Shown here: positions 1 through 64,000 of the stretch, one piece after another
How the letters are laid out: the number at the start of each line of letters is the position of its first letter
Position numbering within the stretch: position 1 is the stretch's first letter
Assembly (NCBI GenBank): GCA_003676145.1
Contig: NAUB01000028.1
Location: 62,001 to 126,000, forward strand
Length of the DNA: 64,000 nucleotides
Source: a gamma proteobacterium symbiont of Stewartia floridana
GTDB taxonomy: Bacteria; Pseudomonadota; Gammaproteobacteria; Chromatiales; Chromatiaceae
Direction of reading: 5' to 3'
Position numbers and translations under genes: made by a program
The notes under the pieces: generated by a model
What the model was told of the DNA's origin: nothing
What the model saw: the letters and a program-made list of their open reading frames with translations, nothing else
Database searches by the model: none

Positions 1-192
1 GAGCGAAATTGGCCAGATAAACAGCATGACTTTGAGCAGGCGATGCGTGAGGCCGGCAAACATACCGAATCTGTGAGTTATGATGCGGCCCACGGTTTCA
101 CCAATCCAACCAGCCCCCGCTATGATGAAGCCGCAGATAAAGCGGCCTGGCAGGTTGTTATCGATTTTCTCCAGCAGGAGATAGCTGGATAG
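1..192 (+). CDS. Dienelactone hydrolase family protein, C-terminal fragment
   Basis: The reading frame is open from the first base and ends at TAG 190-192, giving the last 63 residues. The fragment contains the AAHGFTNP stretch with the histidine that serves as the catalytic base in dienelactone hydrolases, followed by an RYDEAADKAAWQVVIDFL tail. Both are typical of the C-terminus of that alpha/beta hydrolase family. The nucleophile (Cys or Ser) region lies outside the window, so the substrate cannot be judged. Confidence 0.75.
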   Translation, partial: ERNWPDKQHDFEQAMREAGKHTESVSYDAAHGFTNPTSPRYDEAADKAAWQVVIDFLQQEIAG

Positions 193-415
193 TGTTTCTT
201 CAAATTTAAGCGAAGATTTCCAAGATTGATTGTGCCTGAGAATAATAGATAGAGAATATGGGACAACAATCAATAGGCGAAATAAAATCCTAAGCCGGGT
301 GGCTATAAGAAGAAAAAGCCGACTTTTTGAGAAAATGTAAAAAATCCACCAAGGTCACAGATTGTTCTTGAGTAAGTGGTAAATTAATCCCAATTACCAC
401 TCGAAGGTGAACTTG

Positions 416-2101
416 ATGAAACCGATCTCAACCTTGCTATCCCCTATAGCGCTGGCACTATGGCTGACATTTGCACTGATCTCCTGCGGTGGCGGTGGCA
501 GCAGCGACAGCAGCGCCACATCAGACGATACGAACTCCAGCACGACCCAAAGCACCGGTACGGTTGGCATTTTGCTGACGGACAAACCGGCAGACCCGGA
601 CATTTTCCTTTCCATCAATGCAACCATTGAGCAGGTCGAGCTGCTTGGGCCTGATGGGGAGGAGTCGGTCGTGCTCTATGCCGATGCACCACAGACGGTT
701 GATCTGCTGAGATTGAGAAACGAATCCATTCCGTTCACCTTTCGGGATGATGTGCCAGTAGGCCGTTACTGCAAGATACGTTTGACACTCAGCGATCTAG
801 AGCTGGTGCTGGTCGATGATACTCCGGATGATCTGACGGACAATGAAACCTACCATCCCAATCTGCCGGGTAACGGTAATCTGGATCTCCTTGTACGTGG
901 TTGTTTTACGGTTGATGAAGGCAATGTGATCACTGTGCAGGTTGACATGGATGCCGGGAATTCAATCCATATTGTGGAGAACAATCGTGGATATAACTTC
1001 AGACCGGTTGTCTTCGTCGATGTGCTCGAAGAGGGTTTTGAGAGCAAACTGGTACGCTTGCGTGGTGAGATCGGAGAGGTCATGCCGGAAGAGAATGCAC
1101 TGCTGCTCTGCGATGCTCTACCAGTACAAGAGTCGAACAACATGGAGTGTGTTGAGGTGCGTTTGGGAGATGACAGCGCCTTTTTCGATAACCTGAACTA
1201 TACCGGAACACCCAGACCGCTTTCGGAGCTCCTGGTTGAAACCATGGTGGGTCAACAGATCACGGTAATCGGAAAGCCGGACCACCATGTGGCGTCGTCA
1301 ACCTCTGTGCGTATTCCTCCGGGGCACTTGCCATCTCCAGGCGAATGTCGGCTGTGGGAGGAGGGTGTGCCTCCAGGTCGGCAGTCGGCTCCTGGAGATT
1401 GCGAGGAGCTGGAGGATGATGTGACCGATGATACTGTGCTGGTTGATCATGAAGGGGTTGTGGGCGAGCGATATCATCCGCTCATGGAAGTGGATGCGCT
1501 GGTTGTTGAGCTGGGCGAGTTCCTTCAGTTGGAGGGGAGTGTAAACCGGGATTCCGATACCTCAGGATTTGCCATGACGGTTTCTGTGGGCGATGTATTT
1601 GTCGCCGATACCCTGCTTGAAGTTGTCCATCAAATGGGGGAATCAGGGGTTAACGGTACCCGGGTGGTCTCCAAATCGGGTGACCTGCTGACCCCGCTCG
1701 ATATCCTGGTGCCTCGTCAGGTACAGGTCGATGGTGTTGTGGATTCATCCGCAGCAGTAGAGACGCTTAATGCAGCGCTGGTCATCATCGATACGGAGTC
1801 CGATGATGAGGGTTCCGACGAGAGCGGTCAGATCACGGGTAGTGTCGTTTCGGCAGGTACCAATGGTTTTGTGCTTGCACCCACGACAGATACGGTATGT
1901 GGCGTGACAACCACCGACCTGCAGGTCACCCTTGCAGAGGATGTTTCAATTATCACGGTTGTGATTACCGATAGCGTCAGTGAGATTACCCAGGGTGGCA
2001 CCATACAGGCCGGACAGAGTGTCGGTGTTGATGGCAGCTGCAGTACAGAGGGATACCTGGCAGAGATCGTGGCGATCGTCGATGATCAACGGGATCTATA
2101 A
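416..2101 (+). CDS. DUF4382 domain lipoprotein
   Basis: A 561-residue predicted lipoprotein. The N-terminus has a Lys, a hydrophobic stretch and the lipobox LISC followed by a Gly/Ser/Asp-rich linker, so it is probably anchored in the outer membrane or periplasm. After the linker, GTVGILLTDKPADPDIFLSI is a typical DUF4382 opening. The rest is acidic and beta-rich with no recognised catalytic motif. A GTG at 407 is in frame, but the AAGGTGA ribosome site at 404-410 fits the ATG at 416 better. It stands alone, convergent with the deacetylase gene. Function is unknown; DUF4382 proteins are often cell-surface proteins. Confidence 0.8.
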   Translation: MKPISTLLSPIALALWLTFALISCGGGGSSDSSATSDDTNSSTTQSTGTVGILLTDKPADPDIFLSINATIEQVELLGPDGEESVVLYADAPQTVDLLRLRNESIPFTFRDDVPVGRYCKIRLTLSDLELVLVDDTPDDLTDNETYHPNLPGNGNLDLLVRGCFTVDEGNVITVQVDMDAGNSIHIVENNRGYNFRPVVFVDVLEEGFESKLVRLRGEIGEVMPEENALLLCDALPVQESNNMECVEVRLGDDSAFFDNLNYTGTPRPLSELLVETMVGQQITVIGKPDHHVASSTSVRIPPGHLPSPGECRLWEEGVPPGRQSAPGDCEELEDDVTDDTVLVDHEGVVGERYHPLMEVDALVVELGEFLQLEGSVNRDSDTSGFAMTVSVGDVFVADTLLEVVHQMGESGVNGTRVVSKSGDLLTPLDILVPRQVQVDGVVDSSAAVETLNAALVIIDTESDDEGSDESGQITGSVVSAGTNGFVLAPTTDTVCGVTTTDLQVTLAEDVSIITVVITDSVSEITQGGTIQAGQSVGVDGSCSTEGYLAEIVAIVDDQRDL

Positions 2102-2113
2102 GTCGTAATGATT

Positions 2114-3061
2114 TTACTGCCTGTTGCCGTTGATTAGATCATAAGCATCGGCAACAGGCAGTAAGCGGGCCCCGCTCGCAACGGCCTGTTCAAGCACCCA
2201 TTCCAACTGTTGTGGTGTGCAGTCATAATCTCCGGGGTTGTCGTCCACGCCGTGGGTATAGAACACCAACCACCCGCCGGACGTCACCGTGTTGTTGATC
2301 ACCCGCTGGATGGCTGCCTGATCGAAGCTTGGGTTATAGAGGCTGGTGCCCCTCAGCAGGTACAGATCGGTACCCTTTTGATTGATGCCGGGTCTTGAGC
2401 TGCGAAGGGTTTTATAGTGTTGGGATAGCCGCCTTTTGCTCTTGAAGTCCACCAGTCCGAATGGGTAGGAGAAGTGCTCGATCGGTTTCCCGCCAAGCCA
2501 TCCGCTGAGTATCCTGACATTGCGGGAGGCATCCTCGGCAAACTTCTCTGCGTTGCCCTCAGTCAATCTGTAGTGGCTGTAGGTGTGGCAGCCGATATCG
2601 TGTCCCGCCTTGTCGAGCTGCACAATATCCTCTCGGCCAAGATAGCTTTCCCCTATCTCTGCGTTGGCCTGCTCATCACCCATCGCCAGGCCGGATGAAA
2701 TATAGAAGGTTGCCTTGACGGAATGCCGGTCCAGGATGGCAATACCCTTCTCCACTGCACTGCTGGGAACATCGTCAAAACTGAAGCTGATGATGGCCTG
2801 CTTCATTCCGATATCACGACGGTCATTGACGAAGGATCCGTAGAGCCAGGTTTTCGATTCTTGTAAGACTTTTCTAATGAGTGACATGATTTGCTGTTCT
2901 GAACCGTCTCGATAAAACTCTGTGTGGCAGCCCTGCTGTTTATGAAGCCAGGTCCCTAACGGGTTTACTTGGCTGCGGGCGGGATCAAACCAATACCACT
3001 CTAAAACTCCGGATTTAGTCTCTATCAAGCCGGTGTTTGATTCAATATGCTTAAGAGACAT
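2114..3061 (-). CDS. Polysaccharide deacetylase (NodB domain)
   Basis: A 315-residue protein. Its NodB homology domain starts near residue 88 with ISFSFDDVP, the paired Asp motif. CHTYSHY, the metal-binding HxxxH motif, follows near residue 157, and FSYPFG near 198 matches the family's third motif. Such enzymes remove N- or O-acetyl groups from chitin-like, peptidoglycan or capsule sugars. No signal peptide is evident, which suggests a cytosolic substrate or non-classical location. It ends 12 bp from the convergent DUF4382 gene. A perfect 13-bp inverted repeat covers its last codons. Confidence 0.88.
   Translation of the reverse strand: MSLKHIESNTGLIETKSGVLEWYWFDPARSQVNPLGTWLHKQQGCHTEFYRDGSEQQIMSLIRKVLQESKTWLYGSFVNDRRDIGMKQAIISFSFDDVPSSAVEKGIAILDRHSVKATFYISSGLAMGDEQANAEIGESYLGREDIVQLDKAGHDIGCHTYSHYRLTEGNAEKFAEDASRNVRILSGWLGGKPIEHFSYPFGLVDFKSKRRLSQHYKTLRSSRPGINQKGTDLYLLRGTSLYNPSFDQAAIQRVINNTVTSGGWLVFYTHGVDDNPGDYDCTPQQLEWVLEQAVASGARLLPVADAYDLINGNRQ
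2117..2161 (-). terminator. Inverted repeat at the 3' end of the deacetylase gene
   Basis: CTGCCTGTTGCCG at 2117-2129 pairs perfectly with 2149-2161 over 13 bp, around a 19-bp loop. On the minus strand the hairpin lies inside the last codons and touches the stop codon. It is followed by TAAAATCATT, which is AT-rich but not a clean T run. It may be a terminator or an mRNA 3'-end stabiliser shared by the two convergent genes. Confidence 0.45.
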
Positions 3062-3313
3062 TGCATGAGTGTACAGATCAGGCTCACTGGGTATACTGAT
3101 TGCCGGAATGCCGGTTGGGTAATCACTGGTCCCTTACTGCCTGGATTGCCAATCACTTATTGTACTCAATGACCGGGTTGTCTGTCGCTCTGCAGTGGTT
3201 GGGAGTTCGAGCATGAAACGAGGTGGTTACCGGTCACATGAGCTGGTACGTGCAGCGGTTACGCTCGTGTACTCAGGCTGAGCGTGTGTAAGATCCTAGA
3301 GTTGGAGGTGGTG

Positions 3314-3778
3314 ATGAAGTTGCTATTGTTGATTGGCTTGATGCTGGTCGGTCCCAATCTGAGCCTGGCCTCGGAAGTGGCGGAGAGTGACCCGGTACGT
3401 GTATTTACCTCGGAAGAGTCGTTCGAGGATCTGGTGGAGAATATCAAAATGGCGATCGTCGACCAGGGGCTGCTGGTCAGTGGTACCCTGCATGTCAGCG
3501 ATATGCTTAACCGCACGGCGGCGGACCTTGGCTATTCGGAGATATTCAGCAAAGCTGAATCGGTTGAGTTCTGCAGTGCTTTGATCTCACACAAGATGGC
3601 TCAAGCGGCTGCGGAGAATATCGCCATCTGCCCATTCACCATCGCTGTATACGTAAAGAAGAGCGAGCCTGAAAAGGTCTATGCCTCTTACCTTGTTCCC
3701 AGGCTGATGGGGGCTGGTGATGAGGTGTCTGAGGATATTATTGAATTGCTCGAGACCATTCTGGAAGAGTCCTTATAA
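3314..3778 (+). CDS. DUF302 domain protein, exported
   Basis: A 154-residue protein starting at ATG 3314, preceded by a strong GGAGGTG ribosome site at 3304-3310. The first 19 residues form a signal peptide ending near LSLASEV. The remainder (FTSEESFEDLVENIKMAI, then the AICPFTIAVYVK strand and ASYLVPRL) matches the DUF302 fold, a small periplasmic or membrane-associated domain of unknown role seen in many sulfur and methane bacteria. It is monocistronic and followed by a rho-independent terminator at 3911-3934. Confidence 0.8.
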   Translation: MKLLLLIGLMLVGPNLSLASEVAESDPVRVFTSEESFEDLVENIKMAIVDQGLLVSGTLHVSDMLNRTAADLGYSEIFSKAESVEFCSALISHKMAQAAAENIAICPFTIAVYVKKSEPEKVYASYLVPRLMGAGDEVSEDIIELLETILEESL

Positions 3779-3910
3779 AACAACTACTTAGAAAAGACAG
3801 TCTGGACAAGGCCGATCCGAATCAGGAAAAAGAGTCCTAAAGTTTTGTGCAATCGCGCATATGTTGAAATAAATTCAAGGACATCAAATACTTGCCGTAA
3901 TAGAATAATA

Positions 3911-3934
3911 ACCCGGAGGTATGCCGGGTTTTTT
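3911..3934 (+). terminator. Rho-independent terminator after the DUF302 gene
   Basis: The stem ACCCGG (3911-3916) pairs with CCGGGT (3924-3929) around a 7-nt loop, and T residues continue to 3934. It separates the DUF302 gene from the downstream seven-gene operon. Confidence 0.8.
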
Positions 3935-4021
3935 ACAGGTGTGGTAAAAAGGGGTTTCGCTGGAAACCTGTTCTAAAAACAATAATGGACACCTATCCGG
4001 GCAGATTGGAGAATCACAGGA

Positions 4022-5296
4022 ATGTCAGAAGTTTATCAAGTCATCTATAGCGGCAAATTGCAGCCCTATGCAGATGAGTCCCGGCTGGTCATGCTCTTCA
4101 GCGAAAAATTCAAGCTGGGTCAGGAGAAGGCGCAGCGACTGATCAAGGGTGGAAGGCCAATTACCCTTAAGAAAGACCTTGATCTGGATAAGGCACTCAA
4201 GTATCAGGAGTCACTTGAAAAACTGGGCATGGTGATCACCATCGATCCGGATCCCGATTTGATTGCAGCTGAACCCTCGGAGCTCACTCTCGACATCTAC
4301 AGCGGTGGTGATGATGAGACTACCGAGGTGTTGGATCAATCGGAGATTCATCGGGCGCGCTGCCCAAAATGCGGTTCAGGCAACATGCAGTTGGGGATCT
4401 GCCAGGATTGCGGCATTGTGGCGTCCAAGTTTCTTGCCGCTCAGGCCAGAGGCGATGCAGCGGATTCTGCCAACGAGGAGGTTCGTCAGGATGACCCCTA
4501 CACCCCACCGGAAGCGGATCTGGAAGAGCCCGGTGAAGGTGGCCTGGTCGGCCCAAGGTCGGTCTCCGTCGGGCGTGGATTCAGTTGGGTGGTGGAAGGC
4601 TGGGGTTTTTTCAAGGAGTCCCCCATTGCCTGGATGATTGCGCTTGTGCTGTGGGGGGTGGTCAATGTGCTGCTAGCCATGGTGCCCTTCGTCGGAGCCA
4701 TAGCGGTTACCCTGCTTGCCCCCACCTTGGTGGCCGGTTTCATGGTCGGATGTCGGGAACAGGAGGAGGGTGAGTCGTTTTCGCCCAGCCATCTGTTCGC
4801 CGGTTTCAGCCACAATGCGGGGCAGACGATTCTGGTTGGTCTGTTCTATATGATCATCTCCGGTGCGATCGTCATCACCATGATGGTTAGCGTGTTCGGC
4901 TCCCTGGAGAGTGTGTTTCCCCAGGTGGGTGAGCTGCAAGCTGCGGCAGGGATGGCGGTCACGACACCGATGATCGCCAGTTTCGCCGTCGGCATGTTGG
5001 CCTTTCTGCTCCTTCTGATGGCCTACCTGTTTGCGCCGGCTCTGGCGGCGCTGGATGACCTGAGTGCCTGGCAGGCCATGAAAATGAGTTTTATGGGTTG
5101 TCTGAAGAATCTGTTACCACTTACTTTATACAGTATCTTTGCGCTACTGTTGTTTCTTTTGAACGGTCTGTTTATGCTCTTGTCTCCCGTCTCGGTAGTG
5201 CTTGCAGGTGCACTCTTCGGGCTGGGACTGCTGATCCTGTTTCCAGTACAGATCGGCGCAATCTATTCGGCTTACACGGATATCTATTACGACTGA
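4022..5296 (+). CDS. Zinc-ribbon BPSS1780-type membrane protein
   Basis: A 424-residue protein. Residues 1-80 form a soluble domain that appears to bind nothing recognisable. Near residue 113 a zinc ribbon is visible (RCPKCG...GICQDCG, two CxxC pairs). From about residue 190 there are several membrane segments in the style of BPSS1780-family proteins (GWGFFKESPIAWMIALVLW and later helices). It opens an operon of membrane and MoxR-type genes; the next gene starts 14 bp later. Biochemical function is unknown. Confidence 0.78.
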   Translation: MSEVYQVIYSGKLQPYADESRLVMLFSEKFKLGQEKAQRLIKGGRPITLKKDLDLDKALKYQESLEKLGMVITIDPDPDLIAAEPSELTLDIYSGGDDETTEVLDQSEIHRARCPKCGSGNMQLGICQDCGIVASKFLAAQARGDAADSANEEVRQDDPYTPPEADLEEPGEGGLVGPRSVSVGRGFSWVVEGWGFFKESPIAWMIALVLWGVVNVLLAMVPFVGAIAVTLLAPTLVAGFMVGCREQEEGESFSPSHLFAGFSHNAGQTILVGLFYMIISGAIVITMMVSVFGSLESVFPQVGELQAAAGMAVTTPMIASFAVGMLAFLLLLMAYLFAPALAALDDLSAWQAMKMSFMGCLKNLLPLTLYSIFALLLFLLNGLFMLLSPVSVVLAGALFGLGLLILFPVQIGAIYSAYTDIYYD

Positions 5297-5310
5297 AATG
5301 TGGCACAGGT

Positions 5311-6012
5311 ATGACGGAAAGGATTCCTGATTCCCCTCTCGATACCCTCAGGCAATATGAGATACCTGAAGGGGTAACGCTTCATCTACGAGTTGCCGGT
5401 CCGGTGGTGCGCGCTTGTGCCTGGGCGATCGATGCACTCATCCGAACCTTAATCTACCTTGCTCTTACGATACTGCTGGGTTACCTGGGGGAGTTGGGTT
5501 TGGGCGTAATGCTGATTGGATTGTTTCTGATCGAGTGGTTCTACCCGGTGGTATTTGAGTTGCATAACGGTGCCACACCCGGCAAACGTGCCATGGGTAT
5601 TCTGGTGATTCAGGAGAATGGTACACCGGTCACCCCGGCCGCCTCGGTGATTCGAAATCTGCTGCGCAGCGTCGATTTTCTGCCGTTTCTGTATGGCATC
5701 GGGCTGGTAGCCATGCTCAGCAATCGCAGTTTCCAGCGGCTGGGGGATCTGACCGCCGGAACACTGGTGGTCTATCGTGATCAGAACATTGAGCGCATGC
5801 AGCCGACAACTTCCACTGCTCTCAAGCCGCCGATGGATCTCTCTGAAGAGGAGCAACTGGTGATACTGAATTTTGCCGAGCGACGGGAGACTCTCTCTGA
5901 AGAGCGCCGGCAGGAGTTGGCGGAGCTGCTATCCCCGCAGACCGGTTTACAGGGTGGTGGTGCTGAGCAGGCCCTCTACCGCTATGCCAACTGGATTCTC
6001 AAGGGACGCTGA
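5311..6012 (+). CDS. RDD family membrane protein
   Basis: A 233-residue membrane protein. The frame is open further upstream, but that stretch overlaps the previous gene; ATG 5311 gives the normal family length. RDD features are visible: Arg/Asp in RACAWAIDALIRT, the GATPGKRAMGILV loop, and a later helix pair ending in QRLGDLTAGTLVVYRD. RDD proteins are small membrane proteins of mostly unknown or transport-related role. The stop codon shares one base with the next gene's ATG (TGATG), indicating translational coupling. Confidence 0.85.
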   Translation: MTERIPDSPLDTLRQYEIPEGVTLHLRVAGPVVRACAWAIDALIRTLIYLALTILLGYLGELGLGVMLIGLFLIEWFYPVVFELHNGATPGKRAMGILVIQENGTPVTPAASVIRNLLRSVDFLPFLYGIGLVAMLSNRSFQRLGDLTAGTLVVYRDQNIERMQPTTSTALKPPMDLSEEEQLVILNFAERRETLSEERRQELAELLSPQTGLQGGGAEQALYRYANWILKGR

Positions 6013-6998
6013 TGAAGCAGCAACAGTTTGAACTTGAAAATCAATCCTTGTGGGATGAGATCGAATCCCTGATTCACGATCTGCAACGCAAACGCCAGCA
6101 TCGACAGCTGAGCAAACAGCAGCATCTTCAGTTTCCACACCTTTATCGCAAGCTCTGCAGTCACTATGCCTTGGCTCGCAGTCGCGGTTTCAGTCCGGCC
6201 CTGGTGGATCAGTTACACACTCTGGTGTTGCGAGGGCATCCGCTGCTCTACCGCTTCAAGGGGGAGTGGGGCTGGCGAACCCTGCAATTTATTTTCAGCG
6301 GATTCCCGCGGGCCCTGAGACGCCAGAAAACCTATTTTCTGATCGCTCTGCTGGCATTCCTGCTGCCCGGTCTGCTGATGGGAACGGCCTGTTTTCTGAA
6401 TGACGAGCTGATCTACAGTGTGATGGATGAATCGACAGTGGCGCAGATGGAGCAGAACTACGATCCGGCGAATGATCGGCCCGGTCGATCGGTGGAGCGC
6501 AGTTCGGATACCGATTTCATGATGTTCGGTTTCTATATCATGAACAATATCGGTATCGGTTTCCGAACCTTCGCCTCCGGGATTCTGTTCGGTATCGGCT
6601 CGCTGTTCTTTCTTCTGTTCAACGGTCTGGTGATTGGCGGGGTGGCTGGCCATTTAAGCCGGCTGGGCTATCACGATACCTTCTGGCCGTTTGTTTCCGG
6701 CCACGGCTCTTTTGAGCTGACTGCGATTGTGATCTGCGGTGCAGCCGGGCTGATGCTGGGTCACGCTCTGTTGGCGCCGCGCCAACAGACACGTCTTCAG
6801 GCACTCAAAACGAGGGCGCTCGAAGCGCTGCCATTGGTCATGGGGGCGGCTTTGATGCTGCTGTTTGCCGCCTTTATCGAGGCCTTCTGGTCATCCAGTT
6901 CTGTGGCCATTGGGACAAAATACAGTGTCGCGGCGATTCTCTGGTTGGTGGTTGTTCTCTACCTGGTCTTTATGGGGCGCAACGATGGATCTGGATAG
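6012..6998 (+). CDS. SpoIIM-like (DUF95) membrane protein
   Basis: A 328-residue protein with a charged helical N-terminus and then five or so membrane segments starting at TYFLIALLAFLLPGLLMG. NNIGIGFRTFASGILFGIGSLFFLLFNG is the core signature of the stage II sporulation protein M family. HGSFELTAIVICGAAGLMLG is also typical. In non-sporulating bacteria this family recurs beside RDD, MoxR and DUF58 genes, as here. Start and stop overlap both neighbours. The function outside sporulation is unknown. Confidence 0.85.
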   Translation: MKQQQFELENQSLWDEIESLIHDLQRKRQHRQLSKQQHLQFPHLYRKLCSHYALARSRGFSPALVDQLHTLVLRGHPLLYRFKGEWGWRTLQFIFSGFPRALRRQKTYFLIALLAFLLPGLLMGTACFLNDELIYSVMDESTVAQMEQNYDPANDRPGRSVERSSDTDFMMFGFYIMNNIGIGFRTFASGILFGIGSLFFLLFNGLVIGGVAGHLSRLGYHDTFWPFVSGHGSFELTAIVICGAAGLMLGHALLAPRQQTRLQALKTRALEALPLVMGAALMLLFAAFIEAFWSSSSVAIGTKYSVAAILWLVVVLYLVFMGRNDGSG

Positions 6999-8481
6999 AA
7001 TCGCCATCAAGCTGCGCCCGCGGCAGAGCTGGGAAGGTATCGATCTCGGTTTCACCATGGCCAGAGAGTGGTTCGTCAATCTCTGGCTGATCTGGCTCTG
7101 CAGCGCACTGCCGGTGATGTTGCTGCTGGTTGTTCTGCCACTGCCGTTGTGGCTGGCGGGGTTTATTCTGTGGTGGTTGAAGCCTGTCTATGAGCCACCA
7201 CTCCTCTACTGGATGAGTCGCCGGGTATTCTCGGAAACGATCGGTTTGAGGGGTGTGTTCAGTGAGTGGAGAAGTGTCGTGCTGCCCCAGCTGTTCGCCA
7301 TGCTCAGCTGGCGCCGGTTGACCCCGGCCCGCTCTTTTGTGATGCCGGTGGTGGTACTGGAGGGGTTGCGGGGTGAAAGGCGCAGCAAGCGGATCAACAT
7401 ACTCGCCAAAAACAGTGGTGCCGCCTCCTGGCTGACCTTTGTCGGGATCCATTTCGAAGTGATTCTGCAGTTTGGCTTGTTGGGTTTGATTCTGGCCCTG
7501 ATACCGGAAGATCTGTTGTGGACCGACTGGCAGAGCTATCTGTTCGATCCTGATCCTGTCAGTGAGTGGTTGCACCATCTCACAGCCCTGGCCGCCATGT
7601 CACTGATTGCCCCATTCTATGTGGCGGCCGGATTCGCGCTCTATCTGAACCGGCGCAGTCAACTGGAGGCCTGGGATCTGGAGTTGGGATTGCGCAAAAT
7701 GGCGCAACGGCATAAATCCGATGGGGCAGAGGCGACTCGATCCTCAACGCTACGCAATACCGTGCTTGCCTGTGTGGCGCTTTTGTTGGTGGATATCGCC
7801 ATGCCGGGAACGGTGCAGGCTGTAGAGATGAGCCATCAGGAGGCCCGTAGCCTGATTCAGGAGGTTTTGGCCGATGAGGCCTTTGGTGAGAAGCGGACGA
7901 TTCACTATTGGGAATATGTGGATCAGGAGGATGACTCGTCGGAGTCGTCGGATTCCACATTATTAAGCTGGCTGGAGTCGATCGCCGGTTCTGCCGCCAG
8001 GCTGGGTGAATTGCTGCTCTGGATCCTGGTGGCTGTACTGCTCGTCTATCTGCTTCACTGGTATCTGAAAAACCGATCGAGTTTCGGTGGGTCGACTGTT
8101 GAGGGGCCTGGCAGACATACCACACCCACTGTGGTCGCAGGTCTGGATCTTCGGCCTGAAAGCATGCCTGACAATCCTTCTGTCGAAGCGCTTGAGATGA
8201 TTCAACAGGAGCGCAGCAGAGAGGGGATGGCGTTGCTCTACAGGGCCACTCTTTCCCGGCTGGTGCACCACTATGACTTGCCGATCAAGGCTGGGGATAC
8301 CGAGGGGCAGTGTCTGGAGAGGAGTCGAAAACTGAAGATCCCCGATCTGTTCGAATACCTGGGTGAGTTGACCGCTGTCTGGCAGAGGCTTGCCTATGCC
8401 CATCATCAACCGCAGAAGCAGCAATTGATCGAACTTTGCCAGGCATGGTCTGAATATTTTGGTGACCGCGATGCGGGATAG
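6985..8481 (+). CDS. DUF4129 domain membrane protein
   Basis: A 498-residue protein starting at ATG 6985, which overlaps the SpoIIM-like gene by 14 bp; the longer upstream frame is only overlap. It has membrane helices near residues 35-65, 160-180, 205-225 and 255-270. A periplasmic-like stretch follows, then another helix (LLLWILVAVLLVYLLHWYLKN). The C-terminal cytosolic DUF4129 region reads GMALLYRATLSRLVHHYDLPI through LAYAHHQPQKQQLIELC. DUF4129 proteins are standard partners in MoxR-DUF58 operons, sometimes fused to transglutaminase-like domains; none is seen here. Confidence 0.82.
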   Translation: MDLDRIAIKLRPRQSWEGIDLGFTMAREWFVNLWLIWLCSALPVMLLLVVLPLPLWLAGFILWWLKPVYEPPLLYWMSRRVFSETIGLRGVFSEWRSVVLPQLFAMLSWRRLTPARSFVMPVVVLEGLRGERRSKRINILAKNSGAASWLTFVGIHFEVILQFGLLGLILALIPEDLLWTDWQSYLFDPDPVSEWLHHLTALAAMSLIAPFYVAAGFALYLNRRSQLEAWDLELGLRKMAQRHKSDGAEATRSSTLRNTVLACVALLLVDIAMPGTVQAVEMSHQEARSLIQEVLADEAFGEKRTIHYWEYVDQEDDSSESSDSTLLSWLESIAGSAARLGELLLWILVAVLLVYLLHWYLKNRSSFGGSTVEGPGRHTTPTVVAGLDLRPESMPDNPSVEALEMIQQERSREGMALLYRATLSRLVHHYDLPIKAGDTEGQCLERSRKLKIPDLFEYLGELTAVWQRLAYAHHQPQKQQLIELCQAWSEYFGDRDAG

Positions 8482-9616
8482 CAGCAAGACAGCCCTGTTA
8501 CTGATCGCGCTGTTGGCTATGCTCGGTACGCTTGGCTGGTTCTGGTTCGAAAAGAATTTTGAGCGCCGTGAAAAGGTCGTGAGAAGCAGCATGAGTATGG
8601 AAGCCAGGCGTAATCCCATGCTGGCTGCGGAGATGTTTCTAAGCCGGCTTGGCCTGTCGGTTGAGAGTAGAACGGGAAGAGAGTATCTGATCCAGCCACC
8701 GGAAGAAGAGGGCTTGCTGCTGGTGCGGGATCTGGGCCCCCCACTGACAGAGAGTGGCGTGACCAAGCTGCTTGCCTGGGTGGAGCGGGGCGGCCAGCTT
8801 GTGGCTGCGCCAAGTGGCCAGTTGCAAGCGGGCGGCAAACATAATCTGCTGGAAAGGTTAGGGGTCAGCCTGGTCGACCCGGATGAGGCCTGGCAAGAGG
8901 AGGAGACGCCGGCACTCGATCTTTCCGGCCGGGTTGATGGCTTGCAGGTCGAGGTTGAGATGGCGCAGCGTTTTGCATTCGACGAGAATTTCGAAGGGCC
9001 TGCACCTCGTGTTGAGGATCCACGCTACCTGGAGTTTGCCTGGGGGGATGGAACAGTCACTCTGATCAGCGACAGTGGCGTGTTCACCAATAACCGGATT
9101 GGCGAGTATGAGCATGCCCGTCTGCTGGCCCATGTGGCGCCCGATGATGGTCGTGTCTGGCTGCTTCACAGCGCACAGCTGCCTTCGCTGCTCAGCTTGA
9201 TCTGGCAATCGGCGCCCTATCTTGTGGTGAGCCTGGTGCTGCTGCTGTTGCTGACGACCTGGTGGATGAGCAGAAGCAGTGGTGCAAAATTGGCAGACAG
9301 AACAACCGATCGGCGCAATCTGCTGGAGCATCTGGAAGCGAGTGCTGAGTTCGCCTGGCGTAACGATCTCAAGGCCGGGCTTCTGGATGGCGCCAGACAT
9401 CAGATTGAGAAACGTTGGCTGAGCGCACATCCGGTACTCCAGCAACTCGATGGTGAAGCACGTTGCGAATGGCTTGCCAAGCGCACCGGGTTGAGTGCAA
9501 CGGCGATCAGCAAGGCGCTCTATCCGGATCAACCGGACACTACCCAAATGATTAAAAACAGTATCAATCTGCAGCGTTTGTACGCTGCACTACATCCGGA
9601 CAGGAAAGTGAAATAG
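8471..9616 (+). CDS. DUF4350 domain membrane protein
   Basis: About 381 residues. ATG 8471 is chosen, although in-frame TTG 8459 and GTG 8462 also exist. All three lie inside the end of the DUF4129 gene, so the genes are coupled. A first membrane helix (ALLLIALLAMLGTLGWFWF) is followed by a soluble DUF4350 domain resembling a GATase/IFT52-like fold (LLVRDLGPPLTESGVTKLLAWVERGGQLVAA). A second helix near residue 255 precedes a cytosolic tail. It belongs to the same conserved operon and its function is unknown. Confidence 0.8.
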   Translation: MRDSSKTALLLIALLAMLGTLGWFWFEKNFERREKVVRSSMSMEARRNPMLAAEMFLSRLGLSVESRTGREYLIQPPEEEGLLLVRDLGPPLTESGVTKLLAWVERGGQLVAAPSGQLQAGGKHNLLERLGVSLVDPDEAWQEEETPALDLSGRVDGLQVEVEMAQRFAFDENFEGPAPRVEDPRYLEFAWGDGTVTLISDSGVFTNNRIGEYEHARLLAHVAPDDGRVWLLHSAQLPSLLSLIWQSAPYLVVSLVLLLLLTTWWMSRSSGAKLADRTTDRRNLLEHLEASAEFAWRNDLKAGLLDGARHQIEKRWLSAHPVLQQLDGEARCEWLAKRTGLSATAISKALYPDQPDTTQMIKNSINLQRLYAALHPDRKVK

Positions 9617-9618
9617 AG

Positions 9619-10590
9619 ATGCAAGAAGAGAGATCCCCTGAGGAGAGGTTGCAGCGGGCCAGGCAACTGGAGAGCGAGATAGCCCGTGCGGTGATTGGCC
9701 AGCAGCAAGTGATCCATGAAGTGGTCCTGGCCCTGTTGGCCGCCGGCCATGTGTTGGTGGAGGGGGTGCCGGGACTGGGCAAGACCCTGTTGGTGAGAAG
9801 CCTCGCGGCGGCGATACAGGGTGATTTCAGTCGCATTCAATTCACACCCGACCTGATGCCCAGCGATATATCGGGTCATATCATGTTCGATATGAAGAGC
9901 GAGAATTTCCGGGTACGCAAGGGTCCGGTGTTCTGTAACCTGCTGCTGGCGGACGAGATCAACCGCTCACCGGCGAAAACCCAGTCAGCCTTGCTGGAAG
10001 CGATGCAGGAGCAGCAGGTGACCATCGAAGGCAGGACCTTTCCGTTAACCGCGCCATTTCTTGTGCTTGCCACCCAGAATCCGATCGAGCAGGAGGGGAC
10101 CTATCCCCTGCCGCAGGCTCAGCTGGATCGTTTCCTGCTGAAGGTCTTCATCGATTATCCGGCAGAGGGCGATGAGCAACAGATGGTCAAACAGATCACC
10201 GATGGCCGGGTGGGTGACCAGCTCGATACCTCGACGATCCGGCCTTTGATGCGTGCCGAAGAGATACCGCAGATTCAGAACCATGTGGCCAGCCTGAAAG
10301 TGGATGATGAGATCGTCAACTATGCGGTGAGGTTGATCAGGGCGGCGAGGGATTGGAACGGTATTGAAGCGGGGCCAGGGCCACGGGGTACCATCTCCCT
10401 GCTACGGGCCGCCAGGGCGGAGGCCTTTCTCAGCGAGCGGGACTTTGTCACACCGGATGACATCAAGAGTGCGGCGCTGCCGGTATTGCGCCACCGGGTT
10501 CGCCTGACGACCGATCTGGAAATCGAGGGCTACCGACCGGAGGATGTGTTGAAGGATCTTCTGGATAACCTGCCGGCACCGAGAAAGTGA
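9619..10590 (+). CDS. MoxR family AAA+ ATPase
   Basis: A 323-residue ATPase with Walker A GVPGLGKT near residue 50, Walker B LLLADEINR near residue 112, and the MoxR signature ATQNPIEQEGTYPLPQAQLDRF near 150. The C-terminal lid domain includes GPRGTISLLRAARAEAFL. MoxR ATPases act as chaperone-like maturation factors working with vWA or DUF58 proteins, and the DUF58 gene follows directly with a 4-bp GTGA overlap. The start is 2 bp after the DUF4350 stop. Confidence 0.93.
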   Translation: MQEERSPEERLQRARQLESEIARAVIGQQQVIHEVVLALLAAGHVLVEGVPGLGKTLLVRSLAAAIQGDFSRIQFTPDLMPSDISGHIMFDMKSENFRVRKGPVFCNLLLADEINRSPAKTQSALLEAMQEQQVTIEGRTFPLTAPFLVLATQNPIEQEGTYPLPQAQLDRFLLKVFIDYPAEGDEQQMVKQITDGRVGDQLDTSTIRPLMRAEEIPQIQNHVASLKVDDEIVNYAVRLIRAARDWNGIEAGPGPRGTISLLRAARAEAFLSERDFVTPDDIKSAALPVLRHRVRLTTDLEIEGYRPEDVLKDLLDNLPAPRK

Positions 10591-11891
10591 CACCCACGCG
10601 TCGATTGATCTTCGCCTCGGGACTGTTGCTACTGCCGGCGCTGTTGGCAGTCTGGTATCCCTATTGGGCCTATCTCTGGATGGCGGGTGCGGTTCTGCTG
10701 CTGTTTCTGGCGGCGCTCGATCTGTGGTGGGTGCGACAGATTCCGCGCCCGAGGGTGGAGCGTCAGCTCCATTCGACGATCCCGGTTGGTGTCTGGACCC
10801 GGGTTCAATTGAAACTGGAGAGTGGTTTCGCACGCAACCTGATGGTCACTGTTCATGATCACCATCCAGCGGATTGTGACGTCAGGGATCAGCCGCTCAC
10901 CCTTGAACTGCCGGCTCAACGCCAAGTGACCATCAATTATCAGATTCTGCCAAGAAGTCGCGGCGATAAACAGTTTGCCGGGGTTGATCTGGTGATCCAT
11001 TCAAGCTTGAGGTTGTGGCGGTTGAAACGGTTTGTCGATCACCAGACCAAGGTAAGGATCTATCCCAATTTTCGGGAGATTGCCCATTTTGCGCTGTTGG
11101 CGACAGACAACCATCTCAGCCAGATGGGGGTCAGACGGCGACAGCGACGGGGAGAGGGCAGTGATTTTCATCAGCTCAGAGAGTATCGGGTGGGTGATGC
11201 GTTACGCCAGATCGATTGGAAAGCGAGTTCCCGCTATCGCCGACTGATCTCCAAAGAGTATCAGGATGAACGGGATCAGCAGCTGGTGTTTCTGCTCGAT
11301 TGTGGACGCCATATGCGTCACCGGGATGACCAGGGCGCCCATCTCGATCATGTATTGAATGCCATGCTGCTATTAAGTTATGTGGCTGAGCGACAGGGGG
11401 ATGGGGTCGGTTTCCTCAGTTTTGGCGGCATCGACCGTTGGCAGCCACCGATCAAAGGTGGCGATCTGGTGCGACGCATACTCGACCGCAGTTACGATAT
11501 AGAGCCTACCCTGGAGGCGGCCGACTATCTCTCTGCGGCCCGCCAGCTGATGTCGCTGCAAAACCGTAGAGCGCTTCTGGTGATCCTCACCAACAGTCGA
11601 ACCGAAGACCAGAGCGAACTGCAGAAGGCGGTTTCTATTCTGGCCAAACGACATCTGGTGGTGATTGCTGATCTGCATGAGGCAAGCCTGGATCAGGTGC
11701 TGGATAGACCGGTCACGGATCGCTCCGGAGCGCTGCGCTTTCAGGCGGTGGTCGACTATCTTGGCGAGCGCAGAGAGAGTCACGAGCGACTGCAGTACCG
11801 GGGTGGCCTGGTTATCGACAGTCGCCCTCAGCAGCTGCCGGTCAATCTGGTGAATGCCTATCTGGATGTCAAAGCTTCAGGGGCTTTGTAG
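10587..11891 (+). CDS. DUF58 domain protein, MoxR partner
   Basis: A 434-residue protein with GTG start at 10587 overlapping the moxR-like stop. Two N-terminal membrane helices come first. The DUF58 signature EGSDFHQLREYRVGDALRQIDWKASSR lies near residues 190-215, and a vWA-like strand QQLVFLLDCGRHM follows it. The Asp and the spacing resemble a degenerate MIDAS site. It ends the operon. It probably presents a substrate or is the client of the MoxR ATPase; this is inference from family pairing. Confidence 0.88.
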   Translation: MTPTRRLIFASGLLLLPALLAVWYPYWAYLWMAGAVLLLFLAALDLWWVRQIPRPRVERQLHSTIPVGVWTRVQLKLESGFARNLMVTVHDHHPADCDVRDQPLTLELPAQRQVTINYQILPRSRGDKQFAGVDLVIHSSLRLWRLKRFVDHQTKVRIYPNFREIAHFALLATDNHLSQMGVRRRQRRGEGSDFHQLREYRVGDALRQIDWKASSRYRRLISKEYQDERDQQLVFLLDCGRHMRHRDDQGAHLDHVLNAMLLLSYVAERQGDGVGFLSFGGIDRWQPPIKGGDLVRRILDRSYDIEPTLEAADYLSAARQLMSLQNRRALLVILTNSRTEDQSELQKAVSILAKRHLVVIADLHEASLDQVLDRPVTDRSGALRFQAVVDYLGERRESHERLQYRGGLVIDSRPQQLPVNLVNAYLDVKASGAL

Positions 11892-12322
11892 TTGTCCGCT
11901 GGCCTCTGTTTTCACGCATCGATTCAATGCAGCAATTTAAATAGCGTGGATATTGCCCACGGCTGTCCCCTTAACTTTCAATCTTCCCAGCAGGAGGACC
12001 AGAAGCCCCTCTCCCTAGATGGGAAAAGGGGTTGGGGAGAGGGTGTACGCGAAGCGTTTGACCTGACGCTAAGATTAAAAAACTTACGAACCCTTCGCTA
12101 TTATCTCGTCAGACCGGCTTGAGATTCCTAACATATTGATTATACAAAGGCAGGCATACTCCCGCTGAAAGTAATATACTTATCCGCTCGACTGTTAAGC
12201 TGCTCACCAGTTTAATGGTTAAGGTACTCTGAAAAGCGGCTTCGGTACCCGCATGCTGCACGATTTGCAGCTGTTGAGAGAGCCCTGGTTCTGCCAAATA
12301 TAACGTAAAGGCGATCGATGTA
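11892..12322 (+). other. Intergenic region before pssA, with a GC-rich inverted repeat
   Basis: No convincing gene was seen in 431 bp; a 76-residue open frame lacks a ribosome site and family features. The region holds a 9-bp perfect inverted repeat near 12007-12043. A plausible ribosome site (AAAGGCGAT) lies just before pssA. Confidence 0.6.
12007..12043. repeat. CCCTCTCCC/GGGAGAGGG inverted repeat
   Basis: CCCTCTCCC at 12007-12015 pairs perfectly with GGGAGAGGG at 12035-12043, with purine-rich sequence between. Elements of this type are scattered between genes in many proteobacteria. This one lies 116 bp after the DUF58 stop and may form a hairpin that ends the operon mRNA. Confidence 0.55.
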
Positions 12323-13108
12323 ATGGAGACTGAAGAGGCTAAGCCTAAGAAACGCAGCAGAGGTATCTATCTGCTGCCCAATCTGTTTACCACAGCCGCA
12401 CTGTTTGCCGGTTTCTATGCGATTCTGGCCGCCGTCAATGGCAAGTTCGAAGTGGCTTCGGTAGCGATCTTTGTCGCCATGCTGATGGATGGCCTGGATG
12501 GTCGGGTAGCCCGCCTGACCAAAACCCAATCCGCTTTCGGTGCCGAGTATGACAGCCTCTCCGATATGGTCTCATTCGGTCTGGCGCCCGCTCTGGTGGT
12601 CTATATCTGGGCGCTCAGCGATCTGGGTAAACTGGGCTGGTTGGCGGCCTTCATCTATACCGCCAGCAGTGCCTTGCGTCTGGCCAGATTCAATACCCAG
12701 ATCGGCATCGCGGATAAAAAGTATTTTCAGGGACTGCCCAGCCCGTCGGCCGCAGCAATCATGGCCGGTGGGGTATGGCTCGGCGTGGACTATGAGATCT
12801 CCGGTCAATCCCTGGATTGGGTGGCGGCCGTGCTCACCACGCTGGTGGGATTGCTGATGGTGAGTAACTTTCGCTATCACAGCTTCAAGGAGATCGACTT
12901 CAGCGGCAAGGTGCCTTTCATTGTGCTGGTCGTTGTGATGGTGGTGCTGGCGATTATCCAGACCCATCCCCCCACTGTGTTGTTCGTGCTGTTTCTGGTC
13001 TATGCCATCTCCGGGCCGGTACTGACGCTCACCCAGCTGCGCAAACACCGGGAGGATCGGGTTGCCACCGACCAGGATAGCGAAGCTGGACAGAATAGAG
13101 AGTCATAG
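12323..13108 (+). CDS. pssA: CDP-diacylglycerol--serine O-phosphatidyltransferase
   Basis: A 261-residue integral membrane enzyme that joins serine to CDP-diacylglycerol, giving phosphatidylserine, the precursor of phosphatidylethanolamine. The CDP-alcohol phosphatidyltransferase motif is complete: DGLDGRVARLTKTQSAFGAE followed by DSLSD (DGx2ARx8Gx3Dx3D), near residues 57-82. Multiple hydrophobic helices follow. This is the membrane-embedded type II enzyme, unlike the peripheral E. coli PssA. It lies upstream of leuA, a common arrangement in gammaproteobacteria, but 262 bp separate them. Confidence 0.93.
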   Translation: METEEAKPKKRSRGIYLLPNLFTTAALFAGFYAILAAVNGKFEVASVAIFVAMLMDGLDGRVARLTKTQSAFGAEYDSLSDMVSFGLAPALVVYIWALSDLGKLGWLAAFIYTASSALRLARFNTQIGIADKKYFQGLPSPSAAAIMAGGVWLGVDYEISGQSLDWVAAVLTTLVGLLMVSNFRYHSFKEIDFSGKVPFIVLVVVMVVLAIIQTHPPTVLFVLFLVYAISGPVLTLTQLRKHREDRVATDQDSEAGQNRES

Positions 13109-13370
13109 CAGACCCTGCGATTGGCAACTCCCTGGTGCTGGGTTATATTCGCCGGGTCAATCACAAACAGCGCTCAGCCGCCCGATTGCATTCTCTGTTC
13201 CTGGTATGACCGGGATCGGATAACATACTATTCTTAAAACAGATTTTTCTAGGTTTTGCTAGGGCCAGCCAGACTGGTGCTAACAGGCCCTCAGGTAACT
13301 ATTTTGTGAGCAAGTTTCCGGGTTTGAGATCTGCCTGGCTGTAGGTCCCCCTGACTTGCCGGAGAGAAGC

Positions 13371-14921
13371 ATGAGTCAAGCCGATCAACTGATCATTTTC
13401 GATACCACACTGCGGGATGGTGAACAGAGTCCCGGAGCATCCATGACCAAGGATGAGAAGGTCCGTATCGGCAAGGCTTTGGAAAAGCTGCAGGTGGATG
13501 TCATCGAAGCCGGTTTCCCGATTGCCAGCCCAGGGGATTTCGAGGCGGTTTCAGCGGTCGCCAATGTGGTCAAGGATTCCACCATCTGCGGCCTGGCGCG
13601 TGCCTTGGACAAGGATATCGACCGGGCAGGCGAAGCGCTCAAACACGCCAACTCCTCACGCATCCATACTTTCATCGCCACCTCGCCGATTCATATGCAG
13701 CATAAATTGCGGATGGACCCGGATCAGGTGGTCGAGCAGGCGATACATGCGGTCAAGCGGGCGCGTAAATATACCGACAACGTGGAGTTCTCGGCCGAGG
13801 ATGCGGGACGCTCCGAGATCGAGTTCCTCTGCCGTATCTTCGAGGCGGTCATCGATGCGGGGGCCCGTACCCTGAATGTGCCGGATACGGTGGGCTATGC
13901 CATGCCGCATCAGTTTGGCGAGATGATCCGTCAGATGCGCGAGCGGATACCCAATTCCGATAAGGCGGTCTTCTCTGTGCACTGCCACAATGATCTTGGG
14001 CTGGCGGTGGCCAACTCCCTCTCGGCTGTCAGTAATGGGGCACGGCAGGTTGAATGTACCATCAATGGTCTTGGCGAACGGGCCGGCAATGCCTCACTGG
14101 AAGAGATCGTGATGGCGGTAAAGACCCGTCAGGATGTCTTCTCCTGTGAGACCCGGCTGGATACCACGCAGATCGTCAGTTGCTCCAAACTGGTCTCCAA
14201 CATCACCGGCTTTCCGGTTCAGCCGAACAAGGCCATTGTTGGTGCCAATGCCTTTGCCCATGAGTCCGGTATTCATCAGGACGGGGTGCTGAAATCCCGC
14301 GAGACCTACGAAATCATGCTCGCCGAAGATGTGGGCTGGAGCCAGAATCGCATGGTGCTGGGCAAGCACTCGGGACGCAACGCTTTCCGTACCCGTCTGG
14401 AGAGTCTTGGGATCAGCTTCGAATCGGAGGAGGAGGTCAATGCGGCCTTCTCCCGCTTCAAGGATCTGGCCGATAAGAAGCATGAGATCTTCGATGAGGA
14501 TCTGCAGGCACTGATGACCGACACCAAGACCGAATCCTTCAATGAGCGGATCAAACTGGTCTCTTTGAGGGTCTGTTCCGAAACCGGAGAGACTCCCAAG
14601 GCGAATGTCACCCTGAGTCTGGATGGGGCGGAAGAGCCGGGCACCGCAGTCGGCGGTGGACCGGTGGACGCCACCTTCAAGGCGATCGAGAGTATCGTCA
14701 GCAGTGGCACCGAGCTGCAACTCTATTCTGTGAACAACATCACCAGCGGTACCGATGCCCAGGGTGAAGTGACGGTCCGCCTGGAGATGGATGGACGCAT
14801 CGCCAATGGTCAGGGTGCGGATACCGATATTGTGATCGCCTCGGCCAAAGCCTATATCAATGCGGTGAACAAAATCATGACGCCGATTACCAAAGCTCAC
14901 CCGCAAACCGGTGATGTATAA
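13371..14921 (+). CDS. leuA: 2-isopropylmalate synthase
   Basis: A 516-residue enzyme that condenses acetyl-CoA with 2-oxoisovalerate, the first committed step of leucine synthesis. ATG 13371 has GGAGAG eight bases upstream, so a TTG at 13356 is not used. The N-terminal HMGL-like barrel has [16 protein letters not shown] and the metal-binding HCHNDLG. The C-terminal LeuA dimerisation and leucine-feedback domain covers roughly residues 385-505. No other leu genes adjoin. No clear attenuator was found in the 262-bp leader. Confidence 0.96.
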
Positions 14922-14950
14922 CGGTGCTCAGCTAGACACAGACCTGCGCA

Positions 14951-15721
14951 ATGGATGAGCTGAGACGTCAAAACTACCTGCGGATGATGGGGGTCACCCA
15001 GTGGCGACTGCGCCAGACCGGTTCCGATGACGAAATACCCCAACCCGTTGTGGAAGCTGAAGCCGATGTCACTCTGGCAGAACAGCCGGCTCCGGTGGGT
15101 GATGCTGTTCCGCCGACGGAATCAGTCAATCTCGCTGAGGACCGCTCCGATTGGCTGACACTCCGGCAGCAGGTAAAAGCTTGTCGGCAATGCGGCTTAC
15201 GCGCCGGTTGCAGCCAGACCGTGTTTGGTGTTGGTGATGAGCAGGCCGATCTGCTGGTAATCGGTGAGGCGCCCGGTGCGGATGAGGATCGTCAGGGCGA
15301 GCCCTTCGTCGGCCGTGCGGGACAGCTGCTGAATGGCATGCTGCTGGCCATGGGATTCAAACGGGAGGCGGTGTTTATCGCCAATATCGTCAAATGCCGG
15401 CCACCTGACAATCGGGACCCTGCTGCAGAAGAGGCGATGGCCTGTCAGGACTATCTGCTGGCACAGATCGCATTGATTCAACCGAAACTGATTCTTTCGG
15501 TCGGCAGGATCTCAGCCCAGAATCTGCTTCAAACGGATATTGCTGTGGGCAAGCTGAGGGGGCGGGTACATACCTTTGGCGAGACCAATATTCCGCTGGT
15601 GGTCACCTACCATCCCGCCTATCTGCTGCGTTCGCCTGAACAGAAGAGCAAGGCCTGGCAGGATCTGCAACTGGCTCTCTCGGTGCTGGGGCCTGTCCGT
15701 AGGGACCAGGGTCGAGACTGA
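14951..15721 (+). CDS. Family 4 uracil-DNA glycosylase (Fe-S)
   Basis: A 256-residue DNA repair enzyme that removes uracil from DNA. The variable N-terminus of about 75 residues is followed by CRQCGLRAGC, whose cysteines with two later ones (VKCRPPDNRDP, ACQDYL) would hold a [4Fe-4S] cluster. Catalytic motif GEAPGADEDRQGEPFVGRAG and the HPAYLLRSP motif are complete. It shares an operon-like layout with rimI, which begins 3 bp after the stop, a pairing common in gammaproteobacteria. Confidence 0.9.
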   Translation: MDELRRQNYLRMMGVTQWRLRQTGSDDEIPQPVVEAEADVTLAEQPAPVGDAVPPTESVNLAEDRSDWLTLRQQVKACRQCGLRAGCSQTVFGVGDEQADLLVIGEAPGADEDRQGEPFVGRAGQLLNGMLLAMGFKREAVFIANIVKCRPPDNRDPAAEEAMACQDYLLAQIALIQPKLILSVGRISAQNLLQTDIAVGKLRGRVHTFGETNIPLVVTYHPAYLLRSPEQKSKAWQDLQLALSVLGPVRRDQGRD

Positions 15722-15723
15722 TC

Positions 15724-16206
15724 ATGAGCGCTCTGGTCACCGACCCCCTGCTGGGTATGCGTCCAATGCGGGAGGAGGATCTGACCCAGGTGATTGCGCT
15801 GGAGATTGAGGTCTACCCCTTTCCCTGGACCGAGGGGATCTTCAACGACTGTCTCAGAGTGGGGTACTCATGCTGGGTGCTTACCATGGACGATCTGGTG
15901 ATCGGCTATGGCGTGATGTCGGTGGTAATCGATGAGGCCCATATTCTCAATATCTGCATCTCTCCGGAGTGGCAGAGGCGGGGGCTGGGTGAGAAGCTGC
16001 TGAGGCGCTTGATCAAAGTGGCGGCGCAGCACGGCGCAGAGACGGTGTTTCTTGAGGTTCGGGTGAGTAATCGGGTGGCGCTGCGATTGTATGAAAAGAT
16101 CGGCTTCGTCGAAGTTGGTATGCGCAAGGCCTACTATCCGGATCACAACGATAATCGGGAAGACGCACTGCTGCTCTCTCTCGAAAGCTTCAGCGCTCGG
16201 GTCTGA
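15724..16206 (+). CDS. rimI: Ribosomal protein S18-alanine N-acetyltransferase
   Basis: A 160-residue GNAT enzyme that acetylates the N-terminal alanine of ribosomal protein S18 using acetyl-CoA. The acetyl-CoA loop QRRGLGEKLLRRLI lies near residues 82-95. Further RimI marks are HILNICISPEWQRRGLG, VFLEVRVSNRVALRLYEKIGF and the C-terminal RKAYYPDHNDNREDALLL. It is directly downstream of the uracil-DNA glycosylase gene. Confidence 0.92.
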   Translation: MSALVTDPLLGMRPMREEDLTQVIALEIEVYPFPWTEGIFNDCLRVGYSCWVLTMDDLVIGYGVMSVVIDEAHILNICISPEWQRRGLGEKLLRRLIKVAAQHGAETVFLEVRVSNRVALRLYEKIGFVEVGMRKAYYPDHNDNREDALLLSLESFSARV

Positions 16207-16393
16207 TAAGACGAATCCAATAGATCCTTTCTCAGGTGCAATCCCCCACCAAATAACGCTTAAGCAAGTACCGTTTGGGGGTCGGTCTGTTTTAGCGCCC
16301 AGAGGTGTTATCAATCCCTCATAGAGCTGAACCACGCCTTGCTCAACACAAAAACAGACCCTGCAGGAGGTAGCGGGTTGGTGTTAATGGACG

Positions 16394-17077
16394 CTAGATA
16401 ATTTCGTCGATGGTGGAGGGTGTGCTGTGGAGTGTGGCACTGCCTGAGACGCCATTGAATGCTGCAATTGCCCGGCTGTTGAACTGAGCGTCAAACAGAC
16501 GCCCATCATCCTGCTCTTCTGCCGTACTATTGGATTGATTCTGTTGCGCCATCTCCTCCCGCCGGACGGCACTGATTTCAGCCCGTGCCTGAGATGCCAT
16601 GGCCGCAGCCTGGGCGGCTACCATTCTGTCCTGTGGGGAAGGGTCTGCCGGCGCCAGAGCGGCACGACGCAGGGTCTCTGCCTGGCGGAGTCGCTCTTGT
16701 GGGCTGCCGGAGTAGGAGGCACTGATCGTCACCTCACCACCGACCGCATATCTTCGGCCATCCGGGCCGGTCTGATAGGTGTAGCTGCCACCGGAGACCA
16801 TGCCGGCTCCGGCAGCGCGGTGAGCTGTTTCATGGGCTCTCACCTGCCGGTCACGCTGCTGCAGCTCTCTGACCTGGGCCTGCTCTTCCCGGGTGAGTTC
16901 GCTGCTCTGGGTGGTCTCCCTGACCGGTCTCTGAGTCTCGTTCTGTTTGCTTTCCGCAGGGGCGGCAGTCTCGCCAGACCCCATGAGAGGGGGCTGTTCA
17001 CGACTCTCGGCCGGTACCCTTCCCGTTAGCTGGGATTGGCTGCCAAGCATCGAAATTCTGCCGATTGAGAGGTCCAT
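16394..17077 (-). CDS. SprA-related putative metalloprotease
   Basis: A 227-residue protein with a low-complexity Gln/Glu/Thr-rich N-terminus. It then has VRAHETAHRAAGAGMVSGGSYTY, an HExxH zinc-protease motif near residue 100, followed by GPDGRRYAVGGEVTIS. This is the signature of the SprA-related family, putative metalloproteases described in many gammaproteobacteria with unknown substrates. No signal peptide is obvious. It is convergent with rimI. Confidence 0.82.
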   Translation of the reverse strand: MDLSIGRISMLGSQSQLTGRVPAESREQPPLMGSGETAAPAESKQNETQRPVRETTQSSELTREEQAQVRELQQRDRQVRAHETAHRAAGAGMVSGGSYTYQTGPDGRRYAVGGEVTISASYSGSPQERLRQAETLRRAALAPADPSPQDRMVAAQAAAMASQARAEISAVRREEMAQQNQSNSTAEEQDDGRLFDAQFNSRAIAAFNGVSGSATLHSTPSTIDEII

Positions 17078-17549
17078 AGCGCCTTAATTTATCTATTTAC
17101 CCAATTAAATTATATCTACTGTTTGGAAACTGGTATGAAAACGGCTGAACAATTTTGTCATTCAGTCTCAATTTAGTCGGTTTATTCCTTGAATTATGGA
17201 CAAATGGGTCTACATACCAAACGATGTTCAATTTATAGTTCACTGGTCTGAATATGCAACACCTCATCTCGATAGCCCGATCGAGGGTATTGCTGTGGTG
17301 ATTAGGTTGGCGTAACGCAACAGTCAGACGTGCTGAGACGGCTGGGTTGTTGTACTGGCCCTGGATAAGTGAATTGTCTGCCGATCATTTAAGTGAACAA
17401 TGTTATATTTTATCTCTCAGTTGTTACCGAAACGTGCTTTGTCACGCATCGCGCCAACTGACCGGAACCTGTAAGACTAGATACCACTAGCCGTCGCAGT
17501 GAACCATCCTGAATTCTGCAGATACCGGCGCTTGCTGGAGTACCGGCTC
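17078..17549 (-). other. Intergenic region between the SprA-like gene and rpfF
   Basis: A 472-bp gap with no supported gene. The part next to 17077 is AT-rich and would contain the promoter of the SprA-related gene. The side next to 17550 is the region downstream of rpfF. No clear terminator with a T run was found. Confidence 0.5.
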
Positions 17550-18449
17550 TCAGGCCGTCAGGCTCTCCTTTACGGAGGGTTGCTGACTCGCCATCATCCT
17601 GGATTGAGCTCTGACCAGTCTGGACATGGCATTGATGTCCCGATCGGAGAGAGAGAAAGCGGAATCCACCCAGTGATCGGCAATATCGTTGAGCTCCTGC
17701 TTCTCCAACGGCATCACCCGGTTACGCATATTCAAAACCGCTTTACGGGTGATATTCGATTTTTTAAGACGTCGGATAAACTGACGTAAGGCTTCATCAA
17801 GCCTGTCCTTTTCAGCAATCATATCGACAATGCCCATCTCATAGAGCTGCTCTGCAGTGTAGCCTTCCGCGTTGACGATCATCTTCTCGACCATTGCCGG
17901 AGCAACACGACGAGAGAGGAATGAATAGGCTCCCATACCGGGGAACATATTGAACACAACTTCCGGGAACTTAAACTCACTGCCTTCCACGGCAATGATG
18001 TAATCACTGGAGAGCGCTGCCTCGAAACCGGCGCCCAGGGCCGTGCCGTTCACCAGTGAGATTGTGGTGACATCCTTGATGCCCAGATTGCTGTAGTTAC
18101 TATAAAGTACATCGATACTCAGACGGGCGTAGCGCGTTAAGGTCTCCCGGTCGTTGTTTTTGATGCAGTCGACAAAAAAGGCAAGATCACCACCCAGGTT
18201 GAATACGTCGGCTACATCGGATGTAAAGATCAGGTAATCTACCGGCTGATGAGCCCGCTTATTCATACTGAATTGGTTGGTTAATCTTTTCTGAAAAGAG
18301 TCGATATCCCTAAGAAGTTGGTGTGAAAAACAAGGAATTTCGCCTGGATCCATAGCAAAAAATTGAGCCTTAATATCTTCCTGATAGCTTATGTTCAGCG
18401 TTTTATAGCCGTGTTCAATTATTTCGATTGTCTGAGTAGGTGCAAGCAT
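17550..18449 (-). CDS. rpfF: DSF synthase RpfF (crotonase family)
   Basis: A 299-residue crotonase-fold protein that should make a diffusible signal factor, a cis-2-unsaturated fatty acid, from acyl-ACP. It has FNLGGDLAFF near residue 83, the oxyanion region NGTALGAGFEAALS and SEFKFPEVVFNMFPGMGAYSFLSRR. The two glutamates fall at residues 143 and 163, matching the catalytic pair Glu141/Glu161 known in Xanthomonas RpfF, which is 289 residues. An AAGGAG ribosome site lies close before ATG 18449. The rpfC-like sensor gene is divergent. A general enoyl-CoA hydratase is a less likely alternative. Confidence 0.88.
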   Translation of the reverse strand: MLAPTQTIEIIEHGYKTLNISYQEDIKAQFFAMDPGEIPCFSHQLLRDIDSFQKRLTNQFSMNKRAHQPVDYLIFTSDVADVFNLGGDLAFFVDCIKNNDRETLTRYARLSIDVLYSNYSNLGIKDVTTISLVNGTALGAGFEAALSSDYIIAVEGSEFKFPEVVFNMFPGMGAYSFLSRRVAPAMVEKMIVNAEGYTAEQLYEMGIVDMIAEKDRLDEALRQFIRRLKKSNITRKAVLNMRNRVMPLEKQELNDIADHWVDSAFSLSDRDINAMSRLVRAQSRMMASQQPSVKESLTA

Positions 18450-18741
18450 GATGATATTCTCCTTACTTGTGAATCCACTGAAATAACTGCCATACTGTTG
18501 TGGGCAACTAACAATAACACAAGGATTTCACGACACTTAACTTAGTAATTAGTGATATTTGAATGTGAGTCATCCCAGGTTGTTACTTAATCGTAAACCA
18601 GTGGTGGAGGTTATCAATGCGGGTGTTCAGATAATTTGACGTGCGTTAGCTTATGAGTGGATTTTTTAAAAGGGACGATTATGCAATGACTTCAGGAATT
18701 CTCATTCGTCAAGCAACCAAGCGGATTTCGAGTATCAATCT

Positions 18742-21294
18742 ATGGCTGGCATAACAAGAAAGCAGGTTTTTTCACTTCCTAAACCCGATTTCATCTGCAA
18801 AGGTTTGTCGGAGGAAGCGCTGCTTGAATATGAGCAGGCGTTGATTCGGGTGCTCTTCACAGCCTGTGTGGTTGTCTATTTCCTGATCCATAAATTTATC
18901 GATGCTGAGCCCGGGTTGTACAATACGGCTTTCTATCTGGCGTCTGTCTACCTGTTGTTCTCAATAGGCGTCGTATTCTCATTTATTTTCTATAAAGAAG
19001 AATCAAAGATAAGAAAATCGATCACCATGCTGGGTGATCATGGTGCAACCTGTTTGGCCATGTTCCGGGCAGGCGAGGCCGGTGCACCGCTCTTCACCGT
19101 CATACTCTGGATCACGGTAGGCTATGGTGCCCGATACGGTATGAAGTATCTCTACCTGGGGATGCTGTTCTCTGTATTGGGGCTGTTGATACTGATCAAT
19201 ACGAGTGAGTTCTGGTTGCAGCATCCCATCATCGGCTATGGGATGATTGTTACAAATATCATTATTTCAGGTTTCGTTTCCCGTCTGTTGATGCAGTTGT
19301 CGGTCGCAAAGGCAAAAGCGGAACAGGCTGATGAGGCGAAGGGACGATTTCTCGCCAACATGAGTCATGAGATGAGAACCCCGCTGTCAGGCATCATCGG
19401 GATTTCAAATCTGCTGCAGAAAGAGAAACTGCCGAAAAGCGCCAGTGCGTCAGTCATGACGATCAATCAATCCGCCAACCATCTGTTGCAATTGATCGAT
19501 GATATCCTCAATTTCTCCAGAATTGAGTCGGGAATACTTCATGTAAACAAAGCGCCATTTGACGTGTACGAAGCGATTCACACCGTCAGTGATACGTTGA
19601 TGCCGGTGGCCAAGGACAAGGGGCTCGGTTTTCATGTGTTTATCTCAACCGATGTGCCTGTCAATCTGATTGGAGATGCCAACCGACTGAAGCAGATATT
19701 GATCAATCTTTGCGGTAATGCGATCAAGTTTACAAAACATGGATATGTCGAGATAAAAGTCAACGCGCTCTCCGTGGATGAACGGGAAGCTTTCCTGAGA
19801 TTTGAGATTATCGATACAGGCATCGGCATACCCAGCAAGGCGTTGCCCCATGTTTTTGATCGATTCAATCAGGTCGATGATTCCATCACCCGTCAATATG
19901 GTGGTTCCGGTCTTGGTACGACGATATCCAAAGAGCTGGTTGAACTGATGAGCGGGCAGATTCATGTGCAGAGTGATTTTGGTAAAGGCAGTCGTTTCTA
20001 TTTCGATATTCCGTTGCCCGTCGTGGACACTCCGGTCAAGCAGGAGTTCTCCGACATAAAATGTCTGATCTACGCGGAAAATGAATCCCTGACAAAGCGA
20101 ATCGAACATTTCACCTCACGTTGGGGTATGAATGTATTGTCCACATCGGATCTGCACAACATCTGTCCACTACTGGTGGAGAATGAGTTTGAGGGCAGTG
20201 GATTACCAATTCTGCTGGTGGATGGTTTGTCAGTCGAAGGTGAGCTTGGGGATTTTCTGAAATATGTCAGGTTTGGTGTTTCGCAGGATGTGGATATCGT
20301 TCTGGTCGATCTTCAGGAGCAAAGGTCAAACTACGAAGATGTGGTGACCTCGATCGTAACCGATCTCTCCACACCAAGGCAGCTCTTCAATGCACTTCAT
20401 GCGGTTAACCGAAAAGTCGATTTTCCTTCAGGCATCATCAACATCAGTGAAGCTAAAAAGGAGCACTTCAAAAAACTCAATGTGCTGATAGCGGAAGATT
20501 CCCGTGTAAACAGAATGATACTGGAGGAGATGCTGAAAGCTCATCACATGAATGTGGTTTCCGCCGAGGATGGAGATGAAGCACTGGATTTGTTCGAGCA
20601 GCACGACTTTGATCTGGCCATCGTCGACATGCAGATGCCGAATGTGGGTGGGCTGGATGTGATCAGGGAATACAATGCCATTAACGGCTTATTCCATAAG
20701 ATCCCATTCATTGTGCTTACCGCCAACGTGACGACAAATGCCCGTAAAGAGTGTGAGCGTGCGGGTGCTGCAGCGTATATGAAGAAGCCTGTTGACGAAG
20801 CTGAGTTGCTGAAAGTGATCTACCAATACACAGGATCTGAAGCCGACAAGTTTACTGATAAGCTTTTCATTTCCACCGGTAGCGGTGACAGCCGAAATAT
20901 CGATGGAGCTGACGACGGAGTTTTGAACCCTCAGGTGCTTGATAAGCTAAAGCGCCTTGGCTCAAAAGAGGGTGTCTTCGAGGCATTCATCACCAGCTAT
21001 CTGAGTGACCTGAGCACGTCGCTGGAACTGATACAGCAAGCGATTGACGCTAACGATTACAATCGCTATCACGATGAGTCTCACGCAATCAAGGGAGCTT
21101 CGGCAAACATCGGCGCCAACGAAGTCTTCACTATCGCCAAAAAAACCAATGACGATTCCAAAAAAGAGTTCGATCAATTCGGAAAAGAGCGCTATCAGGA
21201 GCTGGTAAATGTCACCTCAAGAGTGGAGAGGGCTCTCAGAGAAGTTCTAGTCAAACACAATTCCTCAGATGCCGAGAGCATTCTAAAGCAGTAA
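18742..21294 (+). CDS. rpfC: RpfC-like hybrid histidine kinase (DSF sensor)
   Basis: An 850-residue hybrid sensor kinase. Five or so membrane helices span residues 35-185 and include the [13 protein letters not shown] loop seen in RpfC-type sensors. HisKA carries the H-box [15 protein letters not shown] with His209. A HATPase domain with DTGIGIP and [14 protein letters not shown] comes next, then a degenerate receiver-like stretch, a REC domain with Asp629 in AIVDMQMP, and an Hpt domain with His781 in SHAIKGASA. In Xanthomonas RpfC binds DSF and signals to RpfG. No rpfG is adjacent here. It is divergent from rpfF across 292 bp. Confidence 0.85.
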
Positions 21295-21402
21295 TTTATC
21301 GCACATCGATTATTCGGTAGAATGGCCCGTTTTTCGCCCCTCCCTGTGGGGGAAATCTCCGGTCTGCTAGAAAATTAGCTGCAAAGTTAGGAATTTATCG
21401 CT

Positions 21403-22989
21403 ATGGCTGATAGCAATTTATCCAATGAAATCAACAAGAGACGTACGTTTGCTATCATATCGCACCCGGATGCCGGTAAGACCACGCTAACTGAAAAACT
21501 GCTGCTTTTCGGCGGTGCGATTCAGATGGCTGGCACGGTAAAAGGACGCAAGGCCGCCCGCCATGCCACCTCCGACTGGATGGAGATGGAGAAAGAGCGT
21601 GGGATCTCGGTCACCTCATCGGTGATGCAGTTTCCCTTCGGTGAAGAGATTGTCAATCTGCTCGATACCCCAGGCCATGAGGACTTCTCAGAGGACACCT
21701 ATCGTACCCTGACAGCGGTGGATTCCGCTCTGATGGTGATCGACGTGGCAAAAGGCGTGGAAGCACGCACCATCAAGCTGATGGAGGTCTGCCGACTGCG
21801 TGATACGCCGATTCTGACCTTTGTCAACAAACTCGACCGTGAGGGACGGGATCCTCTGGAGATACTCGACGAGATCGAGGAGGTACTGAAGATCAAATGC
21901 GCGCCGGTCTCCTGGCCGATCGGCATGGGAAAACGTCTCAAGGGGGTCTATGACCTGCGTACGGATACGACGCACCTGTTCAGTGCCACCCACGGGGGCA
22001 AGATTCAGGTTGGTGAGGTGATTCAGGGTATCGACAGTCCCAAGCTGGATGAGCTGATCGGTCACCAGGCTGAGGAGCTGCGTGAAGAGATCGAGCTGGT
22101 GCGCGGGGCAAGCCATGAACTCGATCTGGAAGCGTATGCCAAGGGTGAGCTGACACCGGTGTTTTTTGGTTCGGCAATCAATAACTTCGGGGTCAGAGAG
22201 CTGCTTGAGGCCTTTGTCGAGTATGCCCCGGGCCCCTTGTCCCGCAATACCCAACAGCGTCTGGTGGAGCCGGCGGAGAAAAAATTCAGCGGCTTCGTGT
22301 TTAAGATTCAGGCCAATATGGACCCGCAACACCGGGACAGGGTCGCCTTTCTGCGGGTCTGTTCAGGCTCTTACCGCAAAGGCATGAAGATGCGTCATGT
22401 CAGGCTCGGCAAGACCGTGCAGATCAGCAATGCGATCACCTTTCAGGCCGATGAGCGACGCCATGTGGAGGAGGCCTGGCCGGGCGATATCATCGGCCTG
22501 CACAACCATGGGACGATCCAGATCGGTGATACCTTCACCGAAGGCGAAGAGCTGAAATATGAAGGTATTCCCTACTTCGCGCCGGAACTCTTTCGCCGGG
22601 TGGTATTGAAGGATCCCCTCAAACAGAAGGCCCTGCTGAAAGGGGTATTGCAACTCTGTGAGGAGGGGGCAACCCAGGTTTTCCGTCCGCTGAAAAACAA
22701 CGATCTGATCCTTGGTGCGGTAGGTGTACTGCAGTTTGATGTGGCTGTCGAACGGCTCAAACACGAGTACAAGGTCGAAGCGATCGTCGAGGCGGTGAAT
22801 GTGGCCACCACCCGATGGATCGAGTGCGACGATGAGAAGATGCTCGAACAGTTCAAGCAGAAGAACCACGACAACCTGGCGTTGGACGGGGATGAGCAGC
22901 TGGTCTATCTGGCACCCACCCGGGTCAATCTGGATCTGGCCACAGAGCGTTGGCCGGAGGTGAGATTCATGTCGACCCGGGAGCTTTGA
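21403..22989 (+). CDS. prfC: Peptide chain release factor 3
   Basis: A 528-residue translational GTPase that recycles RF1/RF2 from the ribosome after termination. The G1 motif [16 protein letters not shown] starts near residue 20. The RF3 signature [25 protein letters not shown], the [17 protein letters not shown]3 region and [10 protein letters not shown] (G4) are all intact. Length matches E. coli RF3. It is followed 17 bp later by an inverted-repeat element. Confidence 0.97.
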
Positions 22990-23006
22990 TTTCTGAAGAG
23001 TGAAAG

Positions 23007-23206
23007 GTCCGCGAATGAATGCGTAAAAACGCAAATGGGTTTGTTGTTATCCGCTTCTTCACTGTTTCGCTTTTGGCCTGTATGGAAATCACTAAGTTTC
23101 ATGTGACGAATAGGGCTGGCGAGCGATAGCGTGAGCATGGCTCCGGACTGCTCTGCAGTCGCTGGCAATTAATGATATTTGCGTTTATTCGCGTTCATTA
23201 GCGGAC
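23007..23206. repeat. Inverted-repeat element A, about 200 bp
   Basis: The arms 23007-23036 and 23177-23206 are inverted copies of each other with 26 of 30 matches. The right arm is made of the units GCGTTTATTC and GCGTTCATTA followed by GCGGAC. The interior of 140 bp shows no gene. The element starts 17 bp after the prfC stop and could be a mobile miniature element or a 3'-UTR hairpin. Related copies are at 25201-25410 and 52349-52453, with a solo arm at 54050-54075. Confidence 0.75.
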
Positions 23207-23315
23207 TAAAAATCCCGAATCAATTCGTGGGTTAGATGCATTGAAAATCGATTCCACTACACCATACTTATGGTATAGGGCGCGTATTTCTCGTCCCTGA
23301 GAGAGGAGGTAGTCA

Positions 23316-23525
23316 ATGTTTCTAATGCAGAAAAACAGTGAAAGATTGGTTGAAGTGCTTAGCCTGACTGACCTGTTCAACCCTAATCACAGTGAAATCG
23401 TCGGACGCTTTCATGCTGGTGAAGAGATGCAGGATGCAGAGAAATTCATAAAAGCACAGATGCAGTTTCCATCTGGGGAGCCGCTGCCTCAGTGTTGGCT
23501 GGATGCGGGCTACCGGCACCATTAG
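23316..23525 (+). CDS. Small conserved protein, often mislabelled acetyltransferase
   Basis: A 69-residue protein with an excellent GAGGAGG ribosome site six bases before ATG 23316. The sequence (LVEVLSLTDLFNPNHSEIVGRFHAGEEMQ, FPSGEPLPQCWLD) matches a family of small proteins that databases often call acetyltransferase. It is far too short for a GNAT domain. Its function is unknown. It lies alone between the prfC repeat element and glgC. Confidence 0.72.
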   Translation: MFLMQKNSERLVEVLSLTDLFNPNHSEIVGRFHAGEEMQDAEKFIKAQMQFPSGEPLPQCWLDAGYRHH

Positions 23526-23976
23526 AGGGAGTGATCTGAAGTTTCAGGCCGGCTCGATACTCCTGGTATCGGATAACGCTGGGGTTATCTGAGGGGGTCT
23601 GTCGGCCCAGTCTGGCCTGAAAATTGACGCCCCATCCCTGTGCACAATCCTGCCTGATCTCATTCAACCGATTCATCTTGGTGCGCACAGTCAACAGGCT
23701 GGAGAGAGCTTGTGCGCCAAAACAGGCTCTATCCATCATCATCAGTTGACGCTTGGACGATAACCCCTCATTCTGGGAATCCCTAACGCTTTGATCTGAC
23801 AGCAACACTACCCAACAAGGTTGACGACTGTTTGGGGATCTCATACCTCGCGGGGTGCGAAAGCTGGCGATTCGCCTGCCAGGTCGATCAAGCCATCCGG
23901 GCCTGGTTCGGACAGAGTGGGACTGTTTTTTGCTTGAGTGTTATTCAATAGAGAAATAACAACACGGAGCGATCTG
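23526..23976 (+). other. Intergenic region before glgC
   Basis: A 451-bp stretch. A 132-residue minus-strand open frame overlaps it and the small gene's 3' end, but it has no ribosome site or recognisable domain and is not accepted. The last 40 bp hold the glgC ribosome site (CGGAGCG at 23965-23971). Confidence 0.5.
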
Positions 23977-25194
23977 ATGCTTGATAAAACCTTGACCGTC
24001 ATTCTTGCGGGAGGCCATGGCTCCCGTCTGAAGCCACTGACACTGGAGAGAACCAAACCGGCAGTACCATTCGGCGGTCAGTACCGGATCATCGATTTTA
24101 CCCTGGTGAACTGTCTCCATTCAGGTCTCAGGCGGGTGCTTGTATTGACTCAATACAAATCCCACTCACTGCAGAAACATCTCAGAGATGGCTGGTCACT
24201 GTTCAATCCTGAGCTGGGGGAGTACATCACGGCGGTGCCGCCGCAGATGCGAACCGGTGGCAGCTGGTATGACGGAACGGCGGATGCGGTCTATCAGAAC
24301 CTCTACATGTTGAAGCGAAGTGGTGCGGAGCGGGTGCTGATCCTCTCCGGGGACCATATCTACCGCATGGACTATGCGCCTTTGTTGGCGTTTCATGAAG
24401 AACACAGTTCCGGTGTGACGCTGGCCAGTATGGAGGTTCCCCTCAGCGAGGCGGGCCAGTTCGGTGTGATGGAGGTGGATGAGCAGGGTCGGGTGACCTC
24501 TTTCGAAGAGAAACCGGAACAGCCAAACCCCTGTCAACCGGGAGGCGAAAACGCATTGGTCTCAATGGGCATCTATGTGTTCTCCCTGGATCGGCTGATT
24601 TCGATCCTTGAGGAGGACCACCAGCGGTCCGATTCCGGGCACGATTTCGGCTATGACGTTCTGCCGAAACTGTTCGCCGAGAATGGGGTTTATGCCTATC
24701 GTTTTGGTGGCGAGGCGGGGCGTGTCAGTCGTGATCGCTATTGGCGCGATGTGGGTACCCTGGACAGTTACTATGAGGCGAATATGCAGCTGCTCGACCC
24801 TCAGCCCGCACTGAATCTCTATCAGCCTGAGTGGCCGATCCGAACCCACCATTCACAATATCCTCCGGCACGTACGGTACCCGGCATATCCGGCAGCGAA
24901 GGGATTTTTATCAATTCGATCGTTGCCAACGGGGTATTGATCGTCGGTGGCAGTGTGCAGCACTCGATTCTGTTCCCCAACGTGCGCATCGGAGACGAAG
25001 CGGTGATTCACAACTCGATCCTGTTTGAAGGGGTGGAGGTTGGTGACGGAGCGGAATTGGATAACTGCATCGTCGACAAGGGGGTTGTCATTCCGCCGGG
25101 TGAGCGCATCGGCTTCGACAAGAGTCTGGATGCCGAGCGTTTCTCGATCTCCGATAAAGGCATTGTGGTGGTGCCGAAGGGTTATCAGTTTTAG
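23977..25194 (+). CDS. glgC: Glucose-1-phosphate adenylyltransferase
   Basis: A 405-residue enzyme making ADP-glucose, the glucosyl donor for glycogen. The nucleotidyltransferase opening ILAGGHGSRLKPLTLERTKPAVPFGG is complete, with YDGTADAVYQN near residue 100 and the FEEKP/GIYVF motifs following. The C-terminal left-handed beta-helix is indicated by repeated hexapeptides (VRIGDEAVIHNSILFEGVEVGDGAELDNCIV). The in-frame start at 23938 is upstream of the ribosome site and is rejected. No other glg gene is nearby. Confidence 0.95.
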   Translation: MLDKTLTVILAGGHGSRLKPLTLERTKPAVPFGGQYRIIDFTLVNCLHSGLRRVLVLTQYKSHSLQKHLRDGWSLFNPELGEYITAVPPQMRTGGSWYDGTADAVYQNLYMLKRSGAERVLILSGDHIYRMDYAPLLAFHEEHSSGVTLASMEVPLSEAGQFGVMEVDEQGRVTSFEEKPEQPNPCQPGGENALVSMGIYVFSLDRLISILEEDHQRSDSGHDFGYDVLPKLFAENGVYAYRFGGEAGRVSRDRYWRDVGTLDSYYEANMQLLDPQPALNLYQPEWPIRTHHSQYPPARTVPGISGSEGIFINSIVANGVLIVGGSVQHSILFPNVRIGDEAVIHNSILFEGVEVGDGAELDNCIVDKGVVIPPGERIGFDKSLDAERFSISDKGIVVVPKGYQF

Positions 25195-25200
25195 ATTGTC

Positions 25201-25410
25201 AGTCCGCTAATTAACGCAAATGGATTGTTGATAGTGAACGTTGCACTGAGTCGCCGGGTTCGTGTTTTGCAGAGTTTAATCGATCACCAGGAGCATGGCC
25301 GTACAAAAGGGTTTAACAGGTTGAAATTCTGTTGATCGTTTTAACCTGGGAGCTTCTGCACCTGTTCGTAGTAAATACCATTTGCGTTAATTCGCGTTCA
25401 TTTGCGGACT
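25201..25410. repeat. Inverted-repeat element B, about 210 bp
   Basis: Left arm 25201-25223 and right arm 25378-25410 are inverted copies. The right arm has one extra 10-bp unit (CGCGTTCATT) that the left lacks; otherwise the arms match at all but one base. It begins 6 bp after the glgC stop. The interior resembles that of element A in length but not visibly in sequence. Confidence 0.72.
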
Positions 25411-25421
25411 CAATAAACCAC

Positions 25422-26408
25422 CTATACCTCAACCAGTGTGCGCCCGAAGATCTCGCCGGAGAGCATGCGCTCGAAGGTGTCAGGTAACTGCTCCAGGTTG
25501 ACTTTCTGTTGCACGATATCATCCAGGTGTCTGGGTTTCAGATCGGTCGCCAGGCGCTGCCATATCTCTGTGCGGACCGGGTATGGGCAGCCCGCGGAAT
25601 CGATGCCGAGCAGACTGACACCCCTGAGGATGAAGGGCATTACCGTGGTATTCAGCTCATGGCCACCGGCCAGGCCGATCGAGGCGATACTGCCCCAGGG
25701 TCTGATCTTGCAGGCGATGCTGGAGAGCATGGCGCCACCTACATTATCCACAGCGCCACCCCAATGAGTCCGTTCCAGGGCATGGTGGGCAGGGGGGATC
25801 TTGTCCCGCCCCAGTACCTCCTGGGCGCCTAGATGTTCCAGATAGCTCTGTTGCTCCTGTTTGCCGGTGACCGCATGAACTTCAAAGCCCTCGCCGTCGA
25901 AGATGTTGACTGCGATAGAGCCAACCCCGCCAGTTGCACCGGTCACCAGTATGGGCCCCATATCGGGTTGCTGGCCATTGACCTCCATGCGATGCAGTGC
26001 CAGAGCAGCGGTAAAGCCAGCGGTACCCAACGCCATCGATTGTTCCAGAGTGAGGCCGTCCGGTAGCGGGATCACCCAATCCGCCGGCACTCTGAGATAC
26101 TCCGCGTAGCCGCCATCTGCCGTGGCTGACATCTCGTAGCCGGTGACGATCACCGAATCCCCCTCTTTGAAACGCCGGTCATTACTCTGCGCCACTTCGC
26201 CGGCGGCATCGATTCCTCCGGTCAGCGGGAAGTGTCTGAGGATCTTGCCTCTGCCGGTGCCTGCCAGGGCATCTTTATAATTGATGCTGGAGTAGCGTAC
26301 TCTGATCAACACCTCGCCTTTTTCCGGCGCATCCAGTGCCAGTTCTTCGATACCGGCAGAGTGCTCAGAGTTTTTAAAGTTTATCCGGAACGCTCGATAT
26401 GAGTTCAT
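25422..26408 (-). CDS. acuI: YhdH/AcuI family acrylyl-CoA reductase
   Basis: A 328-residue zinc-independent medium-chain dehydrogenase/reductase. Motifs include VRYSSINYKDALAGTGRGKI, FPLTGGIDAAGEV and the NADPH-binding GATGGVGSIAVNIF near residue 155. AcuI (YhdH) reduces acrylyl-CoA to propionyl-CoA, detoxifying acrylate from DMSP breakdown or other sources. ATG 26408 lies 5 bp after the fumarase stop and has GGAG before it, so the longer frame to 26456 is not used. It is the second gene of a fumarase-acuI unit. Confidence 0.9.
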   Translation of the reverse strand: MNSYRAFRINFKNSEHSAGIEELALDAPEKGEVLIRVRYSSINYKDALAGTGRGKILRHFPLTGGIDAAGEVAQSNDRRFKEGDSVIVTGYEMSATADGGYAEYLRVPADWVIPLPDGLTLEQSMALGTAGFTAALALHRMEVNGQQPDMGPILVTGATGGVGSIAVNIFDGEGFEVHAVTGKQEQQSYLEHLGAQEVLGRDKIPPAHHALERTHWGGAVDNVGGAMLSSIACKIRPWGSIASIGLAGGHELNTTVMPFILRGVSLLGIDSAGCPYPVRTEIWQRLATDLKPRHLDDIVQQKVNLEQLPDTFERMLSGEIFGRTLVEV

Positions 26409-26413
26409 GATGA

Positions 26414-27937
26414 CTACTCCACGACGACTGGTATTTTGCCGATCCTGTCCCGCCACTCGGCAGGGCCTGTCTGGTGAACGGAAACCCCTTGGCTGTCGAC
26501 TGCCACGGTAACCGGGAAGTCCACTACTTCAAACTCCCGGATCGCCTCCATGCCCAGATCCTCAAAGGCAAGCACCTTTGAGCTGCGGATCGCCTTGGAG
26601 ACCAGGTAGGCGGCGCCGCCGACGGCCATCAGATAGACTGCTTTGTGTTTTTTGATCGCCTCCAGTGCCGTGGGGCCCCGTTCAGCTTTACCGACCATGC
26701 CAAGCAGCCCGGCCTGGCCGAGCATGGTTTCACTGAACTTGTCCATGCGGGTTGCGGTGGTTGGCCCGGCCGGTCCGACCACCTCATCGCGCACCGGATC
26801 CACCGGCCCGACGTAGTAGATGAAGCGATTGGTGAAGTCCACGTTGTTCGGTAGCGCCTCGCCCTTTTCATACAGGTCGGCAATCCTTTTGTGGGCAGCG
26901 TCGCGTCCGGTCAGCAGCTTACCGTTGAGGAGAATCAATTCACCCGGTTTCCAGCTGGCAATCTCCTCTCTGGTGACTTCATCCAGATTGACCCGTCGTG
27001 CTTCGGGTGAGGCCTCCCAGGTAACCGCTGGCCAGTCACTGGCCTGGGGTGTGGTGAGTTGCGCAGGACCGCTGCCATCCAGGGTGAACTCCACATGCCG
27101 GGTTGCGGCACAGTTGGGTATCATCGCCACCGGTAGCGAGGCGGCATGGGTTGGAAAATCACTGATCTTTACATCCAGAACCGTTGTCAGTCCGCCAAGC
27201 CCCTGTGCCCCGATGCCCAGGGCGTTGACTTTCTCGAACAGCTCCAGGCGCAGTTCATCCTTGCGGTTCTGTGCGCCTCGAGCAACCAGCTCATGGATAT
27301 CGATGGGTTCCATCAGGGCCTCTTTGGCCAGCAGCATGGCTTTTTCCGCACTGCCACCGACGCCGATACCCAGCATGCCCGGGGGACACCATCCGGCACC
27401 CATTTTCGGCAACTCCTCAAGCACCCAGTCCACCAGGGAGCCGGAAGGGTTAAGGACCTTGAAGCGGGATTTGTTTTCCGAACCACCCCCTTTGGCGGCG
27501 ATCTTGATCTCCACTTTGTCGCCCCGTACCAATTCAGTGTGGACGATGGCAGGTGTGTTGTCACCGGTGTTCTTGCGTGCACCGAGAGGATCGTTGACCA
27601 TGGAGAATCTGAGCACATTGTCCGGGTGTGCATAGCCGTGGCGCACCCCTTCGTTGACCATCTCATTAACGCTCATGCTGCTGTCCCAGCTGACATCCAT
27701 GCCGATTTTCAGAAACACCACTACCATGCCGGTGTCCTGACAGACCGGGCGGCGGCCTTCGGCGCACATCCGGGAGTTGACCAGTATCTGGGCCATGGCG
27801 TCCTTGGCCGCCGGGCTCTGCTCTCTCTCCCAGGCCTCTCCCATGGCCTTGAGAAAATCGACTGGGTGATAATAAGAGATGAACTGGATGGCGTCTGCAA
27901 CGCTTTGGATGAAATCATCCTGGCGAATCTGTGTCAT
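26414..27937 (-). CDS. fumA: Fumarate hydratase class I (Fe-S)
   Basis: A 507-residue oxygen-sensitive fumarase that interconverts fumarate and malate in the TCA cycle. The N-terminal part has GRRPVCQDTGMVVVF, whose Cys is one cluster ligand, and the GSENKSRFKVLNPSG region. The C-terminal part has NGKLLTGRDAAHKRI, YYVGPVDPVRDEVVGPAGPTTATRMDKF and VDFPVTVAVDSQGVSVHQTGP. The symbol fumA is used for the class. acuI follows within 5 bp. The 449 bp upstream contain a long palindrome. Confidence 0.94.
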   Translation of the reverse strand: MTQIRQDDFIQSVADAIQFISYYHPVDFLKAMGEAWEREQSPAAKDAMAQILVNSRMCAEGRRPVCQDTGMVVVFLKIGMDVSWDSSMSVNEMVNEGVRHGYAHPDNVLRFSMVNDPLGARKNTGDNTPAIVHTELVRGDKVEIKIAAKGGGSENKSRFKVLNPSGSLVDWVLEELPKMGAGWCPPGMLGIGVGGSAEKAMLLAKEALMEPIDIHELVARGAQNRKDELRLELFEKVNALGIGAQGLGGLTTVLDVKISDFPTHAASLPVAMIPNCAATRHVEFTLDGSGPAQLTTPQASDWPAVTWEASPEARRVNLDEVTREEIASWKPGELILLNGKLLTGRDAAHKRIADLYEKGEALPNNVDFTNRFIYYVGPVDPVRDEVVGPAGPTTATRMDKFSETMLGQAGLLGMVGKAERGPTALEAIKKHKAVYLMAVGGAAYLVSKAIRSSKVLAFEDLGMEAIREFEVVDFPVTVAVDSQGVSVHQTGPAEWRDRIGKIPVVVE

Positions 27938-28052
27938 GGTCTATCCTGTGTTACCCGAATATCAGTAAGAAATATTGTAGTTTTGTTTCTCGTGTCGTGT
28001 TGGATGAAATCGGTGGATCAGGGGGAAATCATCAACACTTTTGTCACTTGTG

Positions 28053-28111
28053 CTAGGGCCTGTTAACACGAATCCAATACGCCCTGCTGGATTCGTGTTA
28101 ACAGGCCCTAG
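28053..28111. repeat. Palindromic element with 24-bp perfect arms
   Basis: The arms 28053-28076 and 28088-28111 are perfect inverted copies over 24 bp, with an 11-bp spacer. The arm begins CTAGGGCCTGTTAACACGAA. Half copies occur at 33574-33597 (24 identical bases) and 50045-50063 (19 identical bases), and a degraded one near 16205. This is a dispersed repeat family of unknown origin. Confidence 0.85.
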
Positions 28112-28330
28112 GTGATTCTGTGAGTATTTCATGAACCGGCTGTTGCTGTAAGGGGTATCTGGCGTCAACGATCTTTGCTTATTGCTCATTGATTATCCCG
28201 GGGAAGGTGGGTATCCGGGATCAGGTTGTTGATGAACGACTTGCCCGGTTCACCTCGTGCCCGGTTTCATTACCATACAATACGCTTGGTGCCTCAAGTG
28301 CAGCCTGCATGACTCTATTTCAGTGAATAG

Positions 28331-28356
28331 GCCAAGGCCTGATGACAGGCCCTGGC
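28331..28356 (-). terminator. Hairpin after sucB, possible terminator
   Basis: GCCAAGGCCT (28331-28340) pairs with AGGCCCTGGC (28347-28356) around a 6-base loop with one mismatch on DNA (G-U in RNA). It lies 30-56 bp past the sucB stop on the minus strand. No T run follows, so termination is uncertain. Confidence 0.45.
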
Positions 28357-28386
28357 TAGCTTGCTCATAACCGGTTTATTCTCGAT

Positions 28387-29589
28387 TCAGATCTCCAACA
28401 GCAGGCGGCTCGGATCCTCAAGCAGTTGCTTAATGGTCACCAGGAACTGCACCGCATCCCGCCCATCAATGATTCGATGATCATAGGAGAGCGCCAGATA
28501 CATCATCGGTCGGATGACAATCTCTCCTTTTTCAACCATCGGTCGCTGTTGAATCGAATGCATGCCGAGAATGGCGCTTTGGGGTGGATTGAGAATCGGC
28601 GTCGAGAGCATCGAACCGAACACACCGCCATTGGTGATGGAGAAGGTGCCTCCAGTCAGATCATCGTAGCTCAAGGTACCCTGCTTGGCTTTCTCGCCAT
28701 ACTCCCTGATGCGTTGCTCGATGGCGGCAAAACTGAGTTGATCCGCATCGCGCAGAATCGGTACCACCAGGCCCCGTGGTGAAGAGACGGCAATACCAAT
28801 ATCGAAATAGCCATGATAGAGAATGTCGTCTCCATCCATGGTGGCATTGATGATCGGGAACTGTTTCAGTGCTTCAACCGCTGCCTTGACGAAAAATGAC
28901 ATGAAGCCAAGACGCACATCGTGCTTTTTCTCGAAACTCTCCCGGTAGGTGACTCGCAGATTTGAGACCGCTTGTAGATTGACCTCATTGAATGTGGTGA
29001 GAATGGCCGCGGTGTGCTGTGCTTCCACCAGACGTTCAGCCACCCGCTTGCGTAGACGCGTCATCGGTACCCGCTCTTCGATGCGTCCTTCAGGGGCTGC
29101 CGGGGCGGCTGGAGCTGCGGCTGCAGCTGAAGGTTGGGCGGCACTCTGAGTCGGTTGGGCGGCAATCGCGGCTTCCACATCCGCTTTCACGATGCGGCCG
29201 TTTTTACCGCTGCCTTTGATTGTTGTGGGGTCGATACCGCTCTCATTCACCAGACGCCTGACGGCAGGTGACAACACCGGTGCCTCCTCAGCGGTGGCAG
29301 CTTCACTCTCCGCAGGTGCGCTTGAGGCAGTTGCTGCAGGGGCGGCCGCTTTGCCGGCCTCCATCAAAGCCAATACATCCTCAGCCTGGACAGTCTCACC
29401 GACTTTGAATCGGATCTCTGTCAGGACGCCGTCCTGGGGCGCCGGTACCTCGAGTACCACCTTGTCGGTTTCGAGGTCGACCAGTGTTTCATCCTGGCTG
29501 ACCGATTCGCCGGGCTGCTTGTGCCAGCTCAGTATGGTGGCGTCGGAGACAGACTCGGGAAGTTGTGGAACACGTAGTTCAATGCTCAT
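28387..29589 (-). CDS. sucB: Dihydrolipoyllysine-residue succinyltransferase (E2o)
   Basis: A 400-residue core subunit of the 2-oxoglutarate dehydrogenase complex, which moves the succinyl group to CoA. A single lipoyl domain carries [17 protein letters not shown] with the lipoyl lysine near residue 43. An Ala/Pro linker follows, then an E3-binding domain ([27 protein letters not shown]), a second Ala-rich linker, and the catalytic domain ending [17 protein letters not shown] with the active His. The ATG overlaps the sucA stop (ATGA). No lpd gene follows; the E3 subunit is elsewhere. Confidence 0.96.
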
Positions 29590-32447
29590 TGTTGATATGC
29601 CTGATTCCTATAGTTCATTCTGGGGTTAATGCGTCCGGTGAGAGCCTCGTCGATCAAGGTCTCCTGCTGGGCAATGTGGACGGAGCGATAGCCGACTGCC
29701 GGTGCTGCAGCGGTGGAGCGCCCCACGTAGTGTAGTTGTCTGTTCTTACTGGTTAACGGGTAGAAGCGGTGTTTGATCTGATCCCAGGCACCCTGGTTTT
29801 GCGGCTCTTCCTGACACCAGATAATCATCTTGCTATTTTTATACTGCTTGATGATTTTGTCGAACTCCTTTTGCGGGAATGGGTAGAGTTGTTCGATACG
29901 GATGATGGCAACATCCTCCAGGCCTCTCGAGCGACGGGTTTCGAGTAGCTCGTAATAGACCTTGCCGGTGCACAGCACAACCCGTTTCACTTTCTTCGGA
30001 TCGATCTCATCGATCTCGTCGATGACGTTCTCAAACTTACCTTCGAGCAGCGACTGTTTTGATGAGGTCGCCAGACGATGGCGCAACAGACTCTTGGGTG
30101 TCAGCACCACCAGTGGGTGACGGTAAGGGCGAACGATCTGCCGGCGTAACAGATGAAAGATCTGCGAGGCATTGGTTGGGCAGCAGACCTGAATGTTATG
30201 GTTGGCGCAGAGTCGTAGAAAACGTTCCGGCCTGGCTGAGGAGTGTTCCGCACCCTGACCTTCATATCCATGTGGCAGCAGCATCACAAGGCCGCACAAC
30301 AGTCCCCATTTTTCACCGCCCGACGTGATGAATTGATCGATTACCACCTGAGCACCGTTGGCAAAGTCACCAAACTGAGCTTCCCAGATGGTCAGAGAGT
30401 TGGGATCGGCGGTTGCGTAGCCATACTCGTAACCCAGCACCGCCTCTTCCGACAGCAGGGAATCGATGACCAGAAAATCCGCTTGATTCTGACTCAGATG
30501 CTGCAGTGGTATCAGAGCTTCACCATCGGCTTGATTATGCAGTACCGCATGACGATGGAAAAAGGTGCCTCGACCTGAATCCTGACCGGAGAGGCGTATC
30601 GGTACACCTTTCGCCAGCAGGGAAGCGTAAGCCATGTTCTCGGCGAAACCCCAGTCGATCAGTTGATCGCCACTCGCCATGCGACGTCGCTCGGTCCAGA
30701 TTTTTTCCACTCTGGGGTGGAGGTCGAATCCACCCGGTACATGCAACAACTGCTCAGCCAACTGATTGAATTCGTCGCTGGAGATGGCGGTGTCGCAAGG
30801 GTGTTCCCACTCGATGCCGCGAAAGCTGTTCCAACGCACCGCATAGGGATGGCGCAGTGCGCAGGTAACCGGACGCGCTTCAACGATGCCGGCTTCAAGG
30901 GATTCACGGTAGTTGTCGACCAGGTCACGGGCCTCCTGAGGGGTGATGGCCGACTCTTGAACCAGCTTCTCCGCATACAGGGTTCTGATGGTTGGATGAT
31001 TGCGGATCTTACTGTACATCTCAGGTTGGGTAACCGAGGGTTCATCCGCCTCATTGTGTCCCAGCCGGCGGTAGCAAATCATATCGATCACCACATCCTT
31101 GCGGAAGCGCATGCGAAAATCGAGGGCCAGCCGGGTGACGTAGATGACCGCCTCAGGATCGTCCCCGTTGACATGGAAGATTGGCGCCTGGACCATTTTT
31201 GCCACGTCTGTGCAGTAGAGGGTTGAACGGGTGTCGAGAGGATTACTGGTGGTGAAACCGATCTGGTTGTTGGTGATGATATGCACCGTGCCGCCGGTTG
31301 AATAACCACGGGTCTGGGAGAGGTTGAGTGTCTCCATCACCACCCCTTGACCGGCAAAGGCTGAGTCCCCGTGAATCAGAATCGGTAATACCCTGGATCC
31401 GTCGTGATCGCCCCGACGCCGTTGTCGGGCACGTACCGATCCTTCGATCACCGGATTGATGATCTCCAGGTGAGAGGGGTTGAATCCCAGTACGGTATGG
31501 ACGATGCCTCCGGGTGTATCGATGTCGGTGGAGAATCCCATATGGTATTTCACATCGCCGGCGAGACGTTGTGGATCCACAGTGACCCGGCCTTCGAACT
31601 CGTCGAAGATCTCTTGTGGCGGTTTGCCGAGAATGTTGGTCAGGACATTGATTCTTCCCCGATGGGCCATGCCAATGACGGCTTCATTGATATCGTTACT
31701 ACCGGCATGTTGTATCAGGTCGTCAAGCAGCGGTATCAGGGTCTCGCCCCCTTCCAGTGAAAATCGTTTCTGACCGACATAACGGGTATGCAGATATTTT
31801 TCGATACCTTCCGCTGCCGTTAACAGGGTCAATAGCCAGCGCTTCTCTTTGACACTGAACTGCTGAAACAGATGGCGCTGTTCGATGCGCTCCTGGATCC
31901 AGCGTTTCTGTTTGGTGTCGGTGATATGGCCATACTCCGTGCCGATACTGCCGCAGTAGCTTTTTTGCACCAGCTCGATGATATCCTTTAGCGCCATACG
32001 TTCCGGGGCGAACAGGGAGCCGGTGTTGTAGATCGTGTTTTGATCGATGGTGTCAAGCTTGTGATAGGCCAGATCGAGATCATCGACAGAAACCATATCC
32101 CGCAGTTTCAAAGGATCAAGGTTTGCATTCTGGTGGCCACGCATACGATAGCCGTTGATGTAGCGCAGTACTGAAGCCTGCTGTTCGGCAGCAGCCGGGG
32201 AGAGGTTCTCCTGCGGCGTGGCGGTGGCTGATCGCTTCTCTTTGACCAGATGCAGAAAGCGCTGCCTGATCGGTTCATGGGCCGTGTCGTGCTTCTCCTG
32301 TTGAGGTAACTCGTCAAACTTATGCCGCCAGTCGGGCGGAATGCTCTCCGGGTCTTTCAGGTAGGATTCGTAGAGTTCTTCGACAAAGGAGGCGTTGCCT
32401 CCGGAAAAGGCAGAGGTGGATCTAAGGACATCCAGAGTTTTGGTCAT
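29586..32447 (-). CDS. sucA: 2-oxoglutarate dehydrogenase E1 component
   Basis: A 953-residue thiamine-diphosphate enzyme that decarboxylates 2-oxoglutarate in the TCA cycle. The start ATG 32447 (MTKTLDVL) gives a family-typical N-terminus with [23 protein letters not shown] longer frame to 32513 is rejected. Core motifs are [47 protein letters not shown] and the C-terminal [15 protein letters not shown]. It forms a two-gene operon with sucB. Confidence 0.96.
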
Positions 32448-33000
32448 TGTGTGTCTGTAACCGTTTGGTTGGAGATAACTTATTTTTGGGGAGCTATCAG
32501 TAAATGTTAGCACAGGAGGGGCGTGTTACCACCTGCCCAAACGGCTCTCAGATGGCTGGTTTTGGAATTCTTAGGATCGAATTAACCGGGGCTCGGGCAT
32601 TCATTATAATCGCATCAGGGTTTGAAAAACTCCCTTCGGTGATCTTCTTCGGATTCACACACCCGCGTTGAATAAATCCTCTCAGCGATTGTCTATAGTA
32701 ACCACTGTCAGCTGAATCTATTTGTTTGATAACAGATTTTGTGAAAAATTTATCAACGATGTGGCAAAATAGAGCGCATCATTTACTGCTACGACAGGGT
32801 AACAAAAAGTCTCTATCAAGTAGCTTTCAGATCGTATGATTTCAGACTTTACAGATGCTTAATGTTATAAATAAACCTGATGACAATAGCGTGATCCAAT
32901 GATCTATATTAATAAAGATAATGGTGTATGGTGCTCAGATTGCCGAATAACGAACAGAGTATCCGCTTTTCAAGTGGATTATTGAGCAGGGACTGAGAGA
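32448..33000. other. AT-rich intergenic region before sucA and the lysine-rich gene
   Basis: A 553-bp divergent gap with no gene seen. A perfect TATAAT on the minus strand at 32603-32608 could be the -10 box for sucAB, with an untranslated leader of about 150 bases; the -35 is poor. The half facing 33001 is notably AT-rich. Confidence 0.45.
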
Positions 33001-33252
33001 TTGCCAGAGCAAGACAGCAACAAACTGAGGGTTAATATTAATCCGATCTCCCTGGAGGCGGATCTTGCCTACTTTGGTGCCCGGCTTGAATTGGTCGGAG
33101 AGCCGGAAACCCGTTATCAGGCTGCTCAGTTGAAAGTCTACAAAGCCCTGGAGACGGCGCTTTGTGAGAATTTGAAAAGGTTACGCAAAACAGAGTCCAA
33201 GACTTCTTCCAAGAAGAAGGGTAAGTCCAAGAAGAGCGCTGACAAGTCTTAA
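33001..33252 (+). CDS. Small lysine-rich hypothetical protein
   Basis: An 83-residue protein with a TTG start; no ATG exists in the frame. A purine-rich GGGACTGAGAGA stretch lies before the start. The first 55 residues are acidic to neutral and helical (LEADLAYFGARLELVGEPETRYQAAQLKVYKALETAL), and the tail is a Lys/Ser-rich SKKKGKSKKSADKS. It is not recognised. It is convergent with another lysine-rich small gene, with a 13-bp gap. The basic tail could bind nucleic acid, but that is only inference. Confidence 0.55.
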   Translation: MPEQDSNKLRVNINPISLEADLAYFGARLELVGEPETRYQAAQLKVYKALETALCENLKRLRKTESKTSSKKKGKSKKSADKS

Positions 33253-33265
33253 GCCGTCAGCAACT

Positions 33266-33538
33266 TCAGCGGTTCTGTTCCTCTTCATCCAGCATGGTAT
33301 CGATCTCCTGCTCCGCCTGTGCCCAGTCTTCAACCGATTTGCGTGGGTCGAAGCCGTGCTTTTCAGCGATATAGTAGGCCGCTGTTTCGATCATCTGGTA
33401 CCTTAAGCTTGGATCGATCGGGTTGGGCCTGCTCTCCAATTGCGGTTCGCTGCGTTTGGCTTTCTTTGCTTTCTTGGCCTTCTTCTCTTTTACCTTGTCA
33501 TCGAGGCCGTCTTTCGCTTTTTTGGATTTTTTCCCCAT
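33266..33538 (-). CDS. DUF2934 domain small protein
   Basis: A 90-residue protein. A very basic N-terminus (MGKKSKKAKDGLDDKVKEKKAKKAKKAK) is followed by a compact DUF2934 domain: RYQMIETAAYYIAEKHGFDPRKSVEDWAQAEQEID. This short domain is seen in many proteobacteria without known function. GAGGAGACCAG lies just upstream of the start, giving an acceptable ribosome site. Confidence 0.8.
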   Translation of the reverse strand: MGKKSKKAKDGLDDKVKEKKAKKAKKAKRSEPQLESRPNPIDPSLRYQMIETAAYYIAEKHGFDPRKSVEDWAQAEQEIDTMLDEEEQNR

Positions 33539-33573
33539 CGACTGGTCTCCTCTCTGGAACGAATTCCCCTAAA

Positions 33574-33597
33574 GCCTGTTAACACGAATCCAATACG
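33574..33597. repeat. Half copy of the GCCTGTTAACACGAATCC element
   Basis: Twenty-four bases are identical to 28058-28081, one arm plus part of the spacer of the long palindrome. No inverted partner is present here. It lies between the DUF2934 gene and the nuclease-like gene. Confidence 0.75.
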
Positions 33598-33631
33598 GCA
33601 ATCTGAGTCACCGGATTACATGCAGACGGCA

Positions 33632-34090
33632 CTATTGCCAGAGCCCCATTCCTCTGTTTCTCGCTCGGGCTTCATAGGCCTGGTAAACCTCGAGTGTTTT
33701 CGGGTTGAGTGGGTCCTCAATGGATACACGTGCCAGACCGGCTTTCAGCATCTGTAATGCGACATCCGTACCACCATGCCTCACTAATCCGAGTATAACA
33801 CCCTTTGTTGTGAGCTTTTGATATTCCACCGTGACGACGCGCCCCGCCAGGAGCATGGCCAAATGGCGTTTGGCATCGATACGGCCGAATTTTGAGTGCC
33901 TGGGTATATGAATGCCAAGCAGTTTTACCTGTCGGTAGCGACCGTCAGAAGTCTTTAACTGAATCAGTTCGCCACTGTCGACGTTTATGACATGTCCCTG
34001 GATGGAGGCAGCATGGCTGGCTTGACCGATCAGGCTGATCACCCAGAAGCTGGAGATCAGCACAATCTGAAATAGGCGGGTATGTTTCAT
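33632..34090 (-). CDS. Staphylococcal nuclease-like protein, catalytic residues replaced
   Basis: A 152-residue exported protein with a signal peptide of about 27 residues ending ASHAAS, followed by an SNase-type beta-barrel (IQGHVINVDSGELIQLKTSDGRYRQVKLLGIHIP through ALQMLKAGLARV and AYEARARNRGMGLWQ). Aligning by eye with staphylococcal nuclease, the positions of Arg35, Asp40, Glu43 and Arg87 are Lys, His, Arg and Val here. The fold is likely kept but phosphodiesterase activity is doubtful. It may be a binding protein. Confidence 0.82.
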   Translation of the reverse strand: MKHTRLFQIVLISSFWVISLIGQASHAASIQGHVINVDSGELIQLKTSDGRYRQVKLLGIHIPRHSKFGRIDAKRHLAMLLAGRVVTVEYQKLTTKGVILGLVRHGGTDVALQMLKAGLARVSIEDPLNPKTLEVYQAYEARARNRGMGLWQ

Positions 34091-34142
34091 TCGATTGACT
34101 CGCTTTATTGCCAGTGTGGCAGTAGTGCGTCCCTCGGTGGTA

Positions 34143-34219
34143 TGGCGCCCTCGACAGGAGTCGAACCTGTGACCTATCGCTTAGGAGGCGATTGCTCTAT
34201 CCTGCTGAGCTACGAGGGC
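34143..34219 (-). tRNA. tRNA-Arg (CCT anticodon)
   Basis: The minus strand reads GCCCTCGTAGCTCAGC and continues through an anticodon loop CTCCTAA (anticodon CCT, reading AGG) and the T arm AGGTTCGACTCCT to CGAGGGC. The discriminator G is followed by an encoded CCA (34143-34145). The seven-base acceptor stem pairs perfectly. Length is 77 bases. Confidence 0.95.
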
Positions 34220-34589
34220 ATATGCTGATTGCTAACCAGGCTATAAGTATCCAGATCTTCAAGTTACCAGGCCGTTCAGATTGGTATGCGGCCCAAAGGC
34301 CCCAGGTTAGTATTTCCCTGTATGGGAAGCAAAATGGTACGCTGTTTTGAGCGGTTTTTAAACTGCAGACACATCGTTCCAGATAGCCTTCCCTAATCTA
34401 CTTGATGATCTATAGCAGGTGCTGGTAATCCCTTCTGTTGTGACAATCCATGGCAAGATTGAGGGTGGAATTTGATGAATTTTCGTTAAAATTGCATCCA
34501 AACCGGAAAACAATACGTATAAGACTGATAGCACTGATGGTTGATCCAGCTGTCTATTGGATAAAGATATAATAATGCGGTGATTTAAC
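34220..34589 (+). other. Intergenic region between tRNA-Arg and arsS
   Basis: A 370-bp gap with no supported gene. It must hold the tRNA promoter on the minus side and the arsS promoter on the plus side; the AT-rich GATAAAGATATAATAATG just before arsS may contain a -10 element. Confidence 0.4.
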
Positions 34590-35555
34590 ATGTTAGATAC
34601 TGTCCATCTACTCCATCCTACGACCTTCCCGAATATACAACGGGAGAGGCTGGAGACCCTGCAGGTCAATCTGGGCTTTCTCTGTAACCTCTCCTGTGTC
34701 CATTGTCATGTCAATGCGGGTCCCAAGCGTACCGAGATGATGAGTCGTGAGACGGTGGATGATGTGCTCAGGTTTCTACGCAGCCAGGGGCTGAAGCGTC
34801 TCGATCTGACCGGTGGCGCCCCGGAGATGAATCCCCACTTCCGCTATCTGGTGGAGCAGGCGCGGGCCATGGGTGTGCATGTGATCGATCGGAGTAATCT
34901 GGTCATCATGCAGGAGGAGGGGTATCAGGATCTGCCTGAATTTCTCGCCGATCATCAGGTTGAAGTGGTCGCCTCTCTGCCCTGTTACCTGGAAGAGAAT
35001 GTGGATCAACAGCGGGGCAAAGGGAGTTACGCCCAAAGTATCAAGTCGCTGAAAAAACTCAATAGCCTTGGCTATGGTATGAGTGACAGCGAGCTGACCC
35101 TGAATCTGGTCTACAATCCACAGGGACCCTCTCTGCCTCCTCCCCAAGGCCCCCTGCAGGCGGATTACCAGCGGGAGCTGGAACAACGCTTTGGCGTCCA
35201 CTTCGATCAACTGTTCACCATCACCAATATGCCGATCCAGCGATTCGGCAGCCTGCTGCAGTCGAAGGGGCAGTTCGGTGAGTATATGACACTGTTGCGC
35301 GGTGCCTATCAGGCTGACAATCTGCAGAGTGTGATGTGCCGAACCCTGTTGAGTGTCGATTGGCAGGGTTATCTCTATGACTGCGATTTCAATCAGATGT
35401 TGAAGATCCACCTGAAGACCGATAAGTCGTTCAAACCCCACTTGCGTGATCTGTTTGAACTGGACCTCAACGGCGTTGACATCCAGGTGGCGGAGCACTG
35501 CTATGGCTGCACGGCCGGGCAGGGCAGCAGTTGTGGAGGTGCACTGGGGGATTGA
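34590..35555 (+). CDS. arsS: Arsenosugar biosynthesis radical SAM protein ArsS
   Basis: A 321-residue radical SAM enzyme. The cluster motif CNLSCVHC (CxxxCxxC) is at residues 32-39, preceded by TLQVNLGF. LDLTGGAPEMNPHFRYLV, ASLPCYLEENVDQQRGKGSY, LTLNLVYNPQG and the Cys-rich C-terminal HCYGCTAGQGSSCGGAL are all family marks. ArsS is thought to move the adenosyl group onto dimethylated arsenic on the way to arsenosugars. Two glycosyltransferases of the same pathway follow. No arsM methyltransferase is in the window. Confidence 0.9.
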   Translation: MLDTVHLLHPTTFPNIQRERLETLQVNLGFLCNLSCVHCHVNAGPKRTEMMSRETVDDVLRFLRSQGLKRLDLTGGAPEMNPHFRYLVEQARAMGVHVIDRSNLVIMQEEGYQDLPEFLADHQVEVVASLPCYLEENVDQQRGKGSYAQSIKSLKKLNSLGYGMSDSELTLNLVYNPQGPSLPPPQGPLQADYQRELEQRFGVHFDQLFTITNMPIQRFGSLLQSKGQFGEYMTLLRGAYQADNLQSVMCRTLLSVDWQGYLYDCDFNQMLKIHLKTDKSFKPHLRDLFELDLNGVDIQVAEHCYGCTAGQGSSCGGALGD

Positions 35556-35598
35556 CCGATCCATCTTCGATTGAGGATTCAAGGAGCGTAGAGCAGCG

Positions 35599-36288
35599 GT
35601 GTCGGCACAACTGAGCATAGTGATTCCCTGCCTCAATGAGGGAGAGATGCTGATCGATCTGCTGCAGGCATTGCAGTACCTGCGTCATCAGGGGCACGAA
35701 CTGATCCTGGTGGACGGTGGCAGTGAGCCGGCGCTGGATCGATCACTGCAGACCTGGGTCGACCACTTGCTGGTCTCAGAACCTGGCCGAGCACAACAGA
35801 TGAATCGCGGTGCCGCGATTGCAACGGGAGAACTGCTCTGGTTTCTTCATGCTGACACACAGCTTACTGCGGATGCAGAGCAGCCGATGCTGGAGCCGCC
35901 GGTCGATGAGTCACTCTGGGGACGATTCGATATCCGCCTCAGTGGTCGCCATACTCTGCTGAGGGTGGTGGAGCGAATGATGAATTGGCGTTCAAGAGTT
36001 ACCGGTATCGCAACCGGGGATCAGGGTATCTTTATTCATCGTAAGTTATTTCAAAAAGTTGGTGGATTTCCACTCCAGCCACTGATGGAGGATGTGGAGA
36101 TCAGCCGACGGCTGAAACGCCATGCAGCCCCCCGCTGTTTGAAACAGCAGCTGATCACTTCGAGCCGTCGCTGGGAGTCCGGTGGGGTTGTCTCGACCAT
36201 TATCTTGATGTGGGGTTTGCGTCTTGCCTATTGGGCGGGTGTCACTCCACCGCGTCTGGCGGAATTCTACCGCAACCATAGGCACTGA
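35599..36288 (+). CDS. Arsenosugar-type glycosyltransferase, TIGR04283 family
   Basis: A 229-residue family 2 glycosyltransferase. It has the opening LSIVIPCLNEGEMLIDLLQAL, the DGGS motif, GRAQQMNRGAAIATGELLWFLHADT and LMEDVEISRRLKR, which match the TIGR04283 family. The start is GTG 35599 with AAGGAG upstream. It lies between arsS and the TIGR04282 gene. The sugar acceptor and donor are unknown; the link to arsenosugars is by family and context. Confidence 0.85.
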   Translation: MSAQLSIVIPCLNEGEMLIDLLQALQYLRHQGHELILVDGGSEPALDRSLQTWVDHLLVSEPGRAQQMNRGAAIATGELLWFLHADTQLTADAEQPMLEPPVDESLWGRFDIRLSGRHTLLRVVERMMNWRSRVTGIATGDQGIFIHRKLFQKVGGFPLQPLMEDVEISRRLKRHAAPRCLKQQLITSSRRWESGGVVSTIILMWGLRLAYWAGVTPPRLAEFYRNHRH

Positions 36289-36294
36289 TCAGCG

Positions 36295-36918
36295 ATGACC
36301 AAACCATCCAGAGCGGTACTCATTTTCACCAAGCTGCCTGAAGCGGGTAAGGTGAAAACCCGATTGATACCGGCGCTTGGTGCAGAGGGTGCGGCGAATC
36401 TCTATCGTCGACTGCTGGATCGCCAGCTTGCCTGGTTGACAGCCGAGACCGATTATTCGATTCAACTCTGGCTGACCCCCTCAACGGAACACCCCATGAC
36501 CCGGCAGTGGCAGGGTAAGCCTGCCCTGAGTCTGTTCCTCCAGCAGGGGGAGGATCTGGGCGAACGGATGATGCATGCTGCCCGCAGCGCCTTGCAGCGC
36601 TATCAACAGGTTGTCCTGGTGGGTGTCGATTGCCCGGCTTTGACGTCGGCTCATCTGCAGCAGGCCTTTGCCTGGCTGGAGTCATGCGACGGGGTATTGG
36701 GCCCGGCACAGGATGGGGGTTATGTGCTATTGGGATTGAAGTCCACGCCCTTGTCCCTTTTTAAAGGCCACCGCTGGGGTGAGGCCGATGTGGCTGAAAC
36801 CACCAGGGAGGCGATGCGACAGCTTGGCTGGAATTGGCGGGAACTGCCGTTGCTGCAGGATCTGGATCGGCCGGAAGATCTGGGGCAGCTCAAGGAGCTG
36901 GGTATTCCACCCGAGTGA
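36295..36918 (+). CDS. Arsenosugar-type glycosyltransferase, TIGR04282 family
   Basis: A 207-residue nucleotidyl/glycosyltransferase-like protein of the DUF2064 type. Motifs are LIFTKLPEAGKVKTRLIPALG, QQGEDLGERMMHA, VLVGVDCPALTSAHL and GPAQDGGYVLLGLK. It begins 7 bp after the TIGR04283 gene. Together with arsS it forms a three-gene unit. It converges with the sorted protein gene after 6 bp. Confidence 0.85.
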   Translation: MTKPSRAVLIFTKLPEAGKVKTRLIPALGAEGAANLYRRLLDRQLAWLTAETDYSIQLWLTPSTEHPMTRQWQGKPALSLFLQQGEDLGERMMHAARSALQRYQQVVLVGVDCPALTSAHLQQAFAWLESCDGVLGPAQDGGYVLLGLKSTPLSLFKGHRWGEADVAETTREAMRQLGWNWRELPLLQDLDRPEDLGQLKELGIPPE

Positions 36919-36924
36919 ATCGTT

Positions 36925-37467
36925 TCAGTTTGCCGGTTGCTGTCGTTTCAGCTGCCAAAAGCCGGCTAAGGCAATCACCAGCACAATCAAGATCAGGCCC
37001 GGTAGATCCAGGAGTGGTACGGCAATCGGGTTGGCGACGGTTGTTGTGCCTGGCGTGAAGGTCAGGGTGGTCGTCCAGGCGCCTCCGTCGGAGGCCAGTG
37101 CCGTATAGGGAATGAGGGTTGTCAGCGTGGCCGTGCCATTGTTGCCGGCAATGTTCAAATCGCCGGCGAAATTGGGTGTGTTGGTGAAAATCACATTCGT
37201 CCAGTCAGCCAACAGGAAGGTCTGGGATCCACCAGGGGTGGCGCCGCCGGTGATGGTCAAGGTGCCGGAAATCAGGTTACCCAATGGCAGCGGATTACCA
37301 TCGGCCACGACCGTGTCATCCCAGGTGAAAGAACCGCTGCCCGTTTCACCACCGCTACCGGTGAAGGTGAACCTGTGCCTCAGTTCGATGGCAAAGGCAT
37401 CGGAAATTACCAGCAGAAGGGCAAATACAGAGATCAGGCGGAGGAGGCTGTGTTTTGTCATCATCAC
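36925..37467 (-). CDS. Exported protein with IPTL-like C-terminal sorting tail
   Basis: A 180-residue protein with a signal peptide of about 26 residues ending AFAIEL. A beta-rich, Thr/Gly-rich middle follows. The tail IAVPLLDLPGLILIVLVIALAGFWQLKRQQ has a motif, membrane helix and basic end, like the IPTL-CTERM or PEP-CTERM exosortase signals, but with an atypical motif. It could be an exosortase-family substrate or simply membrane-anchored. No exosortase gene is in the window. A PEP-CTERM protein is encoded at 46741. Confidence 0.7.
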   Translation of the reverse strand: MMMTKHSLLRLISVFALLLVISDAFAIELRHRFTFTGSGGETGSGSFTWDDTVVADGNPLPLGNLISGTLTITGGATPGGSQTFLLADWTNVIFTNTPNFAGDLNIAGNNGTATLTTLIPYTALASDGGAWTTTLTFTPGTTTVANPIAVPLLDLPGLILIVLVIALAGFWQLKRQQPAN

Positions 37468-37594
37468 TATTCAATCACTTGATGTGAAGTGGCCCCAATC
37501 GGACGGGCCATCCAAACATTCCCTGGTGACATCCAAAAAAACTCACTATTACAGTGTGCTTTATACGCCACACCGGGCAGGTGATGCAATATTT

Positions 37595-38077
37595 TTAGGC
37601 TTTTCCCAGTGATTTTGAGCTGCTGGTCGGCCTGGATTCCCCCCCAGGGCCATAGGTCTTGTCGCTGTCTGCAAATCCTCTCAGAACATCCAGGGCGTGG
37701 GCAACCTGATGCTGGTTTAGCTGTACGGCGCCGCCGTTGATCTCATTCTGCTTCTGGCACTCCTCAAGCAGGGATGTGAGCTGGCGCCACTGTTCCTGCA
37801 GTTGCGGATTGTCCGGGCATTGCTGAATAAAAGCCTCCGTTCCTTTGCGGTCCGGATCAAAACCCAGCGATGCGAGCAGCTGGTTGTGTTGCAACACGCT
37901 CTGTTCGATCTGCTGCAGTTGCTGCTGTTTTTGTGCCAGCAGCTCTTCGAGCTTTTTCGAAGGGGGGGATTTCAGCAGTTCAAACTCCTGGCGCAGCAGG
38001 TTGAGCAGCTGCTGAGAAAGTTCGGCTTCTGTCTGTACAATTCTGACGAAGCTCATCTGCTGTTGTGGATTGATCAT
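37595..38077 (-). CDS. flgN: Flagellar export chaperone FlgN
   Basis: A 160-residue helical protein that escorts the hook-filament junction proteins FlgK and FlgL to the flagellar export gate. The sequence is Gln/Leu-rich and coiled-coil-like (LSQQLLNLLRQEFELLKSP, LEELLAQKQQQLQQIEQSVL) with the FlgN-type GGAVQLNQHQVAHALDVLRG near residue 115. It lies 18 bp after flgM in the flgAMN unit. A second in-frame Met at residue 8 is a possible start. Confidence 0.87.
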   Translation of the reverse strand: MINPQQQMSFVRIVQTEAELSQQLLNLLRQEFELLKSPPSKKLEELLAQKQQQLQQIEQSVLQHNQLLASLGFDPDRKGTEAFIQQCPDNPQLQEQWRQLTSLLEECQKQNEINGGAVQLNQHQVAHALDVLRGFADSDKTYGPGGESRPTSSSKSLGKA

Positions 38078-38095
38078 GATGCGTGCTGACAGGTC

Positions 38096-38410
38096 CTAAT
38101 GGAGTGAAAGTTCCATCGCCAACATTTTGTCGGCGCAGGTCTGGGGATCGATGGTAAAGCTGCCATTGGCCAGTGCCTGCTGCACGGCTTCGACTTTCTG
38201 TGCATCGACGATCGGCATATTGGCAATGCGCCCTTCGAGCTCCTGAAGTTTGCCCGCATCTCCAGTGATATTCAGGCTGTCGCCGCCACCGGTAGTCGAT
38301 GTGGCGGTTGCCCCTTTACCACCTTGTGCTTTACTGCTGCCTTTTGCTTTGCCGCTTTTACCCGTACCTTTCAGACTACGGCTTGAAAGACTGTTGATTT
38401 GAATGGGCAT
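38096..38410 (-). CDS. flgM: Anti-sigma-28 factor FlgM
   Basis: A 104-residue protein that holds sigma-28 (FliA) inactive until the hook is complete, and is then exported. The N-terminus MPIQINSLSSRSL and a Gly/Ser/Lys-rich disordered part are typical. The C-terminal sigma-binding region reads LQELEGRIANMPIVDAQKVEAVQQALANGSFTIDPQTCADKMLAMEL. It lies between flgA and flgN. Sigma-28 promoters at cheV, flgK and flagellin in this window would be its targets. Confidence 0.92.
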   Translation of the reverse strand: MPIQINSLSSRSLKGTGKSGKAKGSSKAQGGKGATATSTTGGGDSLNITGDAGKLQELEGRIANMPIVDAQKVEAVQQALANGSFTIDPQTCADKMLAMELSLH

Positions 38411-38513
38411 CGCGATACCTCAGTTACCTGGATCAGGACTATTCTGCCATGGGCAGGGATAAATCCAATCATGTTTTCAGTTTTTTTACACCGGATAGGG
38501 TGGATTGTATACC

Positions 38514-39227
38514 TCAGTCGACCATCACCAAACCTTTCGATACCACTCTGGCCTCCACCTGCTTTTTTGATTTGGTGTTCATAACGGTTATCAGATCACC
38601 CGGATTACCCTGTTTCATGGCTTTCCCCTGCATCCGTACCTGGATGCCTCCGGCTCCGGCCACAATGGTTACCTGATCTCCCCGTTTGATGGTTTTTCTC
38701 ACCACCAGCATGGAGGGCGTGACCACCTGGCCTCGGCGAATGGTACGTTTTGAAGTCTGACCGACCACTTCGTCGATGGTCTCGAAATAGCCTCTCAGCA
38801 GATGACTGGTATCGGAGATTTTGATCTTCAGATCCTTGCCGGTGATCGCCTGTCCCCGAGCCAGGTCGCGAACCACCACCACCACCGGTGCCTCAATCGA
38901 GACATTGGCTGAGATATAGATCGACCAGGGACTGGGTGTCTGACAGCGGACCCCCACGGTTGTGCGGCCAAGTTTGACGCCACCTGGTGGACTGAACGCT
39001 TCCAGCGGCGCTTCGCAGCGAGCCAGCTTGAGGCGGTGATCCAGCGGGGTGATTTTTACGGTCGCCCCCGCCGTATCCTGGACCAGCGTCGTCTCCAGGT
39101 ACTCCTTGGCAGCGTCCGCAATCGCCTGGTGGGCGTGGTGTTCGCTGTTCAGAGGCTGGCCCGACAAGCTAGCGGATAGCAGCACTCCGAGCAGCAGCGC
39201 AGAGCCGAGCGTGAAAGGGTTGATCAT
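38514..39227 (-). CDS. flgA: Flagellar P-ring assembly chaperone FlgA
   Basis: A 237-residue periplasmic protein needed to build the P ring from FlgI. A signal peptide (LGSALLLGVLLSASLSG) precedes a beta-rich body. The SAF-type C-terminal domain contains VVVVRDLARGQAITGKDLKI, VVGQTSKRTIRRGQVVTPSML and LITVMNTKSKKQVEARVVSKG. A good sigma-54 promoter lies 33 bp before the ATG. It is divergent from cheV. Confidence 0.93.
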   Translation of the reverse strand: MINPFTLGSALLLGVLLSASLSGQPLNSEHHAHQAIADAAKEYLETTLVQDTAGATVKITPLDHRLKLARCEAPLEAFSPPGGVKLGRTTVGVRCQTPSPWSIYISANVSIEAPVVVVVRDLARGQAITGKDLKIKISDTSHLLRGYFETIDEVVGQTSKRTIRRGQVVTPSMLVVRKTIKRGDQVTIVAGAGGIQVRMQGKAMKQGNPGDLITVMNTKSKKQVEARVVSKGLVMVD

Positions 39228-39259
39228 TCGGTTTCTCCAGACTGTTCCCTAAGTAACAA

Positions 39260-39275
39260 TGCAAACACTGTGCCG
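39260..39275 (-). promoter_or_regulatory. Sigma-54 promoter of flgA
   Basis: The minus strand reads CGGCACAGTGTTTGCA, matching the sigma-54 consensus (GGCAC and TTGCA) with exactly 10 bases between the GG and GC. It is 33 bp from the flgA start and would drive flgA-flgM-flgN. Confidence 0.8.
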
Positions 39276-39300
39276 AAAAGAACGGCCGCAGAACCTGGCC

Positions 39301-39327
39301 TAAAGGTCAACGCTGACAAGCCGCCAT
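39301..39327 (+). promoter_or_regulatory. Sigma-28 promoter of cheV
   Basis: TAAAGGTC at 39301-39308, an 11-base spacer and GCCGCCAT at 39320-39327 follow the FliA consensus (TAAAGTTT, N11, GCCGATAA). The cheV ATG is 50 bp further. It fits late flagellar or chemotaxis expression. Confidence 0.65.
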
Positions 39328-39376
39328 ACTTATTACTGTATTTCAGCAAAAACCGCATATTTGAGGGTGGCAAACC

Positions 39377-40294
39377 ATGGCGTCAATGTTAGACAGTGTT
39401 GACCAAAGGACAAAACTGGCCGGACAAAACCGTCTTGAACTCCTGCTGTTTCGTCTCGCGGGGCGTCAGGTTTTTGGCATCAATGTGTTCAAAGTGAAGG
39501 AGGTTGTGCAGTGTCCTCCCCTGACCGCCTTGCCGAGTGCCCATGAGAATATCCGTGGTGTGGCCTCATTGAGAGGCAATAACATTCCGGTGATGGATCT
39601 CTGTCATGCCATCGGTGGGCCCAAAATGGGTAATGCCACGGACTATTTCATCATCATCACGGAATACAATCGCCGTCTGCTGGCCTTTCTGGTGGGTAGT
39701 GTGGAGCGGATCGTCAACACCCACTGGGAAGATATTCTGCCGCCGCCTCAGGGGGTAGGCCGCAACAGCTATATGACCGCGGTGACCGAGATCGAGGGGA
39801 CCCTGGTTGAGATCATCGATGTCGAGAAGGTGCTGAGTGAAGTGCTGGGTATCGATGAGGAGATCACCAAGCCGATCGATACCGAAGGGGCTGATCTGGA
39901 GGCCTACAAGGTACTGGTGGTGGATGACTCGATGGTGGCCCGCAATCAGATCAAGAAGGTGCTGGAAGAGATCGGACTTGAGGCGATTCTGGCGAAGGAT
40001 GGCCGTGATGCCCTGACACACCTTGAAGCCTGGTCAGAAGAGGGACAGGTAAGTGATTGGCTGGCGATGGTGATCTCGGATATCGAAATGCCGAAGATGG
40101 ATGGCTACTCCCTGGTGAGCGCGATTCGTGAAAATCCCAAGCTTTCCGATCTGTACGTGATCCTCCACTCTTCACTGAGTGGTGTGTTTAATGAGAGTAT
40201 GGTGAAGAAGGTTGGAGCGAATCAGTTTCTTGCCAAGTTCATGCCCGATGAGCTGGTTGGTACCGTAACCAAACGAATGAAAGAAATTTCATAA
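39377..40294 (+). CDS. cheV: Chemotaxis coupling protein CheV
   Basis: A 305-residue protein joining a CheW-like domain (residues about 20-160; LLFRLAGRQVFGINVFKVKEVV, VMDLCHAIGG) with a receiver domain (about 175-300; KVLVVDDSMVARNQIKKVLEEIG, with the likely phospho-Asp in VISDIEMPKMDGYSLV). It couples chemoreceptors to CheA and probably adapts the response by phosphorylation. It forms a pair with cheR, which starts 39 bp later. Confidence 0.94.
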   Translation: MASMLDSVDQRTKLAGQNRLELLLFRLAGRQVFGINVFKVKEVVQCPPLTALPSAHENIRGVASLRGNNIPVMDLCHAIGGPKMGNATDYFIIITEYNRRLLAFLVGSVERIVNTHWEDILPPPQGVGRNSYMTAVTEIEGTLVEIIDVEKVLSEVLGIDEEITKPIDTEGADLEAYKVLVVDDSMVARNQIKKVLEEIGLEAILAKDGRDALTHLEAWSEEGQVSDWLAMVISDIEMPKMDGYSLVSAIRENPKLSDLYVILHSSLSGVFNESMVKKVGANQFLAKFMPDELVGTVTKRMKEIS

Positions 40295-40333
40295 AAATTA
40301 AACACCTGCAAGGGTAAAACCAAAATTTCTGCT

Positions 40334-41167
40334 ATGTACAATCGAAACGCGGCCATTTCGTCTGCTGACTATGAAGCATTCAAGGATTTTCTCCAGCAGG
40401 CCTGCGGAATCCTGCTGGGAAATGGTAAGGAGTATCTGGTCTCGAGTCGCTTGAACGGTGTAATGAAAGAGGCGGGCATCGCTTCCCTTGGTGAACTGCT
40501 GAAACAGATCAAATCCCCAATACACTCCCGTCTGAAGGTAAAGGTCATCGATGCCATGACCACCAATGAGACCTTCTGGTTTCGTGATATCGGCCACTAT
40601 ATCCTGCTCAAGGAGACCATCCTGCCGGACCTGAATCAGCAGATGAGCGGTTCCATCCGAATCTGGTCCGCCGCCTGTTCCAGCGGTCAGGAACCCTACA
40701 ACATCAGTATGATTGCGGATGAGTATCAGGCTGCTAAGGGACGGGCTCGACAGGTTCAGATTCAGGCTACCGACATCTCCAGCAAGATCCTCGATGAGGC
40801 CCGGGCAGGGGTCTATTGCGGTCTGGCGGTTGAACGGGGGTTGACCCAGGAGCAGCGGCAGCGCTTTTTCAATCCGAAGGGGGACTGCCTGGAAGTGAAA
40901 CCGGAGATCAAGCGGCGGGTCAGTTTCAAGCCGATGAATCTGGCCGACAGTTTCCACACCATGGGCCGATTTGATGTGATCTTCTGCCGTAACGTATTGA
41001 TCTATTTTTCAAACGAGCTGAAAAAGGATATCGTTGAAAGGATGGCGGATATCCTCAATCCCGGTGGTTATCTGTTTCTCGGTTCCACCGAATCGATCAA
41101 TCAGCTGACCAACCGGTTTGAGATGAAAGTGGGCCATGGAGGCATCTCCTACCGGCTCAAAGGCTAG
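40334..41167 (+). CDS. cheR: Chemotaxis protein methyltransferase CheR
   Basis: A 277-residue SAM-dependent enzyme that methylates glutamates of chemoreceptors. The N-terminal CheR helical domain (residues 10-75) is followed by TTNETFWFRD, the SAM-binding IWSAACSSGQEPYNISMI, QATDISSKILDEARAG, and FDVIFCRNVLIYFSNELKKDIVERM. It is downstream of cheV, as in Pseudomonas and Vibrio flagellar regions. No cheB is adjacent. Confidence 0.95.
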   Translation: MYNRNAAISSADYEAFKDFLQQACGILLGNGKEYLVSSRLNGVMKEAGIASLGELLKQIKSPIHSRLKVKVIDAMTTNETFWFRDIGHYILLKETILPDLNQQMSGSIRIWSAACSSGQEPYNISMIADEYQAAKGRARQVQIQATDISSKILDEARAGVYCGLAVERGLTQEQRQRFFNPKGDCLEVKPEIKRRVSFKPMNLADSFHTMGRFDVIFCRNVLIYFSNELKKDIVERMADILNPGGYLFLGSTESINQLTNRFEMKVGHGGISYRLKG

Positions 41168-41259
41168 TCTCAGCGGGCGCTCCATCGCGCCATCTCTCAA
41201 GCACTTTTCTGCCAAATACCCAGCAAACCATTTTTTGTTTCGCCAGTTGGATGAATCAA

Positions 41260-41278
41260 CGGCAAAGCTTGCCGTTTT
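41260..41278 (+). terminator. Possible weak terminator after cheR
   Basis: CGGCAA (41260-41265) pairs with TTGCCG (41269-41274), followed by four T residues. The stem is short and the T run is brief. The motif CTTGCCGTT recurs at 41290, so it could also be part of a repeat. Confidence 0.4.
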
Positions 41279-41370
41279 GCGGCAGTCGCTTGCCGTTGGG
41301 TAGCCTGGCCGGCTGCAGGCACTCCCATTCAAACTCAGGAAAACCTGTGTTTTTAGCCGTTTAATGCGGT

Positions 41371-41386
41371 TGGCATGCTCCCTGCT
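41371..41386 (+). promoter_or_regulatory. Sigma-54 promoter of flgBCDE
   Basis: TGGCATGCTCCCTGCT has TGGCA-G and CTGCT elements with 10 bases between GG and GC, matching sigma-54 spacing. It is 38 bp before the flgB ATG. Confidence 0.75.
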
Positions 41387-41424
41387 ACTTGCTGAGTGAG
41401 TCATTTCATCCAGTGGAGCATCAG

Positions 41425-41814
41425 ATGGATTTCGATAACCTTTTCGGCATACATGAGCGGGCCCTGGTTCTACGCTCCCAGAGAGCGGAGATCCTATCCG
41501 CCAATCTGGCCAATGCCGATACCCCGGGTTACCAGGCGAGGGATATCGATTTCAAAGCCATGCTGCAACAGCAGATGGGTGATGGCATGCGTATGGCCAC
41601 CACCAACAATGGTCATATCCAGGCAGAGTCAGGCACCGTGCCACCGGCACAGCTGCTCTACCGGGTGCCGAGTCAGCCCTCACTGGATGGCAACACGGTG
41701 GATAGCGAACGTGAACATGCGGCCTTCGGTACCAACGCCATCGAGTATCAGACCAGTCTCAATTTCGTCAACAGCAAGATCAGTGGTCTTCGCAAAGCGC
41801 TGAAGGGTGAATAG
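41425..41814 (+). CDS. flgB: Flagellar basal-body rod protein FlgB
   Basis: A 129-residue proximal rod protein exported through the flagellar apparatus. It has ILSANLANADTPGYQARDIDF near residue 20 (the rod/hook family N-terminal motif) and a C-terminal helical SLNFVNSKISGLRKAL. ATG 41425 is chosen because the preceding residues of the open frame include the promoter. flgC follows 2 bp after the stop. Confidence 0.94.
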   Translation: MDFDNLFGIHERALVLRSQRAEILSANLANADTPGYQARDIDFKAMLQQQMGDGMRMATTNNGHIQAESGTVPPAQLLYRVPSQPSLDGNTVDSEREHAAFGTNAIEYQTSLNFVNSKISGLRKALKGE

Positions 41815-41816
41815 TC

Positions 41817-42230
41817 ATGTCCATCTTCAAGATATTTGATACCGCAGCAACCGGCATGAGCGCCCAGACACTGCGCATGAATCTTGTCGCCAGCAACATG
41901 GCCAATGCGGATGCGGTCAGCAGCAGCCTGGATGAGACCTATCGTGCCAGACAGCCGGTGTTTCAGACCATGCTCGATCAGTTCAATCCGGATGCAGTCG
42001 CCCATGGTGTCCGCATGGCTGGTGTGGTGGAGAGTGATGCGCCGCTGATTCAGGAGCATGCACCGGACCATCCACTGGCCAATGAAGAGGGATATATCTT
42101 CCGTTCCAACGTGAATATGGTTGAAGAGATGGCGAATATGCTCTCAGCCTCCCGTTCCTACCAGAGCAATGTGGAAGTGGCGAACTCCGCCAAACAGTTG
42201 CTGCTGGCCACCCTGCGTATGGGTCAATAA
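41817..42230 (+). CDS. flgC: Flagellar basal-body rod protein FlgC
   Basis: A 137-residue rod protein. It has the FlgC N-terminus (FKIFDTAATGMSAQTLRMNLVASNMANADAV) and the C-terminal NVNMVEEMANMLSASRSYQSNVEVANSAKQLLLATLRMGQ. It is tightly placed between flgB and flgD, in the same sigma-54 operon. Confidence 0.96.
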   Translation: MSIFKIFDTAATGMSAQTLRMNLVASNMANADAVSSSLDETYRARQPVFQTMLDQFNPDAVAHGVRMAGVVESDAPLIQEHAPDHPLANEEGYIFRSNVNMVEEMANMLSASRSYQSNVEVANSAKQLLLATLRMGQ

Positions 42231-42240
42231 GGAGACCGTT

Positions 42241-42921
42241 ATGACAACCGGCATCGTATCTGCCTACAACCAATATGAAGAGATTGGTCTGGTCAGAGAG
42301 CCAGACAACAATCAGTCCGAACAGGGACAACTCGGCCTGGAAGACTTTATGAATCTACTCGTTACCGAGCTGACCCACCAGGATCCTTTCAAGCCGATGG
42401 AGAACTCCGAGATGGCCACTCAGGTCTCTCAATTCGCCACCGTATCCGGGATCGGCGATCTGAACGATTCATTCAACGATCTGCGCGGTGCATTGACCTC
42501 CAACCAGGCCCTGCAGGCGGCCAGTCTGGTTGGCCGGGATGTGTTGGTTGAGAGCAATGTTGGTGTGTTGAGCGAGGGCGAGACCGTACAGGGCAGTCTG
42601 GTGCTGCCGGCCTCGGCCAGCAACATCACACTCCGGGTCACCAACAGTGCCGGCGAGCTGGTGCGTGAGCTGCCTTTGGGCACCCATGAAGCGGGTAACC
42701 TCTCCTTCAGCTGGGACGGCTATGACGATGCCGGTCACTATGCGGGGGACGGCTTCTACCAGATTACCGCCACCGCCAGCGTCGATGATGCAGAGATGGC
42801 ACCCACTGTATTGGTGTCGGCTCAGGTGGAGAGCGTCAATCTGGGTGGTTCAGGCGGTATCCAGCTCAACCTGGACGGCCTGGGGCAGATCTCCATGAAT
42901 GACGTGGTACAGATTCAATAA
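42241..42921 (+). CDS. flgD: Flagellar hook cap protein FlgD
   Basis: A 226-residue hook-capping scaffold needed for hook polymerisation. The signature LGLEDFMNLLVTELTHQDPFKPMENSEMATQVSQFATVSGI lies near residues 30-70. The C-terminal Ig/Tudor-like part has ELPLGTHEAGNLSFSWDGYDDAG. ATG 42241 follows an AAGGAG site at 42229-42234. A longer open frame overlapping flgC is rejected. Confidence 0.95.
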   Translation: MTTGIVSAYNQYEEIGLVREPDNNQSEQGQLGLEDFMNLLVTELTHQDPFKPMENSEMATQVSQFATVSGIGDLNDSFNDLRGALTSNQALQAASLVGRDVLVESNVGVLSEGETVQGSLVLPASASNITLRVTNSAGELVRELPLGTHEAGNLSFSWDGYDDAGHYAGDGFYQITATASVDDAEMAPTVLVSAQVESVNLGGSGGIQLNLDGLGQISMNDVVQIQ

Positions 42922-42981
42922 GCAGAAGGTTTTTAGATTGGATGGGCGCTGTCCATTCAGTGAATAGACAGGAGAAAAAAG

Positions 42982-44256
42982 ATGGCATTTCGTATCGCAC
43001 TGAGTGGTCTGGATGCAGCTTCCACCGACCTGGAAGTTACCGGACACAATATCGCAAACGCCAGTACCGTTGGTTTTAAACAGTCCCGCGCCGAGTTTGC
43101 AGATATCTATGCCAACTCGATCAGCGATGTCAGCAGTTCGGTGCCAGGTCGTGGTGTGAGGGTAACCCGGGTTGCCCAGCAGTTCTCCCAGGGCAGTACT
43201 GAGTTCACCTCCAACAATCTGGATATGGCAATCAATGGTGAGGGTTTCTTCATCATGGAAGACTCAGCCGGTGATCGAGCCTATACCAGGGCTGGTGCAT
43301 TCTCTGTGGATCGTGATGGTAACGTGGTTGATCAGACCGGCTCCAGGTTGCAGATCTTTCCACGTATCGGTACCACAGGCAGCCTCTTCAATACCGGTTC
43401 AACCATTGATCTCAACCTGCCCGTGGTATCCGGCACACCGCAAACCACATCCAGTATCGAAGCGACTCTCAATCTGAGTGCTTCGGAACAGCCGCCTGCA
43501 GTGACCCTGGATCCAACTGCGGCAACATTTACCTTTCCGCCGGATCCTCTGAGTTACAACCACTCAACCGCAACCACCATCTATGATTCACTGGGTACGG
43601 CTCATACGGCCACCATGTTCTATGTCAAAGTGGCGGACAACCAGTGGAACGCCTTCACGTTTGTTGACGGTAACAACGTCACCGTGGGTGGTAATGCGTT
43701 TGCCGATGTGCAGTTCACCAACACCGGCGCCCTGGCGGTCAGTACCGGCGATGTGGATGCCCTGGGTAATGTACTTATCGACGACTTCAACCCAGGTGGT
43801 GGCGCAGCGGATATCAGTGGCTTGACCTTCGATTACAGCTCAACCTCCCAGTTCGGTTCCGGATTTGCGGTCAATGAACTCTCCCAGGATGGATTTACCT
43901 CCGGCCGACTCAGCGGTGTGGATGTGGATGACTCCGGTGTTGTCTTCGCCCGTTTCACCAACGGTCAATCGGAACCCCTGGGTAAGATCGCACTTGCCCG
44001 TTTTTCCAACACACAGGGCTTACGCCAGATCGGTGACACCAATTGGGCGGAATCCTTCGCTTCCGGTGATGTGCAGGTCGGTGAAGCCGGAACCAGTAGT
44101 TTTGGACTGATTCAATCCGGTGCGCTGGAGAACTCCAATGTGGATCTGGCGAAACAGTTGGTGAATCTGATTACTGCGCAACGCAATTTCCAGGCGAATG
44201 CACAGGTGATTACAACCGCAGATGCGGTAACCCAGACCGTTATCAACATCAGATAG
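42982..44256 (+). CDS. flgE: Flagellar hook protein FlgE
   Basis: A 424-residue protein that polymerises into the hook. The N-terminus MAFRIALSGLDAASTDLEVTGHNIANASTVGFKQSRAEF and C-terminus LENSNVDLAKQLVNLITAQRNFQANAQVITTADAVTQTVINIR are the coiled-coil ends of the family. The variable middle is Thr/Ser-rich. It is the last gene before a 10-kb block of non-flagellar genes, and a strong hairpin follows. Confidence 0.96.
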   Translation: MAFRIALSGLDAASTDLEVTGHNIANASTVGFKQSRAEFADIYANSISDVSSSVPGRGVRVTRVAQQFSQGSTEFTSNNLDMAINGEGFFIMEDSAGDRAYTRAGAFSVDRDGNVVDQTGSRLQIFPRIGTTGSLFNTGSTIDLNLPVVSGTPQTTSSIEATLNLSASEQPPAVTLDPTAATFTFPPDPLSYNHSTATTIYDSLGTAHTATMFYVKVADNQWNAFTFVDGNNVTVGGNAFADVQFTNTGALAVSTGDVDALGNVLIDDFNPGGGAADISGLTFDYSSTSQFGSGFAVNELSQDGFTSGRLSGVDVDDSGVVFARFTNGQSEPLGKIALARFSNTQGLRQIGDTNWAESFASGDVQVGEAGTSSFGLIQSGALENSNVDLAKQLVNLITAQRNFQANAQVITTADAVTQTVINIR

Positions 44257-44285
44257 TTCTAACTTCTGATTGACGATCAAGCTTT

Positions 44286-44311
44286 GCAGGGTGCGGCATA
44301 CCGCACCCTGC
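44286..44311 (+). terminator. Perfect 11-bp hairpin after flgE
   Basis: GCAGGGTGCGG (44286-44296) pairs perfectly with CCGCACCCTGC (44301-44311) around CATA. It lies 30 bp after the flgE stop. No T run follows, so it may slow or protect the 3' end rather than be an intrinsic terminator. Confidence 0.55.
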
Positions 44312-44351
44312 GTCCGTTCACCTGAATGTCCCGGCGAATCCCAGGCTATCT

Positions 44352-45254
44352 TCACCGCCTTATCTTCTGGCTCGATTTGATCAGGAAACCTCCGATGCTG
44401 GTAATTACCTCGGCATTTTGCAAGATGCGCATATGGCCGAGCCCGCGGGTTATTTTGAGTTCGCTCTTCTTCCAGACGCTGTGTACCGCTCTGCCATTGG
44501 AAACCGGGATATATCGATCCCGTGAGTCATGAATGATCAAGCCTGGAATATCGGTACCACGAAGCCACTCCTGCATGGATAACCTGGACCACATCGCTTC
44601 GCCAAATCGCCGCTCAAGACGGCGCTTCAATTGATGGGTTACCGCACTGTTCATTCCCAGGATGTTGGTAAACTGCTGCAACAGGGTGGTGACATCCTTG
44701 GGCGGTGAAATAGAGACCATCGAGCTCGCACTGGCACCGTTTGCAATTGCGTGCATTGCGCTCATGCAACCAAAGGAGTGAGCGACGACGGCGGTATCTT
44801 TTCCGGACTCCTGCAGCAGTTGAGTGATAACACCGCTGATTTCAATGATGTCTGTACTGTTACCGGAAGAGTGACCATGTCCAGGCGCATCAAATGCGGT
44901 GACCTGAAAGCCCTGATCCACCAGCGCCTCCACCAGAAAGGCCATCTGTCCCGCATTGCCGTTCCAACCATGAGTCAGCAGTACCGGCGCACCCTCTCCC
45001 CATCGATAGATACAGACAGACTTGTTTGCAAACTTTCTGACTTCAGTGCTGGCCTGCTCCAGCACCCGTTGCTCTTCAACTGTCATGCAACGATGCTGGG
45101 TGCGATACCAGAGGCGTGTGGCCAGTCGTCCGGCGAGATAGGGCGATACCCGTGTCAGGGCGGAGAATGCAATCTGAATCGGTGTGCGTTTGTGCTTGAT
45201 TTTACGCTTGTAGGGTGTGGAAAGCAGTTGCGTGGTCGATAGGGGCATCTTCAT
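44352..45254 (-). CDS. Alpha/beta hydrolase
   Basis: A 300-residue alpha/beta-hydrolase-fold protein. LLTHGWNGNAGQM is the oxyanion loop (near residue 92). VVAHSFGCMSAM carries the likely Ser nucleophile (near residue 159). GLIIHDSRDRYIP has the Asp and GLGHMRIL the His. The substrate is unknown. A second in-frame ATG two codons on (45248) fits the GAGGAG ribosome site better. It is divergent from the GlxA-type regulator, which may control it. Confidence 0.85.
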   Translation of the reverse strand: MKMPLSTTQLLSTPYKRKIKHKRTPIQIAFSALTRVSPYLAGRLATRLWYRTQHRCMTVEEQRVLEQASTEVRKFANKSVCIYRWGEGAPVLLTHGWNGNAGQMAFLVEALVDQGFQVTAFDAPGHGHSSGNSTDIIEISGVITQLLQESGKDTAVVAHSFGCMSAMHAIANGASASSMVSISPPKDVTTLLQQFTNILGMNSAVTHQLKRRLERRFGEAMWSRLSMQEWLRGTDIPGLIIHDSRDRYIPVSNGRAVHSVWKKSELKITRGLGHMRILQNAEVITSIGGFLIKSSQKIRR

Positions 45255-45353
45255 TCTCCTCGGGGTACATTGCCGGTGTTGAAAAAAATATAGCCCTGGA
45301 CTAGGGTGTCAGTAAGAGTCATAAATGACATTTTTAATGCCATATTCGCCATT

Positions 45354-46394
45354 ATGAAAAAGACCGTTTCTGTCGCAGTTGTGGTGATAGAAGAGTGCAT
45401 GGCCTCGGCCATCGCCGGTTCCATCGATATGCTCTACGCTGCCAACCGGATCATTGAGGCGATGGGCAAACGGCACTTGCCCCGATTCGAGTGGAGAGTG
45501 GTGTCCGTCTCAGGTCGGCCGGTGAAAACAGGCAATGGCATGCTGCAGGCGGTGGATTGCAGCTTGAAGGGGATAGACAAGGTGGATGTGGTCTACATTC
45601 CCGGTATGTCAGTCATCGATGAGACCCGCCTGGTCAGCATCCTTGAAAACAACCGGCCGCTGGTCAAATGGCTGACCAGTCTCTCCACCAGTAATAGCTT
45701 GATCACCAGCAGTTGTACCGGCAGTTTTTTCGTCGCCGAAGCTGGTTTGCTAGAGGACAAGCAAGCCACCACGGGCTGGCCTGTGGAAGGTCTGTTTGCC
45801 GCCCGATATCCGGATATCAGGTTGCAGAGCAGCGAGTTGCTGGTAACCGCAGGATCCATTATCAGTGCTGGTGCCTCCACCTCCTATCAGGACTTGATGC
45901 TGGAAGTCATTCGGCGTTTCAGCAATAGCCGGGTTGCTCATTTGACTGCCCGTTACCTGTTGCTCGACAGCAGTCGACACTCGCAGGCCGCCTTTCGTGT
46001 CAGCAGCGTGCGTAAATATGACGACCCGGTGGTTACCAAGGCCCATGAACTGATGCAGAAGAACCTGAGTGATCCGCAACCGGTTCCTGAGCTTGCCGCA
46101 CATCTGAACGTCAGTGACAGGACACTGATCCGGCGCTTTAAAAGTGCCACGGGTCAGGGACCCATTGCCTGTTTGCAAAACTTGAGGATCGACCGGGCCA
46201 AGTGGCTGCTCGAGAGTACCGGCAAGTCACACGAAACTGTTGCCAACAGCGTGGGGTATACGGACATCAGTTCCTTCCGGCGTCTGTTCAAGCGCACCAT
46301 CGGCATGACCATGGGCGAATATCGAAAGCGTTTCAGAAACAGACGCCAGGCAAAAAGGTCGTCGCCGCTACCTAGATCTCGAAAGAGTGCCTGA
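45354..46394 (+). CDS. GlxA-type AraC family transcriptional regulator
   Basis: A 346-residue regulator with an N-terminal DJ-1/PfpI-like domain (VSVAVVVIEECMASAIAGSIDMLYAANRI, LITSSCTGSFFVAEAGLLEDKQATTGWP, with the nucleophile-elbow Cys) and a C-terminal AraC helix-turn-helix pair (VPELAAHLNVSDRTLIRRFKSATGQGP, TVANSVGYTDISSFRRLFKRTIGMTMGEYRKRF). The upstream in-frame start at 45306 adds a non-family leader and is rejected. The effector is unknown. It is divergent from the hydrolase gene. Confidence 0.88.
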   Translation: MKKTVSVAVVVIEECMASAIAGSIDMLYAANRIIEAMGKRHLPRFEWRVVSVSGRPVKTGNGMLQAVDCSLKGIDKVDVVYIPGMSVIDETRLVSILENNRPLVKWLTSLSTSNSLITSSCTGSFFVAEAGLLEDKQATTGWPVEGLFAARYPDIRLQSSELLVTAGSIISAGASTSYQDLMLEVIRRFSNSRVAHLTARYLLLDSSRHSQAAFRVSSVRKYDDPVVTKAHELMQKNLSDPQPVPELAAHLNVSDRTLIRRFKSATGQGPIACLQNLRIDRAKWLLESTGKSHETVANSVGYTDISSFRRLFKRTIGMTMGEYRKRFRNRRQAKRSSPLPRSRKSA

Positions 46395-46740
46395 TTGGGC
46401 GGCAGTCTGGCAAATTGGGTAGAGAGCGCCAGATGGCGAGTCGGCGCTATCTTCGCTCATGATGAGCTGCAACATCTGACCTGTTTCAAGGTAATCACTC
46501 CTTTGTTTGAATCCGCCGGATTTGGCTGCCCTGGTGTGATGATTGCGAGGATTGATGGCAGTCGTGTAGTGTCGGAGTTTTTTACACTTAAAAGACGAAG
46601 TGACAAAAAAACCAGTCGTTTTAGTAATTATGTTCCCATTAGTATCTAGTGTTACTCGTAAATACAGTAAGTTATGAATATTGGCAGCGTATTTGCTTTA
46701 TTTCCCGGAACAGAGCAATCGATACTTGGGTAATGACCGA
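46395..46740 (+). other. Intergenic region before the PEP-CTERM gene
   Basis: A 346-bp gap. An 84-residue open frame starting at 46395 directly after the regulator's stop lacks an ATG and domain features. The part near 46680 is AT-rich and may hold the promoter of the next gene. Confidence 0.45.
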
Positions 46741-47355
46741 ATGAATAGATTTGAAAGCCTTGCTGCAGTTTGTCTGCTGACTCTCAGTGGGTTTGCGCAC
46801 AGCAATTTAATTGTCAACGGTGGTTTTGAGTCACCTGGTATTACCAGTGGCTGGACTTACGGGGCGGATCCCTCAGGGGGCTGGCAGGGCGACAATATTG
46901 AAGTCTGGGCCTCCGGCTTTCTGGGTGTGGATTCCTACCAAGGCAGTCAGCATGGTGAATTGAATGCCCACTCCTACGATGGAACCGCATGGAGCATTTA
47001 TCAATCTTTCGATTCCGTATTGTCTGAAGTGTATGACATCAGTTTCGCTTATCGTGCCAGACGCAACAGCTCGGAAGCCTTCCGGGTCACTTTGCAAGAT
47101 GACACTGGTACTATCCTGGATCAGCTCGTTGATGATCATGTTACCGGTCAATGGAACTACTTTGCGGACAGCTTTCTGGGTACCGGTAATGAAATTACTC
47201 TGACCTTTACCTCAGTCACCCCGACGGCCGGCACTGTTGGCAATTTTCTCGATGCGGTTGAAGTGACGAATGTGCCTGAACCTTCAACCCTGGCGCTGTT
47301 TGGTGTCGGTTTGGCTGGACTGGGTTACAGATCCCGTCGGCGCAAGCAAGCCTAA
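46741..47355 (+). CDS. PEP-CTERM sorted exported protein
   Basis: A 204-residue protein with a signal peptide (SLAAVCLLTLSGFAHS) and NLIVNGGFESPG, a jelly-roll or carbohydrate-binding-like opening. A beta-rich body follows. The tail VPEPSTLALFGVGLAGLGYRSRRRKQA is a textbook PEP-CTERM signal (PEP motif, membrane helix, basic end) processed by exosortase EpsH. It should be part of exopolysaccharide or biofilm matrix. ATG 46741 is preferred over 46681 because it begins the signal peptide directly. A strong terminator follows. Confidence 0.88.
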   Translation: MNRFESLAAVCLLTLSGFAHSNLIVNGGFESPGITSGWTYGADPSGGWQGDNIEVWASGFLGVDSYQGSQHGELNAHSYDGTAWSIYQSFDSVLSEVYDISFAYRARRNSSEAFRVTLQDDTGTILDQLVDDHVTGQWNYFADSFLGTGNEITLTFTSVTPTAGTVGNFLDAVEVTNVPEPSTLALFGVGLAGLGYRSRRRKQA

Positions 47356-47381
47356 ACTAACCTCCGAAACCTTCTGATGGG

Positions 47382-47413
47382 AATCCAGCTTCTTCTGAAG
47401 CTGGATTTTTTTT
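47382..47413 (+). terminator. Rho-independent terminator after the PEP-CTERM gene
   Basis: An 11-bp perfect stem, AATCCAGCTTC (47382-47392) with GAAGCTGGATT (47397-47407), has a TTCT tetraloop and runs into T residues to 47413. This is the clearest terminator in the window. Confidence 0.92.
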
Positions 47414-47634
47414 GCAAGTTATGGCGGTGATAATAAGTAACCACCTAAGTGTATTTGCTCTGCGAGTTTACTGTCTTATAGTTTTGCTTTAAATTTTTAT
47501 ATATGGCCTGTGACAGGAATCTCCATCAATGATCTCGGCAATCCAGAGAGCGTATAGGGTGGTCAGGTGTCAGATGGTGGTCCCACCGTCTCAACAGAGT
47601 CAGCCGGTAACCTGTTCTTTTAATGTGGTGAGAT

Positions 47635-48006
47635 ATGAGTAAGCCAACAATCATCCTATGGAGTATTTTGAGTTTTATCGTATCGGGGATATATGTCTTT
47701 TATGGCTTGATGATGTTACAAGTTGAACAGTTGCCTGCGCTGCCGTTTATTGCCGCTTCCATGGCATTTGGCTACGGATTGATAACAATATATCTATTAT
47801 CACTTGCTTGGACAAAAACCGATAAAAGTCTAGTGCAAATGACCAAGTATATCGCTTTAATAATGTTGGTCGTTCAGATTGCTCTTACGCTTGCAGCTGG
47901 GAAGGCAAGTGGTATTGAGTGGCTTGGTATTCTGATTATGTCACTCATGATCGGTATAAACTGGTTCTCAATTAAGAGTGTCTCAGAGTACCACAGCCAG
48001 GATTAA
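47635..48006 (+). CDS. Small four-helix membrane protein, unknown
   Basis: A 123-residue protein. Four hydrophobic segments are visible: ILWSILSFIVSGIYVFYGLMML, PFIAASMAFGYGLITIYLLSLA, YIALIMLVVQIALTLAAG and LGILIMSLMIGINWFSI. It is not recognised. It is more AT-rich than its neighbours, and the ribosome site is weak (GGTGAG). It lies alone in the 10-kb block between flgE and flgF. Confidence 0.7.
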   Translation: MSKPTIILWSILSFIVSGIYVFYGLMMLQVEQLPALPFIAASMAFGYGLITIYLLSLAWTKTDKSLVQMTKYIALIMLVVQIALTLAAGKASGIEWLGILIMSLMIGINWFSIKSVSEYHSQD

Positions 48007-48114
48007 CTATTTGATAATTTCTCGTGCTGACCGATTGGCCTGCTGTTTTTATAAGGCTCTTTATCCAATAATCTACTCACCTTATCGACTGCTGATCTGA
48101 ATAGATAGGTTAAA

Positions 48115-49032
48115 TCAATTAACCAAGTTACTACGTTTTCGGCTCTTGAACTGTTCGCACAAAGACAAGTATTTCTTTGTGCTGCTTGGCATCGATGTTC
48201 TGGCTCGGGTGATGTCTGCGATCAGTTCAACACCCTGCTCCAGCATGTAACGGGTATCGAATTCATCCAGGATGCCTTTCTCGATTTTTGATGCGGCTTG
48301 TTCGGCTGTGGCGTTGGTTATGGCTTCTCCAGCTACGACAAATTCTACCCAGGCCTCAAAGATGTCGGAATCGGTTCTGAGAATCTCGCACTTTCGTCTT
48401 GCCATGCAGGCATAGTGTCTGACCTTCGACTCCATCTCCTGGGGGGCGTGGTTGTTGCGCAGGCATCCGATCATATGGTCGGCGACCTCATCGATATTCT
48501 GCATAGTGAGTGCGATCTTCACATAGCGGGATTGGTAGAAATCCTCGATCGACATGACAAAGGCTTTGAACGGTTCGCCCCATAGTTCGTCGATTCCCTC
48601 ATCACCATTTCGATGCCGCGCCAGCTTGCCCAGTTCAAGCGCCTCCTGCAGGCACTCGCCGCAGGTTCGCATCAACTCATTGTCGGGTTTTATATGAACA
48701 CCACAGGCTTCCAGTTCGACCAGCTCATTAAAGATATCTGCCGCTCGATTGAACAGAGCACCGGCCAACATCGCGCTTCTTACCCGCTTCTTTGCGGGGT
48801 CTGTTTCAATCTCGTAATCGGCACGAACCTTGTCGAGCAGACGTCCAGGGATATTGATTCCATGCTCCATATGGTTGAACAGACGGCGGGTGAGGGATTG
48901 GATCAGCAGTTTTTTATCGGACAGGTTATCCACAGGGGCATGGTAGCGCTTGATCCAATAGCCGTCGTAGAAAATACGTTCCACACCGTCTATGACTTTC
49001 ATGGTGCCGTTTTCTGGAGTTTCGTCATTCAT
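48115..49032 (-). CDS. Hypothetical protein, 305 residues
   Basis: Not recognised. It is soluble, mostly helical and Cys-containing (LMRTCGECLQEALELG, HYACMARRKCEIL). Its N-terminus reads VERIFYDGYWIKRYHAPVDNLSDKKLLIQSLTRRLFNH, and a basic C-terminal tail (FKSRKRSNLVN) is present. The reading frame is long and its composition is consistent with a real gene. No signal peptide or membrane helix is seen. It is divergent from the DUF4437 gene. Confidence 0.75.
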   Translation of the reverse strand: MNDETPENGTMKVIDGVERIFYDGYWIKRYHAPVDNLSDKKLLIQSLTRRLFNHMEHGINIPGRLLDKVRADYEIETDPAKKRVRSAMLAGALFNRAADIFNELVELEACGVHIKPDNELMRTCGECLQEALELGKLARHRNGDEGIDELWGEPFKAFVMSIEDFYQSRYVKIALTMQNIDEVADHMIGCLRNNHAPQEMESKVRHYACMARRKCEILRTDSDIFEAWVEFVVAGEAITNATAEQAASKIEKGILDEFDTRYMLEQGVELIADITRARTSMPSSTKKYLSLCEQFKSRKRSNLVN

Positions 49033-49168
49033 GTTGATCGCTATTTGTTTTTACTCTCAGAAGATATCGAACAAGTGAGTGACAACATAATAGATTATTT
49101 TAGTCGGAATTGTTGGTTCAGGTATGAATGACTAATATAGAGAGATAACGGGTTGGGAGAGTAAAAAA

Positions 49169-49996
49169 ATGAGACCATTTCTGTTGCCTTTGCTTATCAG
49201 TGCAGTGATCACAGTCTGCTTTAACACGTATGTTGTCGCGGAACCTGTCAAACAGGTGGTTTTGGCCTCTGAAATCGACTGGCAGCAGTTAAATCCTGCA
49301 CGAGGCGACAAAAGTCCCCAGGCAGGGACGCTTTGGGGTGATCGGCGAGGGCCTGTGCCAACGGGCTTTCTCGCCAAGTTTGTGGATGGATTCTCCTCAC
49401 CCCCTCACATTCACAATGTCACCTACAGAGCTGTGGTCATCAGCGGCACTATTCATAACGATGATCCTGATGCCGCGAATATGTGGATGGCCCCCGGATC
49501 CTTCTGGACACAGCCAAAAGGAGAGGCGCACATTACCTCTGCCAAGGGTGATACCAATATCGCACTGGTGGAAATTGATCGAGGACCCTATCTCGTGTTG
49601 CCTGTAAACAAGGCATTTGACAGCGGCGAGAGACCGATCAATGTGGATGCATCGAACATTGTCTGGGTCGATCCTTCCGGTGTTTCAGGCTCACCTGGCG
49701 GACCCAAGGTCGCCTATCTTTGGGGCAGCCTTCAGGAGGGTCAGGCCAATGGCACCTTTGTAAAATTGCCAGCTGGCTTTGATGGGAAAATAGTAAGCAG
49801 CGGCTCACTATTCCGTGCTGTAGTCATTAAAGGCGCTCCACGCTACCAAGTCAGTGAAAAAGAGTTTCAACGTTTGGAAGCGGGTAGTTATTTCAGCTCA
49901 AAGGGTGTATCGGCAGATCATTCACTGACAACTGCTGGAGAAGAGAGCGTTATCTATATACGTACCAATGGCCGCTATCAGATTATTCCGCAGTGA
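49169..49996 (+). CDS. DUF4437 double-cupin protein, exported
   Basis: A 275-residue protein with a signal peptide ([20 protein letters not shown]) and two cupin-like halves. The first has [24 protein letters not shown] with possible metal-binding His residues, and the second has [18 protein letters not shown]. The pattern fits DUF4437, which has unknown function. It may bind or modify a small ligand in the periplasm. Confidence 0.82.
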
Positions 49997-50044
49997 GACT
50001 CCTAAGGCATCCTTTCCCTAGTATATTTTCAGGTGTGTGTGCCT

Positions 50045-50063
50045 TAGGGCCTGTTAACACGAA
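50045..50063. repeat. Half copy of the GGGCCTGTTAACACGAA element
   Basis: Nineteen bases are identical to 28054-28072, part of the long palindrome between sucB and the fumarase gene. No inverted partner is nearby. Confidence 0.7.
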
Positions 50064-50117
50064 CTAAGCCAACATTGTTGATGAAAAGTTGACCATGGAC
50101 GGTCAATATTTAGCGCT

Positions 50118-50146
50118 TTGCAAACGCTGTTTAATATGTATATAGT
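50118..50146 (+). promoter_or_regulatory. Sigma-70-like promoter
   Basis: TTGCAA (50118-50123) and TATAGT (50141-50146) are separated by 17 bases. It would start a transcript before the tiny reading frames and the hairpin, about 255 bp upstream of the PAP2 gene. Confidence 0.45.
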
Positions 50147-50160
50147 TTGAATATGATCCT

Positions 50161-50235
50161 ATGGATCAAGCAGGAATTAAATTCTTTGCACAAGGAGGTG
50201 ATACCGATGCATTAGTTGTTCTAACTAAAACCTGA
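50161..50235 (+). other. Possible 24-codon small ORF
   Basis: An ATG at 50161 opens a 24-residue frame (MDQAGIKFFAQGGDTDALVV...) ending at TGA 50235 inside a hairpin. No ribosome site precedes it, but a perfect AAGGAGGTGAT lies inside it at 50192-50202, four bases before an ATG-CAT-TAG minigene in another frame. It may be a leader or regulatory RNA, or chance. Confidence 0.25.
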
Positions 50236-50251
50236 ATCCACCCATTCAGGT
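50230..50251 (+). terminator. Hairpin ACCTGAAT/ATTCAGGT
   Basis: An 8-bp perfect inverted repeat with a 6-base loop at 50230-50237 and 50244-50251. No T run follows. A near copy of the arm sequence recurs at 52509-52530. Confidence 0.4.
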
Positions 50252-50406
50252 GAATATCATCTGCAAACAAATCTCTCTATTTTGCATAAACCCGTTAATC
50301 TGTATTGAGTTCTTAATTGGTTTCAATACCGCGCAGGATTACGATACACGCACTTTGTCTGGTATGTGATCTTCAATCGCTGGGTTTTGCGTAGGGTCGA
50401 ATATCA

Positions 50407-51105
50407 ATGAACTATTTTGACTATGAAATAATCAGTAGTCTTAATCAATATGCCCAGGTTTCGCCATCACTAGATGCAACAATAAAGCTCTTAGCAAAAA
50501 ACCATATTGTAAAAGGTGGTGTATTTCTTGCGCTTTTCTGGTGGGCCTGGTTTGCGATTAAAGCGTATCAGGATGACGTAAGAGCTCGTTTGATTGCTAC
50601 TTTGTTTGGTTGTTTCATCGCGATTATTACCGCCAGGTTAACTGCAAAACTGCTTCCCTTCCGGTTTCGGCCAATACATGATGAAGAGTTGGTATTCACC
50701 TTGCCTCACACCATGCAACGCACTGCCCTTGAAGGGTGGTCCGCCTTTCCGAGTGATCACGCGGTGATGTTCTACGCCTTGTCTGCAGGACTGTTCTATA
50801 TTTCAAAAAGGATCGGTGTTTTTGCGCTCCTCTACACCACGCTGGTGATCTGTCTGCCGAGAGTCTACTTAGGACTTCACTATCCGTCCGATATCATTGG
50901 TGGTGCTCTCTTCGGTATTGCCATTGCCATGGCTTGTCAGTCCCGAGTTTTTCTTGCGAGAGTGTCTGCACCTCTGTCAACTTACGCCATCCGAAAACCG
51001 GAAATCTTCTATCCGATTTTGTTTGTGGTTACCTATCAGATCCACGATATGTTCATAAGTGCCAGAGACTTGCTGTCCACCATGTGGATCGCGATGTATG
51101 GTTAG
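50407..51105 (+). CDS. PAP2 family membrane phosphatase
   Basis: A 232-residue membrane protein. It contains the lipid-phosphatase motifs KLLPFRFRP (Kx6RP), FPSDHAV (the PSGH motif with Asp for Gly) and PRVYLGLHYPSD (with the catalytic His and Asp). It would dephosphorylate lipid or undecaprenyl phosphates at the membrane. Several hydrophobic helices surround the motifs. It is more AT-rich than the flagellar genes around it. Confidence 0.87.
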   Translation: MNYFDYEIISSLNQYAQVSPSLDATIKLLAKNHIVKGGVFLALFWWAWFAIKAYQDDVRARLIATLFGCFIAIITARLTAKLLPFRFRPIHDEELVFTLPHTMQRTALEGWSAFPSDHAVMFYALSAGLFYISKRIGVFALLYTTLVICLPRVYLGLHYPSDIIGGALFGIAIAMACQSRVFLARVSAPLSTYAIRKPEIFYPILFVVTYQIHDMFISARDLLSTMWIAMYG

Positions 51106-51382
51106 ACCCTATTCTTGATTGTTTCTTTCTCACTCTCTAGAGCAATCAGCCATATCGTGCTGCCATGCTTTCGTTTCTTCCATTCTGATTGGTGCTGTTT
51201 GCAGAAAAGGTTTGTTCAGATACGTGCAAATAGACGTTCAAAACGACCATGCCACTCTGTGACTGTTTAATTCTGACGGCCCATTTTTTCATGCCAGTCA
51301 CTAAGAGCATGATCAACTGGTGCCAACGTTATCCACAGAATGCGCTAAATTAGGTTTACGTAGAGCGGGAGGATAGTGATCC

Positions 51383-52336
51383 ATGAGCGAAAACCCGGTA
51401 ACCATCTATTATGGCGAATCTCTCGGACGCTATGGATTTGGCGACGGGCATCCCTTCGGACCTGATCGGATCGAGGCGTTCTGGCAGGAGACAGTGAAAC
51501 GGGGTCTGGATAAGCAGGTAACCATCGCAACGCCTCAACAGTGCGAGGAATCACCACTGCTCGCCTTCCATACAGAGCAATACGTCAATCTTGTAAAACG
51601 ACAATCTGCCACAGGCGAGGGTTATCTGGATCAGGGTGATACCCCAGCGTTTGCTGGGGTATATGAGGCGGCTACCACAGTGGTCGGGTCGGTATTGGCT
51701 GGCATGAATCGGATGCTTTCCGGGGATCACCCCAAGGTCTTTGTGCCGATCGCCGGGCTGCATCATGCCAGGCGCGATTCCGCTGCAGGCTTCTGTGTCT
51801 TCAATGACGCGGGGGTGATGATCGAGAATCTACGCCTGACTCAGGGAATCAGTCGCATCGCCTATGTGGATATCGATGCCCATCATGGCGACGGTGTTTT
51901 CTACGCGTTTGAGTCCGATCCGGATCTGATCTTTGCCGATATACACGAGGATGGCCGCTATCTCTATCCTGGTACCGGTGCTGTGGAGGAGAGAGGTAAA
52001 GGGGCGGGGAAGGGGCGTAAGCTCAACCTGCCGCTGCCGCCATTGGCGGATGACGAGATGTTTCACAAGGTCTGGCCGATGGTTGAGGAGTTTGTTCGAC
52101 AGGCCAAACCTGAACTGATCATTCTTCAGGCAGGTGCGGATAGTGTTGAAGGGGATCCCATCACTCACATGGCCTTTACCCCGGCCGCCCACGCCCATGC
52201 GGCAGCCAGTTTAAGTCGACTCGCCAATGAGTTTTGTCAGGGGCGATTTATCGCCTTGGGTGGTGGAGGCTACAATCGGACCAATCTTGCGCTGGCCTGG
52301 AACGATGTGGTCAAGGCGATGGTGGAGTCGGGTTAA
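51383..52336 (+). CDS. Histone deacetylase family protein
   Basis: A 317-residue zinc hydrolase of the arginase/deacetylase fold. LHHARRDSAAGFCVFND carries the catalytic His pair, VDIDAHHGDGVFYAF carries the zinc-binding Asp and His, and GADSVEGDP and LGGGGYNRTN complete the site. Bacterial members act on acetylated polyamines, acetoin pathways or other acyl amides; the substrate is not predictable. GGAGGATAG precedes ATG 51383. The D-cysteine desulfhydrase gene follows after 268 bp. Confidence 0.92.
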   Translation: MSENPVTIYYGESLGRYGFGDGHPFGPDRIEAFWQETVKRGLDKQVTIATPQQCEESPLLAFHTEQYVNLVKRQSATGEGYLDQGDTPAFAGVYEAATTVVGSVLAGMNRMLSGDHPKVFVPIAGLHHARRDSAAGFCVFNDAGVMIENLRLTQGISRIAYVDIDAHHGDGVFYAFESDPDLIFADIHEDGRYLYPGTGAVEERGKGAGKGRKLNLPLPPLADDEMFHKVWPMVEEFVRQAKPELIILQAGADSVEGDPITHMAFTPAAHAHAAASLSRLANEFCQGRFIALGGGGYNRTNLALAWNDVVKAMVESG

Positions 52337-52348
52337 TAGTTGAGAGAT

Positions 52349-52453
52349 TTCACCGCCAATGAACGCTAATCAGCGCAAAATGTCGCGAATAGCTTTTTCA
52401 TGGTGGTCTATTATTGCGTAGATTCGCGTTGATTAGCGTTCATTAGCGGTGAA
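52349..52453. repeat. Inverted-repeat element C, about 105 bp
   Basis: Arms 52349-52376 and 52426-52453 are inverted copies with 26 of 28 matches and a 49-bp spacer. Units are GCGTTGATTA and GCGTTCATTA followed by GCGG. It begins 13 bp after the deacetylase-like gene and would form a hairpin in its mRNA. Confidence 0.75.
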
Positions 52454-52508
52454 TTTCTTAGGTGCGGCTTAACTTCTTCAGCTAAGATGGAGCGTAAATG
52501 CCAGTGAT

Positions 52509-52540
52509 ACCTGAATCCTTAAGTTCAGGTTTAAATTTTT
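52509..52540 (+). terminator. Hairpin with T-rich tail before the D-cysteine desulfhydrase gene
   Basis: ACCTGAA (52509-52515) pairs with TTCAGGT (52524-52530), then TTAAATTTTT follows. It could end transcripts from the deacetylase-like gene. It resembles the hairpin at 50230. Confidence 0.45.
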
Positions 52541-52604
52541 ACTCCGGCGCTTCGGAGTTCACTGACAATAATCGCTGAAACTCTTTGGCCGGTAATATTT
52601 CAGT

Positions 52605-53582
52605 ATGAGTATTACATCCCCCTCTAAAGTTAACCTGGGGCTGTTTCCCACACCAATCACTAAGCTCAGTCGTCTGAGTGCACTGCTGGATGGTCCGCAA
52701 ATATTCATGAAGCGGGATGACCTGAGCGGTCTGGCACTCGGCGGCAATAAAACAAGAAAACTTGAGTACCTGTTTCACGATGCCATAACCAAGGGTTGCG
52801 ATACGGTGGTAACGGCAGGTGCTGCGCAGTCAAATCACTGCCGACAAACGGCCGCTGCAGCCGCTCTGCTGCACAAGGGGTGCCATCTGGTGCTCGGTGG
52901 CGAGCCACACGATAGGGTAAATGGCAATCTTTTACTGGATAAGTTGTTTGGCTCCCGGCTGCACTGGTGTGGCGCTCATCGCAAAGGTGAAAATATTCCT
53001 GAGATTGTAGAGAACCTGAAGAGAGAGGGAAGCCAGCCCTATGTGATTCCTTATGGGGGCTCAAACGAAATTGGCGCCTATGGTTTTGTCCACGCCATGG
53101 CTGAATTGGAGATGCAGCTCGATACTTCGGCAATCACCCACATCGTTTTTGCTTCAAGCTCCGGTGGCACGCATGCCGGTATGATGCTGGGCCGGGTTCT
53201 GTTGCACAAGGCGTACCGTTTGATCGGTATCAATATCGACAAAGGTAAGAACGATGCGATCCCTTTCGATGATTTCATCATCAATCTGGCAAACAGAACC
53301 AGTCGCTCGATCAACAGTGATCACCGCTTCACAACTCAGGATCTGATCCTCAACGGGGATTATGTCGGAGAGGGATATGGGGTGATCGGTGAACTGGAAA
53401 GAGAGGCGATCACATTGACCGCTGAAAACGAAGCCATCCTGCTCGATCCGGTCTATACAGGCCGAGCAATGGGTGGTTTGATCGATATGATCCGTGGTGG
53501 TGAATTCAGCAAAGCGGACAGAGTACTTTTCTGGCATACCGGCGGAACTCCTGCACTGTTCGCCTATGCGGACGCCCTTTAG
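52605..53582 (+). CDS. D-cysteine desulfhydrase family protein
   Basis: A 325-residue PLP enzyme of the D-cysteine desulfhydrase / ACC deaminase family. The PLP lysine is in LALGGNKTRKLEY near residue 49; AGAAQSNHCRQTAAAAA and FASSSGGTHAGMMLG (phosphate-binding) follow, and FWHTGGTPALFAY closes the site. DcyD splits D-cysteine to pyruvate, ammonia and sulfide. Related enzymes act on other D-amino acids or on ACC; the sequence alone does not settle the substrate. Confidence 0.85.
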   Translation: MSITSPSKVNLGLFPTPITKLSRLSALLDGPQIFMKRDDLSGLALGGNKTRKLEYLFHDAITKGCDTVVTAGAAQSNHCRQTAAAAALLHKGCHLVLGGEPHDRVNGNLLLDKLFGSRLHWCGAHRKGENIPEIVENLKREGSQPYVIPYGGSNEIGAYGFVHAMAELEMQLDTSAITHIVFASSSGGTHAGMMLGRVLLHKAYRLIGINIDKGKNDAIPFDDFIINLANRTSRSINSDHRFTTQDLILNGDYVGEGYGVIGELEREAITLTAENEAILLDPVYTGRAMGGLIDMIRGGEFSKADRVLFWHTGGTPALFAYADAL

Positions 53583-53610
53583 GCCAGGGGCGATGGTCTG
53601 ATCATCCGGA

Positions 53611-53967
53611 TCAGGCTGTGTAGAATTGAGCGGTCACCAGGTAGGCGGCGAACAGCAGCCAGGAGAGTGCCAGCAGTACCCAGGGCAGCTTATTGGTCGA
53701 TGGCGGCAGTGTGTCGCTGTTGTCGACTTGTCCGGTTGTTTCTGCATCGGTCTGTTTACTGCGCTGCTCCTTCTTGCGGCGCTTGTCCATATCCCTGAGC
53801 TTGGCTTTGTGCTGCTTTTTATACTGATCTATGCCTTTCTGGATCCCTATGGCGATCAGTTTGGTCTGCTCCTTGGTCTGACCCGGGCGCTGAGTGGCAC
53901 GAGCGATCTGCATGGCTTCGGTGACAGTCTCCTGGGACGGGTTTTGGTTCTTTTTACTTTTGGCCAT
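53611..53967 (-). CDS. DUF2956 domain protein
   Basis: A 118-residue protein. The N-terminal part (EAMQIARATQRPGQTKEQTKLIAIGIQKGIDQYKKQHKAKLRDMDKRRKK) matches DUF2956, a gammaproteobacterial family of unknown function. The C-terminus has a single membrane helix (LPWVLLALSWLLFAAYLVTAQF). It would be membrane-anchored with a basic cytosolic part. It converges with the desulfhydrase gene and is the last gene before the second flagellar operon. Confidence 0.85.
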   Translation of the reverse strand: MAKSKKNQNPSQETVTEAMQIARATQRPGQTKEQTKLIAIGIQKGIDQYKKQHKAKLRDMDKRRKKEQRSKQTDAETTGQVDNSDTLPPSTNKLPWVLLALSWLLFAAYLVTAQFYTA

Positions 53968-54049
53968 CTGCGTCTATCAATTATTTGTATTCGTAACATT
54001 ATGGCGAATTCGTAGCCCTTTTAGAATCTCATATGAGTTTTGCGAGTGT

Positions 54050-54075
54050 TTGCGGTGATTCGCGTTTATTTGCGG
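54050..54075. repeat. Solo GCG-unit repeat arm
   Basis: TTGCGGTGATTCGCGTTTAT followed by TTGCGG, the same 10-bp-unit pattern as the arms of elements A-C, without an inverted partner. Confidence 0.6.
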
Positions 54076-54210
54076 TTAAAGATCGAAACCAGCCAATTGA
54101 ATATCTCCTGCCACTACGAAGCTTGAGTCTAATTCCCACCGATACAATATTTATGTGAAATACGCTTTTACCATCCATCTTGGTGCGTCTAATTCACTGT
54201 TTATTCAAGC

Positions 54211-54226
54211 TGGTCCGTATATTGCA
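54211..54226 (+). promoter_or_regulatory. Sigma-54 promoter of flgFGHIJ
   Basis: TGGTCCGTATATTGCA has TGG, a C and G at conserved positions, and TTGCA, with 10 bases between GG and GC. It is 52 bp before flgF and allows flgF to be expressed apart from flgBCDE. Confidence 0.8.
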
Positions 54227-54277
54227 GAGTTCTTGTCAAAGTCGATCAAGTGAAGATTTCAAGACAGGAGCCAACCC

Positions 54278-55018
54278 ATGGATCGCATGCTTTATGTCGC
54301 TATGAGCGGTGCCAAAGAGACGCTGATGGCCCAGGCGAGCAACTCCAACAATCTGGCCAATGTGAACACCCCGGGATTCATGGAGGATCTCAACCAGTTC
54401 CGCAGTATGCCTGTGTTTGGCCCCGGTTATCCTACCCGGGTCTACGCCCTGGACGAGCGTCCGGATGTCAATTTCGACAAGGGCAGCCTGCAGACCACCG
54501 GCAATCCTCTGGATGTGGCAATCAATGGCGAGGGCTATTTTGCGGTGCAGGCGCCGGATGGTTCCGAGGCCTATACCCGGCGTGGTGATCTCAAAGTGGA
54601 TGCCAATGGTCTGGTGACCAACGGCGAAGGTTTGCCGGTGATCGGCAATGGTGGACCGCTTGCCTTGCCGCCCATGGAGCGTCTCGAGATCGCCCCGGAC
54701 GGCACCATCACGATTCTCCCCGAAGGCGCCACCCCGGATGCGTTGGCCATCGTTGACCGGATCAAGATGGTCAATCCACCCCGTGATGCGCTCTACAAAG
54801 GCGAGGACGGTCTGTTGCGCATGAAAGCGGGGGGTGAAGCGGACGCCGATGCCGCAACCCAGTTGGTTTCAGGCAGCATCGAGAGCAGTAACGTGAATGT
54901 GGCGGACGCCCTGGTGAACATGATTGAGCTTTCGCGCAAATTCGAGCTGCAGGTGAAGATGATGAAGAACGCGGAAGAGATGGACAAGGCATCGGCCAGC
55001 CTGATGAACATGAGCTGA
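54278..55018 (+). CDS. flgF: Flagellar basal-body rod protein FlgF
   Basis: A 246-residue rod protein. MDRMLYVAMSGAKETLMAQASNSNNLANVNTPGFMEDLNQF is the N-terminal rod motif, NPLDVAINGEGYFAVQAPDG is the D1 core, and VSGSIESSNVNVADALVNMIELSRKFELQVKMMKNAEEMDKASASL is the C-terminal helix. It starts the second flagellar operon, 57 bp before flgG. Confidence 0.95.
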   Translation: MDRMLYVAMSGAKETLMAQASNSNNLANVNTPGFMEDLNQFRSMPVFGPGYPTRVYALDERPDVNFDKGSLQTTGNPLDVAINGEGYFAVQAPDGSEAYTRRGDLKVDANGLVTNGEGLPVIGNGGPLALPPMERLEIAPDGTITILPEGATPDALAIVDRIKMVNPPRDALYKGEDGLLRMKAGGEADADAATQLVSGSIESSNVNVADALVNMIELSRKFELQVKMMKNAEEMDKASASLMNMS

Positions 55019-55075
55019 TGTTGGCAGGCAATTTGCACAATACCTATTAAACAGTAACGCAACGAGGAAGAGACT

Positions 55076-55861
55076 ATGTACCCGGCACTGTGGATCGCTA
55101 AAACCGGATTGGATGCTCAGCAGACCAACATGTCTGTGATATCCAACAATCTCTCCAATGTGAATACCACCGGCTTCAAGCGTGACCGGGCCGTGTTCAA
55201 CGATCTGATCTACCAGAACCTGCGTCAGGTGGGTGCCCAATCCTCGGAGAATACCGAGTTGCCATCGGGTCTGATGGTCGGTACCGGTGTGCGGGTCGTG
55301 GCGACTCAGAAAGAGCACAGCCAGGGCAATATCGTACAGACCGGTAACTCCCTCGATGTGGCGGTTCAGGGTAAAGGCTATTTCCAGGTGCTCCATCCGG
55401 ACGGCAACATCGTCTATACCCGTGACGGTACCTTCAGTCTCACCGCCGATGGCAATATCGTCACCCCCAACGGTTATGAACTGCAGCCGGCGATGACGGT
55501 ACCGAGCAACGCTACTAGTCTGACCGTTGGTTCCGACGGCGTGGTCTCTGCCCTGGTCTCCGGCAACAGCACACCAACCCAGATCGGTCAGATTGAACTG
55601 GGCTACTTCGTCAATCCCCAGGGCCTTGAGCCAATTGGCGACAACCTGTTCCGTGAGACCAATGCCAGTGGTGGGGTGAACACGGCGATCCCCGGCAATG
55701 ACAGTACCGGTACCTTGATTCAGGGGGCGTTGGAAAGCTCGAATGTGAATGTGGTTGAAGAGCTGGTGAATATGATCGAGACACAGCGGGCCTACGAGAT
55801 GAACTCGAAGGCGATCTCTACCACTGACGAGATGCTCTCCTACGTCAATCAGCAACTTTAA
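55076..55861 (+). CDS. flgG: Flagellar distal rod protein FlgG
   Basis: A 261-residue protein forming the distal rod. The N-terminus [38 protein letters not shown], the [20 protein letters not shown] core and the C-terminus [43 protein letters not shown] are highly conserved. GAGGAAGAG precedes the ATG. Confidence 0.97.
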
Positions 55862-55876
55862 CGGGATAACGGGCTG

Positions 55877-56587
55877 ATGGGCAGACTACACAAAATAGCT
55901 TGGCTGGTTTTAATGATGCTGGTGATGGTCGGGTGCCAGAGCAGCAATCCTGTGCGTGATGCCGCCTATGCACCGATTCGTCCTGTATTGCCGCCACCGG
56001 CGCCTACCGGCAACGGCTCCATCTATCAGGCGGGTTACGAAAATGCCTGGTTTGAAGATCAGCGCGCCCGTCGGGTTGGCGACCTGCTGACCGTGCAGCT
56101 GGTTGAAAGCACCCAGGCGAACAAATCCGCCTCTACCTCAACCTCCAAAAGTTCAAACAACAGCCTGACCAGCCCGACCCTGTTCGGTCAGGCGATGCAG
56201 TTCAATGTGCCCGGATTTGTACCCATCGCCAACAACAAGGATGTCAATCTGGGCTTCGATCTGGCCTCCGAGAACGACTTCAGCGGTGACGGCAGTGCCT
56301 CCCAAAGCAACGCCCTGAGCGGCAGTATCACCGTCTCGGTGATCGAAGTGTTGCCCAACCGTAATCTCTATGTGCGCGGTGAGAAGCGCATCGGTATCAA
56401 CCAGGGCACCGAGTATGTACGGCTCTCCGGTATCGTCCGCCCGAGTGATATCTCGCCCACCAATACCGTCGCCTCGACCCGTATCGCCGATCCGACCATT
56501 ACCTATAAAGGTGAAGGTGCGTTGGCGGATGCCAACTCCATGGGCTGGCTCTCCCGGTTCTTCAACAGTGTGCTCTCTCCCTTCTGA
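55877..56587 (+). CDS. flgH: Flagellar L-ring protein FlgH
   Basis: A 236-residue outer-membrane lipoprotein that forms the L ring. The lipobox MVGC (near residue 22) supports lipidation. The family core [30 protein letters not shown] and the end [66 protein letters not shown] are complete. It starts 15 bp after flgG. Confidence 0.96.
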
Positions 56588-56597
56588 GGTATCTGAG

Positions 56598-57716
56598 ATG
56601 AAAGCTCTTGTGAAACGAATTCTCCTGGTTCTGGCCGTCGTGATGATGACCGCACAACCTCTGCTGGCAGAGCGCATCAAAGATCTGGCATCGATCCAGG
56701 GCGTGCGTAACAACCAGTTGATCGGTTACGGCCTGGTCGTAGGGCTGAATGGCACCGGTGACAAAGATACCGACTCCCCCTATACCATCAACAGCCTGAA
56801 GAATCTGCTCTCCCAGTTGGGTGTGCAGATCCCGGAAGGGGTCAACATCAAACCGAAGAATGTGGCGGCGGTCATCGTGCACGGCGATCTGCCTCCCTTC
56901 AGTAAGGTCGGCCAGAAACTCGATGTCACCGTCTCCTCTCTGGGTAATGCCAAGAGCCTGCGTGGCGGCACTCTGTTGATGACACCATTGAAAGGCGCGG
57001 ACGGCAACAACTATGCCCTGGCCCAGGGTAACCTGGTCGTTGGTGGACTGAGTGCGGAAGGTCAGGACGGTTCCAAGCTGACGGTGAATATTCCCAGTGC
57101 CGGCAGAATTCCCAACGGTGCGACGGTTGAACGGGAAGTCCCCAACAGTTTCAACAAAGCGCCAATGTTGACCCTGAATCTGAACGATGGCGACTTCACC
57201 ACCGCAATGCGGGTGGCGGAGTCGATCAACCTGACCATCGGTCCCGGTACCGCAAAGGCAGTGGATTCCACCTCCATCCGGGTCAATGCGCCACTCGATC
57301 CAGGCCAGAAGGTCACCTTCATCTCCATGCTCGAAGAGCTTGAAGTGAAGCCCGGTGTCGCCTCTGCCAAGGTGATCATCAACTCCAGGACCGGTACCGT
57401 GGTGATCAACAACCAGGTACGGGTCTATCCCGCTGCGGTATCCCACGGCAACCTGGTGGTCAGCATCAGTGAGGATCCGGCGGTTTCCCAGCCGGCGCCT
57501 TTCTCCCGCGGCGGTAACACCGAAGTGGTTCCCCAAAGCCAGATCACTGTGACCGAGGAGGGACAGAACCATATGTTTCTCTTCAATCCCGGTGCTTCAC
57601 TTGATGAGGTAGTGCGTGCCGTCAATCAGGTAGGTGCCGCTCCCAGTGATCTGGTGGCTATTCTTGAAGCGTTGAAAGAGGCCGGCGCGCTGCGTGCAGA
57701 GCTGCTGGTAATCTGA
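56598..57716 (+). CDS. flgI: Flagellar P-ring protein FlgI
   Basis: A 372-residue periplasmic protein forming the P ring, assembled with FlgA help. A signal peptide ([17 protein letters not shown]) precedes [33 protein letters not shown], the family start. ATG 56598 is preferred to an upstream in-frame extension that overlaps flgH. The stop shares a base with flgJ's ATG. Confidence 0.97.
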
Positions 57717-58645
57717 TGAACAACGTTTCACCTTCCCTCTATCATGACTTCTCCGGGCTGGCTGAGCTGAAACGCCAGGCCCGGGCGGATCAGGGGGCAA
57801 CCGCGGAAAAGGCGGCCCGTCAGTTTGAGTCGGTCTTCATTCAGATGATGGTCAAGCAGATGCGTCAGGCCAGCTTTGGCGGTGGTGTTTTCGACAGCAA
57901 GCAGAGCCGTTTTGCTCAGGATATGTATGACCAGCAGCTGGCGGTCCATCTGGCGGAGAAACAGGGCCTGGGTATGACACCCATGCTGCGTCGACAATTG
58001 GGTGGCGAGACTCAGGTTGCGACACGGGAGCTCTCCGGTCTCGACAACTACTGGAACAATCCGGCCACCCTGGCGCGTCGTTATGCCAACAGCAAGCCAC
58101 CGGCGAATGCACCTGAGCCGACACAACAGGCAACCGCGAAGATTGAATCGCCCGAGAGCTTTGTCTCGACCCTCTGGACATCGGCAGAGGCGGCTGCCAC
58201 CGAGTTGGGTCTGCCTACCGAGGCGCTGCTGGCCCAGGCGGCTCTGGAGACAGGCTGGGGCAGCCATATGATCTCCGCCGCCAATGGCAACAACAGTCAC
58301 AACCTGTTCGGCATCAAAGCGGACCAACGCTGGGATGGGGAGCGGGTTAGGAACGAGACTCTGGAGTATCAGGATGATGTGGCGGTACGCCGTCGCGAAT
58401 ACTTCCGCAGCTATGACTCCTTCGATTCGAGTTTCCAGGACTATGTGGCCTTCCTCAAACAGAATCCAAGATACAGCGAAGCCCTCAACAGCACCCAGGA
58501 TACGGCTGCCTATTTCCAGGCGCTGCAGGATGCGGGCTACGCCACCGATCCCAAATACGCGGAGAAGATCCTGCGGGTGATGGAGGGACCGGAAATGCAG
58601 GCTGCACTGGACCAGGTCAAGAGTTCAGCTGCTCAGCCGATATAG
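57716..58645 (+). CDS. flgJ: Flagellar rod cap and muramidase FlgJ
   Basis: A 309-residue bifunctional protein. The N-terminal rod-cap domain (residues about 15-100) has AARQFESVFIQMMVKQMRQASFGGG. The C-terminal glucosaminidase domain (about 145-300) has LLAQAALETGWGSHMI with the catalytic Glu, and NNSHNLFGIKAD. It digests peptidoglycan so the rod can pass. Its 3' end contains the sigma-28 promoter of flgK. Confidence 0.95.
   Translation: MNNVSPSLYHDFSGLAELKRQARADQGATAEKAARQFESVFIQMMVKQMRQASFGGGVFDSKQSRFAQDMYDQQLAVHLAEKQGLGMTPMLRRQLGGETQVATRELSGLDNYWNNPATLARRYANSKPPANAPEPTQQATAKIESPESFVSTLWTSAEAAATELGLPTEALLAQAALETGWGSHMISAANGNNSHNLFGIKADQRWDGERVRNETLEYQDDVAVRRREYFRSYDSFDSSFQDYVAFLKQNPRYSEALNSTQDTAAYFQALQDAGYATDPKYAEKILRVMEGPEMQAALDQVKSSAAQPI
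58617..58643 (+). promoter_or_regulatory. Sigma-28 promoter of flgKL inside flgJ
   Basis: TCAAGAGT at 58617-58624, 11 bases, and GCCGATAT at 58636-58643 give a close FliA match (GCCGATAA -10 with one change). The flgK start is 22 bp on. The promoter overlaps the flgJ stop region. Confidence 0.78.
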
Positions 58646-58665
58646 CGGAATAGGAGGCTAGTAAG

Positions 58666-60627
58666 GTGAGTTTACAGTCCATAGGTGTCTCCGGGTTGGT
58701 CGCCACTCGGCTGGCTCTGGATACCACCGGTCACAACATTGCCAATGTGAATACGGATGGCTATAGCCGTCAGCGGATCGATTTTGCCACCCGTCTGCCA
58801 AGCCAGAGTGCTGTCGGTTTTATCGGCAGTGGTGTCGATGCCTCCGAAGTGCGTCGTCAATACGACGATTTTATCGCCGGTCAGATGCGCGCCAGCTCCT
58901 CGGTGGCCTCTGAGCTGCAGGCCTATTTTGAAGGGGCCAAGCAGCTGGACGATCTGGTGGCCAACGCCGATGCCGGCTTGCAGCCGGTGATTCAGAATTT
59001 TTTCGATGCGCTGCAGGGTATGGCTGACGATCCAGCCTCGATCCCGGCGCGTCAGATGGTACTTACCGATGCGGCGGCACTGGCCGACCGGTTTCAGTAT
59101 TTCGATCAGCAGTTCGATAGCATGCGCAACCAGATCAATAACCAGATCGGTTACAACATAGGTCAGATCAACCGCATCGCCGAAGGCATTGCCGACATCA
59201 ATGCGGATATCAAGGTTGCCTACGGCAGTACCCCCAATGATCTGCTGGATAAGCGAGATCAGTTGATCAATGAATTGGCGGAGCTGATCGATATTCAGGT
59301 CCTGGAGCAGACCGACGGCGCCTACAATGTGTTCATCGGCAAGGGTCAGCCTCTGGTGATGGATACCGATGCATCGACCCTCGGCACCCAACCATCGACC
59401 ATGGATCCCAGTCATCTGGAGATCACCTTCGACTTCGCCTTCGGTACCCAGGTAGTCACCGACCAGATGAGTGGTGGTGAGATCGGCGGTATGCTCAGAT
59501 TCCGTGACGAGATCCTCGATCCAACCCAGAACCGTGTCGGCCTGGTCGCCCTGGGCATCGCGGAACAGATCAATGACCAGAACCAGCTGGGACTCGACCT
59601 GGAGGGGCTGACCGGTACCGCCATGTTCGGTATGGGAACGGTTGAGGTCTTTCCAAGACCCGGCAACGGCAGTTCCATTACCGCCACGATCAATGATGTG
59701 GCCAGCCTCACCGGAGACGGCTATGAGTTGAGTTATGACGGAGTCGATTTCACCCTGCGTAATATGAACAGTGGTGCAACCCAGGTGTTGGCCGCCGGAC
59801 TGAATACCGTGGACGGTGTGGATATCACCATCAACGCGGTTGGCGCGACTCCCGGAGATACCTTCATCATTCAGCCGACTCGAAATGCGGCACAGAACTT
59901 CAGTCTGTTGTTCGACGATGTGCAGCGTCTTGCGGCGGCCTCACCGCTTCGAGTGACACCGGCGGTGGATGCCAATGGCAATCCCCTGAATACCGGTAAT
60001 GCCAGTATCACCCAGCCCGCCAATACCAGTATGACCGGACTGCCTCTGGCCGGAGGCACCATCCAGCTTGTGTATGACGATCAGGGTGGCCCAACCAGCG
60101 GCTTCGAGGTCTACTATCCCGGTTCGGTTCCCGGTGTGGATCCGTTTGATGATTTCATTACCTACGACGATCTGAATACCGCAAGCGTGGCCGGTACTCA
60201 GGTGCCGGGTACCACATTCCCGTTATACGGCGATATCAGCTTCACCATCTCCGGCGTACCGGATGATGGGGATAGCTTCATCATCGGCAACAACACCAAC
60301 GGCACCAGCGACAATCGCAATGCGCTGGGCCTGGTGAGTGTGCAGAACCAGAATGTACTGCTGGGCGGCACCTCGACCATTGATGAGAGTTATGTCTCGA
60401 TGGTTTCCGATGTGGGCTCAAGGACTCGCCACGCGGAACTCAATCTCTCTGCCCAGGAGAGCCTGTTGACCCGTACCAGAGAGGCCATGGCCGAGGTCTC
60501 CGGCGTCAATCTGGATGAGGAGGCTGGCAGGTTGATCCAGTTTCAACAGGCCTACCAGGCATCGGCACAGGTGATTTCCGTGGCCAGTACCCTATTTGAC
60601 ACACTGCTGGGTGCAGTTAGGAGATAA
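58666..60627 (+). CDS. flgK: Flagellar hook-associated protein FlgK
   Basis: A 653-residue hook-filament junction protein. It has GTG start 58666 after GTAAG; a GGAGG lies a little upstream. The N-terminal domain reads SIGVSGLVATRLALDTTGHNIANVNTDGYSRQRIDF, and the C-terminal ends GVNLDEEAGRLIQFQQAYQASAQVISVASTLFDTLLGAVRR. The middle is variable and longer than in E. coli FlgK (547). It is likely exported with FlgN help. Confidence 0.95.
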   Translation: MSLQSIGVSGLVATRLALDTTGHNIANVNTDGYSRQRIDFATRLPSQSAVGFIGSGVDASEVRRQYDDFIAGQMRASSSVASELQAYFEGAKQLDDLVANADAGLQPVIQNFFDALQGMADDPASIPARQMVLTDAAALADRFQYFDQQFDSMRNQINNQIGYNIGQINRIAEGIADINADIKVAYGSTPNDLLDKRDQLINELAELIDIQVLEQTDGAYNVFIGKGQPLVMDTDASTLGTQPSTMDPSHLEITFDFAFGTQVVTDQMSGGEIGGMLRFRDEILDPTQNRVGLVALGIAEQINDQNQLGLDLEGLTGTAMFGMGTVEVFPRPGNGSSITATINDVASLTGDGYELSYDGVDFTLRNMNSGATQVLAAGLNTVDGVDITINAVGATPGDTFIIQPTRNAAQNFSLLFDDVQRLAAASPLRVTPAVDANGNPLNTGNASITQPANTSMTGLPLAGGTIQLVYDDQGGPTSGFEVYYPGSVPGVDPFDDFITYDDLNTASVAGTQVPGTTFPLYGDISFTISGVPDDGDSFIIGNNTNGTSDNRNALGLVSVQNQNVLLGGTSTIDESYVSMVSDVGSRTRHAELNLSAQESLLTRTREAMAEVSGVNLDEEAGRLIQFQQAYQASAQVISVASTLFDTLLGAVRR

Positions 60628-60630
60628 TCT

Positions 60631-61536
60631 ATGGAACGCGTTTCAACTTCCACTCTGTTTAGCCGCGGCATAGACAGCATGCTGGAACGCCAGTCCGCTC
60701 TGAGTCGTGCGCAACTGCAGATCTCCAGCGGTAAACGCATATTGACCCCGAGAGATGATCCGCCGGGAGCTGCACAGGCACTCAATCTGAAGACTTCGAT
60801 CACCCAGGTGGAGCAGTATCAGGCCAATGCGGACCGGGCCCGGGCACGGCTGGATCTGCAGGAAGCCAGTCTCGCGGCTGTGGAAGATATCATGCCCAGA
60901 GTGTTGGAGCTCACCCTGCAGGGACAGAGCGATACCTACTCGGCGGAACAGCGAATTGCCATTGCCCAGGAGTTGCGACAACTGAACGACGAGCTGATGG
61001 CGCTGGCCAACACCCAGGACAGTGACGGCGAGTATATTTTTGCCGGTTACAGTGCGGAGTCGATTCCCTTCAGCAACCCGGCCGACGGGGTGTTCGTCTA
61101 TTCCGGGGATATGGGGGTCAGAACCATCCAGATCTCCGCCACCCGGCAGGTTCAGGACCGGGAGAACGGCTATGACGTGTTCATGAATCTGACCACCAGC
61201 ACCGGCGCACAGCGAAACCTCTTCGAGACGGTACACGGAATCATTGCAGGACTTGAGGCCGACGCGCCCAATGCGGTATTCATCGATGATATACATGCCG
61301 CTCACGAACAGATCGGCGCGGTGCGTGCCCGGGGTGGGGCGAGGCTCAACACCATCGAGGATCAGGGCCGGGTGAATGAGGATTTCATCTTCACCATGCA
61401 GAGCTCCCTCTCGGACATCGAGGATATCGATCTGGCTGAGGCAGTGAGTCGATTTGAGCAGGAGATGCTGGCGCTTCAGGCCGCTCAGCAATCCTTCAAC
61501 ATGGTGCAGAGTCTCTCCCTGTTCAACTATCTCTGA
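60631..61536 (+). CDS. flgL: Flagellar hook-associated protein FlgL
   Basis: A 301-residue junction protein similar to flagellin ends. MERVSTSTLFSRGIDSMLERQSALSRAQLQISSGKRILTPRDDPPGAAQALNLKTSITQVEQYQANADRARARLDLQEASLAAVEDIM is typical, as is the C-terminus LAEAVSRFEQEMLALQAAQQSFNMVQSLSLFNYL. It starts 3 bp after flgK in the sigma-28 unit. Confidence 0.95.
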   Translation: MERVSTSTLFSRGIDSMLERQSALSRAQLQISSGKRILTPRDDPPGAAQALNLKTSITQVEQYQANADRARARLDLQEASLAAVEDIMPRVLELTLQGQSDTYSAEQRIAIAQELRQLNDELMALANTQDSDGEYIFAGYSAESIPFSNPADGVFVYSGDMGVRTIQISATRQVQDRENGYDVFMNLTTSTGAQRNLFETVHGIIAGLEADAPNAVFIDDIHAAHEQIGAVRARGGARLNTIEDQGRVNEDFIFTMQSSLSDIEDIDLAEAVSRFEQEMLALQAAQQSFNMVQSLSLFNYL

Positions 61537-61600
61537 TATCCAATCACTTTCAGCTGGATGATATTGATTGGTATCAAGCGCAACAGGGCATTTTAAGCTT

Positions 61601-62224
61601 TCAATGCTCGCCGCTGGTCTGGCCCGGTAGCAGGCTGGAAATCGCAAACTCTGCAGCCGTCATCAGTTCATCCTTGCCACGACCCTGTCTGGCCAACACG
61701 GAAATCCCATATAAGACAGACATCAGATAGTCTGCCATGACATTGGGTTCAGCCGTGTCTGGAAGTCGTCCCCGGCTCTGTTCCTGCTCGAACAGGCTGG
61801 TGAGTACCTGCCTGGTATCAAGTCCCATGCTCTGCAGCGCCTGGGTTACCTCCTCGGGCACGCCAGTACCTCCTGCTTCGCAACTGCTTTTGACGAACAG
61901 GCAGCCTTTGGGGGAAGTCTTGTCACTGACCAGTTCGATGATGTTACTCATGTAGCGGCGTATGCGTTCAGCCAGCGGCTGTTCGTCGGGTCTGCTCAGC
62001 TGTTCCAACAGTGGCGCTGCATAGCAGGCCATATAACGCTCCAGGGCCGACTGAAAGAGCTTCTCCTTGTTGCCAAAGGCTGCGTAGAGGCTGGGCTTGT
62101 TGATTCCCAGCTGTTGCGTCAGGTCGCTGACCGAGGTGCCGGAATAGCCGTTCTCCCAGAACAGGCGCATGGCCTTGTCCAGTGCCTCTGACTTATCGAA
62201 TGATCTTTTCCGCCCAACACTCAT
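61601..62224 (-). CDS. TetR family transcriptional repressor
   Basis: About 207 residues starting at ATG 62224, with AAAGAG upstream. An upstream TTG at 62248 is also in frame. The N-terminal helix-turn-helix GYSGTSVSDLTQQLGINKPSLYAAFGNKEKLFQSALERY is standard TetR, and the C-terminal ligand-binding part contains CLFVKSSCEAGGTGVPEEV. It is divergent from an SDR gene, with two palindromic operators between them. It most likely represses both genes until a small reactive compound appears. Confidence 0.9.
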   Translation of the reverse strand: MSVGRKRSFDKSEALDKAMRLFWENGYSGTSVSDLTQQLGINKPSLYAAFGNKEKLFQSALERYMACYAAPLLEQLSRPDEQPLAERIRRYMSNIIELVSDKTSPKGCLFVKSSCEAGGTGVPEEVTQALQSMGLDTRQVLTSLFEQEQSRGRLPDTAEPNVMADYLMSVLYGISVLARQGRGKDELMTAAEFAISSLLPGQTSGEH

Positions 62225-62257
62225 TGCATGCTCTTTGCTGTTTAACAAATCGGTTAC

Positions 62258-62286
62258 TTGACATTATGTACCGATCGGTATAGTTT
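62258..62286 (+). promoter_or_regulatory. Sigma-70 promoter with operator in its spacer
   Basis: TTGACA (62258-62263) and TAGTTT (62281-62286) lie 17 bases apart. The palindrome TACCGATCGGTA (62269-62280) fills most of the spacer, so a bound repressor would directly block RNA polymerase. It would drive the SDR gene, whose start is 56 bp on. Confidence 0.7.
62269..62280. promoter_or_regulatory. TetR operator 1
   Basis: TACCGATCGGTA, a perfect 12-bp palindrome, identical to the second site at 62297-62308. The type resembles known TetR-family operators. Confidence 0.75.
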
Positions 62287-62296
62287 TTCAATTATG

Positions 62297-62308
62297 TACC
62301 GATCGGTA
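62297..62308. promoter_or_regulatory. TetR operator 2
   Basis: A second exact copy of TACCGATCGGTA, 28 bp from the first (about 2.7 helical turns). It lies downstream of the putative -10 and 33 bp before the SDR start. Confidence 0.75.
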
Positions 62309-62341
62309 CAAAATAACCCTACTATTTTGAGGTGTCTAATC

Positions 62342-63082
62342 ATGAATTCAGTAAAAGACCGGGTTGTACTGGTGACCGGAGCCAACCGGGGTATCGGCAG
62401 GAGTATTGTGGAGCAGTTTTTCAAAGCCGGTGCGTCAAAGATCTATGCCGCAGCGCGTAAAGCGGAATCTCTCACACCGCTGTCAGAAATCTACGGCGAT
62501 CAGGTGGTACCCCTGCAGATCGATCTGCATCAGCCGGAGACCATTCTCGAGGCGGCCAAAAGAGCGGGTGATGTGGAGATTGTGGTCAACAATGCGGGTA
62601 TGTTGAACATTGCCAATCCCCTGGCGAGTAATGCGGTGGTGGCGATGCAGGATGAGATGGAGGTGAACGTCTATGGTCTGATGCGTATGGCTCAGGCCTT
62701 CGCGCCGATCCTCAAGGCAAACGGGGGTGGTGTGCTGGTGCAGCTCAATTCAGTGGCGTCGATCAAGAGTTTTGCCGACTTTGCCACCTATTCGGCTTCC
62801 AAGGCGGCGGCCTACTCGATCACTCAGGGATTGCGTGATCTGTTGAAAGAGCAGGGTACCCAGGTCGTCAGCGTACATCCCGGGCCGATTGCTACCGATA
62901 TGGCCAACAATGCCGGTCTGAGTGAGCTGGCCGAACCGGCTGAGCTGGTGCCTCAGAGCATCATTGCGGCCATCGAGTCGGGTGAGTTTCATGCCTTCCC
63001 GGACAGCATGGCGAAACAGATTGGCACTGTCTATCAGGATTTCGCCAAGAGTGTCGTTGAAGCGGACCTGATGGCCGGGTGA
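62342..63082 (+). CDS. Short-chain dehydrogenase/reductase
   Basis: A 246-residue classical [18 protein letters not shown] is the NAD(P)-binding loop, NNAGMLN the NNAG motif, and [21 protein letters not shown] has Ser and the catalytic YxxxK. ATG 62342 has GAGGTG before it; the longer open frame to 62258 includes the operators and is rejected. The substrate is unknown; the TetR context suggests an inducible stress or detoxification enzyme. Confidence 0.9.
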
Positions 63083-63123
63083 GCTCTTATATTTGATTAT
63101 AAAGCGGAGTTATATTGCCCAAG

Positions 63124-63144
63124 AGCCGGCAGTTATTGCCGGCT
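63124..63144 (+). terminator. Hairpin after the SDR gene
   Basis: AGCCGGCA (63124-63131) pairs perfectly with TGCCGGCT (63137-63144) around a 5-base loop, 42 bp after the SDR stop. No T run follows, so intrinsic termination is unsure. Confidence 0.45.
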
Positions 63145-63282
63145 AAGCGGCAGGAAATTAAAGTACAAGATGATTGTGGGGCTGCTCAGGAGAGACTAAG
63201 CTGGGTTTAAAGTCGAATAAAAACAACTGGTTATCTAAATAAAATTTTATTAGAGATCGAATTCTCAAAAGTCAGTTCAGGT

Positions 63283-63309
63283 TAAAGTTCTCCGCCTTGA
63301 GGCCGTTAC
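63283..63309 (+). promoter_or_regulatory. Sigma-28 promoter of the flagellin gene
   Basis: TAAAGTTC (63283-63290), 11 bases, GCCGTTAC (63302-63309). It matches FliA at 7 of 8 and 6 of 8 positions with exact spacing. It lies 117 bp before the flagellin start. Confidence 0.85.
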
Positions 63310-63312
63310 AAA

Positions 63313-63356
63313 TAGCGGAGGCGGTAAATACCAACAATTGAATGGTATATCCGCTA
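63313..63356 (+). other. Stem-loop at the 5' end of flagellin mRNA
   Basis: TAGCGG (63313-63318) pairs with CCGCTA (63351-63356), and inside it ATACCA (63328-63333) pairs with TGGTAT (63343-63348). The likely transcription start falls near 63316, so the stem would sit at the very 5' end of the mRNA and may stabilise it. The pairing is seen; the role is inferred. Confidence 0.5.
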
Positions 63357-63425
63357 AATGCAAATCGCCGGTGATCGAGCGCTTAACCATAGATGCCATC
63401 ATCGGTATAGATAGAGGAATTAGTC

Positions 63426-64000
63426 ATGGCAATCACAGTCAACACTAACGTATTCTCCCTTGCCGCACAGAAAAACCTGAATCGTACACAATCCGATCTT
63501 CAATCTTCAGTTCAACGCCTCTCTTCCGGTCTTCGCATCAACATGGCGAAAGACGACGCAGCCGGTCTGGCTATCGCCCAGTTGCAGACTGCACAGGCAC
63601 GCGGACTGACCGTCGCCCAGCGTAACATCGCGGACGGCACATCCTTCCTCTCAGTTGCCGATGCAACCCTGCAGTCTGTCAGTGACATGATGCAGCGCCA
63701 ACGTGAGCTCTCCGTACAGCACGGTAGTGGTCTCTACACTTCTGCCCAGCAGGCTCTGATGTCGGTTGAGTTTGATGCGCTTACTGCAGAAATCACCGCT
63801 TCACTGGGTCGTGCAACCTTTAATGGCACCGCCGTATTCGGTGGTGGTGGTACCATCGTGGTGGGTGCGAATACATCTGAAACCATCGATATTTCAGTTG
63901 CCGCACTGGCCGCCCGTACTGCTGCGATCTCCAATACCGCTACGGCTGACGCCGACCTCAACGCGGTTTCAACAGCACTTGCCAACGTTGGTGCGCTGCA
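63426..64000 (+). CDS. fliC: Flagellin, N-terminal part
   Basis: The first 191 codons of a flagellin; the gene runs off the window. AITVNTNVFSLAAQKNLNRTQSDLQSSVQRLSSGLRINMAKDDAAGLAIAQLQTAQARGLTVAQRNIADGTSFL is the conserved D0/D1 helical end, followed by DATLQSVSDMMQRQRELSVQ. An AGAGGA ribosome site precedes ATG 63426. It is transcribed from the sigma-28 promoter. It lies next to flgL, as in Pseudomonas, but the TetR/SDR pair separates them. Confidence 0.93.
   Translation, partial: MAITVNTNVFSLAAQKNLNRTQSDLQSSVQRLSSGLRINMAKDDAAGLAIAQLQTAQARGLTVAQRNIADGTSFLSVADATLQSVSDMMQRQRELSVQHGSGLYTSAQQALMSVEFDALTAEITASLGRATFNGTAVFGGGGTIVVGANTSETIDISVAALAARTAAISNTATADADLNAVSTALANVGAL

Follow-up and report, generated by a model that had tools for sequence, protein, structure and literature searches.

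In Xanthomonas campestris DSF signalling is served by RpfF, RpfC and RpfG; the catalytic residues of Xanthomonas RpfF are Glu141 and Glu161, and a role in substrate binding or catalysis has been proposed for its Gly138, according to the part of the source available (PMC9864630). The DNA analyzed here ('the window': 64 000 nucleotides of a contig from a gamma proteobacterium symbiont of Stewartia floridana) carries a gene pair that resembles this system in both catalytic glutamates, in a membrane sensor with HisKA, HATPase, REC and Hpt domains, and in the presence of an RpfG-type REC-HD-GYP protein in the genome. However, rpfF and rpfC are convergent in X. campestris and head to head in the window; also, in the window's genome rpfG is unlinked and there are two RpfCs, Gly138 is changed to Ala, and Asp17 and Ser18 of the sensor 'hook' are replaced.

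The rpf clusters of S. maltophilia have a linked rpfG. As the available portions of two papers describe them (PMC4517397, PMC4504480), rpf-1 and rpf-2 are fixed RpfF/RpfC combinations, like the window pair, and in rpf-2 strains DSF is made only once it has been detected; unlike the window's genome, each strain has a single cluster, the variants differing mainly at the N-termini. Burkholderia and Cronobacter RpfF shares the fold of the window protein (5fus and 6dgn were among its top matches), whereas the receptor RpfR is, in the excerpt of PMC4504480, a soluble PAS-GGDEF-EAL protein and that of the window is a kinase. Alphaproteobacterial rpfF-rpfC pairs also have no adjacent RpfG, but are linked to a gene for a REC-PAS_4-GGDEF-EAL c-di-GMP enzyme (domains tested in one locus, L142, only). 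In the trees made here, the two window proteins both have their nearest relatives in a member of Thiotrichales (L121) and in Sedimenticola (L122, L123, L125); these share with the window the Ala at position 140 and an altered sensor hook, but have rpfG in the cluster and rpfC convergent with rpfF.

The earlier note had read the locus as fatty-acid quorum sensing outside xanthomonads and burkholderias. The pair itself stood up to analysis; the distribution was already in print, as DSF clusters from Methylophaga, Leptospirillum, Thiobacillus and Methylobacillus are listed in the accessible part of PMC4504480. A limited literature search produced no published description that we recognized of this arrangement; for the distribution of RpfF, RpfC and RpfR it returned only a 2015 review and an exopolysaccharide review.

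The synthase and the sensor

The gene rpfF (17550–18449, minus strand) encodes a 299 aa protein of crotonase fold, assigned to DSF-family synthases by profile, PDB, tree and fold matches. With 313.7 bits the protein passed the cut-off of NCBIfam model PRK08788 (177 bits); against the narrower equivalog model for RpfF, NF053515, it scored 212.7 bits, under the cut-off of 550. The top four matches in a PDB sequence search were RpfF/DSF-synthase entries (E 1.2e-48 to 2.2e-48), with the next crotonase at 1e-14. In a fold search with the AlphaFold model (mean pLDDT 84.5) RpfF/DfsA chains took ranks 1–12 (E 3e-24 to 4e-20); ordinary crotonases appeared from 3e-14 only. Both catalytic residues are where the earlier note placed them, two positions above their Xanthomonas counterparts: Glu143 (18021–18023, minus), within GFEAA, and Glu163 (17961–17963, minus), within FPEV. 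Among 96 aligned RpfFs the first position was Glu in 95, the remaining row having X, and the second was Glu in all.

On the question of tree placement, raised along with the original observation, an SH-aLRT of 100 separated RpfFs, the window's included, from three ordinary ECH-type rows. This tree was made by a quick method from 84 of 99 collected rows, with the ECH rows on long branches and 15 RpfFs, mostly alphaproteobacterial by title, omitted; a careful tree of 45 rows was built without the ECH outgroup. As judged from sequence comparison, the product of 17550–18449 is a true RpfF.

The divergent gene rpfC-A (18742–21294, plus strand; 850 aa) was identified as an RpfC-type hybrid histidine kinase by Pfam, tree and PDB receiver match. 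It has the RpfC layout claimed for it: HisKA with the phospho-acceptor His209 (19336–19533), HATPase_c (19672–20019), REC with Asp629 (20482–20820) and Hpt with His781 (20989–21147), all on the plus strand and all exceeding the Pfam cut-offs; a hydrophobic stretch N-terminal of HisKA, together with homology, points to membrane input. The nearest solved sequence to the receiver was the RpfC REC domain 3m6m_D (1.6e-21; next match 3e-17). The His, Asp and His phosphorelay residues were intact in all 11 aligned window-type kinases (the window's counted). In the RpfC tree the protein fell with rpfF-linked RpfCs, apart from the genome's own BarA; an outgroup of three own hybrid kinases including BarA, on long branches, split off at 99. 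This tree held 80 chosen rows, was made by a quick method and drew a program warning of long branches meeting; three window-type kinases, from G008 (cut), G021 and G009 (split), stood outside it, their N-termini being read in the hook comparison. We conclude that 18742–21294 encodes a true RpfC-type hybrid kinase, its phosphorelay residues intact in the predicted protein. Residues Q496, E504 and I552, which we take to be interface residues of Xanthomonas RpfC, were tried as a test of RpfF repression and dropped; they are uninformative because canonical RpfCs vary there as well.

With dN/dS of 0.05–0.07 for rpfF (three close species) and 0.06–0.08 for rpfC-A (two close species), both genes are maintained by selection. 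That the pair is an RpfF/RpfC system we regard as highly probable.

Genomic setting and ancestry of the pair

The two genes stand head to head with no rpfG adjacent and prfC (RF3; 21403–22989, plus) next, as had been reported; the left neighbour (16394–17077, minus) belongs to an SprA-related family. A promoter scan of the 292 bp between rpfF and rpfC-A (18450–18741) found 3 sites against a mean of 6.2 in shuffled sequences, thus no signal. In nine sister species the SprA-related homologue adjoins prfC with no rpfFC in between; in G012 the prfC site is occupied by two other ORFs. A look into sister genomes, suggested with the original observation, found the window-type RpfF in 14 of the 22 genomes of the genus, every time with an adjoining kinase and always head to head (14 of 14 loci), and the pair occupies two different genomic places within the genus. 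Six of the ten second-site species, and also G020, have a CFA-synthase-like gene close to rpfF (Pfam-tested in G019 only).

Named loci were scanned among the best 80 of 574 confirmed, so that close relatives are over-represented in the tallies, and records close to the window's genome are possibly missing. Tail-to-tail arrangement was seen in 48 of the 51 of these loci with RpfC near RpfF. After nine of the 80 loci, without an RpfF ORF in the set, were dropped, 71 were left, and 40 of them had flanks of 5 kb or more on either side; in 20 of these 40, still among the best 80 of 574, rpfC had no adjacent rpfG. An rpfC without this neighbour is therefore common among related named loci.

In the careful tree RpfF grouped with L121 and Sedimenticola (support 99/99), and in the 80-row tree RpfC-A grouped with the same organisms (SH-aLRT 99); by these trees RpfF and RpfC-A share a history within one lineage. 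GC content is 48% in rpfF and 47% in rpfC, versus a mean of 55% for 51 window ORFs; as rpfG, rpfC-B and a pseudo-RpfC gene, described below, are just as low (46–49%), it argues only weakly for transfer. The genome's own RpfG did not group with RpfGs of Sedimenticola, which fell with G030/L127, in a tree that left the RpfG of L121 unplaced, carried a long-branch warning and did not have its outgroup on one side of a branch. From the trees, RpfC-B and RpfG have origins other than that of the window pair.

RpfG on another contig and the proposed circuit

The genome-wide search for HD-GYP REC proteins yielded nine HD-GYP matches, none on the window's contig C6. Reading them led us to reject a genome without RpfG: one orthologue was found, an intact REC-HD-GYP protein of 352 aa at G000:C24:177782-178837, with REC and HD models over cut-off and HD-GYP motifs read in the sequence. 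It is 52–53% identical to RpfGs encoded beside rpfF in four other genomes; the next own candidate reaches 34%. It lies near a second RpfC (RpfC-B), and also a kinase-less pseudo-RpfC. With this orthologue the genome offers a candidate for the output partner that the earlier note called unknown. The three genes form a conserved locus. RpfG was present in 21 of 22 genus genomes, among them five of species with no detected RpfF (G005, G006, G013, G014, G018), and is thus independent of the rpfFC pair. G012, without RpfG, is uninformative: its assembly lacks a match to one of two genes that elsewhere in the genus flank rpfG, and for the second the match was no better than 38%; for the same reason we set aside the joint absence of both loci there as a sign of functional link. 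The dN/dS of rpfG (0.015–0.017) indicates stronger constraint than in rpfF and rpfC (0.05–0.08); that of rpfC-B and pseudo-RpfC (0.10–0.12) is looser.

We lean slightly towards a circuit in which RpfF and RpfC-A, a synthase and its own sensor held together as a head-to-head unit, would have their output in trans on RpfG; for RpfG as the putative output of the window pair, taken by itself, the chances look even. By homology, RpfF would make a cis-2-unsaturated fatty acid. At low density the RpfC-A receiver would restrain RpfF; signal binding near the first membrane helix would then drive an H209–D629–H781 phosphorelay in RpfC-A, most likely ending on the C24 RpfG, a predicted c-di-GMP phosphodiesterase whose resident partner would be RpfC-B. 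Against this reading speak the occurrence of RpfG in species with no detected RpfF, its place in the RpfG tree apart from the Sedimenticola proteins, the unequal constraint on rpfG and on rpfF and rpfC, and the altered hook of RpfC-A (see below). A relay with this end would make the circuit one of more than one Rpf lineage, the synthase and first sensor coming from one and the second sensor and output from others. This suggests that DSF circuits are separable and can be rebuilt; that a synthase–sensor unit moves as a pair; and that a separate sensor–output module is retained by species in which no synthase was detected and which may be listeners.

One could suppose instead, though we find it rather unlikely, that RpfF and RpfC-A are a complete pair acting on another response regulator, with RpfG serving only RpfC-B, which would sense something else or neighbours. 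No response regulator was recognized among the rpfFC neighbours read at the two sites, and within the lineage of RpfC-A the RpfCs of L121, L122, L123 and L125 do have a linked RpfG; yet the RpfG/pseudo-RpfC/RpfC-B locus is conserved also where RpfF was not found, RpfC-A and RpfC-B are 33% identical and sit on different tree branches, and the genome offers 70 BarA-profile matches and further REC-HD-GYP proteins (HD-GYP matches L001, L002, L005 and L008, by eye). The next of these after RpfG (L005, contig C10) adjoins a hybrid kinase of its own.

Fatty-acid homeostasis, with RpfF as an acyl-ACP thioesterase or dehydratase and RpfC-A reporting intracellular free fatty acids with no cell–cell signal, is improbable given a dedicated RpfC-type sensor whose history is common to RpfF; it would agree with the CFA-synthase-like gene mentioned above and with the suggestion, in the available part of PMC4517397, that S. 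maltophilia RpfFs are thioesterases releasing unspecific fatty acids. An enoyl-CoA hydratase of the ordinary kind, next to a BarA-like hybrid kinase with no relation to it, is rejected as next to impossible: BarA is indeed the kinase's best NCBIfam match (370 bits, cut-off 890), but both trees contradict this reading, structures and the receiver match favour RpfF and RpfC, and a kinase stands beside the RpfF type in each of the 14 genomes that have it.

Possible signal-specificity residues

If RpfF and RpfC-A are indeed a synthase and its sensor, their signal may differ from the known one. Window RpfF has Ala140 (18030–18032, minus) at the position of Gly138; Ala was found there in 19 of 96 aligned RpfFs, namely the 14 genus rows and L121–L125. 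Residues 25–36 of RpfC-A (18814–18849, plus), N-terminal of the first membrane helix, are the counterpart of the Xanthomonas DSF-sensing hook. Of the X. campestris hook residues Arg15, Asp17, Ser18, Glu19 and Gln22, RpfC-A keeps only the counterparts of Glu19 (E29) and Gln22 (Q32); Leu27 and Leu28 take the places of Asp17 and Ser18, and canonical DSF is therefore possibly not sensed. Ala140 and the altered hook together hint at a changed signal.

A wider scenario, which we put forward tentatively and consider unlikely as a whole, is that the clade of the window genus, L121 and Sedimenticola uses a changed DSF dialect (Gly138Ala, at a conserved glycine of the active site, with loss of Asp17 and Ser/Thr18), making and recognizing a signal other than the known DSFs. 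The window genus would have acquired its pair without the pair's own RpfG and plugged it into the resident RpfC-B/RpfG, after which the hook (Ser18 to Arg) and Hpt of RpfC-B would have changed.

In the pair's lineage all 19 synthases have Ala at the Gly138 position and all 19 partner sensors are without Asp17 and Ser/Thr18; in the other pairs compared both hook residues are kept in 33 of 49. The 19 and 49 pairs provide a natural comparison in which to look for the RpfF and RpfC residues that determine which fatty acid serves as the signal.

Identity and ancestry of the pair

The RpfF/RpfC pair is real and correctly identified: rpfF (17550–18449, minus strand) and rpfC (18742–21294, plus strand) lie where an earlier note had placed them, and prfC, which it had named as the neighbour, starts at 21403. 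Both catalytic glutamates that it had read in RpfF are present in the 299-aa protein as Glu143 and Glu163, each two above Glu141 and Glu161 of Xanthomonas RpfF (PMC9864630, excerpt). In a PDB sequence search the top four matches to this protein were RpfF/DSF-synthase sequences (about 1e-48 to 2e-48), the next being a crotonase (1e-14); in a fold search with its AlphaFold model (pLDDT 84.5), ranks 1–12 were RpfF/DfsA chains, the match to the first ordinary crotonase being weaker by ten orders of magnitude than that to the top RpfF-type chain. Against the strict NCBIfam equivalog for RpfF the protein scored 212.7 bits, below the cut-off of 550, as expected for a distant member. The 850-aa kinase has the RpfC layout claimed for it, with HisKA, HATPase_c, REC and Hpt all above Pfam cut-offs; the PDB sequence closest to its receiver was the RpfC receiver solved with RpfF. 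Comparison with close species (dN/dS) indicated purifying selection on rpfF, rpfC and prfC.

The earlier note had considered that RpfF could group with ordinary enoyl-CoA hydratases, or the kinase with BarA-like sensors. A quick RpfF tree had 84 rows (81 RpfF-type and three outgroup; 15 of 99 collected rows were left out), and in it all RpfFs, the window's included, separated from the three hydratase-type rows with SH-aLRT 100; in a quick RpfC tree of 80 chosen rows the window kinase stood apart from the BarA of the same genome (99). A second, careful RpfF tree of 45 sequences, built without the hydratase-type outgroup, united the eight genus RpfFs used with those of a Thiotrichales locus (L121) and of Sedimenticola (99/99; 92 in the quick tree); the window kinase joined the RpfCs of L121 and the Sedimenticola relatives (99). 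Since RpfF and RpfC have the same relatives, synthase and sensor appear, from their sequences, to have one common history.

DSF signalling outside the model groups, which the earlier note suggested, had already been published: excerpts describe rpfF-rpfG-rpfC clusters in Methylophaga, Leptospirillum, Thiobacillus and Methylobacillus (2015 review, PMC4504480), RpfC/RpfG genes in a sulfur-oxidising gammaproteobacterium (PMC4136832), and a study of DSF-family compounds in Leptospirillum cultures together with an rpfFCG cluster (PMC8357829). What is new about the window pair, and sets it apart from known systems of its kind, is its gene arrangement and paired residue changes, within a known system type.

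The unlinked rpfG and its neighbours

No rpfG adjoins the pair, as had been noted; for the output partner, called unknown in that note, contig C24 carries a candidate. A whole-genome HD-GYP search gave nine matches, all of which were read, none on the window contig. One, a 352-aa REC-HD-GYP protein (C24:177782–178837) passing the Pfam REC and HD models, is 52–53% identical to rpfF-adjacent RpfGs of four other genomes (next own candidate, 34%) and 52–57% to its counterparts in L121 and three Sedimenticola; by sequence it is a candidate for the missing partner. RpfG was detected in 21 of 22 genus genomes (in two pieces in G011), including five of the six where no RpfF was found. It was not found in G012, which is uninformative, since orthologues of the usual rpfG-flanking genes were likewise not found in that assembly.

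Overlapping rpfG is a 639-aa RpfC relative, pseudo-RpfC (L060:5864–7783 on C24, minus strand), in which a Pfam scan gave no HisKA or HATPase match. In all 11 aligned genus copies the receiver Asp is replaced by Asn and the Hpt His by Gln (8) or Gly (3); a copy in another genus (G024) keeps both residues. Pseudo-RpfC is reminiscent of Xanthomonas RpfH, described as input-domain-like in an excerpt of PMC4504480, yet it has receiver and Hpt remnants. Convergent with it lies RpfC-B, a second, complete RpfC (841 aa), whose Hpt is not recognized by Pfam but keeps its His. Pseudo-RpfC, whole or cut, was present in all 20 genus rpfG regions read, and RpfC-B was whole in 16, the contig ending in the other four. 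The genome also encodes two kinases of 702–723 aa with RpfC-type membrane input and no complete Hpt (L231:1761–3932 on C24; L232:1635–3743 on C32).

RpfC-B joins the rpfF- and rpfG-linked RpfCs of G030 and L127 (100), apart from the window kinase. In the RpfG tree the own RpfG joins G024, G028 and G049 (93/88), the three Sedimenticola RpfGs join G030 and L127 (100/99), and that of L121 is unplaced. As the own RpfG groups away from those of Sedimenticola, the genome seems to lack the RpfG of the lineage to which the pair belongs. No second RpfF was found there, the sole other match being weak, in a 768-aa frame. The related genus of G024 has rpfF, rpfC, a pseudo-RpfC homologue and rpfG clustered in about 9 kb. 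Taken together, the window's genus holds mutually complementary parts of different Rpf systems, which may work as one circuit.

Gene arrangement and genomic sites

The genes are head to head in 14 of 14 genus pairs; among the 80 confirmed loci (of 574) most like the query, not a random sample, 51 have RpfC near RpfF, 48 tail to tail, two head to head and one in line. Forty of these 80 loci have flanks of 5 kb or more on both sides: 16 with rpfC and rpfG, 18 with rpfC and a GGDEF gene without rpfG, two with rpfC only, three with a GGDEF gene only, and one with neither. By these counts, missing linkage of rpfG is not rare. Within the listings of our literature search, no paper on a head-to-head rpfF/rpfC pair with unlinked rpfG was found.

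At L142:13442–15670 and similar alphaproteobacterial loci the gene after rpfC is of GGDEF type instead of rpfG; the L142 product, the only one scanned, is REC-PAS_4-GGDEF-EAL, a predicted alternative c-di-GMP output. RpfF relatives (30–39% identity) also occur on 14 plasmid records (H1–H14) from Burkholderia, Methylobacterium, Methylorubrum, Bosea, Sphingomonas and Methylibium.

Full RpfF of the window type occurs in 14 of 22 genus genomes; G010 has an RpfF fragment where a contig ends, G020 another kind of RpfF, and no RpfF was found in the other six. In the window and close relatives the pair is flanked by a SprA-related gene and prfC. These two genes adjoin, with rpfFC absent between them, in nine sister species read at prfC (one 91-aa ORF intervenes in G007); six of the nine carry the pair elsewhere (G001, G003, G004, G007, G009, G011), and in G005, G006 and G013 window-type RpfF was not found. 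From the filled and empty prfC site, and the pair's presence at another place, rpfF and rpfC seem to have relocated together.

A CFA synthase-like gene, Pfam-tested in G019 only, lies near rpfF in six of ten species of the other site (e.g. L043:4395–5564; the G011 contig ends beside rpfF) and in G020. The rpfF-rpfC intergenic alignment of this second site (L043–L052) has a conserved block around GATGGTG...TTTATCTTAGGC, possibly a regulatory element. The G009 copy of the window-type RpfC is divided between two reading frames (L050:2983–5554); in G020 (L054:211–6916) the other RpfF/RpfC type, tail to tail, adjoins a shortened window-type kinase without Hpt.

RpfF position 140 and the sensor hook

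DSF sensing by X. campestris RpfC requires Arg15, Asp17, Ser18, Glu19 and Gln22, which precede the first membrane helix (the 'hook'), according to an excerpt of PMC5391125; Xanthomonas RpfF Gly138, the counterpart of window Ala140, is listed among residues possibly coordinating substrate binding and catalysis (PMC9864630, excerpt). The spacing between Glu19 and Gln22 was used to map hook residues onto kinases; several rpfF-linked kinases (e.g. L137, L150, G024) read R-P-D-S-E-H-E-Q, which fits the residues so named.

Position 140 and the hook were readable in 68 pairs, three more being skipped as fragments. Partner kinases of the 19 Ala140 RpfFs (14 from the genus and L121–L125) have Asp17 in 0/19 and Ser/Thr18 in 0/19, with Glu19 and Gln22 in 19/19 each; partners of Gly-type RpfFs have Asp17 in 41/49, Ser/Thr18 in 35/49 (both in 33/49), Glu19 in 48/49 and Gln22 in 30/49. 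We give no p-value, as the association is probably a single evolutionary event. Asp17 and Ser/Thr18 are both missing too in the kinases of L127, L130, L138 and L198, which have a linked RpfG and a partner RpfF of Gly type. Ala at the Gly138 position is tolerated in some working crotonases, so Ala140 need not alter chemistry; a changed signal in the Ala140/altered-hook pairs is possible.

In the RpfC-B hook Ser18 is replaced by Arg in 13 of 16 genomes; Ser is kept in G005, G013 and G018, which lack window-type RpfF and branch apart from the other genomes in the RpfC and RpfG trees. At one Hpt position of RpfC-B these three also keep Gly where the other 13 have Asp.
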